Origin: Verrucomicrobiota bacterium JB022
GTDB lineage: Bacteria; Verrucomicrobiota; Verrucomicrobiia; Opitutales; Oceanipulchritudinaceae
Direction of reading: 5' to 3'
Length of the DNA: 64,000 nucleotides
Assembly (NCBI GenBank): GCA_030673845.1
Contig: JAUTCQ010000004.1
Coordinates: 1 to 64,000 of the forward strand
In this document: positions 1 to 64,000 of the stretch, piece after piece
Layout of the letters: every line of letters starts with the position of its first letter
How positions within the stretch are numbered: the first letter of the stretch is position 1
Program-made: the position numbers and the translations under genes
Notes under the pieces: model-generated
Database searches by the model: none
The model's input: only the letters and a program-made list of their open reading frames with translations
Told to the model about the DNA's origin: nothing

Positions 1-611
1 TAATACTCCCAAGCCTGACGCAGCTCTTCATTTGGTGCATCTTCTTCCTTCATCGGAGCCATTGGCATGGTTGCAGGCTCCGCGCCAGTGGCATCGGCAG
101 TGCGCGCACCAGAACCGGCTTCAAGGTAAGGAATCGCATCGCTGTCTTTGACGTTGTTGTCCCAACCGTTGCGGAACATTTGGCCGATGTTCACCATGCT
201 GACCGTTCCCACAGCTTTGATGCGACGATCATTAATGGCGGCATTGGCGGTATAACCCGCACCCGCACAGATCCCCATCGCACCAATGCGATCGTTGTCG
301 ACGTAATCCAGCGTGGTGAGGTAGTCAATCACGGCACTTACATCTTCCGTACGTACGTGTGGGTTTTCCAATTGGCGCGGATTACCGGTACTTTCACCTT
401 GATAAGACGCATCATAAGCAATGGCAACAAACCCGTGCTCTGCAAGTTTTTTTGCGTATGTACCTGCGGTTTGTTCTTTCACACCACCACCCGGGTGCGA
501 CACCACAATCGCCGGGTAACGCTTGGTCGCATCAAAATTTTCTGGGAAGTTGATCAGCCCAGCGAGTGTAATGTCCAGACCGTTGGTATTAGGAAAGTAG
601 ACTTTGTTCAT
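1..611 (-). CDS. alpha/beta hydrolase, dienelactone-hydrolase-like (partial, runs off left edge)
   Basis: The leftward frame opens with ATG at 609-611 (MNKVYFPN) and stays open to the edge, so about 203 N-terminal residues are visible. It has the alpha/beta-hydrolase layout: strand and oxyanion region with SHPGGG (about 38-43), then a nucleophile elbow GICAGAG (113-119) with Cys115 where most family members have Ser. A Cys nucleophile is typical of dienelactone hydrolase relatives. The acid and His of the triad lie beyond the window. Substrate cannot be told. GC and codon use are lower than in the genes right of 2.8 kb, matching the neighbouring reductase. Confidence 0.8.
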   Translation of the reverse strand, partial: MNKVYFPNTNGLDITLAGLINFPENFDATKRYPAIVVSHPGGGVKEQTAGTYAKKLAEHGFVAIAYDASYQGESTGNPRQLENPHVRTEDVSAVIDYLTTLDYVDNDRIGAMGICAGAGYTANAAINDRRIKAVGTVSMVNIGQMFRNGWDNNVKDSDAIPYLEAGSGARTADATGAEPATMPMAPMKEEDAPNEELRQAWEY

Positions 612-958
612 TTGGATTGCTCCTCAGTAGCGTACGTCATTGTCTTAGAAAGCTGTGCGCCAGTTCGCGGTTTGCTCCTGACTTGAAATCAGTATAGGCA
701 GATCATGGCGTGTAAGTTTGCCTAAAATGACGAGTTATTTGCCTGTTTTGTTTTTTATGCCTGAAATGATGAAATCAAAACGAGCACGAGTTCAACACAC
801 TGCACATAAAACAAATAACTTATTGATAATAATTAAATTTAAAATATCACTGTCTTTATACCGCACTGTGTAATTCAACAAAATCATTGTGTTAAATTTG
901 TACTCATGCGGCCAATCAGCGGTGCTTGTCGCCGTCAAAAATCGCAAAACAGGCAAAC
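612..958. other. AT-rich intergenic region with repeated operator-like motif
   Basis: No gene is supported here. It is the upstream region of the leftward hydrolase and contains similar units TGCCTAAAATGACGA (719-733), TGCCTGTTTTG (740-750) and TGCCTGAAATGATGA (758-772), spaced about 20 bases. Such spacing suggests binding sites for a regulator on one face of the DNA, but no regulator is adjacent. The rest is simple AT-rich sequence. Confidence 0.4.
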
Positions 959-992
959 AAAAAAACAATGGCCCTCATGATGAGAGCCATTG
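959..992 (-). terminator. Rho-independent terminator of the OYE reductase gene
   Basis: Inverted repeat with arms 966-977 and 981-992 (CAATGGCCCTCA against TGAGAGCCATTG, one G-T pair) and a three-base loop. On the minus strand it is followed by seven T residues (959-965), and it sits 28 bases past the reductase stop. Confidence 0.85.
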
Positions 993-1020
993 GCAGAACG
1001 TGACACAATTCGTGTTCAAA

Positions 1021-2154
1021 TTATGACTGAACAGGGAACCATCCCGGAGTGGACTTGATGATGTTCCATAACTTGGTCGGCACTTGCAGATCATCGGCGC
1101 TGTGAGACAAATCCAACGCAGCTCGAATCTCTTGGTCGCGGCCATCTTGAGCCATTTCGACCCAAGTCGGATTCATCACCAAACTGCGTCCGACCACCAC
1201 CAGCGGCATGCCTGTTTCAAGCACGTGACGCGCTTGATTCGGCGTACGCACCTCTCCTGCGGCCATGAGTGGCACGCGATCAGCCACACGGTCGATAAAG
1301 CGTTGCGCCGTGGTTTTTCCACTGGTGTCATCCTGAGATTGACCCGCAAGGATGTTGTACAGCGACGTATGCAAGTAATCGATATCGCCCGCTTGCGCCA
1401 AGGTTTCAGCCAGCGCCAGCGCGTCATCAATGCGTAACGCGCCCTCTCCTGGTTCTTCCGGCGAAATACGATACCCCAGCAAGAAAGGACGGCTTGCGTG
1501 TTCATCGATCACGCGGCGCACTTCACGCACGACTTCCAACGGGAAGCGCATGCGGTTTTCCAGTGAGCCTCCCCATTGGTCTTGACGTTGGTTAAAGAGC
1601 GGCGATAGGAAATTCTGAATCAAGAAACCATGCGCGCCGTGCAATTCAATACCATCAAATCCCGCTTCAATGGCTCGGCGTGTGGCTTGGCCAAAATCAT
1701 GGATCAGCTCGAAGATTTCGGCTTCGGTTAATTCACGACTTGCGAGTTTGCCATCGTTAAATGGCCCTTTCGGCGCGGCCATTGCACTGGCACTCACCAA
1801 CTCACCGTTCGGAATCAGGTCGGGAACCGCTTTGTTCCCGGCATGGAACAGTTGCAACACCGCGACTGCGCCGCCACTTTTGGCTGCATCCGCAAGCTTC
1901 GTTAAGCTGGGAATAAAGCGATCGTCATATGCTGCAAACTCATCCGTAAATCCAATCCCGCTCGGCTGAACGTGGCTGCATCCGGTCAACAGTAAACCCA
2001 CCCCTTGTGCACGCGCACGGTAGTAACGGAGTTCTTCGTCAGAAATGGTTTCATCCGCGTTGGACGACCATGTGGTCATCGGAGCCATGACAACTCGGTT
2101 GCGTAATGTCACACCATTTTTAAATGTAAATGGTTGGAATAATGGATCTTTCAT
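1021..2154 (-). CDS. NADH:flavin oxidoreductase / old yellow enzyme family alkene reductase
   Basis: The 377-residue product is a full-length (beta/alpha)8 FMN enzyme of the old yellow enzyme family, which reduces activated alkenes or nitro compounds with NAD(P)H. Visible motifs: LRNRVVMAPMTT (18-28) near the FMN site, the substrate-binding pair His172/His175 in ELHGAHGF, then SPLFNQRQDQWGG and the phosphate-binding region AAGEVRTPNQA and VVVGRSL near the C-terminus. It lies 46 bases downstream of the SDR gene on the same strand, so the two probably form one transcript ended by the terminator at 959-992. Composition is that of the low-GC left arm. The physiological substrate is not deducible. 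Confidence 0.9.
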   Translation of the reverse strand: MKDPLFQPFTFKNGVTLRNRVVMAPMTTWSSNADETISDEELRYYRARAQGVGLLLTGCSHVQPSGIGFTDEFAAYDDRFIPSLTKLADAAKSGGAVAVLQLFHAGNKAVPDLIPNGELVSASAMAAPKGPFNDGKLASRELTEAEIFELIHDFGQATRRAIEAGFDGIELHGAHGFLIQNFLSPLFNQRQDQWGGSLENRMRFPLEVVREVRRVIDEHASRPFLLGYRISPEEPGEGALRIDDALALAETLAQAGDIDYLHTSLYNILAGQSQDDTSGKTTAQRFIDRVADRVPLMAAGEVRTPNQARHVLETGMPLVVVGRSLVMNPTWVEMAQDGRDQEIRAALDLSHSADDLQVPTKLWNIIKSTPGWFPVQS

Positions 2155-2200
2155 GTGTATTCATTGCCTTTAAAAACATGGTATGTCTAACCCGCTCGGG

Positions 2201-3043
2201 TTAGTAATCGGTTGATGCCGTCAAGCTGGCAAACTGATGCGTCTCTTGGATTCGCGCCTCTAACGACGGCATCACGAAATCGATGGCATCATTGCCGATC
2301 AGCAATTGGCGTGGCTGCTTGTCTAAATCCACCACGCGAACGATGACTTCCGCCAATTTGGCCGGATCACCTTGTTGTTGGCCATCGGCGGCAGCCAGCA
2401 GCTCACGGGCATGACCATAAGGCTGATAATCGTCGATGCGAGTTTCACCATATTGCGCCGAGCGATCATTTAAGAACTCAGTGCGGAAAAAGCCCGGTTC
2501 AATCGCCGTCACTTGAATGCCCAGCGGCGCAACTTCATCGGCCAACGCCAATGTCATGCCTTCAACGGCGTATTTCGACGCGGAATAAAACGTGGCATTG
2601 GCGACGGCTTTCACGCCCGCAATCGAAGACGTATTCAGAATGCGCCCCTGTGCTTGCTTCCTCATGACCGGTAACACCGCACGCAATACATTCGCCATCC
2701 CAAACACATTGGTCGCAAATTGCATTTCAATTTGTTGTGACGAGGCTTCTTCAAAACGCCCCAGCAAGCAAAAACCGGCATTGTTGACCAGCACGTCGAT
2801 GCGGCCAAAGTGCCGCAAGGCCGCCTGCACCGCCACCTCGGCCTGTTCCGGGCGGGTCACATCCAGCGGCAGGGCAAGGAGCCGCTCCGGGTCGGCATCG
2901 AAGGTGTCGCGAATTTTTTGCGGGTTGCGCGCCGTTGCCACCACGGAGTCACCCGCCGCCAAAGCCTCCTGCACCAGCGCGGCGCCGATCCCGCGCGAAG
3001 CCCCTGTAATGAACCAGATACGTCGTAGGAGAGAGTCTTTCAT
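2201..3043 (-). CDS. short-chain dehydrogenase/reductase, compositionally chimeric
   Basis: A 280-residue classical SDR read from ATG 3043 (MKDSLLRR). An in-frame ATG at 3073 is possible but adds residues without family support. Visible: cofactor motif TGASRGIG (13-20), NNAG (87-90), a Ser at about 139-140, and the catalytic YSASK (Tyr153, Lys157). Such enzymes oxidise or reduce small alcohols and ketones with NAD(P). Codons for residues 1 to about 88 are GC-rich like the genes to the right. From about residue 92 on they are low-GC like the genes to the left, with the switch at the conserved NNAG codons (about 2770-2800). The frame is unbroken. Divergent from the AraC regulator at 3173. Confidence 0.88.
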   Translation of the reverse strand: MKDSLLRRIWFITGASRGIGAALVQEALAAGDSVVATARNPQKIRDTFDADPERLLALPLDVTRPEQAEVAVQAALRHFGRIDVLVNNAGFCLLGRFEEASSQQIEMQFATNVFGMANVLRAVLPVMRKQAQGRILNTSSIAGVKAVANATFYSASKYAVEGMTLALADEVAPLGIQVTAIEPGFFRTEFLNDRSAQYGETRIDDYQPYGHARELLAAADGQQQGDPAKLAEVIVRVVDLDKQPRQLLIGNDAIDFVMPSLEARIQETHQFASLTASTDY

Positions 3044-3172
3044 CACGCTACCCATCCTACCACAACGGCGCACGCCTTCGGTAGCCGGATGCTCCCCTTT
3101 GCTTGCCCAATCCTCTCAAAAAGTTGTGCCGCCCCCATTCCTCGCTAGGCTCGGTTCTCGGAGGAACCTGCC

Positions 3173-4081
3173 ATGGAACAACTCGTCGAGCTTCGTGATC
3201 TCATCAGCCGCCACTGCAGCGGCCCCGCCTACAAGCAACACCTGCCGCGCCTCTCGATGTACCGTGCCGAAGAGCCGACGCGGCCCACCTTCGGCATGTT
3301 CGAGCCGCGCCTCTGCGTGGTGGCCCAAGGCTGCAAGCACGTGATGCTGGGCGACCAGATCTACGAGTACAACGAGGCCAACTACCTCATCGCCTCGCTC
3401 GACCTGCCCGTGGCCGGCTGCGTCTGCGTCGCCAGCCACGAAAAGCCCTACCTGGCGATGAGCATCGCGCTCGATATCAGCACCCTCACGGCGCTCATCA
3501 GCGAGCTGCCGGAGCCGGAAGACGCGCCCAACCTCTCCGGCCTCTCCGTGACGCCCATCGATGCCGACTTGCTCGAACCGCTCATCCGCCTCATGCGCCT
3601 GCTCGATCGCCCAAGCGACATCCCCTTTCTGGCCCCGCTGGCCGAGCGCGAGATCCTTTACCGCCTCCTGACGGGCCCACAAGGCATGCACCTGCGCCAG
3701 ATCGCGCTGGGCGAAGGCCGCATGGCCCGCATCAGCCGCGCCATCGCCTGGATCCGCGAATACTACGACCGGCCCCTCGATATCGACCGCCTGACCGAGG
3801 TGGCCCACATGAGCCATTCGTCGTTCTTCCGCCACTTCAAGGCCGCAACATCGCTCAGCCCGCTGCAGTTCCAGAAAAACATCCGCCTGCAGGAGGCCCG
3901 CCGCCTGATGCTGGGCCAGCAGGGCGACGCCGCCAACATCGGGTTCCGCGTCGGTTACGAAAGCCCCTCGCAATTCAGCCGCGAATACAGCCGCATGTTT
4001 GGTGCCCCGCCCGCCCGCGACGCCGCCCGCCTCCGCGAAGCCCTGCAAGAGCTCGAGACCCCGCAGGCCATGGCGATGTAA
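3173..4081 (+). CDS. AraC family transcriptional regulator (AraC_N type)
   Basis: 302 residues. The N-terminal two thirds resemble the cupin-like AraC_N effector domain (RPTFGMFEPRLCVVAQG near residue 40), and the C-terminal part carries two helix-turn-helix motifs (about 205-285: RPLDIDRLTEVAHMSHSSFF and IGFRVGYESPSQFSREYSRM). The ATG is preceded at good spacing by GGAGG. It is divergent from the SDR gene 129 bases away, a very common arrangement in which this regulator class activates the neighbouring dehydrogenase. That regulatory link is inferred. Only the right-hand part of that SDR shares its composition. Confidence 0.92.
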   Translation: MEQLVELRDLISRHCSGPAYKQHLPRLSMYRAEEPTRPTFGMFEPRLCVVAQGCKHVMLGDQIYEYNEANYLIASLDLPVAGCVCVASHEKPYLAMSIALDISTLTALISELPEPEDAPNLSGLSVTPIDADLLEPLIRLMRLLDRPSDIPFLAPLAEREILYRLLTGPQGMHLRQIALGEGRMARISRAIAWIREYYDRPLDIDRLTEVAHMSHSSFFRHFKAATSLSPLQFQKNIRLQEARRLMLGQQGDAANIGFRVGYESPSQFSREYSRMFGAPPARDAARLREALQELETPQAMAM

Positions 4082-4082
4082 C

Positions 4083-5120
4083 TCACCGCCAGCGGCTCTT
4101 GATCTGCCAGAGGGCGCGGAGATCCTGAATGAGCTGGCGCAGCACATCGGGCGTGATAGACTGCTTCGGGTCGTCTCCGATGCCTTTGCGGGGCTGCAGG
4201 TGGGTCTCGACAATCACCCCGTCGGCCCCGTAGGCGATGGCGGCGAGGCTCGCGGCAGGCACGTATTTGGCCCGGCCGACGGCGTGCGATGGGTCGACCA
4301 CCACGGGCGCCCAACTCTTTTCCTTGAGCAGCGGCGTGATCGACTCGTCCGGATGGTTGCGGTAGCCGTCGAGCGCCGGCATGGTGCCGCGCGGGCAAAA
4401 GATCACGTTGGGATTGCCGCCGGCCACGATGTATTCGGCGGCAGAGATAAACTCGTCGATCGGGCCCATGTGGCGGCCACGCTTGAGCAATACCGGCGTG
4501 CCCTTGGCGTGCGTGTCCATGCCGATGCGGGCCAACAGGCTATAGTTGAGCGCATTGCGCGTGCCGATCTGGAGCAGGTCCACGCCCGCCTCCAATGCCA
4601 TCACGAGGTGCCGCTCTTCCATCACCTCGGCAATTACGGGCAGCCCTGTCTGCCGCCGAGCTTCCAGCAGGATTTCGAGGCTTTCGCCCGCGCCCTGAAA
4701 CGAGTGGGGCGAGGTGCGCGGCTTCCAGACACCGCCGCGGATTACGTGGGCGCCCGCTTCTTTCACTGCGGCCGCCGATTCGAGGAACAGCTGCGGCTCC
4801 TTCGGGTCGATCGTGCAATGGCCCGCCATCACGACCGGCTCTTCGCCCAGCACCACCGAGCCAACCCGCACCTTGTGGCTGGCGAGCGCGCTCTGGCGGT
4901 CCATCAGCTTGTAGACCGATTCGATCCGGTCCACACGCTCGATAAAGTCCAGCCCCAACAGGCGGTTGACCATCGTCTCGCTGCGTTCATCGCCAATGAT
5001 CGCGTAAACGTGGCGGTGCGCACCCTTGATCACCTGGATGTGGCACCCAAACTCCTCCACGATGCGCTGGACTTCGAGGAGCTGCGGATCGGTCAACTGC
5101 GGGGCTTTGGAAAGGATCAT
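4083..5120 (-). CDS. DAHP synthase-family protein (type I-beta, with ferredoxin-like N-terminal domain)
   Basis: 345 residues. An N-terminal ferredoxin-like regulatory domain (1 to about 75) precedes the DAHP synthase barrel, which condenses phosphoenolpyruvate and erythrose 4-phosphate at the entry to aromatic amino acid synthesis. Four metal-ligand positions are present: Cys102, His279 (DPSHAVGR), Glu305 (VETH) and Asp316/317. The substrate motif KPRTSPHSFQG (133-143) and LLKRG are kept. Some usually conserved stretches are altered: AGHCTID in place of AGPCxxE, and CPRGTMPALDGYRN in place of CERGIRTFE. It may therefore be a divergent paralogue. The stop lies 1 base from the end of the convergent AraC gene. 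A perfect hairpin abuts its start codon. Confidence 0.82.
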   Translation of the reverse strand: MILSKAPQLTDPQLLEVQRIVEEFGCHIQVIKGAHRHVYAIIGDERSETMVNRLLGLDFIERVDRIESVYKLMDRQSALASHKVRVGSVVLGEEPVVMAGHCTIDPKEPQLFLESAAAVKEAGAHVIRGGVWKPRTSPHSFQGAGESLEILLEARRQTGLPVIAEVMEERHLVMALEAGVDLLQIGTRNALNYSLLARIGMDTHAKGTPVLLKRGRHMGPIDEFISAAEYIVAGGNPNVIFCPRGTMPALDGYRNHPDESITPLLKEKSWAPVVVDPSHAVGRAKYVPAASLAAIAYGADGVIVETHLQPRKGIGDDPKQSITPDVLRQLIQDLRALWQIKSRWR

Positions 5121-5146
5121 GCACCCAGTTTAGGTGAACTGGGTGC
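5121..5146 (-). promoter_or_regulatory. perfect 10-bp inverted repeat abutting the DAHP synthase start codon
   Basis: GCACCCAGTT (5121-5130) and AACTGGGTGC (5137-5146) are exact reverse complements around a six-base loop, ending at the base before the ATG at 5120. It could be a repressor operator or an RNA hairpin controlling translation. No other clear ribosome binding site is seen in front of this gene. Confidence 0.55.
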
Positions 5147-5247
5147 CGAACTCAAAAGATTAATGAAACAGGAGCTAAAAGGAGGGAAACGCAGTGAGCG
5201 TGTCTTCTTTCGCTCTTGTTAGCTCCCGTTCCAAGGTCAGCTCAAAA

Positions 5248-7446
5248 CTATTCGGTGGAGTCGGGGATGTAGAGCCAGTGCGAATCTTCCTGCATCCATT
5301 CCTCTTCGACCCAGACCCATGCATTCAGCACGTGGCTGTAGAGCCAGGGAGCGGAATCGACCCAGAGCCAGCGGAGTTCGCTGCCTGCCCAGACGTAGCC
5401 GTCGACGATTTCCATGCCAGCCCAATAGGTGGGCGCAGGCACTTCGGGCGTAGGCTTGCCGCCTTGCACCGGGGTCACTGCATGCCAGTCGGTGCCAACC
5501 CGCAGCTCGTCGGCCAAGAATTCACCGACCGGGCGGTAGTAGGAATCGTTGCCCGCATGGAGCCCGAGGCCCTGCATGGCCACGTCGTTCGGCGTCACCA
5601 AGTCGCGCAAGGCCACATCGCGGATCGCGTCGCTGGCGTCTTCCTCCAGCAGGTTGCGCGGGTTGACCCAGAAAGTGGCCACGGTGCCGACCAGGTCGAC
5701 GACCTCGCCCACCATGTTGACCTCCTGATGCGCGGTGTAGGTGAGCCGCACCACGATGAAGGCTTGATCGGTAAACGCCGTCTCGTCGATAAAGTGCGTC
5801 GATTCGGAGTTGAACGACCACTGGTTGATCAGCTGATCCGAGAGGTTGCCGATCATCGCAGAAGTGTCAGTACCTGAGTCTCCCGAGAAGATATTGAGGC
5901 CGGCACCGCGCGGGTAGAGATTGTCACCCCAGGGGTAGCCGTTGGGATAAATGCTGGTGTCGGACCAGAGCGGGTTGCTGAGGTCGGTCGGCTCGCCGAC
6001 GCGCTGCCCGATGAACGACATATAGACGGTGTTACCCGGCTCGGCTGCGACCGGCTCCGAAAGAGTGCGGCGGACGTTGGTGTTGACGCCAGTATCACCC
6101 GAGACATACGCATGGCCGCCTGTCGTCGCGAGCGCATAACCGCCTTCGTCGGTATATTCGAGGCTAGCCTCTTGCACGGAGGCAAGTGGCTGTGGGCCCG
6201 GTTCAGCGGCCACCCATGGTCCGACCCAGCCCGTACCACCATCGAGCGAATTCACGACCAACTGCTGACCGGCAATGTAATCGAAGCCTTCGTAAGCGAG
6301 CAGGATCGACGGCACATCGACGCGTTCCGGAGCTTCCAGGCCCGTGCGATTCATGAAGAACCAGCTGCCGTTGCTCGTCATCGAACCTTCGGGGATGAAG
6401 ATCCAGCTATCGAGGTCCCAACTCCAGAACCACTCCGAATCGCTTTTTTCCAGCCAGCCTAGAAAGTTCTCACCGGTAGCCAATCGACTATTGACGAGCG
6501 GACGCCCGGCCCAGGTTTGCCCGCCAGTGTGGGGCGTCACCGCTTCCCACGAATCACCGATCCGCAGCTCGTCGAAGCTCAGCTCCGCGTGCGGGCGCAG
6601 GGCGTTGCTGTTGTTGGCTTCAAGCGCGATCACCGCAGGCTGGACGATCAGCGGATCGTCGCGCGAGGTCCAGTCGAACGTGACGGGTGGCTCGCTGAAG
6701 CGCGGCCCGGCCATGTTCGGGTCGATCCAGATCCGCACGCGGTCGCCATTCCAGCCACCCGCCCCGTGGGCTACTTGCATTACCACCAGGCGGGTTTCCT
6801 GGCCCGCGCCAAAGGGCACCGAGCTGCGGGCGTCACGGCGATCATCGCCATAAATATCTTCACCGGTGAAGCGCCAAACGTCGTCGGGGCGGTTGGAAAG
6901 GTTGCCGAGGAAAAGTTGCAGCAGGTCTTCGTCGTTCCAGCTGAGCAATCCAATACCAGCAGAACGCGGATAAAGGTTGTCGCCGTAGGGGTAATTGCCA
7001 CCGTAAACGGGGTTGTTGGGGTCGGCAGCTTCACCCGAGCGGCGGGCGAGAAATGAAATAAAGGTGTTCGTGCCGATCGCAGGCTCACGCACCGGGTTGG
7101 GCAGTGCTTCCAGGTCCACCTCTCGCTGGATCGCACTGTTGCTGCTCGCGCCAGTCAAAAAAAGGCTGCCGCCTTCGGTATGAAGGGTACGCTCACCATC
7201 GGTGTAAGACAGGCTCTCGGTCACAACCATCGCGCCACCAAAAGCGGGAGCAGCCATGCCCGTTCGAGCACTCCATGCTCCGGAAAAGCCGGTTCCACCG
7301 TCTTTCATAAGGGCTACGGTATCCGCCTCGTAGGCAAAAGGTTCATATACGTGAGGCTCGGCTCTCAGGCTCTCCAGGCCGAATGCGCAGCCTAATGAAA
7401 GCAACGTTGCTTTCTTCCACGCGGGTACATAAGGAGGGTAGGTCAT
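5248..7446 (-). CDS. large secreted protein made of two homologous repeats, unknown function
   Basis: 732 residues with no recognised enzyme motif. The N-terminus has a basic stretch and a hydrophobic segment (about 10-29, ending SLRAEP) that looks like a signal peptide. The body is an internal duplication. Unit 1 (about 33-368) and unit 2 (about 384-732) each start with YE-F-Y, then GGTG-GW/SGAW, share a long beta-rich middle with GDNLYPR-AG, contain FDELRIGDSWEAVTP (291-305) or ADELRVGTDWHAVTP, and end in a Trp/Tyr-rich segment (WSWDLDSWIFIPEG and WLYSHVLNAWVWVEEEW). The beta-rich units may be lectin-like and the Trp-rich tails may be surface modules. This is inference. No close neighbour suggests a pathway. 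Confidence 0.75.
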   Translation of the reverse strand: MTYPPYVPAWKKATLLSLGCAFGLESLRAEPHVYEPFAYEADTVALMKDGGTGFSGAWSARTGMAAPAFGGAMVVTESLSYTDGERTLHTEGGSLFLTGASSNSAIQREVDLEALPNPVREPAIGTNTFISFLARRSGEAADPNNPVYGGNYPYGDNLYPRSAGIGLLSWNDEDLLQLFLGNLSNRPDDVWRFTGEDIYGDDRRDARSSVPFGAGQETRLVVMQVAHGAGGWNGDRVRIWIDPNMAGPRFSEPPVTFDWTSRDDPLIVQPAVIALEANNSNALRPHAELSFDELRIGDSWEAVTPHTGGQTWAGRPLVNSRLATGENFLGWLEKSDSEWFWSWDLDSWIFIPEGSMTSNGSWFFMNRTGLEAPERVDVPSILLAYEGFDYIAGQQLVVNSLDGGTGWVGPWVAAEPGPQPLASVQEASLEYTDEGGYALATTGGHAYVSGDTGVNTNVRRTLSEPVAAEPGNTVYMSFIGQRVGEPTDLSNPLWSDTSIYPNGYPWGDNLYPRGAGLNIFSGDSGTDTSAMIGNLSDQLINQWSFNSESTHFIDETAFTDQAFIVVRLTYTAHQEVNMVGEVVDLVGTVATFWVNPRNLLEEDASDAIRDVALRDLVTPNDVAMQGLGLHAGNDSYYRPVGEFLADELRVGTDWHAVTPVQGGKPTPEVPAPTYWAGMEIVDGYVWAGSELRWLWVDSAPWLYSHVLNAWVWVEEEWMQEDSHWLYIPDSTE

Positions 7447-7567
7447 GTGAAGTAAGGAATTAGGGGATTAAGGGGGATCTGCCGCCAAAACGGTCCGGCG
7501 GTGCCGAAGTCCTTAGAGACGCTCCTTACGCTCGACAAGGCAAATCGATTTCAGGAAATAGATTACT

Positions 7568-8302
7568 TTATTTCATGAAAGGCACCTGCATCGCGGTGGG
7601 CATGGCGCATTGAGCCTCAAAATGATGCGCTTTTCCACCCGCCTTGAACTCCAGCTTGACGGCAGCCGCATGGAGTAACAGGCGCTTTTCGCCGTATTTT
7701 TTCGCAAACTCCCGATTGTAGCGAAAATCTCCATAAGTCGCGTCCCCCACGATGGGCAAGTGCCGGCTGGCGCACTGCACGCGTAGCTGGTGGGTACGCC
7801 CGGTGTGTGGCTGCAGCTCGATCAATGAAAGCAGGGGCTGCGTCTGGCTCTGCTTCAGCTGGCGGGCTTCGCAGAGCGCCGGCTCGCCCCGTGGGCTCGT
7901 GATGGTGCGCAACTGGCCTTGACGCGTCTGGGTCAGCAGCTTGTCGCTCCAGCGCTCCTGCGGGCGCGCGAGGCGCCCCTTGACCACCGCGAGGTAGGTT
8001 TTTTGTACATCGCGCCCGGCAAAGCGGGCCTTCACCTCCGCCGCCACCTGCGCATCGGTCGCGAGCAAAATCAGGCCGCTGGTGGGCGCATCGAGGCGGT
8101 TGAGCAAAAAGTAGCGTGCGCCGCCGTCCAGATACGCCTCGGCGGCCTCATCGTAGGGCAAGGTAAGCAGGGCCCCCTCGTCGGCCACACCGCCGTCATT
8201 GGGGTGAGAGCGTATGCCGGAGGGCTTTTCCAGCGCCAGCAGGCCGGCCGCGTGCTCCCGGATCAGTCGCACTTCCGGGTGTAAATGATCCGCCAGAGAC
8301 AT
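7568..8302 (-). CDS. RluA-family RNA pseudouridine synthase
   Basis: 244 residues from ATG 8302. Upstream in-frame ATGs reach 8425 but would run through the terminator hairpin at 8371-8406, so the shorter start is preferred. The catalytic motif is NRLDAPTSG (68-76) with Asp71, followed by the family signature LQPHTGRTHQLRVQ and IVGDATYG. There is no S4 RNA-binding domain, as in the small RluA/TruC-like members that modify 23S rRNA or tRNA. The exact target base cannot be told. It sits downstream of the tandem small RNA candidates, each of which ends in its own terminator, so it is probably transcribed separately. Confidence 0.9.
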   Translation of the reverse strand: MSLADHLHPEVRLIREHAAGLLALEKPSGIRSHPNDGGVADEGALLTLPYDEAAEAYLDGGARYFLLNRLDAPTSGLILLATDAQVAAEVKARFAGRDVQKTYLAVVKGRLARPQERWSDKLLTQTRQGQLRTITSPRGEPALCEARQLKQSQTQPLLSLIELQPHTGRTHQLRVQCASRHLPIVGDATYGDFRYNREFAKKYGEKRLLLHAAAVKLEFKAGGKAHHFEAQCAMPTAMQVPFMK

Positions 8303-8370
8303 GATGCCCCACCGTGCCGGACGCGCGGGCATTTGTCCACCCCTGCTCATCCGCAGCCCCAAAACCGGGC

Positions 8371-8406
8371 CAAAATAAAACCGCCCGGCATCCCAGCCGG
8401 GCGGTT
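8371..8406 (-). terminator. intrinsic terminator of small RNA candidate A
   Basis: Stem AACCGCCCGGC (8379-8389) pairs exactly with GCCGGGCGGTT (8396-8406) around a six-base loop. On the minus strand the stem is followed by TTTTATTTT (8371-8380 region). Confidence 0.85.
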
Positions 8407-8500
8407 TCCCCAAGTGCTTAACCAAACTACAAACTCTAACTGATTCTGAAAACTGCTGTCACTGTCCCTGTGTTATCTAAGACGGGAGTGGGTGGGGATT
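8371..8500 (-). ncRNA. candidate small RNA A (tandem pair, upstream limit uncertain)
   Basis: No protein gene fits. The segment has a conserved box TTGAACAA (minus strand, 8500-8507), a body, a 24-base core at 8412-8435 identical to copy B (it contains GGTTAAGCACTT on the minus strand) and then the strong terminator hairpin. The same order and spacing occur in copy B, while terminator stems and body sequence differ. This is the pattern of duplicated small RNA genes kept for their core. The transcription start is not resolved. The family is not recognised. Confidence 0.6.
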
Positions 8501-8512
8501 TGTTCAAAAGCC

Positions 8513-8620
8513 GAAACGATTTTTGGAAAAAAGTTTTCACCTCCTCTCCAGATGCTTAACCACGCGGCTCCGGGCCCGCTCTTCTCCGCGTTTTAGCTTT
8601 TGAGTCCTAAAAATCGTTTC
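8513..8620. repeat. inverted repeat enclosing a third, diverged core copy
   Basis: GAAACGATTTTT (8513-8524) and AAAAATCGTTTC (8609-8620) are exact reverse complements. Between them, TGCTTAACCA (8553-8562) repeats ten bases of the 24-base core shared by the two small RNA candidates. It looks like a decayed or rearranged third unit. No gene is supported here. Confidence 0.45.
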
Positions 8621-8654
8621 CCGGTGAACCACACCCGAAGTGGTCCGCAGGTTT

Positions 8655-8691
8655 AAAAAAAATGTCGCCGGGGTTGACCGACCCCGGCGAC
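8655..8691 (-). terminator. intrinsic terminator of small RNA candidate B
   Basis: Stem GTCGCCGGGG (8664-8673) pairs exactly with CCCCGGCGAC (8682-8691), loop of eight bases. On the minus strand it is followed by eight T residues (8655-8662). Confidence 0.88.
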
Positions 8692-8792
8692 GCTCTCAAG
8701 TGCTTAACCAAACTACAAACTAGGCTGAAACAAAACTGTAATCGCTCTGCTATTAGCTTAGCTATATAGGTAGATCGCGTGAAGTGGGAAAT
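8655..8792 (-). ncRNA. candidate small RNA B (tandem pair, upstream limit uncertain)
   Basis: Same architecture as copy A about 286 bases away: box TTGAACAA (minus strand, 8792-8799), a 71-base interval with a TATATA-like stretch at 8763-8768, the identical 24-base core at 8698-8721, and a perfect intrinsic terminator. It begins just past the terminator of the mlaD operon (8829-8854), so it needs its own promoter. No open frame of useful length crosses the core. Function unknown. The invariant single-stranded-looking core before a terminator resembles the seed layout of regulatory small RNAs. Confidence 0.6.
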
Positions 8793-8828
8793 TGTTCAAA
8801 GAAAATTCTGATTTTTCCCCAGTACATG

Positions 8829-8854
8829 AAAAACGGGCCCGCAAAAGGCCCGTT
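8829..8854 (-). terminator. intrinsic terminator of the Mla-type operon
   Basis: AACGGGCC (8832-8839) pairs with GGCCCGTT (8847-8854) around a seven-base loop. On the minus strand a T run follows. It lies 52 bases past the mlaD stop. Confidence 0.85.
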
Positions 8855-8906
8855 CATCCTGTTTTTCGTTGCGCTGAACCCGGCTGGAAGTCCCTCCGCC
8901 CGCAGG

Positions 8907-9890
8907 CTAGAAGAGGGCGCCGGCGGCGGTTCCGACGGCCGAGATCGGGCCGGCGTCACCCACCGTGTCGAGCGTCTGCTCGGCCTTTTGCAGCATTGCG
9001 CGCAGCTCCACGTAGAGTTCGTCGTCGTTGACGAGCTTTCCAAGCGTGCCCTCGCCCTTGTTCAGCTTGAGGGAAAACTCGTTGAAGTTGGCGATCGTTT
9101 CCTCCAGCTCGCGAGCGGCCGTGTCATCGTAGAGCAGGCGGCCGATGGAGCCCTTGCCCGCCTTCACGTCTGCAATGATCGTCTGCGCCTCGTCGAGGGT
9201 GGCGCGGGCGTCGGTGGCGGCCAGCTTGATCTCGTCGAGCGTTTCGACCGCGCGGGTGTAGGCGGTGTCGTCATTGATCAGCTTGCCGAGCGTGCCCTCG
9301 CCGCTGTCGATCTTCATCGTGATGGAGTCGATGCGGTCGACGATGGTGTCGAGCTGGGCGCGGTTCTCCGTCACCATGTCGTTGAGGTTGGTGAAGAGAT
9401 TGCCCATGTCGCCTTCGCCAAAGCCGGAAAAGCTGTCGGCGATCTGGTTGAACTTCTGGCTGAGCTGGCTGACTTCGTTCATGATGTCGTTGAAGTCGGC
9501 CGTGTTCTTCGTCTCGATCCGGGCGCCATCCTGCACCATCGACTGGCTTTGGCCATAGTTGACGGCGATGTAGTTTTGCCCGAGCAGGCTGGCCACGCCG
9601 ATGCTGGCGATGGAGTCGCTCGGGATCTGGAACTTCGAGTCGATCCGGAGCACGGCCTGCGCCTTGCCTTCGACCAGCTTCGTCTCCGCCACCTCACCGA
9701 TGCGCACGCCCGCCATGCGGACGTCGCTGCCGGGGGTCAGCGTCTTGAGGTCGTTGAACTGGGCGACGAGGAGGTAGCCGTCCTTCTTGCCGAACTGGTT
9801 GTTGCCGATGACCGAGTAGGTCACGAAAATGAGGATGAGCCCCAGCACAAAGAAGAGGCCCACGCGGACGTATTGCAGCGATTGTTTCAT
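8907..9890 (-). CDS. mlaD: MlaD-like MCE-domain lipid transport protein
   Basis: 327 residues. An N-terminal membrane anchor (about 10-29) is followed by a single MCE domain (about 35-120: DLKTLTPGSDVRMAGVRIG, then VASLLGQNYIAVNYG). A long helical C-terminal region (about 130-310) contains three copies of a GEGTLGKLINDD-type motif. MlaD-type proteins form hexameric rings in the periplasm that take up or deliver phospholipids together with the MlaFE ABC transporter. The start overlaps the mlaF stop by four bases (ATGA type), so the genes are translationally coupled. The helical tail with repeats is longer than in E. coli MlaD and resembles the tails of larger MCE proteins that may span towards the outer membrane. 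Confidence 0.9.
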   Translation of the reverse strand: MKQSLQYVRVGLFFVLGLILIFVTYSVIGNNQFGKKDGYLLVAQFNDLKTLTPGSDVRMAGVRIGEVAETKLVEGKAQAVLRIDSKFQIPSDSIASIGVASLLGQNYIAVNYGQSQSMVQDGARIETKNTADFNDIMNEVSQLSQKFNQIADSFSGFGEGDMGNLFTNLNDMVTENRAQLDTIVDRIDSITMKIDSGEGTLGKLINDDTAYTRAVETLDEIKLAATDARATLDEAQTIIADVKAGKGSIGRLLYDDTAARELEETIANFNEFSLKLNKGEGTLGKLVNDDELYVELRAMLQKAEQTLDTVGDAGPISAVGTAAGALF

Positions 9891-10675
9891 GCCGAGTTGC
9901 GGCCCTGGCGGAACCGCGGATTGGAGGGATTGATAGTCGGGTTAAGAAAGTCGCGCACCCGTTCGTCTTCGCTGTTGCAGAAGGCCTCGCGGGTGTCGTT
10001 GAAGATCAGCTCGCCATCCCACAGCAGGCCCACCCGGTCGGCAATGCCGCGCGCGAGATCCTTGTCGTGGCTGACGACGATACTGGTGACGTTGGTCTCG
10101 TCGCGCACAGTGGCGATGAGTTCGCTCACGGTGGCGGAGCGGATCGGGTCGAGCTCGGAAGTCGGCTCGTCGTAAAGGACCAGTTGCGGCTCCATCACAA
10201 TGGCACGGGCCACCGCCACACGCTTGCGCATACCGCCGGAGAGGCTGGCGGGGAACTGTTTGGCCGTCTGCTCGATCGAGAGCACCTCCAGCACGCGGCT
10301 CACCTTCTGGCGGATGGTCTTCTCGTCGTAGAGGCGATGCTCGCGCAGGTAGAGCGCAAGGTTGTCGAAGACCGTCATCGAGTTGAAGAGCGCGCCGGCC
10401 TGGAAGACGAGAGCGGTCTTGAACTTCTCGTGCGTCTCCTGGTCGGAGGCATCATGGCCATTGATCAGCACGCGGCCCTCGTCGGGCTTTTCGAGGCCGA
10501 TCATCTGCTTGAGCAGCACGCTCTTGCCGGAGCCGCTGGGCCCCATGAGCACGAAGATCTCACCCGGCTTCACGTCGAAGCTGACGCCCCTGAGCACGTG
10601 GTTGTCGCCGTAGCTCTTGTGCAGATTCTCGGCCTTTACCGCGAGCGGTTGCTCGGTATTTTGTTCGGCTTCCAT
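9887..10675 (-). CDS. mlaF: MlaF-like ABC transporter ATP-binding protein
   Basis: 262 residues from ATG 10675. An open frame extends further upstream, but only through mlaE, so it is not coding. Walker A GPSGSGKS, Q-loop FQAGALF, signature LSGGMRKRVA, and Walker B LVLYDEPTSELD (usually TSGLD) are all present. It powers lipid movement by MlaE across the inner membrane. The start is two bases past the mlaE stop codon and the stop overlaps mlaD, so the operon is tightly packed. Confidence 0.92.
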   Translation of the reverse strand: MEAEQNTEQPLAVKAENLHKSYGDNHVLRGVSFDVKPGEIFVLMGPSGSGKSVLLKQMIGLEKPDEGRVLINGHDASDQETHEKFKTALVFQAGALFNSMTVFDNLALYLREHRLYDEKTIRQKVSRVLEVLSIEQTAKQFPASLSGGMRKRVAVARAIVMEPQLVLYDEPTSELDPIRSATVSELIATVRDETNVTSIVVSHDKDLARGIADRVGLLWDGELIFNDTREAFCNSEDERVRDFLNPTINPSNPRFRQGRNSA

Positions 10676-10677
10676 GC

Positions 10678-11430
10678 TTAGAGCTGGGTGTAGGTGACGA
10701 AGTAGTCGAGCAGGAGGATGAAAATGATGCACGAGACGACCGCGCGCGTCACGGCGGCGCCAATCTCGCGCGGGCCACCCTGCGCCTGCAGGCCCACGTT
10801 GCAACATACGATGATGACCATGAGGGCAAAGATCTCGCCCTTCACCAGGCCGTCGGTCAGGTCCTTGACCGTGATCTGCGCGCGCAAGGCGTTGTAATAC
10901 GTCTGCGTCGTCTGGTCGAGCCACGGCACGAAGCGCACCACCAGTTGCCCGCCGATCCAGCCCATGAGGTTGGACGTCATCGTGAGCAGCGGCATGGTGA
11001 TGGCGACCGCGATGAGGCGGGGCAGCACGAGGAAGCGCTCCGGCGGGATGTTCATCGTCTTGAGCGCGTCCACCTCCTGGTAGACCTTCATCGAAGCGAG
11101 CTCTGCCGTTACCGCCGAGCCCACCCGGCCCGTGAGCATGATCGCCGTCATGACCGGAGCCAGTTCGCGCACGAGGGAGACCCCCACGACGCCGCCAATA
11201 AAGTCGGTCGCCCCAAACGCGTTGGCGCTGTAACCAAACTGCAAGGCGAGCACCCCGCCGATGAAAAGGCTGAGGATGGCCGTGAGCGGCAAAGTCCCGT
11301 TGCCGATAAACAGGCACTGGTCCACGATCCGCGGCATCATGCGCAGCGAATACGGCAGGTAACGCAGCGTGCGCAACAGCAGCATGAGGCCGCTGCCGAG
11401 CTGGTTGAGGACGTTGAGCAAAGCAAACAT
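10678..11430 (-). CDS. mlaE: MlaE-like ABC transporter permease
   Basis: 250 residues from ATG 11430. About five or six hydrophobic segments, with the family signature near ALQFGYSANAFGA, LVRELAPVMTAIMLTGRVG and SAVTAELASMKVYQEVDAL. It is the membrane subunit that pairs with MlaF and the MCE protein MlaD for phospholipid transport that maintains outer membrane asymmetry. The 7-base gap to the upstream outer-membrane-like gene puts that gene in the same operon. Confidence 0.92.
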   Translation of the reverse strand: MFALLNVLNQLGSGLMLLLRTLRYLPYSLRMMPRIVDQCLFIGNGTLPLTAILSLFIGGVLALQFGYSANAFGATDFIGGVVGVSLVRELAPVMTAIMLTGRVGSAVTAELASMKVYQEVDALKTMNIPPERFLVLPRLIAVAITMPLLTMTSNLMGWIGGQLVVRFVPWLDQTTQTYYNALRAQITVKDLTDGLVKGEIFALMVIIVCCNVGLQAQGGPREIGAAVTRAVVSCIIFILLLDYFVTYTQL

Positions 11431-11437
11431 AGTATCC

Positions 11438-12868
11438 CTAGAAGTCTTTCCAGAAGAATTCCCAGCGGCGGTCGTCTTCGCTGCCATGGCGGCCCACGAG
11501 CCCCCACAGCACCTTCCAGTCGCCCTTCGCGCGTTCATCTTCGCGTTGGTAGTTAAAGAGCGGGCCCACGCCGAGGCCGGTGGTCTCCCCCTCGTTCCGC
11601 TTCCAGTTGAGCAGGTTCCACAGCAGCGAATGCTCCACGCTCTCCTGCCGGCGGTCGTAGCGGTAGACCGCAAAAAGGTTGCCCCACGCATCGCGCATGG
11701 TCGATTTGTTGGGGAAAAGCCCGCCCAGCGGGTCCAGCACCTGGATCTGGCGCGAATCCTCGCCATCGTCCCAATAGCCGAAAAACGGCCAGAGGTAGCT
11801 CTTGCGCGATTCCCAGGTAGCCGTGCTGCGGCGCTCGTCCCACCACACGAAATACAGGAGCTGATCGCGCTCGATCGTCATCGGAGCTTCCCAGCGCTTC
11901 GAAGTCTTAACCAGCGGCCACATGTACCAATGCTTCTCCTGCAGGCCCTTGCCCTCGTGCGTATAGAAAGGCATCCAGCGGTTGATGAACTTCTCTTCGC
12001 CCTTGCCCTGCACGAAGAGCGGCCAGAAGTAGCGCGTCTCGCGGTAATCCGGGCGCGGGTCCCACTCGTGGGTGTAGCCGAAGAACGGCCAGCCAAATGT
12101 CTCGCTCTTCAAGCCCGGTGCGGTCGAGCGGGCGTAAAACGGCAGCACGCCGAAGTCGTGGCGCGGCTGCTCCCTGTCCAGCCCACGGTGCACATCGTAA
12201 TAGATCGGCCAGAGCGCGAAGGTGCGGTCGTAGTCGTTGTCTTTTTCGAAATGCCCGTAGAGCGGCCACAGCGCCCAGCCCCGGCTCTCCGGCCCCTTCA
12301 GATACTGGATAAAGGGCCACGGCACGGAGTAGCGCACCGCCTTCTCGTTGCGCGTGCGTACGTAGAGCGGCCAGGCGGCAAAGTCGACCCGGTCGCGCCC
12401 GAAGAAATTCTTCAACGTGCCGCCCACCGGCCAAAAGGCGGCGTAATTGGCCTGCGGCTCCGGGCTGTCGAAGTAAAAGAGGAAGGGGAAGGCCTGGAAG
12501 TCCGTAATATCGCTGCCGGAATCGTGGCGGTAACGGATCAGGCTGTAGATGTCCCAAAACACCATGTCGCCCCGCTCCCGGTAATTGAAGATCGGGTAGG
12601 CGAGGTGGAACTGCTCGTCGTCGGGCCGCGCCTCCCACGAGTAGGAAAGCGTGAGCGGGCGGAAGCCGTAGACGCTGCGGTCTTCCCACTGCTGCCCCAG
12701 CCAGAACGGCCCGAGGCCGGTGGAAGTGGCCGGGCGGCCCCACGTATCGGCCGGGCGAAACGTAAGCAGCGGCCAGAGGTTGAAGCCATCGGCCTCGTCC
12801 TGAGCCTGGAGCGGCGCCGCCAGCAGGCTCAGTAACCCCAGTTGGCACCATGTGCGGGCAGATTTCAT
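11438..12868 (-). CDS. predicted outer-membrane/secreted protein rich in W-P repeats, first gene of Mla-type operon
   Basis: 476 residues from ATG 12868 (MKSARTW), which gives a clean signal peptide cleaved near PLQAQ. An upstream ATG at 12910 would spoil it. The mature part has many Trp-Pro-(Leu/Phe/Ile/Val) motifs at near regular spacing (NLWPLL, AAWPLYV, ALWPLYG, ALWPIYY, FGWPFFG, YFWPLFV, YMWPLV, YLWPFFG), alternating with charged turns, as expected of a repetitive beta-sheet protein. No homologue of known function is recognised. Position ahead of mlaEFD suggests an envelope partner in lipid traffic. That is inference from context only. Confidence 0.72.
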   Translation of the reverse strand: MKSARTWCQLGLLSLLAAPLQAQDEADGFNLWPLLTFRPADTWGRPATSTGLGPFWLGQQWEDRSVYGFRPLTLSYSWEARPDDEQFHLAYPIFNYRERGDMVFWDIYSLIRYRHDSGSDITDFQAFPFLFYFDSPEPQANYAAFWPVGGTLKNFFGRDRVDFAAWPLYVRTRNEKAVRYSVPWPFIQYLKGPESRGWALWPLYGHFEKDNDYDRTFALWPIYYDVHRGLDREQPRHDFGVLPFYARSTAPGLKSETFGWPFFGYTHEWDPRPDYRETRYFWPLFVQGKGEEKFINRWMPFYTHEGKGLQEKHWYMWPLVKTSKRWEAPMTIERDQLLYFVWWDERRSTATWESRKSYLWPFFGYWDDGEDSRQIQVLDPLGGLFPNKSTMRDAWGNLFAVYRYDRRQESVEHSLLWNLLNWKRNEGETTGLGVGPLFNYQREDERAKGDWKVLWGLVGRHGSEDDRRWEFFWKDF

Positions 12869-12984
12869 CAGTTGAGCGAAGCGTTCAGCGCAAACGAGGA
12901 GGGAGAACAAATAGCAGAAGGGCCCCCAGATAAAGCAGAATTTATTTTGCCTGCCCCACCCTTCTGCGCTGTATCCTCACGCCC

Positions 12985-13545
12985 ATGCGAATTACCGGAG
13001 GCAATGCGCGAGGCATCCCCCTGAAGGTCGGCACCGGCGAAGGCCTGCGCCCGGCCACCGACCGCATGCGCGAAGCTGTCTTTTCCAGCCTCGGCCCGCG
13101 GGTGGAAGAAGCCCGCGTGCTCGACCTCTTTGCGGGCTCCGGCGCCTATGGCCTCGAAGCCCTCTCGCGAGGGGCCGCGCACTGCGTGTGGGTAGAGCGT
13201 CATCGGCGCACTGCGAGCCTTTTGCGCGCCAATGTGGCCGCAGTTGCCCGCAGCCTGCAAAAAATGGTGGCCGACATTGGCGTGGTGGCCGAGGCAGACG
13301 CCCTGCACTTCGACCGCGCGGGCCAGGTAGACCTCGTCTTCGCCGACCCGCCCTACAGCCTGTGGCGCGAGCAACCGCACGCGATCCTCGCCGCCCTCGA
13401 CCGCCAGCTGGGCGATGGCGACGCCACCGTGGTGCTCGAAGCCCCGGGCGATGTCGACCTCTCCTGGCCCGGCTGGGAGCTGCGCCGACGCCTGGGCAAG
13501 GGGCGCGACCAACCCAGCGCGTTGATCTGGCAACGCGCCCAGTAG
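12985..13545 (+). CDS. rsmD: 16S rRNA (guanine(966)-N(2))-methyltransferase RsmD
   Basis: 186 residues, the usual length. It starts with MRITGGNARGIPLK and has the family pattern RPATDRMREAVFSSL, the SAM-binding motif DLFAGSGAYGLEALSRGA (47-64) and the catalytic DPPY. It methylates guanine 966 of 16S rRNA during 30S assembly. Divergent from the Mla operon across a 116-base gap. The usual neighbour coaD is not present. Confidence 0.93.
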   Translation: MRITGGNARGIPLKVGTGEGLRPATDRMREAVFSSLGPRVEEARVLDLFAGSGAYGLEALSRGAAHCVWVERHRRTASLLRANVAAVARSLQKMVADIGVVAEADALHFDRAGQVDLVFADPPYSLWREQPHAILAALDRQLGDGDATVVLEAPGDVDLSWPGWELRRRLGKGRDQPSALIWQRAQ

Positions 13546-13668
13546 AAGCTCCCAATCAGAAACAGCGTGCATTCCTTCAGATAAGTCGGTCAAAGCCAGA
13601 AATCAAACAGCTGTTTTGCATTTTCGCAAGCCTGTGCTGCAGAAGCACCCGCTCACGCGGCTCACGCC

Positions 13669-14073
13669 TCAGCAACACCCAATTTCCCCCCGCGCCAACA
13701 GCACGCCGATCGGCTCCGGCGCTTCCGAAGTTTCGACCAGGCGCCGCAACAGCGCATCGCGGCGCAGGCGGTCGGCGGTCAACGTTTTCTGGTCGGCCTC
13801 GTCGAGCGGCAAATCCAGCATCGCCTCCACCTCGGCTGGCAAGTGGGGCGGCAGGCTGTAGATCGTCCAGTTGTGATGCCGCCGCGCCGTCACCAGCCCG
13901 TACGGCTTCAGATAGGCCAGCTGCTTCGAGATCTTCGCCTGCGGCTCGTCCAGAATCTCCTGCAAGTGGCAGACGCAAAGCGGCCCCTGCCGCAACAAGT
14001 GGAGGATGCGCCAACGGGTCGGCTCGCTGAAACAACGGAAATAGTGGGCGATCGACATCGAGTATCCGCTCAA
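13669..14073 (-). CDS. ArsR-family metalloregulatory repressor
   Basis: 134 residues from a TTG at 14073 that overlaps the upstream methyltransferase stop by three bases. An ATG at 14058 (MSIAHYF) gives 129 residues and is equally possible. Winged-helix ArsR pattern: RCFSEPTRWRILHLL, then GPLCVCHLQEIL, whose Cys-Val-Cys is the As(III)/Sb(III) sensor motif in the recognition helix of classical ArsR, then QAKISKQLAYLKPYGLV. The tail ends GCC with two more Cys. Coupled to a methyltransferase, it probably represses that operon until a metalloid binds. The inducer is inferred. Confidence 0.88.
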   Translation of the reverse strand: MSGYSMSIAHYFRCFSEPTRWRILHLLRQGPLCVCHLQEILDEPQAKISKQLAYLKPYGLVTARRHHNWTIYSLPPHLPAEVEAMLDLPLDEADQKTLTADRLRRDALLRRLVETSEAPEPIGVLLARGEIGCC

Positions 14074-14681
14074 GATGGCACCGCTGCCCCACCGACGCGA
14101 ACGAATTTACACCGGCGGTAAAGCCGCACTTCCTCACCGTCCTCGCGCTCCGGGAATTTCTCCGTGGGCAGCCAGCGCGCCACCAGCTCGAAGCAGGGCT
14201 CGAAGAGGCGGTCCAGCTCCGCCGGTTGCACGCCGAACGGCGGCCCCGTGACCACGTGCGGCTCCAGAAAAAAGATCCCCAGCAAATGGCCGCCCGGCCT
14301 TAGCAGCTCGGCCATCCGCCGCACGTAAGCAGGCCGCTCGCGCGGCGGGATCGCGCAAAAACACGTGTGCTCCACCACCCAGTCGAAACGCCCCAGCCGC
14401 GCCGCCGGGCTGTGCAGCGCGTCGCACAACGCAAAGCGCAGCCCCGGCCTGCCATACCGCGCCTGTGCCGCCCGCACCGCCGTGGCCGAAATATCCACGC
14501 CCAGCACCTCCGCCTGCGGGCCTGCCAAAGCAGCAGCATCGTGCCCGCGACCGCAGCCCGGCACGAGGATGCGTCCGGATGGGCGGTGCCGCCGCAGCCA
14601 CTCCACCAGCGGCGGCGCGGCCTGACCCTTGTCCCAACCATGGCGCCCGATCCGGTAGCGGTAGTCCCAATCCACACTCAT
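14070..14681 (-). CDS. SAM-dependent methyltransferase, TPMT-like
   Basis: 203 residues from ATG 14681 (MSVDWDYRY). Class I methyltransferase motif ILVPGCGRGHDAAAL (38-52), acidic GVDIS, then VVEHTCFCAIPPRERPAYV and LRPGGHLLGIFF, which is the pattern of the thiopurine S-methyltransferase-like family. Bacterial members methylate selenium, tellurium or thiol compounds. The stop overlaps the ArsR-type repressor start, so a metalloid-responsive operon is likely. Exact substrate unknown. The promoter must lie in the 102-base gap shared with the divergent Nudix gene. Confidence 0.85.
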   Translation of the reverse strand: MSVDWDYRYRIGRHGWDKGQAAPPLVEWLRRHRPSGRILVPGCGRGHDAAALAGPQAEVLGVDISATAVRAAQARYGRPGLRFALCDALHSPAARLGRFDWVVEHTCFCAIPPRERPAYVRRMAELLRPGGHLLGIFFLEPHVVTGPPFGVQPAELDRLFEPCFELVARWLPTEKFPEREDGEEVRLYRRCKFVRVGGAAVPS

Positions 14682-14783
14682 AACCACCACCCAAAGCCGC
14701 CTTGGCCACGCCCGCAAGCACACCATGGCCGGAAACCTCGATGCAGAGGCTTGCCACCAGCCGCCCGACTGCTTTACGCATTG

Positions 14784-15263
14784 ATGGCTTCTATGGCCCG
14801 CATCAAACCCATCCGTTCGGCCGCCCGCGCCGTCATCATCCATGAGGGCAAGCTGCTGGCTACCAAGATGCGGGACTGGCGCGGCATTTATTACATCCTG
14901 CCCGGTGGTGGCCAACTGCCCGGCGAGACGCTCGAAGACACCGTGCGCCGCGAGTGCCTCGAAGAAGTCGGTGTGGAAGTCGAAGTCGACCGCCTGCTCT
15001 ACGTGCGCGAGTACATCGGCCGCAACCACCGCTTTTCCAAGAGCCACGCCGGCTTCCACCAGCTCGAGCACGTCTTCCGCTGCCACATCACCGATCCACT
15101 GGCAGTCCACATCGGCCACGAGTGCGACAACCACCAGATCGGCGTCGCCTGGCTCTCGCTCGACAACATCCAGGCCGTGCCCTTTTACCCGTCGGTGATC
15201 AAACAATACTTCACCGGCGACGACCTGCAGGTCCCCCGCATGTACCTGGGCGACTGTAATTGA
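14784..15263 (+). CDS. Nudix hydrolase
   Basis: 159 residues from ATG 14784 (MASMARIK). A second in-frame ATG three codons on is also possible. The Nudix box is complete: G-GQLPGETLEDTVRRECLEEVGV, matching Gx5Ex7REUxEExGU. These enzymes hydrolyse nucleoside diphosphates linked to another group. C-terminal part includes a substrate-side loop ECDNHQIGVAWLSLD. Substrate not predictable. Divergent from the methyltransferase gene. Confidence 0.9.
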   Translation: MASMARIKPIRSAARAVIIHEGKLLATKMRDWRGIYYILPGGGQLPGETLEDTVRRECLEEVGVEVEVDRLLYVREYIGRNHRFSKSHAGFHQLEHVFRCHITDPLAVHIGHECDNHQIGVAWLSLDNIQAVPFYPSVIKQYFTGDDLQVPRMYLGDCN

Positions 15264-15280
15264 AATAGAAAAAGGCAGAT

Positions 15281-15360
15281 TCTCTCACGAAGGGCACGAA
15301 GACACAAAGAACTGAAAATTGGATTGGGAACCTTTGTGTCTCTGTGCCCTTCGTGAGAGA
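15281..15360. repeat. long interspersed palindrome (29-base arms)
   Basis: Arms 15281-15309 and 15332-15360 match as reverse complements at 27 of 29 positions around a 22-base loop. The arm contains CACGAAGGGCACGAAGACAC. A related sequence occurs at 32950-33030, so it belongs to a dispersed repeat family. It lies between the Nudix gene and guaA and could also stop transcription, but has no clear T run. Confidence 0.8.
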
Positions 15361-15465
15361 AACCGTATTTAAATTCGGGCTTGATTTTTCCCGTGCGAAT
15401 ACCCTTGCCGGGCTGGGACGAACCTGCTTAGGTGCCCAATTTCCCTTTTGCCGCGCACGGAAACC

Positions 15466-17007
<1,542 letters not shown>

Positions 17008-17034
17008 GCCGCGGGGAGATATATTTTCCCATTC

Positions 17035-17067
17035 AATAGCAAGCGCCATAACCGCTTGCTATTTTTT
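17035..17067 (+). terminator. intrinsic terminator of guaA
   Basis: AATAGCAAGCG (17035-17045) pairs exactly with CGCTTGCTATT (17053-17063) around seven bases, followed by a T run to 17067. It is 28 bases past the guaA stop. Confidence 0.9.
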
Positions 17068-17090
17068 GTGCCTCAATTTAAGCCGGGCCA

Positions 17091-18080
17091 ATGCCTCAAA
17101 CGACCGAAAGCAGCAACCGCCGGGCGCAGAGTTGGCCCTTTTTGCGATATGAGCGTTTCGAAGAAACTCTGCGACAAGCGGCGAGCACATGGTTTGAAGC
17201 GCGAGGCTACACCACCGCGCCAGGGAAAGGTTATTGTCTTCAAGATCTGACCCAGTGGCCACGGAATATCATCTGCCCTGAAGTCACTGACTACATTCAG
17301 GCTCACCAGGCTGATTGCAGAGGCAAAAAGACTTTCCTACTTCACAAATACCTCCATCACGGCCTCAGCAGCCAAGCTATGGTTTTCAACCTCCTGGGCC
17401 CTCTTATCCTGAGACATGATTGGGAACCGCTACGAAGCGTGGTGGCCAAAGCAGGCCTGCCTTGGCCGCAGGGAGAAATAACTGCACACCTCGAATTTAC
17501 GGATCGGTCAGTCTTCAACGAAGACACTCGACAGCCGACCTCCATCGACCTGCTACTTCAAGGTAATGACGGTGGCAGCATCTTCATCGAAGCTAAACTC
17601 GCCGAAAAATCATTCGGAGGATGTTCTCAGTTTGCGAACGGTAACTGCGCCGGGGCAAATCCCTTCCCTGGTCATCTCGACGACTGTTACCTGCATTACA
17701 TTGGGCGCACCTACTGGGATCTCCTTAAAGAGCAGGGTTTTGGCCACCAACCGATCCTCCAAGGGCCGATCTGCGCCTTTGCCAATTATTACCAGTTCTT
17801 CCGTGAACTGGCATTTGCCCGCGCGCAAGGAGGCTCCTTTCTACTCCTGCACGACCAGCGCAATCCCTCCTTTCTACGCCCCTCCATAACAAGTGGCCAA
17901 GACCAAGGACTTTGGACGCTCTTGACCGCATCCCTACCGGAAAAGCATCAAAGTCATATCGGACGGATCACGATCCAAGACCTCGTAAAAGCGATTGAAG
18001 AGAGCCGGAGGCACAACGATTGGATTGAAGTGTTCAAAGCGAAATACGCTCTGCTTGGGGCCGAGACGGCTTCCGCTTAA
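17091..18080 (+). CDS. PGN_0703-like putative restriction-endonuclease-fold protein
   Basis: 329 residues. It resembles the PGN_0703 group of PD-(D/E)XK-fold proteins: a conserved LSSQAMVFNLLGPL (92-105) and a catalytic-looking Asp153 (SIDLLL) followed by Glu167-Ala168-Lys169 (FIEAK), with Gln180 shortly after. This is the D...ExK arrangement of restriction and repair nucleases. No methyltransferase or other defence gene adjoins it. Base composition is visibly closer to 50% GC than guaA or the SDR around it, a sign of acquisition. Role as a defence or repair nuclease is inference. Confidence 0.7.
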   Translation: MPQTTESSNRRAQSWPFLRYERFEETLRQAASTWFEARGYTTAPGKGYCLQDLTQWPRNIICPEVTDYIQAHQADCRGKKTFLLHKYLHHGLSSQAMVFNLLGPLILRHDWEPLRSVVAKAGLPWPQGEITAHLEFTDRSVFNEDTRQPTSIDLLLQGNDGGSIFIEAKLAEKSFGGCSQFANGNCAGANPFPGHLDDCYLHYIGRTYWDLLKEQGFGHQPILQGPICAFANYYQFFRELAFARAQGGSFLLLHDQRNPSFLRPSITSGQDQGLWTLLTASLPEKHQSHIGRITIQDLVKAIEESRRHNDWIEVFKAKYALLGAETASA

Positions 18081-18084
18081 GATA

Positions 18085-18109
18085 CACCGGCAACGGGGTG
18101 CGCTTTTTT
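18085..18109 (+). terminator. possible weak terminator after the nuclease-like gene
   Basis: A short CACC/GGTG stem (18085-18088 with 18097-18100) is followed by six T residues (18104-18109). The stem is weak, so confidence is moderate. Confidence 0.45.
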
Positions 18110-18178
18110 GTGCCTCCTGAAGGTACCCCCTCACATCTACCTTGCCATCTATCGTTTGGCAGCCTCATCTTGATCTTG

Positions 18179-18730
18179 ATGAAGCTGCTACCTATCCTGC
18201 TCTGCCTCTGCGCTCTGACTTCCTCCCTCCTCGCTCAGGCCGGGCGGATCGAGCAGGTCCGCAATGCCAACGGTTCCCTTTGGCTGGACCTCGCCACGAG
18301 CAGCAACGACGAGTACCGCCTCGCCTACCTCCGCCCGGGAGACCGTAACTGGACCGTCGACGACTCTACCCGCTTCAAGGCACGGGGATCCACCCACACG
18401 TTCCCTCTTCCTACCCACCTCCAGAACGCGAGCCAGGCCGTCTACTTCTACCTGCAGACGTATAGCGCGATGCCAAAGATGATCGGGCGGCCCAACATCC
18501 AGTATCCGCTGGATATGAAGTATCAACTGAAGGAGGGTGAGGTGGTCGTCAAATTTGTGATCCAGAGCGATGGCACGGTAGGCCAAATTATCGTCGAATC
18601 CTCGACCCACGAGTCATTCACCAATGCCGTCTTGCCCGCCCTCCGGGAGCTACGCTACACCCCCATGGTCAAAGAGGCCAGGACCGTAAACGTCTGGGTC
18701 CGCCAGCCATTCCCCTTCAACCTGCGCTAA
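18179..18730 (+). CDS. small secreted TonB C-terminal-domain protein
   Basis: 183 residues from ATG 18179 (MKLLPILL), which gives a signal peptide ending near LLAQA. An in-frame ATG at 18098 would bury it. The C-terminal 80 residues fit the TonB/energy-transducer fold: GEVVVKFVIQSDGTVGQIIV, then SFTNAVLPALRELRYTPM and VNVWVRQPFPFNL. It has a cleavable-looking signal rather than a long Pro-rich periplasmic linker, so it may be a periplasmic TonB-box-like domain protein rather than a true TonB. No ExbBD genes nearby. Confidence 0.72.
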   Translation: MKLLPILLCLCALTSSLLAQAGRIEQVRNANGSLWLDLATSSNDEYRLAYLRPGDRNWTVDDSTRFKARGSTHTFPLPTHLQNASQAVYFYLQTYSAMPKMIGRPNIQYPLDMKYQLKEGEVVVKFVIQSDGTVGQIIVESSTHESFTNAVLPALRELRYTPMVKEARTVNVWVRQPFPFNLR

Positions 18731-18741
18731 ACCCGGGCCTT

Positions 18742-19674
18742 CTACCGATACCCCGTCGCGTCCGCTGCCTTGCCGGTCTCGATCACCTCGCGCATGTAGC
18801 GCCAGCAGTCCGGGCGGGAGCCGTCCACATCGTCAAAACCGTAGACTTTGGCCATTTGACCGCTGGATAGGGATTGGCCGCTCCAACGCGCACGGTCGGG
18901 GTCGGCGGCGAGGGCAGCCACTGCCCGGCCCACAAAGCGCGGACTCTCCGAGATGACGAAATGCGGCTCCTTCGCCGCCCCATCCCGCCAGTTGGCCTCC
19001 GTCACGCCAAAAATCTCCAGCATGATCTCCGAACGCATCCAGCCGGGCGTCATGGAGACGGCCGTGCCGCCATGCGGTTTCAACTCCTGCGCCAGCGACC
19101 AGCCGAGGCGGTTGATCGACGTCTTCGCCAGGTCGTAAAAGGCTGAGAGCCGGTAATTGTGCGCGTTGTAATCGGCCGTGCCGTCGGTCATCTCCACCAG
19201 CAGGCTACCCGGCTGCTCGATCAACAGCGGCAGCGCATGGTGCGCCGTGATCAAGTGCGTCTCGACAGCCAGCCGCAAGAGCCGCAGCCCCTTTTCCAGC
19301 GAGTGCGCCCACACCGGCTGATTCCACTCCACCAGATATTCGCCGCCCCAGATATCGTTGACCAACACATCCAGCCGGCCCTGCTCCCGCCGGATCCGCT
19401 CGACCAGCGCCGCCACTTCCGTCGGCTCCAGGTGGTCGACCCGCACCGCGATGCCCTGGCCGCCCGCCGCCGTCACCAGCTCAGCCGTCTCCTCGATCGT
19501 CTCCGGTCGGTTATACTCCGAGCGCTGCTCACGCGTCGTCCGCCCCGTCACATACACGGTCGCACCCGCCGCGCCCAGCTCGACCGCGCCCCCACGCCCT
19601 GCCCCACGCGTCCCGCCCGCCACCAAAGCCACCTTGCCCCGCAACGGGCGTTCCACCGTTTTATGTCCGTCCAT
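18742..19674 (-). CDS. SDR family oxidoreductase
   Basis: 310 residues. Rossmann motif AGGTRGAGRG (19-28), a modified NNAG as VNDIWGG, and the catalytic pair in YDLAKTS (Tyr and Lys four apart). The pattern resembles the DHRS1-like group of short-chain dehydrogenases. It uses NAD(P) on an unknown small-molecule substrate. Unrelated to the chimeric SDR at 2.2 kb beyond the fold. It follows hisD-convergent sequence with no obvious operon partner, ending 11 bases from the convergent TonB-domain gene. Confidence 0.85.
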   Translation of the reverse strand: MDGHKTVERPLRGKVALVAGGTRGAGRGGAVELGAAGATVYVTGRTTREQRSEYNRPETIEETAELVTAAGGQGIAVRVDHLEPTEVAALVERIRREQGRLDVLVNDIWGGEYLVEWNQPVWAHSLEKGLRLLRLAVETHLITAHHALPLLIEQPGSLLVEMTDGTADYNAHNYRLSAFYDLAKTSINRLGWSLAQELKPHGGTAVSMTPGWMRSEIMLEIFGVTEANWRDGAAKEPHFVISESPRFVGRAVAALAADPDRARWSGQSLSSGQMAKVYGFDDVDGSRPDCWRYMREVIETGKAADATGYR

Positions 19675-19743
19675 CCAGACGAGTTTTGCGAAGAAGGGCG
19701 AGGCGGCAAGCCCGAGGATATGGGGAGATGAGCTGCCCCCTTC

Positions 19744-21045
19744 CTACTCCTCCCTTAACCGCACTTCGAGGCTTTCGCCGTGGGCGTCGAGTTGTTCGAG
19801 GCGGGAGAAGGCGCGGACGACGTGTTGGGCCTTTTTCAGCGAGTCGCGCCGGTAGTGCGTGATGCTGCTGCGACGCAGGAAGTCCGTGATCTGGAGGCCG
19901 CTGAAGAAGCGCCCGCTGCGCAGGGTGGGCAGCGTGTGGTTGGGGCCCGCGGCAAAGTCGCCCAAGACGGTGGGCGTCTCGTGGCCACAGAAAATTGCGC
20001 CGGCGGTGGTGATGTCGCGGCAAAGGAAGTCAATCTCCTCGTCGGCCACCTGCAGCTCAAGGTGCTCAGGGGCAACGTAGTTGGCCACCTGCACCGCCGC
20101 CGCAAGGCTGGGCGTGACGATGGCGAGGAAGCCCTCGTCGAGCACCGGACGCAACCGCTCCAGACGCTTCAGCATGGGCTCCTGGCGCGCGAGTTCGTCG
20201 AGGATGCGGTCGAGCGTCAACTCGTCCGGCACGGTGAGAAACAGCTTTTCGCGCCCGCTGCCGTGCTCGGCCTGCGCGAGCAGATCGGCCGCAACGTAGG
20301 CCGGGTGGGCGCTCCGGTCGGTGATGATCATGACCTCGCTCGGGCCGGCGAGAATGTCGATACCAACGGTGCCGAGCACCTGGCGCTTGGCCTCGTTGAC
20401 GTAGGCGTTGCCGGGGCCGTAGATCTTGCAGACCGGCTGGATCGTCTCCGTGCCGTAGGCCATCGCGGCAATCGCCTGAGCCCCGCCCACGCTGTAGACC
20501 TCCTCCACGCCGCAAAGCGCGAAGGCCGCCAGCAGGCCGGGGTTGACCTTGCCGTCCTTGCCCGGAGGTGTGCAGGCGACGATGCTGGGGCAGCCGGCGA
20601 GCTTGGCCAACGTGGCCGTCATGACAACGGTCGAGACCAGCGGCACCTGACCGCCGGGGATGTAGAGGCCCACGCGCTCGATCGGGTAAAAACGCTCGCC
20701 CACCGTGGCACCGTGGCGATTCTGGCCGCTCCAGTCTTGCGGCAGGCCCTTTTCGTGGAAGTCGCGCACGTTGGCGATGGCCTCCTCGATGGCGGCGCGC
20801 GTCTCGTCGTCCAGCGCATCGGCTGCGGCGCGCATCTGGTCGCGGGGCACGCGCAGCTGCGCCGGGGTCAGAGTTACGCCGTCGTATCGCTCGGTCGAAC
20901 GGCAAAGCGCCGCGTTGCCGCCGGCCTTCACCTCGCTAAGGATGCCGGAAACGGCGTCCGCGATGCTGCGTGGCGTCTCGTTGACGGCGCAAAAATCGGC
21001 CAACTGCTGCTCGAAATCGGGCTGGTTGAACTCCAGTCGCTGCAT
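19744..21045 (-). CDS. hisD: histidinol dehydrogenase
   Basis: 433 residues from ATG 21045 (MQRLEFNQ), the normal family size. The open frame reaches 21126 but the extra part lacks similarity. Key signatures: GPGNAYVNEAKRQVLG, GIDILAGPSEVMIITD, QAEHGSGREKLFL, and a C-terminal GPNHTLPT. It performs the last two steps of histidine synthesis (histidinol to histidine with NAD). It is not beside other his genes. hisC-hisB lie near 31-33 kb and hisH near 38 kb. Confidence 0.96.
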   Translation of the reverse strand: MQRLEFNQPDFEQQLADFCAVNETPRSIADAVSGILSEVKAGGNAALCRSTERYDGVTLTPAQLRVPRDQMRAAADALDDETRAAIEEAIANVRDFHEKGLPQDWSGQNRHGATVGERFYPIERVGLYIPGGQVPLVSTVVMTATLAKLAGCPSIVACTPPGKDGKVNPGLLAAFALCGVEEVYSVGGAQAIAAMAYGTETIQPVCKIYGPGNAYVNEAKRQVLGTVGIDILAGPSEVMIITDRSAHPAYVAADLLAQAEHGSGREKLFLTVPDELTLDRILDELARQEPMLKRLERLRPVLDEGFLAIVTPSLAAAVQVANYVAPEHLELQVADEEIDFLCRDITTAGAIFCGHETPTVLGDFAAGPNHTLPTLRSGRFFSGLQITDFLRRSSITHYRRDSLKKAQHVVRAFSRLEQLDAHGESLEVRLREE

Positions 21046-21126
21046 GATGAAGACCAGCCTAGAGCAATGCGCGCCCAAGATAAAGCGGGAATCGCGTCGG
21101 CGGACAATCCGGGCGAGGAACGGCAC

Positions 21127-22282
21127 CTACTCCAACGCTTGCACCAGGGCCAAGGCGAAGGCTTCCACGTTGCCCTCCCCCGTCAGCGCCACGGCGACAA
21201 AGGCCTGCTTTTCGCGCGAATAGGCGACAATCGCTTTCGCGCCGGGCATCCCGCCGCTGTGGCCGAGCCAGACATCCGTGACGTTGGGGTCGGCCGCCTG
21301 CAAGCGGTAGACCATCACACCTTGGCCGTAGCTCTGCACCGGGGAGCCAAACATCGGGTGCAGCGTGGCAAACATCTCCGCCACGGCTCCCGGCGGCACC
21401 ACCTTGCCCGCGAGAAACGCCCGCCAGGCCAATGCCAGATCGAGCGGTGAGGCCGCGACCGCCCCGGCCGCGTAGGGCGTGGTGAGGTCGTGCTGCGGGC
21501 TTGCCCTTCGCCTCCGCCGGCAGCGCTACGTCATCCGGCTGGGCACGCGGAGCCAGGGCGGCGGCGTGCTTGAGCCCCAAGGGGGCAAAGATCCGCCGGT
21601 TGACCACCTCGTGGTAGGGCGCACCCTCCACCTGTTCAATGATCTGGCCCAGCAGGATGTAGCCGGTGTTGGAGTAGTGCCAATGCGCGCCGGGGCAGAA
21701 GGCCGGGTCGTGCCGCAGCGCCACCTTCAGGAGATCACCCGGTGACTTGTAGCCGTGCTGTTCACGAAACTTGCGGTCTTCCTGAAAGCTGAAAATGCCG
21801 CTCGTGTGCTCCAGCAGATGACGGACGGTGATCAGCTCGGCATAAGGCACCTGCGGGGCGAAATCTGCCAGCGTCTGATCATACCGCAGCTTGCCTTCTT
21901 CGACCAACTGCACGACCACCATCGCGGTAAAAGCCTTGCCCACGCTGGCCCACCAGAAGCGCCCCGGCGCCTCGCCCTCGCGCGAGCGACTGGCTGCCCA
22001 AGTGCGCCCATCCGCCGTGATCACCGCCAGCCCCAGGTGCCCCGCCTGCACACGCCCCCAGCCCTGCTCCAGCACGGCATCGAGGGCGGCTTTCTGCGGC
22101 GCACTCACCTCACCCTTGATCGCCGGAAGATCGACCAAGGCAATCGCGCCCTCCAAGGTGGGAGCGAGTGGGTCTTGATAAGTCTCAGCGGAGGTGCAGT
22201 CGAGCTTTGGCTTGGCCTCCATGAAGGCAGGGATGCAAAAACAAACGATCCCGAAAGCGAGAGAAGGCAACTTACGGATCAT
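21127..22282 (-). pseudogene. serine beta-lactamase-like hydrolase, frameshifted
   Basis: The reading frame from ATG 22282 (MIRKLPSLAFG, signal-peptide-like) covers the first two thirds. Family motifs continue only in another frame from about 21500 to the stop at 21127. Together they make one class C / esterase-type serine hydrolase: SVGK (SxxK) after WWA, YSN in HYSNTGYILLG, and HSGGMPG near the end. The total, 1156 bases, is one base over a multiple of three, so a single-base insertion near 21490-21510 (around GGCAAGCCC) explains the break. Either a recent pseudogene or a sequence error. Substrate unknown. Located just upstream of hisD. Confidence 0.82.
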
Positions 22283-22337
22283 AGGTCCGTTGATATCGAT
22301 GGGCCGGAGGCAATGCAACCGTCTTGAGGATGAACGG

Positions 22338-22384
22338 CAGCCGCGCCTTGACCCTTTGGCACCGAAGCGAGATAACGGCACGCA
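22338..22384 (+). repeat. leader direct repeat, copy 1
   Basis: The 47 bases before the first glycosyltransferase-like gene, starting CAGCCGCGCCTTGACCCTTT, recur almost unchanged at 24226-24272 before the second one, at exactly the same distance from the ATG. Confidence 0.85.
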
Positions 22385-24223
22385 ATGTCGTCTCGCCCCT
22401 CTCGCACGCTGTATCTCGGTTACTTCCTGGTGCTGCCGTGCCTGTTTCTCTATGCCTACTGGCCGGCCCTCAGCCTCACCTATGGTCACTTCGACGACTA
22501 CTGGGTGATCACCTGTAACTACCTCGAACCGCTGCCCTGGCTCAACAACACCTTTAGCGGGCATGGGCGGCCGATCTACGGCATTCTCACCAAACTCTCG
22601 TTTCTGCTGATCGACGGGGTGCCTGCCCTCAAGTGGGTCCGTCTCTGGGGCGTCTTCAACCTGATCGTGCTGTGCCTTAGCCTGTTTTACACGCTACGCT
22701 GGCATAGCAAGCGCCCCCTTCTGGCCGCAGGGCTCAGCCTGCTGGCCACGCTGACCCCTTCGACTGCGATCTATGCCGGGTGGGCCGTCTGCGCACCCTT
22801 TGCCCTCTCGGCCGCCCTAGCGGTATGGGCCGCCCACCTGCATGTCGCCGCACCAACGCTCCGCCAGTTCTGGCTGTCATACCGCGCTCCGCTGGCGCTC
22901 TTGCTGTTTCTCACCGCCTCCTGCATCTACCAATCGGCCGCGCTACATCTCCCCGCCGCTCTGCTGGCCTTTTACCTCGTGAGCCCGCGCGAACGTTGGT
23001 CGTACGCCAGGCTGCTACACGGGCTGGGCTTTGCGTTGCTCACCAGCGGCCTCTACTTTATCGCCTACAAGGTAGCCGTTGCCACCGTGCTGGCCCATAG
23101 CGCCGGCGTCGAGCGTGCGGCCCTGTCCCTCGACCTACCAGCCATCTACGCCTACGCCAGCGAACGCCTGATCCCCCGCGTCTTTGAGCTGTGGGGAACA
23201 CTGCTGCCGAGCTGGAGCCTGCTCTGGATGGGCGCGACGGGGCTGCTGTCGCTGCTGGGGCTGCGCGAAGTCTGCCGCCGCCAATGCCTCCCTGCCTATC
23301 ACGTCTCGCTGCTGGCGGTGCTGTGCACCGGGGTCATCGTTTTCACCTGGGCACCCAATCTCATCGTCAGTGGCCGCGTCAGCTTCTTCCGCACGCTCAA
23401 CGCATCCTATCTGGTGACGCTCACGCTGGCCGGGCTCGGAGCCGCCGAAGCCGTCCGCTGCCTTGCGCGGGCTTGGCCAGCCGCCCGTGGAGCGCGCTAT
23501 GGCCTCGCGGGTGCCGCAGTGGTGCTCTTCGCCTATCAAGCGCATTACCATCTTCAGCACGGTTATGCAGGGGTCAACCACCACGAATACACCGTCCTGC
23601 GCAGTGCAGTTGAGCGGGAGTTCGACGCCTTCCCCTGGGGGATCGATTACATCCCGCCGCTGGAACACCTCGACGACCCTGCCTACCCGGCCCAAGTGGA
23701 CGAATATGGGCTGCTTTCCAGCTCCCTGGACGGCTACGAGACCAATGTGCTCACCTCGATTGCCTGGGATGCCTTTGGCGTCCCGCCTGCCCACGAACGG
23801 AGCCGCGTCCCTCTGCAGCGCCGCCATTGGTACGACGACGAGGCCTACGCTCAACCTCACCTGATCAACGGCCTGCAACTCATCCACGGCTATGACCCGC
23901 GAGAAGGGCCGCAAGGTGAGCCTGTGGAGACGATTGAGCACCCATATTTCGGCCCCTTGAAGGTCTTTCGCCACCACTGGTACGAATCACCCTGGCTCGG
24001 GCGGTTTTACATGACGGACTTCCCGGTGATCCACCACGAAGAGTATGGCGAATTTCTGTTTTATGCCGACATTGAGCCGCCCTACTGGGTGTCGACTCAA
24101 CGCTTCGGAACCATCTGGCTTTATCCGGAATCGTTCCCCGATTACTACGACCAGGCCAGCGCCCAGTGGATGCACCCCGACGGCTCGGAAGCCACTCCAC
24201 ACCCTTCACTACAGAAGAAGTAG
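22385..24223 (+). CDS. polytopic membrane protein, GT-C glycosyltransferase-like, copy 1
   Basis: 612 residues. Roughly ten or more hydrophobic segments over residues 10-400, then a soluble C-terminal domain of about 200 residues. An acidic motif GHFDDYW (34-40) lies after the first membrane segment, where GT-C enzymes and GtrII-like O-antigen glucosyltransferases carry their catalytic Asp pair, and HGRPIYG follows. It probably transfers a sugar from a lipid carrier on the outer face of the inner membrane. Donor and acceptor unknown. It is a tandem paralogue of the next gene, with most of the sequence alike. Confidence 0.72.
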   Translation: MSSRPSRTLYLGYFLVLPCLFLYAYWPALSLTYGHFDDYWVITCNYLEPLPWLNNTFSGHGRPIYGILTKLSFLLIDGVPALKWVRLWGVFNLIVLCLSLFYTLRWHSKRPLLAAGLSLLATLTPSTAIYAGWAVCAPFALSAALAVWAAHLHVAAPTLRQFWLSYRAPLALLLFLTASCIYQSAALHLPAALLAFYLVSPRERWSYARLLHGLGFALLTSGLYFIAYKVAVATVLAHSAGVERAALSLDLPAIYAYASERLIPRVFELWGTLLPSWSLLWMGATGLLSLLGLREVCRRQCLPAYHVSLLAVLCTGVIVFTWAPNLIVSGRVSFFRTLNASYLVTLTLAGLGAAEAVRCLARAWPAARGARYGLAGAAVVLFAYQAHYHLQHGYAGVNHHEYTVLRSAVEREFDAFPWGIDYIPPLEHLDDPAYPAQVDEYGLLSSSLDGYETNVLTSIAWDAFGVPPAHERSRVPLQRRHWYDDEAYAQPHLINGLQLIHGYDPREGPQGEPVETIEHPYFGPLKVFRHHWYESPWLGRFYMTDFPVIHHEEYGEFLFYADIEPPYWVSTQRFGTIWLYPESFPDYYDQASAQWMHPDGSEATPHPSLQKK

Positions 24224-24225
24224 GC

Positions 24226-24272
24226 CAGCCGCGCCTTGACCCTTTGGCGCCAAGGCGAGATAACGGCACGCG
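24226..24272 (+). repeat. leader direct repeat, copy 2
   Basis: Near-identical to 22338-22384 (for example ACCCTTTGGCGCCAAGGCGA against ACCCTTTGGCACCGAAGCGA). It marks the left end of a tandem gene duplication that included the untranslated leader. Confidence 0.85.
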
Positions 24273-26177
24273 ATGTCGCCTCAATCCTCTCGCATGCTGC
24301 GCCTCGGCTACCTGCTGCTACTACCCTGCCTCTTTCTCTATGCCTATTGGCCAGCGTTCAGCCTCGATTACGGCCATTTCGACGACTACTGGCTGCTCGT
24401 CTGCAACCACCTCGACCCGCTGCCCTGGATCAACAACGCCTTCTGGGGGCACGGGCGCCCCGTCTACGGCCTGCTGGTCAAGCTCTCGTTCCTGTTTGCC
24501 GACAGCGTGCCCGACCTCAAGTGGATCCGTCTCTGGGGCCTTGCCAACCTGCTCATCTTCAGTCTCTCGCTCTTTTATACGCTGCACTGGCACAGCCGCC
24601 GCCGGCTGCTCGCCGCAGGCCTGAGCCTGCTGGCCACCCTCACTCCAGCCACCACCATTTACACCGGGTGGGCGGTCTGCGCCCCCTTCTCGCTGGCGGC
24701 AGCCCTCGCAGTATGGTCGGCCCACCTCTGCGTCGCCGCCCCCTCGATCCGGCAGTTCTGGCTCTCCTACCGCGCCCCGCTCGCCATGGCGCTCTTCCTC
24801 ATCGCGTCGTGCATCTACCAGTCGGCAGCGCTGCACCTGCCCGCCGCGCTGCTTGCGTTCTACTTTGTCGGCCGTCGCGAGCGCTGGTCGTACCGCCAAC
24901 TGGCCCACGGCCTTGGCTTTTCGGTACTCGTCTGCGGGCTCTACTTCGCCGCCTACAAGGTCGCAGCGGCCACCGTGCTGGCCCAGAGCCCAGGGGTTGA
25001 GCGCGCGGCCATCTCACTCGAGCCGACGGCCATCCTCGCCTTTGCCGCCCAGCAGCTCCTGCCCCGCGCTTTCGAGCTATGGGGGGCGCTCCTTCCCGGC
25101 TGGGGATGGGTCTGGATCGCCGCCACGGCGGCCCTCTGCCTGCTCGGGCTGCTCGGCATCTGTCGGCGCTTCGGGCTGGCACCCTATCACATCGTGCCGC
25201 TCTTGCTGGCCTGCGGTCTCGCCCTCGGCATCTGCTGGGCGCCCAACCTCATCGTCCCCCTACGGGTCAGCTTTTTCCGCACGATCAGTGCCCCCTATCT
25301 ACTGAGCCTCACGGTGGCGACCCTCGGCGTGGCGGAGCTCCTGCGCTACATGAGCCGCAAATGGCCCCAGGCTCGCGCCGCCGCTCTACCGCTCACGGCA
25401 GCCGTCGTCCTGCTCTTTGCCTACCAGACCCACTACCACCTGCTGCATGGCCATGCGGGCGTAAACCACCGCGAATACAGCGGGCTGAAGGCGGCACTGC
25501 AGGACACGTTCGACGCCGTGCCGACGCAGGTGACTTACATCGCCCCGCTCGACTACCTCGACGACCCGGCCTACCCCGTGCGCGAAGACGAATTTGGCTT
25601 CATGTCGACCTTTCTCGCCGCCTACCAGACCAACGTCTTGACCATCATCGCATGGGATGCCTTCGGCCTGCCCCCCAAAAGCGAACGTCAGCTGCTGGAC
25701 ATCAGCAACTACCACTGGTACGAGACGGCCGCCTACCACCAGCCCAACCTCATCAACGGCTTTGAGCGCGTCCACCGCTACGACCCGCGCGGAGGGGCCG
25801 ATCAGGAGGTGCCGCTGGAGACGATTGAGCACCCCTACCTGGGCACGCTCGAAGTCTTCCCGGACGATTGGTTCGAGTCTCCCTGGCTGGGTCGCTTCCA
25901 GATGACGGACTTTCCCCGAATCTACCACCCCATCTACGGCCGCATCCGCTTTTACCCCGACGCCGAGCGTTATTGGGCCACGACGCCCGCCTATGGGGTC
26001 GTCTGGTTTTCCGCCGAGACCTTCCCTACCTTTTTCCACCAGGGAGAAGAGGACTGGAAGCGCCTGGAATTGTTCGAAGGGCCGCCCCCCACTCCCCAGG
26101 CACCCTGGCACAAAAAGAGGGAGGGCAATACTTCGCCACTCCCTCGCCAAGATCAGAACGTTGAGACTGCGCCCTAG
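24273..26177 (+). CDS. polytopic membrane protein, GT-C glycosyltransferase-like, copy 2
   Basis: 634 residues, closely related to the gene before it along the whole length (shared GHFDDYW at the same place, HGRPVYGLLVKLSFL, FWLSYRAPLA, YQSAALHLPAALLAF, and soluble C-terminal blocks such as TIEHPYLGTLEVF). It keeps the same predicted topology and acidic motif, so both copies look intact. The C-terminal end is longer and diverged (GPPPTPQAP). The stop codon lies inside the CTAG that begins the small palindromic element at 26174. Confidence 0.72.
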   Translation: MSPQSSRMLRLGYLLLLPCLFLYAYWPAFSLDYGHFDDYWLLVCNHLDPLPWINNAFWGHGRPVYGLLVKLSFLFADSVPDLKWIRLWGLANLLIFSLSLFYTLHWHSRRRLLAAGLSLLATLTPATTIYTGWAVCAPFSLAAALAVWSAHLCVAAPSIRQFWLSYRAPLAMALFLIASCIYQSAALHLPAALLAFYFVGRRERWSYRQLAHGLGFSVLVCGLYFAAYKVAAATVLAQSPGVERAAISLEPTAILAFAAQQLLPRAFELWGALLPGWGWVWIAATAALCLLGLLGICRRFGLAPYHIVPLLLACGLALGICWAPNLIVPLRVSFFRTISAPYLLSLTVATLGVAELLRYMSRKWPQARAAALPLTAAVVLLFAYQTHYHLLHGHAGVNHREYSGLKAALQDTFDAVPTQVTYIAPLDYLDDPAYPVREDEFGFMSTFLAAYQTNVLTIIAWDAFGLPPKSERQLLDISNYHWYETAAYHQPNLINGFERVHRYDPRGGADQEVPLETIEHPYLGTLEVFPDDWFESPWLGRFQMTDFPRIYHPIYGRIRFYPDAERYWATTPAYGVVWFSAETFPTFFHQGEEDWKRLELFEGPPPTPQAPWHKKREGNTSPLPRQDQNVETAP

Positions 26178-26267
26178 AGCAGTTCCGTTTTAATCCGAAT
26201 CAACAAAACGCTGGGGGCTCAAAGTAGCTCCCACCCGCTGTTTCATCCTAAACCGGACATACTCTAG
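26174..26267. repeat. 94-bp element with imperfect inverted ends (MITE-like)
   Basis: It begins CTAGAGCAGTTCCGTTTT and its right end, read on the other strand, begins CTAGAGTATGTCCGGTTT. About 15 of the first 20 positions agree. An inner palindrome (GGGGGCT against AGCTCCC) lies at its centre. It fills the gap between two convergent genes, and both gene stop codons (TAG) fall in its terminal CTAG. The same CTAGAGCA-TTCC end occurs at 33402. Confidence 0.5.
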
Positions 26268-28471
26268 AAGCTGAGCGTCGCGCTGGCCATAAAGGTGCGC
26301 GGCGCACCGACGGTCAGGTAGCCCGCATTGGGGTAACCTCCGGCAGAAGCCCAGTAGTCCTTGTCGGCCACGTTTTCGACGCGTGCCCGCAGGGTCAGCA
26401 ACTGGTCCTGGCCCACCGGCAGGCTGTAGCGCAGGCCGAGGTCGTAACGCACCCACGAAGGCACTTCGAGTGTATTGGCGGCATCCGCAAACTGGCTGCT
26501 GGTGTAGATCACGCGACCATCCACCGAGAGGCCGTCGACGAAGGGCAGCATCCACTCGAGGCCGAGGTTGGCCTGCTTTTCGGGCGAGCCGATGGCGTTC
26601 ATGCCGTTTTCCAGCTCTGCGTCGAGCAGGCTGATACCGCCGAGCACCTTCAGGCTTTCAAACAGCTCGCCATAGACGGAGAGCTCGATGCCATAATTGT
26701 CCTGCCCGTCGAGCACGCGGAAGTAGTTGTCGGCATCGTAGCCGGCCACGGGCTTGTCGCTCTTGAACAGGCCCAGCGAGCCGCCAAAGCGCCCGAAGTC
26801 GGCCTTTACGCCCACCTCATACTGGGTGGTGTCGAGGGGCGCGAGCACTTCGCCTGCATTCGGCACCGGGAGCCCATTGTTGGTCGCGTTCGCAACGTCG
26901 CCCTTGACCAGGCCCTCGATGTAGTTGCCGTAGACGGACACTTGCTCGGTCAGCTTGAAGAGCACGCCGCCCACCGGGGTAGCCTTGCCCTCGTCGTACC
27001 GGGCGCTCAGGGCGCCGCGCGAGCCGACCGAATAGAGGTAGCTCTTGGTGTCGATGCTTTGGTAGCGCCAGCCCGCCGTCACCAGCAGGCGTTCCTCCAG
27101 GGCCGAAAGCTGGTAGGCGATCGCCACACTCGACATCTTGGTCCGCTCCGTCTCCTGCGGATCGGAAACCTCACCTCCGGTAAACCAGTCTGCCGCCGGA
27201 GCGGCCTGCGGCACCGGGTTGTAAATATTGCTGATGACGGCATCGCCGGCCGACATCGCGTAGGCGTTCTTCGACTTGAACTGGTGAGCGGCCCCCGTGA
27301 CGGTGATCTCGTGGCCAAACGAGCCGGTTTCGAAGCTAGCACGAGCACCGATCTCGCCGGTCAGCACCACATCTTCGCGGCCCGTATCAAAGCGGCTGGC
27401 CTCGGTGTAGCCGGAAGCGTCTCGCACATTGGGGTTGGCAAAGCTGGAAGCCTCCATGCCCTTGCGCGCGCCGGCAGCACCCCACACCGTCACATACTCG
27501 CTCACGTCGTATTCGCCGCGCAAGGTACCGAAGACGTCTTCCTCATCGGAGTAGGTCCAAGGTTGGGCGATGGCGGAATCCGCCTTGGGGGCCTTCAGGA
27601 TACGCGTCGGTTCGGAAGTCCGGGCCGGGGTAAACGCAAACGTGATGCTGGGCATGGAGCCCTCGATCTCGTTGTTCTGGTAACCGAGATCGGCGGAGAG
27701 GCGAAACTTGTCGGCACGGAAATCCAGACCGATCGCGCCGACGGTCGTCTTGACCGACTCGCCGTCGACCACCGTCCCGCCGTTGCGGTTGGCCACATTC
27801 ACGCGCACGCCCACCTGGTCGTCCTGGAAGCGACGGGCCACATCGGCCGCCACGTAGAGTTGGCCGCCCGACTGGATACCTGTGGTCAAAGCCGTCAGCG
27901 GGTCGCTCGGGGCGCGCTTGGGCATCACATTGACGGCGCCGCCCAGGCCGCTGCCGCCCGGGGCTGCGCCATTGAGGAAGGTATTGGCCCCGCGCATCAC
28001 TTCCACGCGCTCGATCAGCTCCGCCGCAAGGTATTGGCGGGGCAGCAGGCCGTAAAGGCCGTTGTAGGCCATGTCGTCGGAGTAGATCGGCAGGCCGCGC
28101 ACAAGGTAGAGCTGCTGAAGGTTGCCGAAGCCACGAGCCACGCGCACCGCCGGGTCGTTGAGCAACACATCGCCCACGCTCTCGGCCTGCTGGTTCTGGA
28201 TGAACTCGCTGGTGTAAGCCGTGAGGCTGAAAGGCGTCTCCAGCAAGTCGCGGCTGCCGAGCAGGCCGATCCGGCCCCCACGCGCCACCTGACCGCCGGC
28301 GTAGGGGAGCGTAAGCCCTTCCGCCGAAGCGTCGGCACTGGCCTGCACCGGGTATTCGGCCAGGTCGTAAACCGGCTCGTTGGATTCTTCCCCATTGGCT
28401 TGCGCCAAAGCGAGCGGGCTGAACGCACACGCAGCGAGGGAAAGGGTGGAAAGCTGAAGGAATCGGCTCAT
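26264..28471 (-). CDS. TonB-dependent outer membrane receptor (siderophore type)
   Basis: 735 residues from ATG 28471 (MSRFLQLS), with a signal peptide ending near PLALAQA. Plug domain about 65-190 (DLLETPFSLTAYTSEFIQNQ, then VRGANTFLNGAAPGGSGLGG), then a 22-strand barrel, ending with a terminal Phe in TFMASATLSF, the usual insertion signal. Overall pattern matches the ferrisiderophore group (FhuE/Fiu-like). It imports an iron chelate or another scarce ligand using TonB energy. No uptake ABC genes or Fur box were recognised nearby. The ammonium transporter upstream ends in its own terminator. Confidence 0.9.
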   Translation of the reverse strand: MSRFLQLSTLSLAACAFSPLALAQANGEESNEPVYDLAEYPVQASADASAEGLTLPYAGGQVARGGRIGLLGSRDLLETPFSLTAYTSEFIQNQQAESVGDVLLNDPAVRVARGFGNLQQLYLVRGLPIYSDDMAYNGLYGLLPRQYLAAELIERVEVMRGANTFLNGAAPGGSGLGGAVNVMPKRAPSDPLTALTTGIQSGGQLYVAADVARRFQDDQVGVRVNVANRNGGTVVDGESVKTTVGAIGLDFRADKFRLSADLGYQNNEIEGSMPSITFAFTPARTSEPTRILKAPKADSAIAQPWTYSDEEDVFGTLRGEYDVSEYVTVWGAAGARKGMEASSFANPNVRDASGYTEASRFDTGREDVVLTGEIGARASFETGSFGHEITVTGAAHQFKSKNAYAMSAGDAVISNIYNPVPQAAPAADWFTGGEVSDPQETERTKMSSVAIAYQLSALEERLLVTAGWRYQSIDTKSYLYSVGSRGALSARYDEGKATPVGGVLFKLTEQVSVYGNYIEGLVKGDVANATNNGLPVPNAGEVLAPLDTTQYEVGVKADFGRFGGSLGLFKSDKPVAGYDADNYFRVLDGQDNYGIELSVYGELFESLKVLGGISLLDAELENGMNAIGSPEKQANLGLEWMLPFVDGLSVDGRVIYTSSQFADAANTLEVPSWVRYDLGLRYSLPVGQDQLLTLRARVENVADKDYWASAGGYPNAGYLTVGAPRTFMASATLSF

Positions 28472-28577
28472 GTTAATGAGACCCGATCCCATCCTGTGCG
28501 GACAAAGTCAAGTGTAACTTGGATTCAGTCGCAGGAGAAAGTTGCCCCGTCAGTTGTTAAAAGCTAACCTTCGGACC

Positions 28578-28616
28578 AAAAAAGCAACCCCGGGAAGGAG
28601 CAAACTTCCCGGGGTT
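28578..28616 (-). terminator. intrinsic terminator of the ammonium transporter gene
   Basis: AACCCCGGGAAG (28586-28597) pairs exactly with CTTCCCGGGGTT (28605-28616) around seven bases. On the minus strand GC and then six T residues follow. Confidence 0.9.
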
Positions 28617-28648
28617 TAGTGGACGGTACTTTCGGTGGAGCTGAAAGA

Positions 28649-30073
28649 CTAGATAGAAGTGATCGGGGCCGGCTTGGCCGTGGCCAGCAGCTCGGGTGAG
28701 TCCTGATACTGGGTGAAGTCCGCATAGGCTTCGTTGCCGTGCTCGCCCAGGTCGAGGCCTTCCATTTCTTCCTCGGGGGAGACCCGCAGGCCGAAGAGGC
28801 GGTCGATGGCGAAGAACACGGCGTAGGCGGTGCCGAAGGCAAAGACGAAGACGCTGGCCACCCCGGCGAGCTGGATCAGCAGCTGGCTGACGCCGCCGCC
28901 GAAGAAGAGACCGTCCTTGATCGCCGTCTCTTCGCTCCAGAAAAGCGCGTCGATCGAGCTTTGGCCGAAGAGGCCGATGGAGAGCGTGCCCCAGGCACCG
29001 CAGATGCCGTGCACGCTGATCGCACCGACGGGGTCGTCGATCTTGAGCTTGGTTTCGATGAAGAGGATCGCGAAGACCACGATGATGCCGGCGATCAGGC
29101 CGATAAGCACGGCGGAAAGGGTATTGACCGAAGCGCAGGGGGCGGTGATGCCCACCAGGCCAGCCAGTGTGCCGTTGAGCGCCATCGTGAGGTCGGGCTT
29201 GCCGAAGCGCAGCCAGGTGGTGAAGGTCGCCGCAATGGCGCCCGCCGCCGCCGCCAAAGTCGTCGTCACCGCCACGTGGGCGATCCCGTCGACTGCCGCC
29301 AAGGTGGAGCCGGCGTTGAAGCCGAACCAGCCAAACCAGAGGATAAACACACCGAGGGTTGCGAACGGCAGGTTGTGGCCCGGGATGGGACGCACTTCAC
29401 CCGTATCGGTATACTTGCCGAGGCGCGGCCCCAGGATCATCGCGCCGGCGAGGGCCGCCCAGGCACCGACCGAGTGCACGACCGTCGAGCCCGCGAAGTC
29501 TCGCATGCCCATGCCGCCGAGCCAGCCGCTGCCCGACCAGATCCAGTGGCCCGCGATCGGGTAGATGAAGGCCGAGATCAGCACCGAGTAGGCCACGTAG
29601 CCGCGGAACTTTGTGCGCTCGGCCATCGCGCCGGAGACGATCGTCGCGGCGGTGGCGGCAAACACCACCTGGAAGAGCCAGCCCGCGCTGAGCCCGAAGT
29701 CCTGCGCCGCACTGGCACTGCCGAGGAAGAGCAGGCTCGGATCCCAGCCGATCAGGCCGTTGCCGCTCTCGCCATACATCAGCATGTAGCCGATGGCCCA
29801 GAACGCCAGTGCCCCGAGGCAGAAGTCGAGCAGGTTCTTCATCATGATATTGCACGCGTTCTTGGCGCGCGTGAGGCCCGATTCGACCAGGGCGAAGCCC
29901 GCTTGCATGAAGAAGACGAGCACCGCTGCGATCAGCAGCCACATGATGTCGGCCGTCGATTGGGGCAGCGCGGGCACCACCTCGTCGCTCTGGGCGAGAA
30001 GGGGCGAAGCCGCGGAGAGCAGAGCGCCCGCTGAAAGCAGGAGGGGCGAGCGGAGATAGCGTGAAACAGCCAT
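28649..30073 (-). CDS. amt: ammonium transporter (Amt family)
   Basis: 474 residues from ATG 30073. The upstream extension of the frame to 30319 overlaps the previous gene and is rejected. It has a signal peptide (cleavage near LLAQS), then eleven membrane helices. The pore twin-His residues are in STVVHSVGAW and ISVHGICGAWG. GFALVESGLTRAKN is the conserved first-helix block. The cytoplasmic tail (MEGLDLGEHGNEAYAD) is the Amt subgroup signature seen with GlnK-gated transporters, but no glnK is adjacent. Upstream on the same strand, 58 bases away, are two Roadblock-like genes. Confidence 0.94.
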   Translation of the reverse strand: MAVSRYLRSPLLLSAGALLSAASPLLAQSDEVVPALPQSTADIMWLLIAAVLVFFMQAGFALVESGLTRAKNACNIMMKNLLDFCLGALAFWAIGYMLMYGESGNGLIGWDPSLLFLGSASAAQDFGLSAGWLFQVVFAATAATIVSGAMAERTKFRGYVAYSVLISAFIYPIAGHWIWSGSGWLGGMGMRDFAGSTVVHSVGAWAALAGAMILGPRLGKYTDTGEVRPIPGHNLPFATLGVFILWFGWFGFNAGSTLAAVDGIAHVAVTTTLAAAAGAIAATFTTWLRFGKPDLTMALNGTLAGLVGITAPCASVNTLSAVLIGLIAGIIVVFAILFIETKLKIDDPVGAISVHGICGAWGTLSIGLFGQSSIDALFWSEETAIKDGLFFGGGVSQLLIQLAGVASVFVFAFGTAYAVFFAIDRLFGLRVSPEEEMEGLDLGEHGNEAYADFTQYQDSPELLATAKPAPITSI

Positions 30074-30131
30074 AGCTTGTAGCAGTTTGGAAAAAAGGAT
30101 AAGAAACGTGAAGGGCCAGCAGGGCCGTAGA

Positions 30132-30647
30132 TCAGTAACTGCGCCCGCGATAAAGGCGCGTCGGTGGGCGGGTAGGCCGCACGGCTCGAAGCGCTGCGGC
30201 GGCTGGCTCCTGCGCGGCAGGAGTTGGCGCAGGGGCGGCCGCAGGTGCATGGCCGTTGGTGCCCGCCGCCTTGGCGTTCTGGCCCGCATGCGGGTGCAGC
30301 AGCCGCAGCGCATCGACATTCAACTGGCGCAAGGCCATCGTCGTGACCATGCGCAAGGACATCTGGTTGACCTGCTCCTGCGCGAGGATCAGCATCCCGT
30401 AGTCCTTGCCCTTGCGGAGCATCAGCTGCATGTCCTGAAACTTGAGCAGGTAGTCTTCGACCGGCACGTAGTGGGTCTCGACGGCCTCGTAGAGCATCAC
30501 CACGCGGCGCAGCAGGTCTTCGTAGACTTCCTCGATCATGAACGAGGGCATGTCTGCATACAGCAGCTCGCCATCGAGGTCGTGGAAGCACACGCCCTCC
30601 ACCCCCGGCACATCCAATACGTTCTTGATCAGCTTGAGCGTATCCAT
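30132..30647 (-). CDS. Roadblock/LC7-like protein with Ala/Pro-rich tail
   Basis: 171 residues from ATG 30647. The first about 120 residues look like a Roadblock/LC7 fold: an alpha-beta-beta pattern LIKNVLDVPGVEGVCFHDLDGELLY, followed by a long helix and DYLLKFQDMQLMLRKGKDYGMLILA. The C-terminal 50 residues are low-complexity Ala/Pro and end in Arg-rich RLYRGRSY. Roadblock proteins regulate small GTPases or act as dimer scaffolds (for example MglB). No GTPase gene is adjacent. It follows the related 107-residue gene by four bases, so the two are a likely heterodimer pair. Confidence 0.6.
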   Translation of the reverse strand: MDTLKLIKNVLDVPGVEGVCFHDLDGELLYADMPSFMIEEVYEDLLRRVVMLYEAVETHYVPVEDYLLKFQDMQLMLRKGKDYGMLILAQEQVNQMSLRMVTTMALRQLNVDALRLLHPHAGQNAKAAGTNGHAPAAAPAPTPAAQEPAAAALRAVRPTRPPTRLYRGRSY

Positions 30648-30651
30648 GGCC

Positions 30652-30975
30652 TCAGAGGGTATAGGGAGAAAGGTGTTGGAGGATCTCCTCCGTCCGGCTG
30701 CGCGGGTTGAGCAGCAGGCCGAGCATGCCGTCCTTGAGCGGCACAACGACAGTCCGGAAATCCGGGGAACCGGCTTGGATCTCATACAGCCCCTCCAAGC
30801 CAATGGACCCGCCGATGAGCTGGGTCACTTGTTGCAGGTAAGGCATGACGAGCCCGAGCAGTTCCGCTTCTTCCCGTCCATCGACATGCTGGATTTCCCC
30901 CGCCGGGCCGCAGTGGACATAGCCTTCCAGGCCGGGCAGGGATTCGAGCGAGTCTTGAAGCGATTGCTGGATCAT
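30652..30975 (-). CDS. Roadblock/LC7-like protein, short
   Basis: 107 residues from ATG 30975 (MIQQSLQD). Frames further upstream exist, but the fold starts here: LESLPGLEGYVHCGPAGEIQHV, a long helix EEAELLGLVMPYLQQVTQLIG, then YEIQAGSPDFRTVVVPLKDGMLGLLLN. This matches a one-domain Roadblock/LC7 protein. It is first of a run with the longer paralogue and then amt, all leftward. The assignment rests on fold pattern alone. Confidence 0.6.
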   Translation of the reverse strand: MIQQSLQDSLESLPGLEGYVHCGPAGEIQHVDGREEAELLGLVMPYLQQVTQLIGGSIGLEGLYEIQAGSPDFRTVVVPLKDGMLGLLLNPRSRTEEILQHLSPYTL

Positions 30976-31219
30976 AAGCACCACACCCCTGCTTGAGCCT
31001 AAGGCGTACCACCTCACCCCCTCCAGCTTCTTCAACAGTAGAATCACTGCTAAAAGTTTAAAATGAGACAATTTTTTGGCAGCCGATAGCCAACCCGCAA
31101 AAAATTTACAGGCCCATGCGCTATTTTTTAGGCGGATGCGGCCCAGCCTGGCCCGTAAAGCATCGCCAGCCCATGTGCGGGGTTGCTTCTGCCCGGCGGC
31201 TGCTCCATTTTAACGGCTT

Positions 31220-32293
31220 ATGCCACTTTCCGACTACGCAGCGCCGCATGTGCGAGACCTGCATGCCTACGTGCCGGGCACCCAGCCCAGCGGCGACGGC
31301 TGGATCAAGCTGAACACCAACGAGCTGCCCTACCCGTGCAGCCCGGCGGTCGCCCAGGCCGTGATGGCCGAGATGACGCGCCTGCCGCTCTACCCCAGCC
31401 CCACCAGCGCCCCCCTGCGCGCGGCCGTGGCCGACTTGCATGGTCTCACGCCCGAGCAGGTGATCGTGGGCAACGGGTCCGACGACCTGCTCAACCTGCT
31501 GGTGCGCGTCTTCGGAGGCCAAACCGTCCAGACCTTCCCCAGCTACTCGCTCTACCCCGTGCTGGTGTCGATCGAAAACGGCAAGCTGCAGACCGTGCCC
31601 TTCGCCGAAGACATGAAGCTGCCGGTCGACGAACTGGCGGCGCTCAAAGGCAGCATCCTCTTCCTCACCACGCCCAACGCCCCCACCGGTGTCGCCTTCC
31701 CGCGCGACGACGTGGGCCGCCTGTGCGAAAAGTTCGACGGCATCGTGGTGGCCGACGAAGCGTATGCCGACTTCGCCGAGCGCGACTGCCGCCCCCTGCT
31801 CGACAAGCACGCCAACCTCGTCATTACCCGCACCTTCTCCAAGAGCTACGGCCTCGCCGGCCTGCGCGTCGGCTACGCCCTCGCCAACGCCGAAGTCATC
31901 GGCCTGCTCGACCGCGTGCGCGACAGCTACAACGTCAACCGCCTCTCCCAGGCCGGAGCCCTCGCCGCCCTGCGCGACCAGGACTACCTCCGCGAAGTCG
32001 TACGCAAGGTAAAGCGCACCCGCGACACCTTCCGCCAACGCTGCCAGGCCCGCGGCTGGTTCACCTACGCCAGCCAGAGCAACTTCGTCTTCACCCGCCC
32101 GGAGACGGCCGGCGGCCAGCACAGCCCCGAGCTTGCCCAAAACCTCTTCGAGCACCTCAAGGCCCGGAAGATCCTCGTGCGCTACTTCGGCAGCCACCCC
32201 TTCACCGCCTCCTTCCTGCGCATCTCCATCGGCACGGAAGAACAGATGACTACCCTCAACGACGCAATCGACCAATGGCAGCCCAACGCGTAG
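31220..32293 (+). CDS. hisC: histidinol-phosphate aminotransferase
   Basis: 357 residues, fold-type I PLP aminotransferase. N-terminal [44 protein letters not shown], and the PLP-lysine motif [18 protein letters not shown]. It converts imidazole acetol phosphate to histidinol phosphate with glutamate. It overlaps hisB by 19 bases, so the two are translationally coupled. Divergent from the Roadblock genes. Confidence 0.95.
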
Positions 32294-32871
32294 CCGAAAT
32301 CCAGCGCGACACCACCGAAACGCAGATCCGCCTGCGCCTCAACCTCGACGGCACCGGCGACAAGCAGATCGCCACCGGCATCCCCTTCCTCGACCATATG
32401 CTGGAGCTCTTTGCGCGCCACGGCATGTTCGACCTCAGCGTGAAGGCGGCGGGAGACCTCGCGGTCGATTATCACCACACGGTGGAAGACGTCGGCATCG
32501 TACTCGGCGAAGCGCTTAAAAAAGCTCTCGGCGACAAGAAGGGCATCCGCCGCTACGGCTTCTTCATCCTCCCGATGGACGAGTGCCTCAGCCGCGTCGC
32601 GCTCGACCTCAGCAACCGCCCCTACCTCGTCTACGACGTGGCCGCACGCGGCAACATCCGCGACTTCAACCTGCTGCTCGTACGCGAATTCTTCCAGGGC
32701 TTCGCCAACGCCGCCGGTGCCAACGTGCACATCAAGCTCGAATACGGCGAAGAGCCCCACCACGTCGCCGAATGCATCTTCAAGTGCTTCGCCCGCGCCC
32801 TCGACGCCGCCACCGAGATCGACCCCCGCCAAAAAGACAGCCTCCCCTCCACCAAGGGCCTGCTCGTCTAG
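32275..32871 (+). CDS. hisB: imidazoleglycerol-phosphate dehydratase
   Basis: 198 residues from ATG 32275, which lies inside the end of hisC. Family signatures: [17 protein letters not shown], the metal-binding [16 protein letters not shown], and a second HHVAE motif with the C-terminal KDSLPSTKG. It is the monofunctional dehydratase, without the histidinol-phosphatase domain of enteric HisB. Ends in a strong terminator at 32904-32932. Confidence 0.96.
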
Positions 32872-32903
32872 GAGCGCGGCACACAGTCTATTTCATCCAT
32901 AGG

Positions 32904-32932
32904 CGCGGACTCGAAAGGGTCCGCGTCTTTTT
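32904..32932 (+). terminator. intrinsic terminator of hisCB
   Basis: CGCGGAC (32904-32910) pairs with GTCCGCG (32919-32925) around eight bases, followed by TCTTTTT. Confidence 0.88.
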
Positions 32933-32949
32933 GTGTCTGCACCCTCTCA

Positions 32950-33030
32950 AAAAAAATCTCCCGTCAAGACGCCGAGGACACGGAGAGTATGCAAGAATAA
33001 GCTTTTTGTCTTGGTGTCCTCGGTGAGAAA
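32950..33030. repeat. diverged copy of the long palindrome family
   Basis: The segment CGCCGAGGACACGGAGA (about 32970-32986) faces TCTTGGTGTCCTCGGTGA (33010-33027), with about 14 of 17 positions complementary. The right arm on the other strand, CACCGAGGACACCAAGACA, is related to the arm of the palindrome at 15281-15360. No gene lies here. Confidence 0.6.
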
Positions 33031-33073
33031 TTCCTCTTTTCAGTCCAGAAACATCCCGAGAAGAGATGGCTGG

Positions 33074-33402
33074 AACATTTCCAATCCAAGTCGCCGCCCT
33101 CAGCCATATTCTAGCGCTCGCTCGACCACTTTCTGGCACCCCTTACGGGGTGCATCTGTTTTTCGCACCCTACCGGAAGTCGTCGCTGACGCTCCGACAT
33201 CCGGCTATATCGCTGGCATCCTGCGGATGCGTTGCGTCTTCGCGGGAAGCTGTTTCTCCGCATCCCAATAGGGATGCCAGCGATTAGCCGTGATGTCGCC
33301 GTAGGCGACTTCCGGTTGCCGTTCCCCCCGCGAAACGCACCCTGTGGGTGCCACCCAATCAAAGGGCCAAGGTTGCGCGACAACCCGATTTGGAAATGCT
33401 CT
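33074..33402. repeat. palindrome-rich repeat element with inverted ends
   Basis: The left end GGAACATTTCCAATCC and the right end, read on the minus strand, AGAGCATTTCCAAATC are similar, as for terminal inverted repeats. In between are five short perfect hairpins: 33136-33153 (GCACCCC), 33216-33230 (GCATCC), 33260-33277 (GCATCCC), 33295-33309 (GTCGCC) and 33337-33351 (GCACCC). Open frames across it are inconsistent and no protein motif is seen, so it is treated as a non-coding, MITE-like element. Confidence 0.55.
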
Positions 33403-33589
33403 AGTCCCGCCTCCTTGGAATCGGCTCAAGCTGTGATTGTGTGCCGCCCAGAGCGGCAAGCCGTCGTGCCTTTTCGCGTTTGATCACCTCTGCCAAAGCG
33501 AGCGCAATCACTTCATCTGGCGATCTTGCGCCGGACAACCGCAAAGCCTCGTTCAACAGCCTCTCGTCTAGATCAACGCTCAACTGCAT
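33401..33589 (-). CDS. VapB-type antitoxin, orphan
   Basis: 62 residues starting MQLSVDLDERLLNEALRLSG, then SPDEVIALALAEVIKREKARRL and LAALGG, which is the short ribbon-helix-helix antitoxin of type II VapBC systems (PF09957-like). A vapC gene (PIN toxin) should follow directly. Instead the frame runs into the palindromic element at 33402, and its last codon overlaps that element's CTAG end. The toxin has probably been lost or displaced. It could still be a regulator. Confidence 0.72.
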   Translation of the reverse strand: MQLSVDLDERLLNEALRLSGARSPDEVIALALAEVIKREKARRLAALGGTQSQLEPIPRRRD

Positions 33590-33668
33590 AGGCAGGCAGC
33601 ATCTACCTGCCCCTCATCCGCGTCAATCTGCGTTCATCTGCGGCTAAAAATCTCTTCCCGATCGCCAC

Positions 33669-33704
33669 AAAAAATCCGCAGCGGGCAACAAGCCCAACTG
33701 CGGA
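33669..33704 (-). terminator. intrinsic terminator of the mscS gene
   Basis: TCCGCAG (33675-33681) pairs with CTGCGGA (33698-33704), with an inner GGGC/GCCC helix. Six T residues follow on the minus strand. Confidence 0.85.
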
Positions 33705-33731
33705 CGAAAAATAACCAGTCGCGCGACCCTC

Positions 33732-34640
33732 TTAGCTCTGGGTCGGCGGCTTCGGGTCGATGCCTTGGCTGAAGCCAGCGCCGCCGGAGCTGCGGTCTTC
33801 GGGCTTCTTGGCCTCCATGTTGTAGTGGTGCACGTCGCGCTGCGGGTAGGGGATGGTGATGCCCTCTTCGTCGAAGCGGGTCTTCACGTTTTCCATCATG
33901 TCCCAATAGACGGGCCAGTAGTCGGCGGCCTTCACCCAAGGGCGCACAACAAAGTCCACGCTGCTCTCGTTGAGCGTCAGCAGTCCGATCGTCGGGGCCG
34001 GGTCCTTGAGGATGCGCTCGTCCTTCTGCACCAGCTCGGTCAGCACCTGCTTCACCTTCTTGATGTCGTCGTCGTAGCCCACGCCAAAGGTAAAGTCGAT
34101 CCGGCGGGTCTCCTTGGCGGAGAAGTTGGTGATGTTGCTGTTTACGATGTTCGAGTTGGGCACGATGATCTGCTTGTTGTCACCCGTGCGCATGTAGGTC
34201 TGGAACACTTTGATCTCTTCGACCACACCCGTCACACCGCCGGCCTCCACAAACTGGCCGGACTTGAAGGGGCGGAAGATGATCAGCATCACCCCGGCGG
34301 CGAAGTTGGAGAGCGAGCCTTGCAGCGCGAGGGCTACGGCCAGGCCAGCGGCACCGAGGATCGCGATGAGCGAGGTCGTCTGCACCCCGAGGATGTCGAG
34401 CGAGATCAGGACGACCGCCACCACGAGCACCGCGTGAACGATGTTGCCGAGGAAGCCGACCAGCGTATCGTCCAGCTTCGCCCGCGTCATCTGCATCTTG
34501 CAGACGGTCGTCAGCCAGCTGGCGAGCATACGCCCGATGACGAAGACGACCAGTGACGCGACGAGGTGGATCAGAAAATCCAAGCCGTTGATGGCCAGCC
34601 AGTCGGAGACGCTGACCAGCATTTCATTGAAATCATTCAT
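33732..34640 (-). CDS. mscS: small-conductance mechanosensitive channel, MscS family
   Basis: 302 residues from ATG 34640 (MNDFNEML). Three membrane helices, with TM3 pore motif LGAAGLAVALALQGSLSNFAAGVMLI, then the beta domain (GGVTGVVEEIKVFQTYMRT, IIVPNSNIVNSNITNFS) and the alpha-beta C-terminal domain, close to E. coli MscS in size. It releases small solutes when membrane tension rises after osmotic downshock. A flexible tail ends KPPTQS. Divergent from the second MscS-type gene 132 bases away. Confidence 0.94.
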   Translation of the reverse strand: MNDFNEMLVSVSDWLAINGLDFLIHLVASLVVFVIGRMLASWLTTVCKMQMTRAKLDDTLVGFLGNIVHAVLVVAVVLISLDILGVQTTSLIAILGAAGLAVALALQGSLSNFAAGVMLIIFRPFKSGQFVEAGGVTGVVEEIKVFQTYMRTGDNKQIIVPNSNIVNSNITNFSAKETRRIDFTFGVGYDDDIKKVKQVLTELVQKDERILKDPAPTIGLLTLNESSVDFVVRPWVKAADYWPVYWDMMENVKTRFDEEGITIPYPQRDVHHYNMEAKKPEDRSSGGAGFSQGIDPKPPTQS

Positions 34641-34772
34641 GACAGAGAGGCTACGATGAGGTTGTCGAATAGAGTGCCAATTTACTGCCCCCGTCATTTG
34701 AAGGAGGAGGGCGTAGGGCTAATATAGACACCAAAGCTGCTGCATCTTCAAATTCAAACATACTAAGGGATT

Positions 34773-35987
34773 ATGCCAGAAGACACACAAGCATGGTGGG
34801 AGGTTTCCATCTGGGGCATCGCTGCATGGCGCCTCGTCGCCTTCGCCGTCTCAATCTTTGCCGGTTATATCGCCGGGAAGATTTTTGCCGCCGGCGCCCA
34901 CGGGCTCGGCAAGAAAGCCGGGGAAGACCGGGGCGTCCTCAAGAGCCTGGCAGACGCGCTGAGCCGCTCGCTGGGGCTGCTCGGGATGATCATCGGCATC
35001 CAGGTGGGCGTCCTGTTCCTCCACCTCGACCCGGCGGTGTATGGCCCGATCTCGACCGTGCTCTCCGTCCTCACCGTGATGGCGATCGGCTGGGTGCTCT
35101 ACTGCCTCGTCGACGTGCCCTTCACCATTTACCAGCACTGGAGTGCCAAGCAACAGTCGAAGCTCACCGAGATGCTCGCGCCGATGATCCGCACCGGCCT
35201 GCACGTGATCATCATCGTCCTGACGCTGGTCCAGATCGCCCAAGTCTTCAGCGACGAGCCGATCACCTCCATCATCGCCGGTCTCGGTATTGGCGGTTTG
35301 GCCTTCGCCCTTGCAGCGCAAGACTCGATCAAACACCTCTTCGGCTCGTTCGTCATTTTCATGGACCGGCCCTTCGAGGTAGGCGACCGCCTGCTGTGGG
35401 ACAAGTATGACGGCATTGTGGAAGAAGTGGGCTTCCGCTCCACCCGCGTGCGCACCCTCACCGGCCACCTCGTCACGATCCCCAACGGCAAGCTGGCCGA
35501 CAGTGCGATCGAAAACGTCTCCCGTCGCCCCCACATCCGCCGCATCTTCAACGTAACCGTCACCTACGACACGCCGCCGGAGAAAATCGGCGAAGCGAAA
35601 CAGATCCTCCGCGACCTGCTTTACGACGAAGAAAAGTCGATGAAGAACTGGCCGGGCGACATGGTGCCCCGCATCTACTTCAACGAGCTCAACTCCGACT
35701 CGCTGAACATCATGGTCATCTACTGGTTCGCCCCCCCCGCCTACTGGGACTACATGGAGTATACCGACTGGCTCAACACCGAGGTGATCCGCCGCTTCAA
35801 CGACGCCGGTATCGACTTTGCCTTCCCCTCGCAAACCCTCTACCTCGCGGGCGACGACAACCGCCCGATCAGCATCGGCGTGCGCGGCCTGCCCGAAGCC
35901 AAGGAAGAAAAGGCAGGCAAGGCAGACGAGCCCAAAGGCCCGCCCAGCCAAGCTGGCGGCGACAGCCCTTCGCTGCCCCCCGCCTGA
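34773..35987 (+). CDS. MscS family mechanosensitive ion channel, longer form
   Basis: 404 residues with about five membrane helices. The pore block is IAGLGIGGLAFALAAQDSIKHLFGSFVIFMDRPFEVGD, followed by the beta domain YDGIVEEVGFRSTRVRTLTGHLVTIPNGKLADSAIENVSRR. Length and N-terminal extra helices suggest a YnaI/YbdG-like member rather than MscS itself. The C-terminus is an Ala/Pro/Lys-rich tail. Divergent from mscS, and the pair probably serves overlapping osmotic-shock roles. Ends in a terminator hairpin overlapping the 3' end of the facing chemoreceptor gene. Confidence 0.9.
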   Translation: MPEDTQAWWEVSIWGIAAWRLVAFAVSIFAGYIAGKIFAAGAHGLGKKAGEDRGVLKSLADALSRSLGLLGMIIGIQVGVLFLHLDPAVYGPISTVLSVLTVMAIGWVLYCLVDVPFTIYQHWSAKQQSKLTEMLAPMIRTGLHVIIIVLTLVQIAQVFSDEPITSIIAGLGIGGLAFALAAQDSIKHLFGSFVIFMDRPFEVGDRLLWDKYDGIVEEVGFRSTRVRTLTGHLVTIPNGKLADSAIENVSRRPHIRRIFNVTVTYDTPPEKIGEAKQILRDLLYDEEKSMKNWPGDMVPRIYFNELNSDSLNIMVIYWFAPPAYWDYMEYTDWLNTEVIRRFNDAGIDFAFPSQTLYLAGDDNRPISIGVRGLPEAKEEKAGKADEPKGPPSQAGGDSPSLPPA

Positions 35988-36012
35988 GGCATCGGCAAAC
36001 CTCCGCCCTCTC

Positions 36013-37704
36013 TTATCGCCCCGTGAACAACGGGGCTTTTTCGTGCTCACGCTCCACGTGGTCGAACTCCAGCGGGGCTTCTTCCTCTTGGATCAGCACC
36101 TTCGTCGGCTGCTTGCGCGGGGCCGCTGCCGCCACCTTCACCGGAGTCGCGTGTGCTTGCGAGAGCTGCAGCCCCGTCAACGCTTCCAAAGCCTCGACCG
36201 ACTCCGTCAACGCCTCCACCTGGCGGCTCAACTCCTCGGATGCGGCCGCGTTTTCCTCCGCCATTGCGGCGCTGGACTGCGTGATCGCATCGATGTCGTG
36301 CATGGCCTGGCTGATCTGGGTGATGCCATTCTTCTGCTCGGTCGAAGCCGTCGAAATCTCGCGCACAATGGTATCGACCGACGCCACCTTGCGCACGATC
36401 TCCTGCAGGCTTGCGCCCAAGGTCGAGCTGATCTCCGTGCCCCGGCGGCTGCGGTTGACGGATTCCTCGATCAACGTCGAAGTCTCGCGGGCCGCCTGCG
36501 CACTACGCCTGGCCAGGCTGCGGACTTCTTCGGCCACGACCGCAAACCCCGCGCCTGCCTCCCCCGCCCGGGCGGCCTCGACGGCGGCATTGAGCGCCAG
36601 CATGTTGGTCTGGAAAGCAATCTCGTCGATCGAGTGCACGATGCGGGCGATGTTGTCGCTCGATGCCTGGATGTCGGCCATCGCCTGCGTCATACGCTCC
36701 ACATCGGCCGCCCCCGTCTGGGCCGCCTGGCGCGCCTCACTCGTCAGGCGCGAAGACTCCTGCGCACTCTGGGCATTGCGCGTCGTCACGCTCGACATCT
36801 CTTCCAGCGAAGCCGTCGTCTGCTCCAGCGCGGCCGCCTGACGAGATGCGCCGTCCGCCAGATCCTGCGTCGAGCGGTTGATCTCCGAAGTCGCCAGCGA
36901 AGTCTCCCGCGTGGCGTTGTACATCTTCTCGATCGCCGCCACCAGCGGGCGCTCGATAAAGCGACGGTTAAAGTAAGCGAACGATACGAGTGCCACCAGC
37001 AACACCACCGCGCCGGAGAGGGAAATATGCTGGATATCGTCCAACACCGCCGCGCTGTCGTGCAACGGGGCGCTGATGATGAAGGCCCCCTTCAAGTCGC
37101 CCACCTGCATCCCCTCCATCGGGAAGCCCAGCAAATCCTTGCCATCGCCCGAGGCGCTTTGCGCAGGGTTGCCATGGCACTGCAGGCAGCCCTTGGTCAA
37201 CGTTACCGGGTAAGCGAAGACGAGCCGCTCGTTGGCCTTGTCTTCCTCGAAAACCGATTCGGCCCCCTGGGCAAACTGTTCGAAATACGGCAAGTCCTCC
37301 GCCTTGGCCTGGTAAGCCTCGTTGCGCGCCGGCAAGTCCGGCCTCGCCACCACGCGAAAGTCATACCCCTTTTCCTCGGCTGCGCGGCCGATGGACGTCC
37401 ACGTCGCCACGATCGGGATCGAGGTGTAGAGCGGCGTCTCGTGGTAAAAATCCCGGATCGGCACCTCCGGCCGCTCCGCCTGCGTCCGCGCCACCACCGC
37501 CGGCAAGTCGATCACGCCCGAGCGGTGCAGCTCTTCCATATTGGCGCGCACCTTTCCTGCATCGATCACCATGCCCTGCATCGTCTTTTGGGCCTCATGC
37601 ACCCGGTTCTCCCGAGCGATGAAATACACCGTGCCGATGGCAGACACGATGGTGACGACGACCGTCACAGCGGCCGCCAGCAGGATCTTGTTTTGAAGCT
37701 TCAT
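36013..37704 (-). CDS. methyl-accepting chemotaxis protein with c-type haem motif in sensor domain
   Basis: 563 residues from ATG 37704 (MKLQNKILL). Transmembrane helix 1 about 7-29 and helix 2 about 232-250 enclose a periplasmic domain with Cys173-x-x-Cys176-His177 (GCLQCHGNP), a covalent haem-attachment motif. The domain resembles the Tll0287-like/DUF3365 sensors (DLPYFEQFAQGAE, RLVFAYPVTLTKGC). The cytoplasmic part has the receptor hairpin tip DEIAFQTNMLALNAAVEAAR and EAGAGFAVVAEEVRSLA. A clear HAMP domain is not obvious. Likely senses redox state, oxygen or a gas ligand and signals to CheA. Other che genes are not in this window. Confidence 0.9.
   Translation of the reverse strand: MKLQNKILLAAAVTVVVTIVSAIGTVYFIARENRVHEAQKTMQGMVIDAGKVRANMEELHRSGVIDLPAVVARTQAERPEVPIRDFYHETPLYTSIPIVATWTSIGRAAEEKGYDFRVVARPDLPARNEAYQAKAEDLPYFEQFAQGAESVFEEDKANERLVFAYPVTLTKGCLQCHGNPAQSASGDGKDLLGFPMEGMQVGDLKGAFIISAPLHDSAAVLDDIQHISLSGAVVLLVALVSFAYFNRRFIERPLVAAIEKMYNATRETSLATSEINRSTQDLADGASRQAAALEQTTASLEEMSSVTTRNAQSAQESSRLTSEARQAAQTGAADVERMTQAMADIQASSDNIARIVHSIDEIAFQTNMLALNAAVEAARAGEAGAGFAVVAEEVRSLARRSAQAARETSTLIEESVNRSRRGTEISSTLGASLQEIVRKVASVDTIVREISTASTEQKNGITQISQAMHDIDAITQSSAAMAEENAAASEELSRQVEALTESVEALEALTGLQLSQAHATPVKVAAAAPRKQPTKVLIQEEEAPLEFDHVEREHEKAPLFTGR
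36018..36041 (+). terminator. intrinsic terminator of the longer MscS gene
   Basis: GCCCCGT (36018-36024) pairs with ACGGGGC (36030-36036), loop of five, then five T residues. It overlaps the end of the convergent chemoreceptor gene. Confidence 0.8.
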
Positions 37705-37986
37705 AGGGTCAGGTGAGGGATAGCGAGTGCTCGTATTACAAGATCGCCTGCCCGCCCCGACACCTAAGCCCCGTAATGGGCTATAATGACCACGACGTTT
37801 GTAAAAATCAGCCAAAAACCGTTCAAATCTCTCAAATAGCTCATCACCTCCCGTTTCCCTCCGCTCACCGCCCCCTACTGCCATCCCCCTTCAGCCACGA
37901 GGCCGCTCACCGGTTGCATCTTGCCCTTGCCCTGAAGCCAAAAACGTCGCACGCTATCTGGCTCGCCTTCAAGAGGCCGTGTTTCT

Positions 37987-38631
37987 ATGAACGTTTCCGC
38001 ACAACGAAAGCCGGATCTGGCTGTGATCGACTATGGCATGGGCAACCTGCGCAGCGTCTTGCGCGCATGGGAAAAAGTGGGCGGTGCGCCCCGCCTCGTC
38101 GACCATCCAGACGACATCGGGGCCGCCGATGCGCTGATCTTCCCCGGCCAAGGAGCCATCGTCGACGCCATGCGCCGCCTCCAGCAGACCGGCTTTGACC
38201 GCGTGATCCGCGACTGGACGGAGGCCGACCGGCCCTTCTTCGGCATCTGCCTCGGCCAGCAGGCCCTCTTCAGCCACTCCGAAGAAGGCGACGTGGCCTG
38301 CCTCGGCATTCTCCCCGGCGAAGTGACGCGCTTCCGCTTCCCCCAAGACCGCAGCCTCAAGGTGCCGCACATGGGCTGGAACGCCGTCGAGTGGCGCCTG
38401 CGCCTGCCGGCCGACGAGAGCCTTGCGCCCGCCGGCGATCAGTTTTACTTTGTCCACAGCTACTACACCGCCCCCTCACAACCCGAGGTAGTGTGGGGCC
38501 GTACCGAATACGGAGGTCTGGAATTCTGCAGCGCCGTGAACCGCGGTCGCCTCTACGCGACCCAGTTTCACCCCGAAAAAAGTCAGGCCAAAGGACTGGC
38601 CCTCTACCAGGGCTTCCTGCAAAGCCTCTAA
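37987..38631 (+). CDS. hisH: imidazole glycerol phosphate synthase, glutamine amidotransferase subunit
   Basis: 214 residues. Class I amidotransferase: [21 protein letters not shown], the nucleophile in [10 protein letters not shown] (usually GICLGMQ), HMGWN, and the catalytic His/Glu in TQFHPEKSQ. It supplies ammonia to HisF to make imidazole glycerol phosphate and AICAR. No hisF or hisA is next to it. The following gene is citrate synthase. A TATAAT at 37782-37787 lies upstream, without a good -35 box. Confidence 0.94.
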
Positions 38632-38723
38632 TCAATCTCAAATTCCCTCCTCTACTGTTTGACCTGCCGGCCCCAAAGCCCTTATTTCAAACCGAAGTCC
38701 CTGCGATCATAGCACTCAACGTC

Positions 38724-40070
<1,347 letters not shown>

Positions 40071-40098
40071 CGCGGCAGATCGGCACCCCACCCTTTTC

Positions 40099-40131
40099 GG
40101 CCAGGCAGCGACAACGCTCCTGGCCTTTTTT
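40099..40131 (+). terminator. intrinsic terminator of gltA
   Basis: GGCCAGG (40099-40105) pairs with CCTGGCC (40119-40125), then six T residues. Confidence 0.9.
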
Positions 40132-40239
40132 GTGCGCGGCCATTATCACAAAGTTAGAACGCGGCCGCCTTTGCGCCGCTCCAAGCCCCACGGCCCCCTC
40201 CTGGAGCCTCTAAGCCCACCCACACCACTCTCCTCCCCG

Positions 40240-41142
40240 ATGAAAACCTCCTTCCTGGCCTTCGCGCTGCTGCTCCTGATCTGCAGCCCCCAATACCTCG
40301 CCGCCGAAGAGACCATCCCCCTGGGCAACGCCGGCCCCGAAGCCGCGAAAACCGAAATCGTCACCCGGATGCACGGCTCCGAAGTCGTCCGCAACGTCAC
40401 GCAGCCCAGCCTGCTTGCCTACCGACCGGAAAAACCCAATGGCACCGCCGTGGTCGTCGCTCCCGGCGGCGCGCTCATGTTCCTCGCCATCAACCACGAA
40501 GGCCGCTGGCTGGCCCAATGGCTGCAAAAACGCGGCATCACCGCCTTCGTCCTCAAATACCGAACCATTCCCACCCCCACCGAACACGAAGCATTTGAAC
40601 GCGAGATGGGGCAGCTTTTTGGCGGTGACCGCAACCCCGACACGCTCGCGCGCATTCACGAGCAATCGCTGCTCAGCGTGGCCGACGGGCAGGCCGCGAT
40701 CGCGCACATCCGCCAGCACGCCCAGGAATATGCGATCGACCCACACCGCATCGTCATGATCGGCTTTTCCGCTGGCGGGGCCGTAACGGCAGGAACCGCT
40801 CTCCAGCCCGACGCCGAAACCCGCCCAGACTACGCGGCACTGATCTACGGTGCCCCCTCACTCGCAGACCCGGAAAAGGTGCGCCTGCAGTGGGACCAGT
40901 CTCCCCCCGTCTTCATGGCCGTAGCAGCCGACGACGGCCTCGTCGCAAGCAGCCAGATCCCCTTCTACCAAAAATTACGCGCGCACGACATCCAGGCCGA
41001 GTTGCACATCTACGCCGAAGGGAACCACGGCTTCGGCATGTATGAAAAGGGCACCACCAGCGACCACTGGAAAGACGCCTTTTATTGGTGGCTCCAGGCG
41101 CATCAACTGGCCGATCAACCCCTTTACCCAGCCACCGAATAA
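40240..41142 (+). CDS. secreted alpha/beta hydrolase, acetylesterase/xylanase-associated type
   Basis: 300 residues from ATG 40240, with a signal peptide ending near YLAAEE. Alpha/beta fold with VVVAPGGALMFLAINHEG (oxyanion region), nucleophile GFSAGGAV, late Asp in AADDGLV and His in EGNHGFGMYEKG. This pattern is typical of endo-1,4-beta-xylanase-annotated esterases of Verrucomicrobiota and Planctomycetes that remove acetyl groups from polysaccharides. Substrate is inferred from the family only. It follows gltA with its own upstream region. Confidence 0.85.
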   Translation: MKTSFLAFALLLLICSPQYLAAEETIPLGNAGPEAAKTEIVTRMHGSEVVRNVTQPSLLAYRPEKPNGTAVVVAPGGALMFLAINHEGRWLAQWLQKRGITAFVLKYRTIPTPTEHEAFEREMGQLFGGDRNPDTLARIHEQSLLSVADGQAAIAHIRQHAQEYAIDPHRIVMIGFSAGGAVTAGTALQPDAETRPDYAALIYGAPSLADPEKVRLQWDQSPPVFMAVAADDGLVASSQIPFYQKLRAHDIQAELHIYAEGNHGFGMYEKGTTSDHWKDAFYWWLQAHQLADQPLYPATE

Positions 41143-41162
41143 GAAGCGCCGCTTGCGCCCCC

Positions 41163-41768
41163 TCAAAACGAAGGGATCGCCGAAGCCGGCACTACCGGTC
41201 GATTGGCCCGCATCATCACATACCCGCCCCCCGCATCGCGGAAGCGCTCGTTGGCCACGCGCACGAGGTCTACCGCCCGCCACAGCAACAAGCCAGGCAG
41301 ACAAGTCGCGCTGAAAGCGAACGCCCAAGGCGACGGCCACCGAAAGGCGACCAAGGCCAGCGCACAAAGCACCACATAGACCAGCCCCGAGCCCCAGCGG
41401 CCCACGTAAAAACGGTGCGCCCCCACCTGCCCCAACACGAGGCAGAGAAACAATGTAAAACCATAGCGCAGCCCGCTCTCGCGCCCATAGCTGAGCCGAC
41501 GCGGAAAGCGGCGCCGCAGAAAGCCAAAACCGAAGGCCAACACCAGCAGACCGAGGTGCCACGTCCAGAGCCCAATCCACGCGGTCTGCAAAGCCGGGGC
41601 CAGATGCGAGGCCATCAGCGCCACCTTGTCATCCACCTCGCTCACCTGCAGCTCTTGCCACATACCGAGCAAGGCCAGGACGGCCTGGAGCCCCCCCACC
41701 GGCAACACTGCCAGCAAAGCCGCACCCAAGGCGCACCAACTGCGCCAAAACCATTGCTCCGCGTCCAT
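41163..41768 (-). CDS. TM2-like multi-pass membrane protein, unknown function
   Basis: 201 residues with about five hydrophobic segments. The block LGQVGAHRFYVGRWGSGLVYV matches the TM2 domain pattern (GxxGxHRFYxG), which is found in many bacterial membrane proteins without a settled role. The extracytoplasmic N-terminal loop is acidic. It lies 63 bases downstream of the small zinc-ribbon gene and may be the tail of the rpoA-rplQ transcript. No terminator was seen between them. Confidence 0.75.
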   Translation of the reverse strand: MDAEQWFWRSWCALGAALLAVLPVGGLQAVLALLGMWQELQVSEVDDKVALMASHLAPALQTAWIGLWTWHLGLLVLAFGFGFLRRRFPRRLSYGRESGLRYGFTLFLCLVLGQVGAHRFYVGRWGSGLVYVVLCALALVAFRWPSPWAFAFSATCLPGLLLWRAVDLVRVANERFRDAGGGYVMMRANRPVVPASAIPSF

Positions 41769-41831
41769 GCAGCTACTTCAGCGCCCCATCCGGCGAGGTC
41801 AACCTCGGAAATGCCCTGCCCCGCGCCCCCA

Positions 41832-42059
41832 TCAAAAGCGCAGCCGTTGGTTCTGGAACCCGCACGTAGGGCACTTGCCCACCTCCTCGTGCTGCCGCAG
41901 GCTGTAGAGCGTGCCGCACTTCACACAGTGGAAGGCATGCCGCTGGCGCAGCAAGTCGTAATACTCGTGGTCGCGGCGATCGTAGTACAGCCAAAGGGCG
42001 GCTATCCCCAAGAGACAGCCGCCCACCAGTAAGGCAAAAAATGTGCTGAGATCCAGCAT
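41832..42059 (-). CDS. small membrane-anchored zinc-ribbon protein
   Basis: 75 residues: one membrane helix (about 6-25), a basic/acidic linker, then two Cys pairs, CVKC (about 45-48) and CPTC (about 63-66), spaced as a zinc ribbon. It is 32 bases downstream of rplQ with no terminator between. Not recognised. It may be a membrane-linked scaffold or adaptor. Confidence 0.7.
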   Translation of the reverse strand: MLDLSTFFALLVGGCLLGIAALWLYYDRRDHEYYDLLRQRHAFHCVKCGTLYSLRQHEEVGKCPTCGFQNQRLRF

Positions 42060-42091
42060 CGGGACTCAATTGAACGAGCCCGAACGCCGGG

Positions 42092-42637
42092 TTACTCCGC
42101 CTTCTTTTCTTCGGCGGATGCTTCCGCCGGAGCTTCTTCGGCCGTCGCGACCGTTTCGGCTTCCGCCGTGGCCACCGGGGCAGCCTCTTCGGAAGCGGCC
42201 TTCACGGCCTTCGGCTTGGCGGAGCCCTTCTTGCGGCTCTTGCTGTAGCCTTCGTCGTCGGCCGAGATGAGCTGGATCAGCGCCATTTCGGCAGCGTCGC
42301 CGCGGCGTTGGCCAAGCTTGTAAATACGGGTGTAGCCACCCGGGCGGTTCATGAATTCATCAACCTTCTCATTGAAGAGCATGGCAATGGCCTCTTTGTC
42401 GCGCACCCGGGCGATGGCGAGGCGGCGCAGGTAAAGCGCGCGCTCCGGCGTCGGCGCCTGCTTGGCGCGCTTGGCCATCGAAATGATACGCTCGACGAAG
42501 GGGCGCAGGGCCTTGGCCTTCACGAGGGTGGTCTGGATCTTGCCGTGGCGCAGCAGGGCGGCGGCGAGGTTGGCGATGAGCGCCTCGCGGTGTTCCTTCT
42601 TGCGGCCGAGGATAAAACGGTGATTACGGTGACGCAT
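42092..42637 (-). CDS. rplQ: 50S ribosomal protein L17, with acidic Ala-rich C-terminal extension
   Basis: 181 residues. The N-terminal 120 are standard L17 (MRHRNHRFILGRKKEHREAL, TTLVKAKALRPFVERIISMAKR, RPGGYTRIYKLGQRRGDAAEMALIQL). The extra 45 or so residues (KAVKAASEEAAPVATAEAET and onward) are low-complexity Ala/Glu. L17 lines the 50S near the exit tunnel side. Follows rpoA as usual, ending the alpha operon. The tail is absent from typical L17. Confidence 0.96.
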   Translation of the reverse strand: MRHRNHRFILGRKKEHREALIANLAAALLRHGKIQTTLVKAKALRPFVERIISMAKRAKQAPTPERALYLRRLAIARVRDKEAIAMLFNEKVDEFMNRPGGYTRIYKLGQRRGDAAEMALIQLISADDEGYSKSRKKGSAKPKAVKAASEEAAPVATAEAETVATAEEAPAEASAEEKKAE

Positions 42638-42676
42638 GGTGGTCTGGTAGTATGCTGGGTATTAGCAGGGCCGCCC

Positions 42677-43678
42677 TTAAAATTCGTTGCGGCTTTCGAG
42701 CAGGCGCTCGTCGATCTTCATACCGAGGCTCAGGCCCAGCTGCTCGAGCTTGGCCTTGATCTCGTTGAGGGACTTCTTGCCGAAATTCCGGTACTTGAGC
42801 ATCTCCTGCTCCGACTTCATCGCCAGCTCGCCAACCGTTGTGATGTTGGCGTTGTTGAGGCAGTTCGCCGCACGCACGGAAAGCTCGATCTCGTTCACGC
42901 TCATGTTGAGCAGCTTGCGGAGCTTGTTCTGCTCCTCGGAGACTTCGCTTTGCTCGTTTTCAAACTCGACGCTCTCCTCGCTCACCTTGTCGAACACATC
43001 GAGGTGGTGGCGCAGGATGGCAGCGGCTTGCTTGATGCACTCGTCGGGCGTAATGCGACCGTCGGTCCAGATCTCCAGGATCAGCTTGTCGAAGTCCGTC
43101 ATCTGGCCCACGCGGGTGTTCTCGACCGTATACTTGACGAGGCGCACGGGGCTGTAGAGCGAGTCGATGGCAATGACGCCGATCGGCTGGTCTTCGGACT
43201 TGTTGTCCTCGCCGGGAACGTAACCGCGGCCGATCTTCACCTCAAGCTCCGCGAGGAAGCGTTGGGGCTTGTCGAGCGTGCAGATCACCTGCGAGGGGTT
43301 GATCACCTGAATACGGGAATCAGCCTGGATATCGGCCGCCGTCACTTCGCCCTGGCGGGTGACGTCGATCGAAAGGCGCACCGTATCGCGGGACTGGGAA
43401 ACGATGAGCACCTTCTTGAGGTTCAGCACGATGTCGGTGACGTCTTCGACGACGCCATCGATGCTTTGAAACTCGTGTTGGACCCCCTCGATCTTGACGG
43501 AAGCAATCGCGGCACCTTCGATCGAGCTGAGCAGCACACGGCGCAGGCCGTTGCCGATCGTGTGACCGTAGCCAGTTTCAAACGGCTCCGCCGTGAACTT
43601 CGCGTAGGTCTCGGTCGCGGTTTCCTCTTCCTTAACGAGGCGGTTGGGCAGCTGGAACTTACCTAGTCGGATGGCCAT
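42677..43678 (-). CDS. rpoA: DNA-directed RNA polymerase subunit alpha
   Basis: 333 residues. The N-terminal domain assembles the polymerase (GYGHTIGNGLRRVLLSSIEGAA), and the C-terminal domain (about 250-320: ELSVRAANCLNNANITTVGEL, KSLNEIKAKLEQLGLSLGM) contacts promoter UP elements and activators. Standard size. Between rpsD and rplQ in the alpha operon. Confidence 0.97.
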   Translation of the reverse strand: MAIRLGKFQLPNRLVKEEETATETYAKFTAEPFETGYGHTIGNGLRRVLLSSIEGAAIASVKIEGVQHEFQSIDGVVEDVTDIVLNLKKVLIVSQSRDTVRLSIDVTRQGEVTAADIQADSRIQVINPSQVICTLDKPQRFLAELEVKIGRGYVPGEDNKSEDQPIGVIAIDSLYSPVRLVKYTVENTRVGQMTDFDKLILEIWTDGRITPDECIKQAAAILRHHLDVFDKVSEESVEFENEQSEVSEEQNKLRKLLNMSVNEIELSVRAANCLNNANITTVGELAMKSEQEMLKYRNFGKKSLNEIKAKLEQLGLSLGMKIDERLLESRNEF

Positions 43679-43749
43679 GGGACGTGTCGGGGCGTGAGAT
43701 GCGGGGGACGGGTGAAAGGCCAGCGTGGCACTGCACCCGTCGTTCCAGA

Positions 43750-44361
43750 TTAGCGGCTGTAGAATTCGACGATGAGCTGGACGTTAACGCCCGTCTCAAT
43801 GTCGTCGGCGGTGGGCAGACGATTGATCGTCGTCGTGAGCTGATCTTCGTTACGCGTCATCCACAGCGGGACGTTGCGGACGCGGGTATCTTCGATCGCG
43901 CGGGTCGCCAACTGACGGCTGGAGGTCGATTCGCGGACTTCGATCACATCGCCGGCCGAGATCTGGCAGCTGGGGATGTTGGTCTTGTGGCCGTTGACCT
44001 TCACGTGGCCGTGCGTCACAAACTGACGGGCCTGGCGGCGGGTCTTGGCGAAACCGCAAGCGTAGACGACGGAATCCAGGCGGCGCTCGAGCGTCTGCGT
44101 GAAGATCTCGGACGTGACCCCGATCTTGGCCTTGGCGGAATCAAAGGTGCGGCGGAACTGCTTCTCCGTGAGGCCATACATGTAGCGAAGCTTTTGCTTC
44201 TCATTCAGGCCGATGGAGTATTCGCTCTGCTTGTTGCGGCGCAGGCGGGGGCCGTGCTGACCGGGGGGGTGCGGCTTGCGTTCCTGCGCCTTGGAGGCGG
44301 GGAACACGGACATGCCGAACTTACGGTTAATGCGGGTGGCGGGACCAGTATAACGGGCCAT
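43750..44361 (-). CDS. rpsD: 30S ribosomal protein S4
   Basis: 203 residues. ARYTGPATRINRKFGM at the start and the S4 RNA-binding domain RLDSVVYACGFAKTRRQARQFVTHGHVKVNG. A primary binder of 16S rRNA; in many bacteria it also represses its own operon. No N-terminal zinc-binding Cys cluster is present, as in the zinc-free form. Between rpsK and rpoA. Confidence 0.97.
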   Translation of the reverse strand: MARYTGPATRINRKFGMSVFPASKAQERKPHPPGQHGPRLRRNKQSEYSIGLNEKQKLRYMYGLTEKQFRRTFDSAKAKIGVTSEIFTQTLERRLDSVVYACGFAKTRRQARQFVTHGHVKVNGHKTNIPSCQISAGDVIEVRESTSSRQLATRAIEDTRVRNVPLWMTRNEDQLTTTINRLPTADDIETGVNVQLIVEFYSR

Positions 44362-44399
44362 GACGCGATAAAATTACTTGGAGGTTATCGACCGATGGG

Positions 44400-44948
44400 T
44401 TAGACGCGGCGGCGCTTCTTGGGGCGGCAGCCGTTGTGCGGAACCGGGGTCACGTCGCGGATGGCCGAAACGTTCATACCCAGGCTCTGGATGGCGCGGA
44501 TGGCGCTGTCGCGACCCATCCCTGGGCCCTTGACGCGCACTTCCACTTCCTTCATCCCGTGCGAGAGAGCCGTGCGGCCCGCATCCTGGGTCACCACCTG
44601 GGCGGCATAAGCCGTGCTCTTACGGCTGCCGCGGAAGTTCATCTTACCCGCGCTCGACCAGGAAATCACGTTCCCGTTGCGGTCGCAGAAAGTAACCTTC
44701 GTGTTATTGAACGTGGCGAGAATGTTGACGATGCCGCTGTTAACGTTCTTCGAGCCCTTGGCCTTGCGGACGGTCAGGTCGACATCGCTCTTCAACAGGT
44801 CGGCAGCCGTAGGCTGGCCCGACTTCTTCTCTTCCTTCTCAGCACCTTCGGCAGGGACTTGGCCCTCGGCCGGGGTGGCTGCGGCGGCGCGTTCCTTTTC
44901 CGCAGCGGGAGTCTTGGCGGATTGCTCCTTCTTTTGTTCTTCGCTCAT
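44400..44948 (-). CDS. rpsK: 30S ribosomal protein S11 with Ala/Glu-rich N-terminal extension
   Basis: 182 residues against about 130 in most bacteria. The first 60 or so are low-complexity ([20 protein letters not shown], then [11 protein letters not shown]), followed by normal S11 ([68 protein letters not shown]). S11 forms part of the mRNA-exit platform. ATG 44948 is the first in frame, and the extension is encoded in the same frame with no alternative good start. Confidence 0.95.
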
Positions 44949-44982
44949 ATATAGCTATGAATAAATTGGCGTGTGGGCCGGT

Positions 44983-45354
44983 TTACTTCTTCTTGCCGCT
45001 GATCGTGCGGCGCTTGCCCTTGCGCGTGCGGGCATTGCTCTTGGTGCGTTGACCACGCACCGGCAGGCCCTTGCGGTGACGAACCCCACGGTAGCACTGG
45101 ATCGCCTGAAGGCGCTTCAGGTTACCGGTGATCTCACGACGGAGGTCACCTTCGACGCGGATGCCCTTTTCCAGCACCAGCTCGGCAATCTTGTTCAGAT
45201 CTTCCTCGCTGAGGGTGTGGGCGCGGGCGTCGGGGTCCAGACCGGCTTCTTCTACCAGCATTTCGGCCAGCGTCGGGCCAATGCCGTAGATGTAGCGCAG
45301 CGAATAGGGAATCTTCTTGTTGCCGGGAATGTCTACCCCAAGAATACGTGGCAT
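44983..45354 (-). CDS. rpsM: 30S ribosomal protein S13
   Basis: 123 residues. MPRILGVDIPGNKKIPYSLRYIYGIGPTLA at its start, RREITGNLKRLQAIQCYRG, and a basic C-terminus RTRKGKRRTISGKKK that contacts the P-site tRNA. First gene of the rpsM-rpsK-rpsD-rpoA-rplQ run, with a candidate promoter about 70-100 bases upstream. The rpmJ and infA genes that usually lie here are absent. Confidence 0.97.
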   Translation of the reverse strand: MPRILGVDIPGNKKIPYSLRYIYGIGPTLAEMLVEEAGLDPDARAHTLSEEDLNKIAELVLEKGIRVEGDLRREITGNLKRLQAIQCYRGVRHRKGLPVRGQRTKSNARTRKGKRRTISGKKK

Positions 45355-45425
45355 GACTGATTGGGTCTGGGTGAAAATGGAAAACTAAACCACTCGTCGT
45401 CGGGGGACGAAGAGGGAAAATCGTG

Positions 45426-45455
45426 AATAGAGAGGAGTATCAGAAAGAAAGTCAA
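45426..45455 (-). promoter_or_regulatory. candidate sigma70 promoter of the rpsM operon
   Basis: On the minus strand TTGACT (45450-45455) and TCTATT (45426-45431) are separated by 18 bases, five and four matches to the -35 and -10 consensus. It overlaps the last codons of map and points at rpsM. Confidence 0.45.
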
Positions 45456-46270
45456 CCCTTATCTACGAATTCCTTTTCGTACTGCCGGACGACTTTGCCG
45501 GCCCACGAATCGGGTAGTGTGAGGATTTCTGGTTCACCGTTGGTTACGAGCACCGTGTGCTCAAAGTGAGCGGCAAGGGAGCCGTCCTTGGTCCGTGCAG
45601 TCCAGCCATCGCTGTCCATCTTTACAGCCGAGCGACCGGCGGTGATCATGGGCTCGATCGCGAGCGTCATGCCCGGGCGCAGGTAGTCGCCCCGGTTGCG
45701 CGAACCGAAATTCGGAATCTGCGGCTCTTCGTGCATGCTGCGCCCCACGCCGTGGCCGACGAACTCGCGCACGATGCCGTAGCGCATGCGGCGCACATAC
45801 TTTTCCACCGCATTGGAAATGTAGCCCACACGGTGACCGCTGCGCGCTTCCTCGATCCCGAGGTAAAGGGACTGCTCCGTCACCTCCAACAGGCGGTAAG
45901 CCTCGTCGCTGATCTGCCCCACCCCGACGGTCCGGCAATTGTCGCCGATCCAGCCGTTGTGGACGAGCGATACGTCGACCGAGATGACATCGCCCTCCTC
46001 CAGCACGCGGCTCAACTTGCCGATACCGTGCACGATCTCGTCGTTGACCGAAAGGCAGGTGTAAGAAGGGAAGCGGTGGTTGCCGTGCCCGTAATTATAG
46101 CAGGCGCTCACCGCGCCGGCCGCTTCGATCAGCCGACGGCCCTCCTGGTCGAGGTCGTAGGTATTCACTCCCGGCTCCGCCAACTGGCACAACCGGTCCA
46201 GCACGTTCGCGGCGATCTTGCACGCCACGCGCATCTGCTCGATTTGTTCTGCGGTTTTTACCGGGATCAT
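45452..46270 (-). CDS. map: methionine aminopeptidase, type I
   Basis: 272 residues. Metal ligands of the pita-bread fold are visible: Asp in ISVDVSLVHNGWIGDNCRTV (two Asp), His in GHGVGRSMHEEP, Glu in AIEPMI and FEHTVLV. It removes the initiator methionine from nascent proteins. Lies between secY and rpsM, as in many bacteria where adk and infA also occur. Here those are missing. Confidence 0.96.
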   Translation of the reverse strand: MIPVKTAEQIEQMRVACKIAANVLDRLCQLAEPGVNTYDLDQEGRRLIEAAGAVSACYNYGHGNHRFPSYTCLSVNDEIVHGIGKLSRVLEEGDVISVDVSLVHNGWIGDNCRTVGVGQISDEAYRLLEVTEQSLYLGIEEARSGHRVGYISNAVEKYVRRMRYGIVREFVGHGVGRSMHEEPQIPNFGSRNRGDYLRPGMTLAIEPMITAGRSAVKMDSDGWTARTKDGSLAAHFEHTVLVTNGEPEILTLPDSWAGKVVRQYEKEFVDKG

Positions 46271-46336
46271 GATAACGACGACGCCCCGGCCGGTAAGGAC
46301 GGGGCGGAGAAACGCTCCATTAAAAAAGTGACAGCC

Positions 46337-47863
46337 TTAGAAAAGATACAGCATCAAGCCGTGGGCCAGCAGGCCGGAGCCGAGCAGCGCCAACAACCAG
46401 ATCCAGATCCGGCTGGTATTGGCAAAGGTGGCGACGTCCATGGCGGCGGCGGCAGTGCGGCTTTGGCTACGCCCCTTGATCCGGCCCTTCTTCAGGAAGC
46501 CGTCATAGTGGCGTTGCAGCAGGTAGGTCTCCACCTGGCGGAGGAAGTCGAGCAACACACCCACGATGATCAGCAGGCCCGTGCCGCCAAAAAACTGTGC
46601 AGCGGTGTAGGGAATCCCGAGGGAGTGGCTGACGAAATTGGGGAAGAGTGCGATGGCGACGAGGAACACGGCACCGGCCAGCGTCAGGCGCGTCATCACA
46701 AAGTCCAGATACTTGGCAGTATTGTCGCCCGGACGCACGCCGGGGATATAGCCACCGTAGCGCTTCAGGTCGTCCGCGATCTGGACGGGCTTGAACATCA
46801 TCGACACCCAGAGGAAGCTGAACGCGAAGATCGTGACGCCGAAGATGATGTAATAACCGATGTGCTCCGGGTTGAACCAGCTGCCGATCATGCTCAGCCC
46901 CTCGCCCAGCCACTCGACGTGGGGGTAGAGGAATGCGCCCGAGCGGTCGAAGATGTTGAGGCCAAACATCACGATCGCCGAAGCAAAGATGATCGGCATC
47001 ACGCCCGAGTAGTTGATCTTGAGCGGCAGATAGCTGCTCTGGCCGCCGAACACCTTCTTGCCCACCTGGCGGCGCGCATACTGGATGGGAATGCGGCGCA
47101 GGGCTTGAGTGATGGCCACCACCCCGACCGTCACCCCGATGAGCAGAGCGAGCATCGCCACCGCGTGGAAGAGGCCGAGCGTGGCCTGCTGGCCGACGGG
47201 AGCGGTGAAGAGCTGGGCCGTCTGCGTGATCGCACCCGGCAAGTCGGAAAGAATACCGACGGTGATCAGCAACGAAACGCCGTTGCCGATGCCCCGCTGG
47301 GTAATCTGCTCACCGATCCACATCAGGAGCATCACCCCAGCAGTCAGGAAAATGGTAGACGTGACCACGAAGGCCCAAGTGGGCTCCATGATCACGATGG
47401 GCCCGTAGGTACCCACGTCGTAATTCGAGAACAGTGCGTTGGGCCGCAGGAGCGTGCCCACCAGCATCAGGCCCTGGACCAAGCAAATGATCAGGGTGGC
47501 GTAGCGGGTGTACTGCGTCAGCTTCTGCTTCCCCGTCTCCCCTTCTTGCTGGAGGCGAGCCAGGGAGGGCCACACCGCCGCGAGCAACTGGAAGATGATC
47601 GAGGCGCTGATGTACGGCATGATGCCGAGGGCAAAGATCGCGCCTTTCAGCAACGCACCCCCGGTAAACATGTTGTAGAGCCCGACGAGAGAAGAGCCGC
47701 CCGAACGGGCCTGATCCGCAAAGAAATCCTGCAGCGGAGTCGGGTCCACCCCGGGCAACGGGATGTTGGCCCCCACCCGCGCAATGAAGAGCAGGAAGAG
47801 GGTTACGTAAATCTTCTCCCGGAGTTCGGGGATTTTGAAGCTATTGACGAAGGCCGATAACAT
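46337..47863 (-). CDS. secY: preprotein translocase subunit SecY
   Basis: 508 residues, ten membrane helices. FVNSFKIPELREKIYVTLFLLFIAR at the N-terminus, the plug and pore region GANIPLPGVDP, GIGNGVSLLIT, and the cytoplasmic loop with YARRQVGKKVFGGQSSYLPLKIN. C-terminal extension is longer than E. coli SecY. It forms the protein-conducting channel of the inner membrane with SecE and SecG. Between rplO and map. Confidence 0.97.
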   Translation of the reverse strand: MLSAFVNSFKIPELREKIYVTLFLLFIARVGANIPLPGVDPTPLQDFFADQARSGGSSLVGLYNMFTGGALLKGAIFALGIMPYISASIIFQLLAAVWPSLARLQQEGETGKQKLTQYTRYATLIICLVQGLMLVGTLLRPNALFSNYDVGTYGPIVIMEPTWAFVVTSTIFLTAGVMLLMWIGEQITQRGIGNGVSLLITVGILSDLPGAITQTAQLFTAPVGQQATLGLFHAVAMLALLIGVTVGVVAITQALRRIPIQYARRQVGKKVFGGQSSYLPLKINYSGVMPIIFASAIVMFGLNIFDRSGAFLYPHVEWLGEGLSMIGSWFNPEHIGYYIIFGVTIFAFSFLWVSMMFKPVQIADDLKRYGGYIPGVRPGDNTAKYLDFVMTRLTLAGAVFLVAIALFPNFVSHSLGIPYTAAQFFGGTGLLIIVGVLLDFLRQVETYLLQRHYDGFLKKGRIKGRSQSRTAAAAMDVATFANTSRIWIWLLALLGSGLLAHGLMLYLF

Positions 47864-47947
47864 GGGTCTCTGGCACGACAGGATATTCGGGCGGCGCTAG
47901 CAAGGGTGAAAAAGCCTCACCCTTGCCAACAGACAAAAAGGCGGAAG

Positions 47948-48427
47948 TTACTCCGCCGAATTGTCGCTCTCGGCTTCGACCGTTTCCGGCGAGGTCAGCT
48001 CGATCTTGCCGCCGGCCTGTTCGATCTTGGCGCGAGCGGAAGCCGACAGCTTGTCGGCCTTGACCGTCAGCGCACGGGAGAGATCGCCATCGCCGAGGAT
48101 CTTGATCAGGCCCGCGCTGCGGCGGATGAGGCCGGCCTTGACGAGGGACTCGCGGTCCACCACGTCGCCTTGCACGAGTTCGAGCTCGGAGACGTTGACC
48201 ACGTCGTAGCGGGTCGTGAAGCGGAAGTTGGAGAAACCGCGCTTGGGCAGCTTACGGTAGAGGGGCACGTGACCGGATTCGAAACCGGGGCGCATGCCGC
48301 CGCCAGAGCGGGCCAATTGACCCTTCTGGCCCTTACCGGCCGTCTTACCGTTACCGCTACCTTCACCACGGCCGACGCGCTTGCGCTTACGGAAGCCGCC
48401 GCTCTTGGGCAAATTATGCAGTCGCAT
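47948..48427 (-). CDS. rplO: 50S ribosomal protein L15
   Basis: 159 residues. MRLHNLPKSGGFRKRKRVGRG, GSGNGKTAGKGQKGQLARSGG and the C-terminal KADKLSASARAKIEQAGGKIEL. A short acidic tail (SPETVEAESDNSAE) follows. Directly follows rpsE across 35 bases, leaving no room for rpmD (L30). Confidence 0.96.
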   Translation of the reverse strand: MRLHNLPKSGGFRKRKRVGRGEGSGNGKTAGKGQKGQLARSGGGMRPGFESGHVPLYRKLPKRGFSNFRFTTRYDVVNVSELELVQGDVVDRESLVKAGLIRRSAGLIKILGDGDLSRALTVKADKLSASARAKIEQAGGKIELTSPETVEAESDNSAE

Positions 48428-48462
48428 GACTTATGAAATGGGTTCGGAGGTTGGAGCCGAAG

Positions 48463-49254
48463 TTACTCGGCCTTGAGCAGTTCACGGATGGCTTCCGGCG
48501 TGCGCATCTGCTTGAGCGCGTCGAGCGTGGCGTGAACCATCGCTGCCGGGTTGTTGGAGCCGAGGCTCTTCGTCAGCACGTCCTTCACGCCAGCGGCTTC
48601 GAGGACGGCGCGCACCCCACCACCAGCGATAACACCGGTACCGGCAACGGCCGGCTTGAGGAGCACCTTGCCGCCATCGTGTTCGCCGAGGGCCTGGTGC
48701 GGGATCGTGTTGTTCTTCAAGGCTACCGGGCGCATGTTTTTCTTGGCGCGCTCAGTCCCCTTGCGAATGCACTCGGGCACTTCCTTGGCCTTGCCGTAAC
48801 CGATGCCGACATTGCCTTCCTGGTCGCCCACCACCACAAGGGCGGAGAAGCTGAAACGGCGACCACCGGCCACGACCTTGGCGCAACGGTTGATGTGCAC
48901 GACCTTCTCGAAGATCGCTTCTTCTTCCTGTTGCTGCTGCTGGGGTTGACCACGGTCGCCACGTCCACGACCACCGGGGCCACGGCCGCCAGGGCCACGA
49001 CCACCACCGGGGCCACCACGGCCACCACCGGGACCGCCGCGGCCACGGCCACCGCCGAAGCCACCGCGACCACCACGGCCACCTTGGTTAGGTTCTTCCA
49101 ATGGGCGGTCCACCTTGCCCACCACAGCGCTGGTGCGCTCGCGGGCGGGGCGTTGTGCCACGATGTCGCCCTCCGGGGCCTGGGGAGCCTTCGGCGCCTG
49201 GGGCGCGCGAATCGGCGAAGCGGGTTGCTGCTCTTGATTGCTTTCGTCGCTCAT
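48463..49254 (-). CDS. rpsE: 30S ribosomal protein S5 with RGG-rich N-terminal extension
   Basis: 263 residues from ATG 49254 against about 165 in most bacteria. S5 proper begins about residue 113 ([23 protein letters not shown]), with [14 protein letters not shown] and [19 protein letters not shown]. The first 112 residues are disordered: a Pro/Ala stretch ([12 protein letters not shown]), then a Gly/Arg tract at about 58-102 with repeated RGG and GGRG, and a run of Gln (105-109). RGG tracts usually bind RNA. ATG 49305 would extend further but is less likely. The codons for the tract are Gly/Arg repeats, unlike neighbours. Confidence 0.93.
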
Positions 49255-49267
49255 GTCGAGGGGAGGG

Positions 49268-49633
49268 CTAGAATTGGATGCCGGTGGCGCGCACGGCGTC
49301 GGCAAATTCCTTCACGCGGCCATGGTAGGGACGGCCGTGACGGTCGAAAACGACCGTGGTGAGGTTGGCGTTCTTGAGGGCCTCGCCGAAGCGGGTACCT
49401 AGCGCGCGGGCGCTTTCGATATTGGAGGCCAACTTCTCATCTACGAGGCCCTTGGACATGGTCGAGAGGCCTGCCAGCGTCTTGCCGGAAACATCGTCGA
49501 TCGCCTGGGCGTAGATGTGCTTGTTGGTGAAGCTCACGCAAAGACGAGGGCGCTCAGCGGTGCCCTGGATCTTCTTGCGGATACGCCAGACACGCTTCTG
49601 GCGGAGCATCTTTTTACGTTCTAAAGAATTCAT
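49268..49633 (-). CDS. rplR: 50S ribosomal protein L18
   Basis: 121 residues. Starts [22 protein letters not shown], then [20 protein letters not shown] and the C-terminal [23 protein letters not shown]. Binds 5S rRNA in the central protuberance. Between rplF and rpsE. Confidence 0.97.
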
Positions 49634-49680
49634 GGTGCGATTACGCTCGGTGTGAGGGGGTTACGCGACGCGGGCGGTCA

Positions 49681-50223
49681 TTAACCAGCCTTCTTGCCTT
49701 CCTTGCGGATGACATAGTCGCCGTCGATGGTCACGCCCTTGCCCTTATAAGGCTCAACCGGGTAGTAACGCTTCACTTGGGCGGCGAATTCGCCGACCAT
49801 CTGCTTGTCGATACCCTGGACCTTGACCTTGGTATTTTCGGCCACCGTTACGGTCAGGCCGTCGGCGATCGGGTGCTTGATGTCGTGGCTATAGCCGAGG
49901 TTCAGCTCGAGGACCTTGCCCTTCACGGCGGCCTTGAAGCCGACGCCCGTGATGGTGAGGTTCTTCTCGTAACCGTTGACGACGCCATGGACCATGCCGT
50001 TGATCACGCTGCGCACGGTGCCATGCATCGCGCGGCTGAACGTGTTACGACGGTTGATGGGGTCGACGACGATCTGGTTGTCTTCCAGTTTGATCGTCAC
50101 GGCCTTCGTGTCGAAAGACTTCTCGAGCTTGCCCTTCGGGCCCTCGATCTTGACCGTGCCATTGTTCACTTCGGCCTTCACCTTGGCGGGAAGGACGACG
50201 GGGAGTTTGCCAATACGGCTCAT
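49681..50223 (-). CDS. rplF: 50S ribosomal protein L6
   Basis: 180 residues. MSRIGKLPVVLPAKVKAEVN, GPKGKLEKSF, GVGFKAAVKGKVLELNLGYSH and the final EPYKGKGVTIDGDYVIRKEGKKAG. Sits near the factor-binding site. Between rpsH and rplR. Confidence 0.97.
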   Translation of the reverse strand: MSRIGKLPVVLPAKVKAEVNNGTVKIEGPKGKLEKSFDTKAVTIKLEDNQIVVDPINRRNTFSRAMHGTVRSVINGMVHGVVNGYEKNLTITGVGFKAAVKGKVLELNLGYSHDIKHPIADGLTVTVAENTKVKVQGIDKQMVGEFAAQVKRYYPVEPYKGKGVTIDGDYVIRKEGKKAG

Positions 50224-50250
50224 GGATACAGTTCTCCGGTCGTTTGAGGG

Positions 50251-50643
50251 TTACCAGACGGAGCAGATCATCTCCCCACCAATGTTCTGGCGGCGGGCGT
50301 CGCGATCCTTCAGCACGCCCTTGGACGTGGTGAGGATACCGAGGCCGAGGCCACCCAGAGTGCGGGGGATGTCGCGGGATTGGAAATACATGCGGCGGCC
50401 CGGGGTGCTGACGCGGCGGATGCCGGTAAGCGCGGGCTGGTCGTCCACATACTTGAGGGTCAGCACGAGGGTCTTGTGCCCGTACTGGTCGGCGCCTTCG
50501 GAGAAGTCACGGATGTAGCCTTCGTCGCGCAGGATCTGGGCGATGGCAACGTGAATCTTCGAGTAACGGCCGGTGCAGGTATCCTTGCCGGCGCGGTAGG
50601 CGTTACGAATGATGGTAATAAAGTCGCTGATGGTGTCGGACAT
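50251..50643 (-). CDS. rpsH: 30S ribosomal protein S8
   Basis: 130 residues. MSDTISDFITIIRNAYRAGK, EGYIRDF, and the C-terminal STPGRRMYFQSRDIPRTLGGLGLGILTTSKGVL. Binds helix 21 of 16S rRNA and in many bacteria represses its own operon. Between rpsN and rplF. Confidence 0.97.
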   Translation of the reverse strand: MSDTISDFITIIRNAYRAGKDTCTGRYSKIHVAIAQILRDEGYIRDFSEGADQYGHKTLVLTLKYVDDQPALTGIRRVSTPGRRMYFQSRDIPRTLGGLGLGILTTSKGVLKDRDARRQNIGGEMICSVW

Positions 50644-50679
50644 GGCTCTAGCGGTCGATGGTTGCGGCCAGCTGGTGGT

Positions 50680-50985
50680 TTACCAGGACGACTTGGTCAC
50701 GCCCGGGATCTTGCCCTGCGAGGCGAGCTCGCGGAAGGTGATCCGGCTGACGCCGTACTTGCGGATATAGGCGCGGGGGCGCCCGGTGATGCTGCAGCGA
50801 TTGCGGATGCGAATCTTGCTGGAGTTGCGGGGCAACTTGGCCAGCTTGCGCTGCGCACTGTAGAAGTCCTCATCCGTGGATTCCGGATCGGCCATGACGC
50901 GCTTCAGCTCGGCCCGCTTGGCGGCAAACTTCTCGACGAGGCGGATGCGCTTCTTGTTACGTTCGATCATTCCCTTCTTGGCCAT
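50680..50985 (-). CDS. rpsN: 30S ribosomal protein S14, zinc-free long form
   Basis: 101 residues. [41 protein letters not shown] and [15 protein letters not shown]. It lacks the CxxC pairs of the short zinc form. 36 bases upstream of rpsH and 14 bases downstream of rplE. Confidence 0.96.
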
Positions 50986-50999
50986 AGTATCGTGCTGGT

Positions 51000-51575
51000 T
51001 TAGGCGTTGGCGGCGGCGGGTTCTTGCGCGTTGTTGCGCTTGCGGAAGGGCATGCCGAGCTTGCGGAGCAGCTCACGCCCTTGTTCGTCGTTGGAGGCGG
51101 TCGTCACGATACAGATATCGAGGCCCATCTGGCGCTTGGCGCCGTCTTGCGGGATTTCCGGGAAGATCGTGATGTCGCTGATCCCCAGGGTGAAGTTACC
51201 CGAACCGTCCAGCTTGTCGTTCACGCCGCGGAAGTCGCGGATCGAAGGCAGACAGATGGCGATGGTCTTGTAGAGGAAGTGCCACATCGCGGCACCGCGC
51301 AGGGTCACCTTGGCCCCGATGGGCATGCCCTCGCGCAGCTTGAAATTGGAGATGCTCTTGCGGGCCTTGGTGATGATCGCCTTCTGGCCGGCAATGGAGC
51401 TAAGGTCGCGCACGCTTTCCTCGATCTGGCCCTTGTCCAGCGTCGCATTGAAGCCGGAGTTGAGCACGATCTTTTCGAGACGAGGAATCAGGTGCACGTT
51501 CGCCAGGCCGAGTTCCTTTTGCAACTCGGCGGCGACGACCTTCTCGTAATGTTCCTGGAGAAATGGTTTTGGCAT
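51000..51575 (-). CDS. rplE: 50S ribosomal protein L5
   Basis: 191 residues from ATG 51575 ([10 protein letters not shown]). The longer frame to 51671 runs into the rplX junction. Motifs: [65 protein letters not shown]. Binds 5S rRNA and touches P-site tRNA. Between rplX and rpsN. Confidence 0.97.
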
Positions 51576-51654
51576 CTTGCTTTGGTTTCGCGGTTTCCTG
51601 GGGCCGATACCGACCGTGCCCCTGTGGACCTCTGAAACAGTTGAATGTGTAAAT

Positions 51655-51909
51655 TTATTTCTTGGCGGCAACCTTGCCGTCGTAACGGCTGGCCAGCATC
51701 ACGTTCGAAATGTGGATCGGGGCTTCGCGCTCGATGATGCCGCCGGGCTCGCTCTCGGAGCGGGGCTTCTCGTGGTGCTTGCGCTTGTTCACGCCTTCGA
51801 GCAACACGCGGTTCTTCTTGACGAGAACCTGCATCACCTTGGCGCGGGTACCGCGGGCATTGCCGGCGATGACGACGACTTCGTCGCCTGCTTTGATTTC
51901 GGTGCTCAT
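51655..51909 (-). CDS. rplX: 50S ribosomal protein L24
   Basis: 84 residues. KAGDEVVVIAGNARGTRAKVMQVLVKKNRV (KOW motif) and GINKRKHHEKP-like KRKHHEKPRSESEPGGIIEREAPIHISNVML. Starts one base after the rplN stop. Confidence 0.95.
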   Translation of the reverse strand: MSTEIKAGDEVVVIAGNARGTRAKVMQVLVKKNRVLLEGVNKRKHHEKPRSESEPGGIIEREAPIHISNVMLASRYDGKVAAKK

Positions 51910-51910
51910 G

Positions 51911-52276
51911 TTAAAGGACCTCCGGGGCGAGGGAGATGATCTTCATGTAGCGCTTTTGGCGCAGCTCGCGAGCGATCGGGCCATAGACACGATTGCCACG
52001 GGGCGCACCATCCGCGTTGATGAGGACGACGGCGTTGTTGTCGAAGCGCAGGTAGCTGCCATCCGCGCGGCGGATCGGGTAGCGGGTGCGCACGATCACG
52101 GCGCGGTGCACGGCGCCCTTCTTCACGGCAGCGTCGGGAGAAGAATCGCGAATGTGCACGATCACTTCGTCGCCAACGGCGGCAGTGCGGGTGGGCTGGC
52201 CGAGGCGGCGGATCATTTTGGCCTTCTTGGCGCCGGTATTATCGGCGACATCGACCATGCTTTCCATCTGAATCAT
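51911..52276 (-). CDS. rplN: 50S ribosomal protein L14
   Basis: 121 residues, ATG 52276 (MIQMESMVDVADNTGAKKAK). Near-universal blocks: GDEVIVHIRDSSPDAAVKKGAVHRAVIVRT, NAVVLINADGAPRGNRVYGPIARELRQ. Core 50S protein at the 30S interface. Between rpsQ and rplX. Confidence 0.97.
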   Translation of the reverse strand: MIQMESMVDVADNTGAKKAKMIRRLGQPTRTAAVGDEVIVHIRDSSPDAAVKKGAVHRAVIVRTRYPIRRADGSYLRFDNNAVVLINADGAPRGNRVYGPIARELRQKRYMKIISLAPEVL

Positions 52277-52302
52277 GGGAGTATCTCCTTTTCAGATAAA
52301 GG

Positions 52303-52578
52303 TTAACCGATCACAGGGGCCTTTTCGACCACCTCGACAACGCGGAAGCGCTTGAGCTTGCTCAGCGGGCGCGTTTCCATGATCAGGACGCGGTCGCCCA
52401 CGCCAGCTTCATTCTTCTCGTCGTGCACGTGCACCACGGTCTTCCGCTTCACTTCCTTCTGATAGAGGGGGTGGCGGACTTTGTAATCGTACGTCACCTT
52501 AATGCTCTTGTCTCCGGAGCGGGAAGTGACTTGGCCGAAAATCGTCTTACGGCTATTGCGTTGGGCCGACTCGCTCAT
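52303..52578 (-). CDS. rpsQ: 30S ribosomal protein S17
   Basis: 91 residues. RKTIFGQVTSRSGDKSIKVTYDYKVRHPLYQK, VHVHDEKNEAGVGDRVLIMETRPLSKLKRFRVVEVVEKA. An early 16S rRNA binder with an OB fold. Between rpmC and rplN. Confidence 0.96.
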   Translation of the reverse strand: MSESAQRNSRKTIFGQVTSRSGDKSIKVTYDYKVRHPLYQKEVKRKTVVHVHDEKNEAGVGDRVLIMETRPLSKLKRFRVVEVVEKAPVIG

Positions 52579-52591
52579 GTAGCTAAATTAG

Positions 52592-52807
52592 TTAAGCCTG
52601 GGCGGGGGTCGCCTGGCGGTTCTTTTCGTTGATGACCGTGAGGAGTCGCGCGATGTCGCGGCGGTGCTCCTTGAGGAGGTGGGATTTCTCCAGTTGGCCG
52701 GTCAGCTTGTCGAGGCGGGCCTTCAGGAGTTTCTCCTGGAGGTCGCGCAGCTGCTTTTCAAGCTCGGCCACGGAATGTTCGCGAAGGGTTTTCGTTTCAA
52801 GCGCCAT
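52592..52807 (-). CDS. rpmC: 50S ribosomal protein L29
   Basis: 71 residues. TLREHSVAELEKQLRDLQEKLLKARLDKLTGQLEKSHLLKEHRRDIARLLTVINEK is the expected two-helix hairpin. It sits at the tunnel exit next to L23 and helps dock signal recognition particle. 13 bases before rpsQ. Confidence 0.95.
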   Translation of the reverse strand: MALETKTLREHSVAELEKQLRDLQEKLLKARLDKLTGQLEKSHLLKEHRRDIARLLTVINEKNRQATPAQA

Positions 52808-52827
52808 GGTTGGACAATGGGTTGAGG

Positions 52828-53244
52828 TTATTGACCGTCCTTGGTGATGAAGCGACAGCGCATCGGCAGCTTGCCGTCCGCCAGGCGGAAGGCTTCGCGA
52901 GCGAGCGTGGCGCTGACCCCGGAGAGTTCGAAGAGGATGAAACCGGGGCGGATATTGGCGGCCCAGTATTCGACCCCACCCTTACCTTTACCCTGACGGG
53001 TTTCGGCAGGCTTCTTGGTCACCGGCTGGTGCGGGAAGACGCGGATCCAGACTTTACCCTTACGAGAAAGGTAGCGGTTGATCGCGACACGAGCGGCTTC
53101 GATCTGCTGAGCGGAAAGAAGGCCACGGTCGAGCGTCTGAATGCCAAATTCACCGAAGGCCAAGGTGTCACCACCCTTGGCGTTGCCGCGATTGCGACCC
53201 CGCTGAGCCTTCCGGTACTTCGTGCGTTTGGGCATTAAAGGCAT
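52828..53244 (-). CDS. rplP: 50S ribosomal protein L16
   Basis: 138 residues from ATG 53244 (MPLMPKR). An ATG three codons later fits the usual MPKRTKYRK start as well. Motifs [44 protein letters not shown], and [27 protein letters not shown]. Near the A-site tRNA elbow. Between rpsC and rpmC. Confidence 0.97.
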
Positions 53245-53280
53245 GGCGCGAAGAAAGTTAGATCGTTAAAAATTACGGGT

Positions 53281-53922
53281 TTAGAGGCTCAGCGGCTTCT
53301 CGCCGTCGGGCAGGCAGAGCCAGCACTTGACGCCGATAATGCCGTAAACGGTACGGGCTTCAGCGAAGCCGTAGTCGATATTGGCGCGGAGGGTGTGCAG
53401 GGGCACACGGCCGGAGCGGGTGGTCTCCGTGCGAGCGATGTCAGAACCGCCGAGGCGGCCAGACACTTGCAAACGGATACCGTCGGCGCCGAGGCTCATC
53501 GTGCTTTGCACGGCCTTCTTCATCGCGCGGCGGAAGGAGATGCGGCGCTCGAGCTGCAAGGCCACCGATTCGGCGACGAGCTGGGCCACGAGGTCGGGCT
53601 TCTTCACTTCCTGGATGTCGAGGATGAGGTCGCGGCCCACCATCTTGGCGAGTTGCTCCTTCACCTTCTCAAGCTCTTGGCCCTTACGGCCAATCACCAT
53701 ACCCGGGCGGGCGGTGTAGACCTTGACGCGCACGCGCTGGCCGGCCCGCTCGATGAAGATGCGGGGGACTGCGGCGTAGCGGAACTTCTCTTCGAGGAAC
53801 TTCCGGATACGGTAGTCTTCGTTGAGGTTGGCGCCGAAGTCTTGCTTGCGCGCAAACCAGCGGGATTGCCAGTCGCGGCGGACGGCGAGACGAAAACCGA
53901 TTGGATTAACTTTTTGTCCCAT
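53281..53922 (-). CDS. rpsC: 30S ribosomal protein S3
   Basis: 213 residues. MGQKVNPIGFRLAVRRDWQSRW, KH domain GRKGQELEKVKEQLA, VAQLVAESVALQLERRISFRRAMK, GRLGGSDIARTETTRSGRVPLHTLRANIDYGFAEA, and GIIGVKCWLCLPDGE. Part of the mRNA entry channel. Between rplV and rplP. Confidence 0.97.
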   Translation of the reverse strand: MGQKVNPIGFRLAVRRDWQSRWFARKQDFGANLNEDYRIRKFLEEKFRYAAVPRIFIERAGQRVRVKVYTARPGMVIGRKGQELEKVKEQLAKMVGRDLILDIQEVKKPDLVAQLVAESVALQLERRISFRRAMKKAVQSTMSLGADGIRLQVSGRLGGSDIARTETTRSGRVPLHTLRANIDYGFAEARTVYGIIGVKCWLCLPDGEKPLSL

Positions 53923-53936
53923 GGTGCGTGCGGGGC

Positions 53937-54329
53937 TTAGTGGGCGTGAGCGTGGTTGTGGTCGTGATCATGATCGTGGTGGTGATCATGGGCGGGGACC
54001 TGCTCGGCCAGAACGATGGTCAGGTGGCTGGTCGGCTTGCGGATGGGCTTGGCCGAACCACGAGCGCCGGGGCGAAAGCGACGGAACACGGGGCCTTGGT
54101 CAGCCTTGGCCGTGCGCACCACGAGGTGGTCGGAATTCAGGTTGAAGTTGTTCTCGGCGTTGGCGATCGCGCTCTTGAGGACGGCCTCGTAGAGCTTAGC
54201 GGCCTTGCGCGGGATGAACTTCAACAGGTCCATCGCCTCCTGGGCAGGTCGGCCCTGGATCACGCGGGCCACGTCTCGAGCCTTCTTGGGCGAGATGCGC
54301 GCGCTTTGGGTGGATGCTTTAACTTCCAT
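53937..54329 (-). CDS. rplV: 50S ribosomal protein L22 with His/Asp-rich C-terminal tail
   Basis: 130 residues. Standard L22 over the first 110 (MEVKASTQSARISPKKARDVARVIQGRPAQEAM, AENNFNLNSDHLVVRTAKADQGP, and the exit-tunnel hairpin RRFRPGARGSAKPIRKPTSHLTIVL). The last 20 residues are almost only His and Asp in alternation (HDHHHDHDHDHNHAHAH). This looks like a metal-binding appendage and is not found on usual L22. Between rpsS and rpsC. Confidence 0.95.
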   Translation of the reverse strand: MEVKASTQSARISPKKARDVARVIQGRPAQEAMDLLKFIPRKAAKLYEAVLKSAIANAENNFNLNSDHLVVRTAKADQGPVFRRFRPGARGSAKPIRKPTSHLTIVLAEQVPAHDHHHDHDHDHNHAHAH

Positions 54330-54349
54330 GACTTGCGGGGAGGCGGAAA

Positions 54350-54619
54350 TTACTTCTTGGAGCTGGGTTGGTGACCCTTGAAGGTCCGCGTGGGCGAGAA
54401 TTCGCCCAACTTGTGGCCAACCATGTTTTCAGTGATGTGCACCGGGACGAAGCCCTTGCCGTTATGCACATCCAAGTTCAGACCGACGAACTCCGGGGTG
54501 ATCGTGGAACGACGCGACCAGGTCTTGAGCGGACGCTTGTCGTCCTTTTCCTGCGCGGCGAGCACCTTGTCCCAGAGGCCGGGGTCAACGAAGAAACCTT
54601 TTTTCAGTGAGCGTGCCAT
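54350..54619 (-). CDS. rpsS: 30S ribosomal protein S19
   Basis: 89 residues. [74 protein letters not shown]. Sits in the 30S head next to S13. Between rplB and rplV. Confidence 0.97.
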
Positions 54620-54640
54620 TTCTGGTAACGGAGAACGGGG

Positions 54641-55489
54641 TTACTTTTGGCGAACCTTGCGACCGTTGCGGCGCACAAGGATATACTTGTTGGAAGTCTT
54701 GCTGCGCTTGCGCGTCGGGAAGCCCTTCGAGAGCTGGCCCCAGGGGCTGACCGGGTGGCCACCGCCGGAGGTCTTGCCCTGACCACCACCCATCGGGTGG
54801 TCGATCGGGTTCATCGCCACACCACGCACGCGGGGGCGCTTGCCCTTCCAGCGGTTGCGGCCGGCCTTGCCCAGCTTCTCGTTGCCGTGGGTGCTGTTAC
54901 CCACTTCACCGATCGTGGCGCGGCACTCGGCGTTGACCATGCGGACTTCGCCCGAAGGCATGCGTAGGGTGGCCATGCCCTTCTCGATCGAGACGAGCGT
55001 GGCGGCGGCGCCAGCGGAGCGCACGAGGATCGCCTTGGTGCGCGGCTCCAGCTCGATGGCGTGGACGCGGCTGGCCGGGGGGATCACTGCGAGCGGCATG
55101 CTGTTGCCGACATCGAAAGCGGCAACCTTGCTGGCATTGACGATCTTGGCACCGATCTGCAGGCCATTGGGGGCCAGGATGTAACGCAGCTCGCCATCTT
55201 CGTATTTCACGAGGGCGATGTGGGCGCTACGATTCGGGTCATACTCCAGGCGTTGCACTTCGGCCACTTGGTCGAGGCGCTCGCGCTTGAAGTCGATCTT
55301 GCGGTAAAGCTGCTTGTGGCCACCACCGCGGCGGCGGCTCGTCAGGCGGCCATAGACGTTACGGCCGCCGCTCTTGTTCTTGCGCTCCGTGAGGCTACGG
55401 ACCGGGCGCTCCTTGGAAAGCTGGGGAGCGGTGTTCGCGACGCGAAAGCGCTGCGAGGGGGTCAAAGGACGTTTGGTTACGATGGGCAT
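54641..55489 (-). CDS. rplB: 50S ribosomal protein L2
   Basis: 282 residues. SLTERKNKSGGRNVYGRLTSRRRGGGHKQLYR, the RNA-binding region, and the conserved C-terminal block NPIDHPMGGGQGKTSGGGHPVSPWGQLSKG. Essential for peptidyl-transferase assembly. Between rplW and rpsS. Confidence 0.97.
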   Translation of the reverse strand: MPIVTKRPLTPSQRFRVANTAPQLSKERPVRSLTERKNKSGGRNVYGRLTSRRRGGGHKQLYRKIDFKRERLDQVAEVQRLEYDPNRSAHIALVKYEDGELRYILAPNGLQIGAKIVNASKVAAFDVGNSMPLAVIPPASRVHAIELEPRTKAILVRSAGAAATLVSIEKGMATLRMPSGEVRMVNAECRATIGEVGNSTHGNEKLGKAGRNRWKGKRPRVRGVAMNPIDHPMGGGQGKTSGGGHPVSPWGQLSKGFPTRKRSKTSNKYILVRRNGRKVRQK

Positions 55490-55509
55490 GGTTACTCGCT
55501 CCTTTTCGT

Positions 55510-55800
55510 TTAGACGAGTTCGATGGTTTGCCCGGCTTCGACGCGCACGATCGCCTTCTTGTAGGGCGAGCGGCGCTCAATGACGCCCCGGCGCATCCGG
55601 TTCATCTTGAACTTGGGCTTCACGTTAACGGTCTGCACCGCCACGACCTTCACTTCGAATTGCTTTTCGATGGCCTGCTTGATGGCGTCCGCATTGGCGC
55701 CACGAGCGACCTTGAAGGTGTATTGGTTCGCGTTGCTTTGCTTCTCCGTGGCCTTTTCGGTCAGGAGCGGCTCGATAATGATATTAGCGGCGTGGGTCAT
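55510..55800 (-). CDS. rplW: 50S ribosomal protein L23
   Basis: 96 residues. IIIEPLLTEKATEKQSNANQYTFKVARGANADAIKQAIEKQFEVKVVAVQTVNVKPK. Forms the docking site for trigger factor and SRP at the tunnel exit. Its ATG shares one base with the rplD stop (TAATG). Confidence 0.96.
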   Translation of the reverse strand: MTHAANIIIEPLLTEKATEKQSNANQYTFKVARGANADAIKQAIEKQFEVKVVAVQTVNVKPKFKMNRMRRGVIERRSPYKKAIVRVEAGQTIELV

Positions 55801-56432
55801 TACGCATTCCCTCCGGTCACTCGGCTGAGGAGCTTTTCGATGCCCTTTTCGCTAACGACGACGGCGTCGTAGTCGCAAAGATCGAGGGCGTTGACATCGG
55901 CCGCTTCGTTCACGTCCACACGGGCGAGGTTGCGGGCGGCGAGGATAGTTTGGTCGGCCCAGGAATCATCGAGCACCAGCACGCGGCCGGCGGGGGCGAT
56001 GTTCTTGAGGATCGAGTTGAAGACGCGGGTCTTGCGCTCGGCAACTTCCCACTTCTCGATCACCGCCACTTCACCATCGCGGGCGCGCTCGAAGAGAGCA
56101 CGGGCCAGCGCGAGGCGCTTCATCTTGCGGTTGACCTTCTGGCTCCAGTCGCGGGGCTGGGGGCCGTGGGCGACAGCGCCGTGGTAGTGCTGCGGGCGGA
56201 CCATCGAGCCTTGACGAGCGCGGCCGGTGCCCTTTTGGCGGAACGGCTTTTTGCCCGTGCCGTGCACGGTGCTCATCGTCTTGGTCGAAGACGTGCCCTG
56301 GCGGCGGTTGGCCTGAAGGGCGAGGATGACCTGTTTCAGCGCCTGCACGCCCTTTTCCCCATCATACGCGGGGATGGCATACTCCTTCTCGGAGGAGGAA
56401 GCGCCGTCAGCGGTATAAAACTTGAGTTTCAT
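55800..56432 (-). CDS. rplD: 50S ribosomal protein L4
   Basis: 210 residues. RRQGTSSTKTMSTVHGTGKKPFRQKGTGRARQGSMVRPQHYHGAVAHGPQPRDWSQKVNRKMKRLALARAL is the extended tunnel loop. In enteric bacteria L4 also represses the S10 operon; whether it does so here is unknown. Between rplC and rplW. Confidence 0.97.
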   Translation of the reverse strand: MKLKFYTADGASSSEKEYAIPAYDGEKGVQALKQVILALQANRRQGTSSTKTMSTVHGTGKKPFRQKGTGRARQGSMVRPQHYHGAVAHGPQPRDWSQKVNRKMKRLALARALFERARDGEVAVIEKWEVAERKTRVFNSILKNIAPAGRVLVLDDSWADQTILAARNLARVDVNEAADVNALDLCDYDAVVVSEKGIEKLLSRVTGGNA

Positions 56433-56453
56433 CGGTAGTTATCTCCAGTCAGG

Positions 56454-57092
56454 CTAGGCGGACTTGCGTTGCTTGATGGCGCGGCGGACGATGACGGTAG
56501 AACCGTTGGCGCCGGGGACGCTGCCCTTGACGAGAATCAGGTTCTTGTCGGCGAGCACCTTGACGACCTTGAGGTTTTGCACGGTGCGCTGATCGGAGCC
56601 GTAGTGACCAGGCATCTTTTTGCCCTTGGCGATCTCGCCCGGGAACTGGCGCATACCATAGGAACCACCGCGACGGTGGAACATGGAACCGTGAGAGGCA
56701 GGGCCGCCCGCGAAGTTCCAGCGCTTCATCACACCGGCGAAGCCCCGACCCTTGGTGGTCGAGATCACGTCGATCTTCTCCACGCCGTCGAAGATCTCGA
56801 CGGTGAGGTTTTGGCCAAGCTCGGCTTGAGCGGCGTCTTCCAGGCGGATTTCCCGCAGGATGCGCTGCTGCTCCACGCCAGCCTTGGCGAAGTGACCCTT
56901 CATGCCCTGGGAGGTATTCTTCTCCTTCTTGGCACCGAAGCCGATCTGAACAGCGTGGTAGCCGTCCTTTTCAGGCGTCTTGATCTGCACGATCGGGCAA
57001 GGCCCAGCCTCAATGACGGTCACCGGCACAAGCTGGTTGTCGTCCGTGTAGACCTGGGTCATCCCGATCTTTTTACCGATTAGTTGATTCAT
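56454..57092 (-). CDS. rplC: 50S ribosomal protein L3
   Basis: 212 residues. [39 protein letters not shown], and the loop near the peptidyl centre [49 protein letters not shown]. First gene of the S10-type block here, preceded by a long leader because rpsJ belongs to the other operon. Confidence 0.97.
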
Positions 57093-57371
57093 GATCTAAG
57101 CGGCAGGGGTCTGCGGAGCAGACGTTGAAAACCCTGCATTAGAGGTTAAAAAAAGAAAATAGAACTCATTTGCCGGTAGCTAACCGGCGGTTACCTGTAG
57201 TTTTGCACTCATCTGCCGCAAAGAGGTCCGCGGTGAACACCGTCGGCTTTCCGATCAGCTGATAAGCACGAAAGGGAGGACACTGCAGGTACCAACGATA
57301 CGTGTCAACGCCAGATTCCGTAAAATATGCGGCAGTGGCACAGTTTCTGTACTGCCCCACCCCGTGGCGAC
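57093..57371 (-). promoter_or_regulatory. leader and promoter region of the rplC operon
   Basis: About 280 bases with no credible gene. On the minus strand a perfect TTGACA (57303-57308) points at rplC, but no good -10 follows at normal spacing. Closer to the gene, GCCGGT/ACCGGC forms a hairpin (57172-57177 with 57183-57188, loop five) followed by a T-rich stretch including TTTTTTT near 57148. This may be an attenuator or an autoregulatory leader. Confidence 0.4.
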
Positions 57372-57398
57372 AAAAAAGCCCCGGCACACGGCCGGGGC
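57372..57398 (-). terminator. intrinsic terminator after rpsJ
   Basis: GCCCCGGC (57378-57385) pairs exactly with GCCGGGGC (57391-57398), loop five, then six T residues on the minus strand. It ends the rpsL-rpsG-fusA-rpsJ operon. Confidence 0.9.
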
Positions 57399-57432
57399 GA
57401 AAGGAAAGAGACCTCGTAGCGGGGTCCGAAAC

Positions 57433-57741
57433 CTAGACGTTGATCGAGATATCGACGCCTGCCGGAAGGTTGAGCTTCTTCAGCTCGTCCACCGTTTGGG
57501 CGGTCGGCTCGACGATGTCGATCAGGCGCTTGTGGGTGCGCTGCTCAAACTGTTCGGCCGACTTCTTGTCACCGTGCACCGAGCGATTGAACGAGCGCTT
57601 CTCGATGTAGGTCGGCAGCGGCACCGGGCCGGCAACACGAGCGCCGGAGCGCTTGGCCGTGTCGACGATGTCGGAGGCGCTTTGGTCGATGATACGGTAG
57701 TCGTAGCCTTGCAGCTTGATGCGAATGCGGGGACCAGCCAT
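57433..57741 (-). CDS. rpsJ: 30S ribosomal protein S10
   Basis: 102 residues. [74 protein letters not shown]. Besides the 30S it joins NusB in antitermination. It sits 33 bases after fusA and is cut off from rplC by a terminator, the arrangement known from Chlamydiae, rather than opening the S10 operon as in E. coli. Confidence 0.97.
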
Positions 57742-57774
57742 GGGAGGTATTCTCTGCTAAAAGTTGGATTGAAA

Positions 57775-59946
<2,172 letters not shown>

Positions 59947-60008
59947 GGTTTCTGGCGGTTTTTGCTGGCGAGTTGGCGGTGTGAGAAGGGTCTCGGAAGT
60001 CAACCCTA

Positions 60009-60479
60009 CTACCAGCGCAGGTGGGCGAACGCGCGATTGGCCTGGGCCATCTTGTGCGTGTCGTCCTTCTTCTTCACCACGGTGCCGGTGTTGTTGTAGG
60101 CGTCGATGAGTTCAGCGGCCAGGTTTTCGCGCATCGGGCCACGGCGGCTGCGAGCAGCGTCCACGAGCCAACGCAGCGCAAGGCTGGTCTGGCGTTCGAA
60201 AGAGATTTCCAGCGGCACCTGATAGGTAGCACCACCCACGCGGCGGCTTTTGACCTCCAGCTTGGGGCGGATGTTTTCCAGGGCACCCAACATGAGGTCC
60301 ACAGGGTCACCCTTTTGCAGCTCTTCACTCACACGCTCGAAAGCGCCGTAAACGATTTTGAGCGCGACGGACTTCTTGCCGTCGAGCATGGTGACGTTGA
60401 TCAACTGGCTGACGAGCGGGCTGTTGTAGCGCGGGTCAGGAATGAGTTCGCGTTTTTCGGCGCGGCGACGACGTGACAT
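60009..60479 (-). CDS. rpsG: 30S ribosomal protein S7
   Basis: 156 residues. [49 protein letters not shown], then [29 protein letters not shown] and [13 protein letters not shown]. Organises the 30S head and the E site. Between rpsL and fusA. Confidence 0.97.
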
Positions 60480-60511
60480 GGGTTCGTTCGGTAGTACCTC
60501 GAAAGGGTGGG

Positions 60512-60919
60512 TTACTTCTTCTTGCCCTTGGTGGCCGGAGCGGCACCGGGCTTGGGACGCTTGACGCCGTACTTGGAACGGCTACGACGGCGGCTATCGA
60601 CGCCCGTGCAGTCGAGCGTGCCGCGAACAATGTGATAGCGAACACCGGGCAAGTCCTTCACACGGCCACCGCGGACCAACACGACACTGTGCTCCTGCAG
60701 GCTGTGACCTTCATCGGGAATATAGGCGATCACTTCGTAGCCGGAGGTCAGGCGAACCTTCGCCACCTTGCGGATAGCGGAGTTCGGCTTCTTGGGGGTG
60801 CGGGTCATCACCTGGGTGCAGACGCCACGACGGAAGGGGCAAGACTTCAGTGCGGGGCTCTTGCTCTTCTCCTTCTGCAAGACGCGCGGCTTGCGGACGA
60901 GTTGGTTAATGGTGGGCAT
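60512..60919 (-). CDS. rpsL: 30S ribosomal protein S12
   Basis: 135 residues. [58 protein letters not shown]. The Lys in KKPNSAIRK is the wild-type, streptomycin-sensitive residue, and [14 protein letters not shown] follows. Contacts the decoding centre. First gene of the str operon, with its own promoter region after the rpoC terminator. Confidence 0.97.
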
Positions 60920-61016
60920 GTGTTACCTAAAGGGTGTTAGAAAGGAAAAGCGGTAAAACTACAGTACTCACGGTGGTCAGCAAGTACTTTCTTGGGCGAA
61001 TCAAGCTTAAATAGAA

Positions 61017-61054
61017 TAAAAACCGCGCCCGCCGCAGTTTGGCAGCGGGCGCGG
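61017..61054 (-). terminator. intrinsic terminator of rpoC
   Basis: CCGCGCCCGC (61023-61032) pairs exactly with GCGGGCGCGG (61045-61054), followed on the minus strand by a T run. It is 31 bases past the rpoC stop. Confidence 0.9.
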
Positions 61055-61084
61055 CTCCTGAAAGCCTGGTAAAAGGAAGAGGGC

Positions 61085-64000
<2,916 letters not shown>

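What the first reader, a model, noticed from the sequence alone, without database searches (positions are those of the whole stretch)
8371..8800. Tandem pair of candidate small RNA genes with an invariant 24-base core
Two units about 286 bases apart share, in order, a TTGAACAA box, a variable body of similar length, an identical 24-base core and a strong intrinsic terminator whose stem differs between copies. Conservation only of box, core and terminator structure points to duplicated regulatory RNAs with the core as a target-binding region. I do not recognise the family.
Basis: partly seen in the sequence, partly recalled or inferred. Interest (0 to 1): 0.75.

Follow-up and report, generated by a model that had tools for sequence, protein, structure and literature searches.

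The report
New envelope-stress-like small RNA family
Two neighbouring genes for short regulatory RNAs belong to a family, absent from the RNA catalogue searched, that recurs across an order of Verrucomicrobiota bacteria; they look switched on by a stress-type sigma factor and appear to pair with, and probably silence, messages for outer-membrane proteins.

Summary
In detail: two units on the minus strand, 286 bp apart, share TTGAAC, an identical 24-base core (25 with the next G) and different strong terminators. The core is in 16 of 17 genomes of the same family. A covariance model finds relatives in 66 of 253 genomes of the order at (rough) E <= 1e-3, several as tandem pairs. The TTGAAC box is half of a promoter, TTGAAC-N16/17-CGTCTWA, the AAC/CGT layout of ECF sigma factors (PMC3426412, PMC8103513). 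In its longest strict form it is almost private to this RNA: 21 of 22 matches in 223 genomes; a shorter form is not (6 of 10 in the family). Across families the core shrinks to about GUUUGUAGUUUG; one genome has its heptamer UAGUUUG six times. Its complement lies at translation starts of TonB-dependent receptors and porins: 16 of 89 sense sites precede or overlap a frame with a hydrophobic N-terminus, against 3 of 89 antisense and 3.2% at shifted positions. Best reading: an ECF-driven small RNA that represses outer-membrane protein mRNAs, working like MicA/RybB and FoxI/FoxJ. Transcription, sigma factor and repression are inferred, not measured. No Rfam family matches.

The parts
8771..8799 (-). 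ECF-type promoter of unit A: TTGAAC-N16-CGATCTA (-35 and -10)
   Evidence: same layout upstream of relatives
8655..8764 (-). predicted small RNA, unit A (about 110 nt; start estimated about 7 nt after the -10)
   Evidence: inferred from promoter and terminator; CM hit 8655-8737, 85.5 bits, with this copy in the model
8698..8721 (-). conserved core of unit A (AGTTTGTAGTTTGGTTAAGCACTT); heptamer pair TAGTTTG-TAGTTTG at 8709-8722
8664..8691 (-). intrinsic terminator hairpin of unit A, T run follows to 8655
8478..8507 (-). ECF-type promoter of unit B: TTGAAC-N17-CGTCTTA
8371..8471 (-). predicted small RNA, unit B (about 100 nt)
   Evidence: inferred from promoter and terminator; CM hit 8371-8451, 74.6 bits, with this copy in the model
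8412..8435 (-). conserved core of unit B, identical to unit A over 24 bases
8380..8405 (-). intrinsic terminator hairpin of unit B
   Evidence: not listed by the simple scan
8907..9890 (-). mlaD, upstream neighbour; an ABC ATPase and mlaE lie further upstream
   Evidence: mlaD recognised by eye beside the RNA in other genera
7568..8302 (-). RNA pseudouridine synthase gene, downstream neighbour on the same strand, behind the unit B terminator

Best explanation
Each unit is a gene for a roughly 100-nt trans-acting small RNA. An ECF-type sigma factor, probably one that senses envelope stress, starts it at TTGAAC-N16/17-CGTCTWA, and it ends at an intrinsic terminator. The unstructured core around UAGUUUG-UAGUUUG, just before the terminator, is the seed. 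It pairs with the ribosome-binding and start region of mRNAs for TonB-dependent receptors and porins, which should block ribosome binding and lower outer-membrane protein synthesis. The tandem copies share the seed; different 5' bodies may tune dosage, stability or extra targets. Shown by computation: the gene family, promoter conservation, terminators, core conservation, and core-complement sites at outer-membrane protein starts. Inferred: transcription, the sigma factor and its signal, repression as the outcome, and any chaperone.
For: The core is in 16 of 17 family genomes (20 copies: 18 exact, 2 with one mismatch). CM R2 hits 66 of 253 order genomes at E <= 1e-3, 50 of them outside the family (counted by hand from the listing). 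The promoter was not in the model, yet 40 of 43 CM hits outside the family that I read carry a loose form of it, against 31 of 2150 shuffles. In the family 17 of 20 copies carry a loose form; the other three show TTGAAC with a variant second box. TTTTGAACG-N16/17-CGTCTWA in 223 genomes gave 22 matches and 0 reversed-control matches; 21 of 22 sit on this RNA. Core-complement sites: 16 of 89 sense, 3 of 89 antisense, 45 of 1402 shifted positions, binomial p 2.4e-8. Target proteins above Pfam or NCBIfam cut-offs: TonB plug domains L109 and L113 (own genome), L263, L238; beta-barrel porin 2 L111 (own) and L318; Porin_O_P L319; outside the family two TorF-type porins L315, L316. Duplexes for L111, L258, L302, L308 and L230 beat shuffles (z -3.6 to -2.7).
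Against: No RNA data. The 12-mer complement is not over-represented overall: 89 sites outside the RNA genes versus 154 for the reversed word, family-wide; in the own genome 6 versus 10. The effect is positional only, and the hydrophobicity criterion was set after I had seen the own-genome sites and the list; without the six own sites it is 13 of 83; three of the 16 are not the first start of their frame. Duplexes for own targets L109 and L113 are no better than shuffles, L238 near chance. The promoter is private only in its longest form: TTGAAC-N16/17-CGTCTWA in the 17 family genomes gives 10 matches (reversed control 5), of which 6 are on this RNA and 4 are not. No sigma factor is identified: 22 places with a sigma-70 region 4 domain in the genome show no evident copy of this promoter upstream, although ECF factors typically autoregulate. 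Overlap with translation starts does not show the direction of regulation.
Confidence: 0.7

Rival explanations
1. The core is a binding site for an RNA-binding protein (Hfq-like or RRM-type) beside the terminator, and the variable 5' body carries the target specificity; or the RNA is a sponge that titrates such a protein.
For: U-rich, no shared fold, directly before the terminator; heptamer repeated, six times in one genome. In Bacteroides the RRM protein RbpB binds a multicopy RNA family, preferably in single-stranded regions (PMC11697453, passages).
Against: Positional enrichment of the complement at outer-membrane protein starts is not expected from a protein site alone. Presence of Hfq or RRM proteins was not tested.
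Confidence: 0.15
2. Trans-acting RNA as above, but transcribed by the housekeeping sigma factor with TTGAAC as a -35 box, so not stress-specific.
For: TTGA is shared with TTGACA; no cognate ECF gene found.
Against: The conserved second box is CGTCTWA 16-17 nt later, not TATAAT; the sigma-70 scan finds none there, only one weak match inside RNA B.
Confidence: 0.2
3. A cis-acting leader or attenuator of the downstream gene.
For: A terminator lies between unit B and a same-strand pseudouridine synthase gene.
Against: Neighbouring genes differ between genera, by eye in the part of the output that was shown; two terminated units stand in a row; no shared alternative fold.
Confidence: 0.03
4. A conserved small peptide gene.
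For: One or two frames through the core are open.
Against: 16 of 21 family units have no start codon in frame with any reading of the core; 19 of 23 core positions are invariant in 21 copies, codon third positions included.
Confidence: 0.01

Closest known systems
MicA / RybB, sigma-E-dependent small RNAs of enterobacteria
   Same: Sigma-E (ECF) control and down-regulation of outer-membrane protein mRNAs there (PMC1804206, abstract and section list seen); small size, terminator and pairing at translation starts are recalled. Here: ECF-type promoter, terminator, core complement at outer-membrane protein starts.
   Different: No sequence relation seen (no Rfam match); core lies just before the terminator; often tandem gene pairs; sigma factor and chaperone unknown; repression not shown.
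FoxI / FoxJ of Fusobacterium nucleatum
   Same: Two companion RNAs with sigma-E promoters and a similar seed that repress a porin (PMC11005410, passages seen).
   Different: Cytosine-rich seed there, GU-rich core here; no experimental data here.
FopS / GibS family of Bacteroides thetaiotaomicron
   Same: Multicopy small RNAs with one shared single-stranded seed aimed at TonB-linked (SusC) transporter mRNAs (PMC11697453, passages seen).
   Different: FopS have canonical primary-sigma promoters and a 5' seed; FopS is said to be in Rfam and is not among the matches listed.
rteR sRNA (RF04181), top-scoring sub-threshold Rfam hit, on unit B
   Same: General shape: unpaired stretch plus GC-rich terminator.
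   Different: 24.8 bits against a gathering score of 72, E 0.23: chance-level, carried by the hairpin.

Membership tests
ECF-sigma-dependent, outer-membrane-protein-repressing sRNAs (functional class) | promoter of ECF type (AAC at -35, CGT at -10) | tested here: met
   loose form in 17 of 20 family copies and 40 of 43 outside; exact TTGAAC-N16/17-CGTCTWA at 6 family copies; layout per PMC3426412 and PMC8103513 passages
ECF-sigma-dependent, outer-membrane-protein-repressing sRNAs (functional class) | transcription depends on a named ECF sigma factor | not testable with these tools
   22 sigma region-4 places in the genome, none evidently preceded by this promoter
ECF-sigma-dependent, outer-membrane-protein-repressing sRNAs (functional class) | seed complementary to translation starts of outer-membrane protein mRNAs | tested here: met
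   16 of 89 sense, 3 of 89 antisense, 3.2% shifted; protein families; no overall excess of sites
ECF-sigma-dependent, outer-membrane-protein-repressing sRNAs (functional class) | represses the target | not testable with these tools
   needs a reporter
ECF-sigma-dependent, outer-membrane-protein-repressing sRNAs (functional class) | Hfq or another chaperone needed | not tested
any Rfam 15 family | score at or above gathering threshold | tested here: not met
   0 matches in the window; sub-threshold matches only around the units
rRNA-like boxA / 23S 5' end mimic (my first idea, from recall) | boxA-type box beside GGTTAAGC kept in relatives | tested here: not met
   relatives keep TTGAAC with a CGTC-type box 16-17 nt on, and outside the family many lose GGTTAAGC; own rRNA operon not found for comparison

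The most novel reading that the evidence does not exclude
An order-wide RNA-based envelope stress circuit in Verrucomicrobiota built around one repeatable heptamer, UAGUUUG. A sigma factor is devoted largely to this RNA, the seed grows or shrinks by repeat number (two copies in 37 of 64 RNAs counted, six in one genome), and the same seed is also carried in the 3' ends of some receptor mRNAs, just before their terminators, so that receptor transcripts could themselves release seed-bearing RNAs and cross-regulate other receptors.
Probability: 0.25. Interest if true: 0.85.

Novelty: new variant of a known kind. Interest (0 to 1): 0.72.

Why it matters
[quoted passage not shown] A sequence-unrelated RNA with an ECF-type promoter and outer-membrane targets in Verrucomicrobiota would suggest a further, perhaps independent, case and make the phylum's envelope stress system testable. 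One review's table gives 8 distinct small RNAs for the whole PVC group (PMC9029176, passage). The distinctive promoter gives a handle for finding the sigma factor.

Tried and rejected
Rejected: boxA or 23S-like origin (the 23S search in the own genome returned nothing, so its rRNA operon could not be compared). Conserved secondary structure in the core: none consistent in the 10 RNAs folded; RNAalifold put pairs inside the core, which I replaced by a terminator-only structure. Peptide. Cis leader. Viral spread: no exact match of the 22-base core in viral contigs.

Led nowhere: promoter search for a cognate ECF gene. The shorter promoter form also matches four family places without the RNA: L025, L049, L053, L054, which show no core downstream and no convincing model hit (L025 has a weak partial match elsewhere in the locus). 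Paper searches for earlier reports of small RNAs in this group listed none that I recognised as this RNA; I saw listings, and passages of five papers, so absence from print is not shown. Overall enrichment of seed complements: negative. A degenerate third element at 8527-8562 scores only 5.9 bits.

Selection notes: the 40 weak CM hits fetched were picked by hand from the list; 20 of 40 carry the loose promoter (15 of 20 at E 3.5e-4 to 0.008; 5 of 20 at E 0.01 to 0.12). Of 44 hits, L105 duplicates L076 and was dropped, leaving 43. Of the six class-level genomes outside the order, loci L149, L155, L156 and L157 were read; L158 was scored only and G496 not looked at. Pfam was run on 10 target candidates and on six longer target proteins plus two genes with the motif at their 3' end (L317 cut by the locus end), not on all 16; L287 was not scanned.

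Full report
Observation. On the minus strand the window holds two units, A (8799 to about 8655) and B (8507 to about 8371), each reading TTGAAC, a variable body, the identical 24-base core AGTTTGTAGTTTGGTTAAGCACTT (25 with the next G) and a strong hairpin with a T run. The simple terminator scan lists the hairpin of A but not of B. The core occurs only there in the genome, allowing 3 mismatches. No Rfam family reaches its threshold in the window; the top sub-threshold hit, rteR, has 24.8 of 72 bits.

Relatives. The nearest named relative, L003, is 'Puniceicoccaceae bacterium 5H' (Verrucomicrobiota, class Opitutia by NCBI). It has the same tandem pair behind mlaD. In the family the 23-base core is present in 16 of 17 genomes, 13 of 13 good ones, with 20 copies (18 exact, 2 with one mismatch). 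Outside the family, 0 of 256 order genomes have it within 3 mismatches. A covariance model of core plus terminator (R2, 21 copies; E-values rough) nevertheless hits 129 of 253 order genomes at E <= 1, and 66 of 253 at E <= 1e-3 by my count of the listing, 50 of them outside the family. Several are tandem pairs (L072, L073, L074, L090, L091, L093, L096, L102, L103); G012 in the own family also has a pair (L014). Not every weak hit is a relative: of 40 picked weak hits, 20 carry the promoter. Model R3 in the class found 32 of 335 genomes at E <= 0.01, six of them outside the order; of the four of these read, only L149 shows the promoter, and there a second TTGAAC lies behind the terminator.

Promoter. 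In the family 17 of 20 copies have TTGAAC (once CTGAAC) followed by CGTC, CGAT or CGTG, 16-17 nt on in all but one. The three g9 copies have TTGAAC with a variant second box. Outside the family 40 of 43 CM hits match a loose form, against 31 of 2150 shuffled controls; the promoter was not part of the model. Conversely, TTTTGAACG-N16/17-CGTCTWA in 223 order genomes gives 22 matches, 0 for the reversed control, and 21 of these 22 loci hold an R3 hit beside it; the remaining one, L119, lies in what looks like coding sequence. The shorter TTGAAC-N16/17-CGTCTWA is less specific: 10 matches in the 17 family genomes, reversed control 5, and 6 of the 10 are on this RNA; in the own genome it is 1 of 2. 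Papers describe ECF promoters as AAC at -35 and CGT at -10 (PMC3426412 and PMC8103513, passages), with a 16 +/- 1 bp spacer for group ECF41. No ECF gene with this promoter was evident among 22 sigma region-4 places.

Core. Across families the shared part is about GTTTGTAGTTTG: exact in 19 of 21 family copies and 35 of 43 outside; the rest of the 24-mer varies. The heptamer TAGTTTG occurs twice in 37 of these 64, once in 24 and not at all in 3, and six times in L132. Folds of 10 members differ and share only the terminator. A peptide is unlikely: 16 of 21 family units have no in-frame start. Neighbours, recognised by eye in a partly cut output, include mlaD and rsmE in several genera but change in others, as expected of a trans-acting RNA gene.

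Targets. Weak CM hits without promoter included antisense matches just upstream of start codons: two TorF-type porins (L315, L316) and one long secreted-looking protein (L317). I then searched the complement CAAACTACAAAC (one mismatch) in the 17 family genomes: 110 sites, 21 in the RNA genes, 89 elsewhere, all analysed (own genome also 45 and 56). Sites are not more numerous than for the reversed word (154). Their position is not random: 16 of 89 have, in sense, an ATG frame with a hydrophobic N-terminus starting so that the site lies at -40 to +20, against 3 of 89 in antisense and 45 of 1402 shifted positions (p 2.4e-8). The criterion was fixed after the own-genome sites and the list had been seen; without the own sites it is 13 of 83. 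Proteins: TonB-dependent receptors L109 and L113 (own genome), L263, L238, and L241 and L246 (plug domain below cut-off); beta-barrel porins L111 (own), L318 (G005) and, below cut-off, L321 (G016, nearly the same leader as L111); Porin_O_P L319. L238 and L287 look like the same receptor in two genera with the site kept at -22/-24 (L287 not scanned; both fell under the hydrophobicity cut-off and are not among the 16). The rest of the 16 are two secreted or lipoprotein-like proteins (L230, L304) and five frames that are not evidently envelope targets or are doubtful (L248, L272, L274, L279, L309). Duplex energies beat shuffles for L111, L258, L302, L308 and L230, are marginal for L241, L246, L263 and L287, near chance for L238, and not better than chance for L109 and L113.

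Mechanism. The simplest account is an ECF-induced small RNA whose UAGUUUG-rich core pairs at ribosome-binding regions of receptor and porin mRNAs and lowers their synthesis. Transcription, sigma factor, signal, chaperone and direction of control are inferred. The closest parallels in function are MicA/RybB (PMC1804206, abstract and section list) and FoxI/FoxJ (PMC11005410, passages); membership by descent is not supported by any sequence match.

Verdict. A real small-RNA family absent from Rfam 15, spread over much of an order, with a distinctive promoter and a plausible and partly tested target class.

Noticed in passing
L132 (G077), about 1500-1690: The core heptamer TAGTTTG is repeated six times head to tail in one genome, a natural expansion of the presumed seed.
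   Followed up: partly
L310 and L312, just behind the long frames ending at L310:232 and L312:241 (minus strand): The core motif followed by a terminator-like hairpin also sits at the 3' end of a TonB-dependent receptor gene (L310, plug domain) and of a gene with a receptor-like C-terminus (L312, no Pfam hit).
   Followed up: partly
window 8514-8622, minus strand: Between the two units: a degenerate core-like GTGGTTAAGCATCTGG, an AGGAGGTG stretch and an inverted repeat AAACGATTTTT/AAAAATCGTTT; scores only 5.9 bits with R3. Possibly a decayed third unit.
   Followed up: partly
L149 (G364): A likely relative outside the order, with the promoter and a second TTGAAC box directly behind the terminator.
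   Followed up: partly
window 8832-8854: A GC-rich hairpin between mlaD and unit A, terminator-like on the plus strand in the scan; possibly the mlaD terminator.
   Followed up: no
L257 (G004): A one-mismatch core complement 35 nt upstream of a gene that looks by eye like translation initiation factor IF-3.
   Followed up: no
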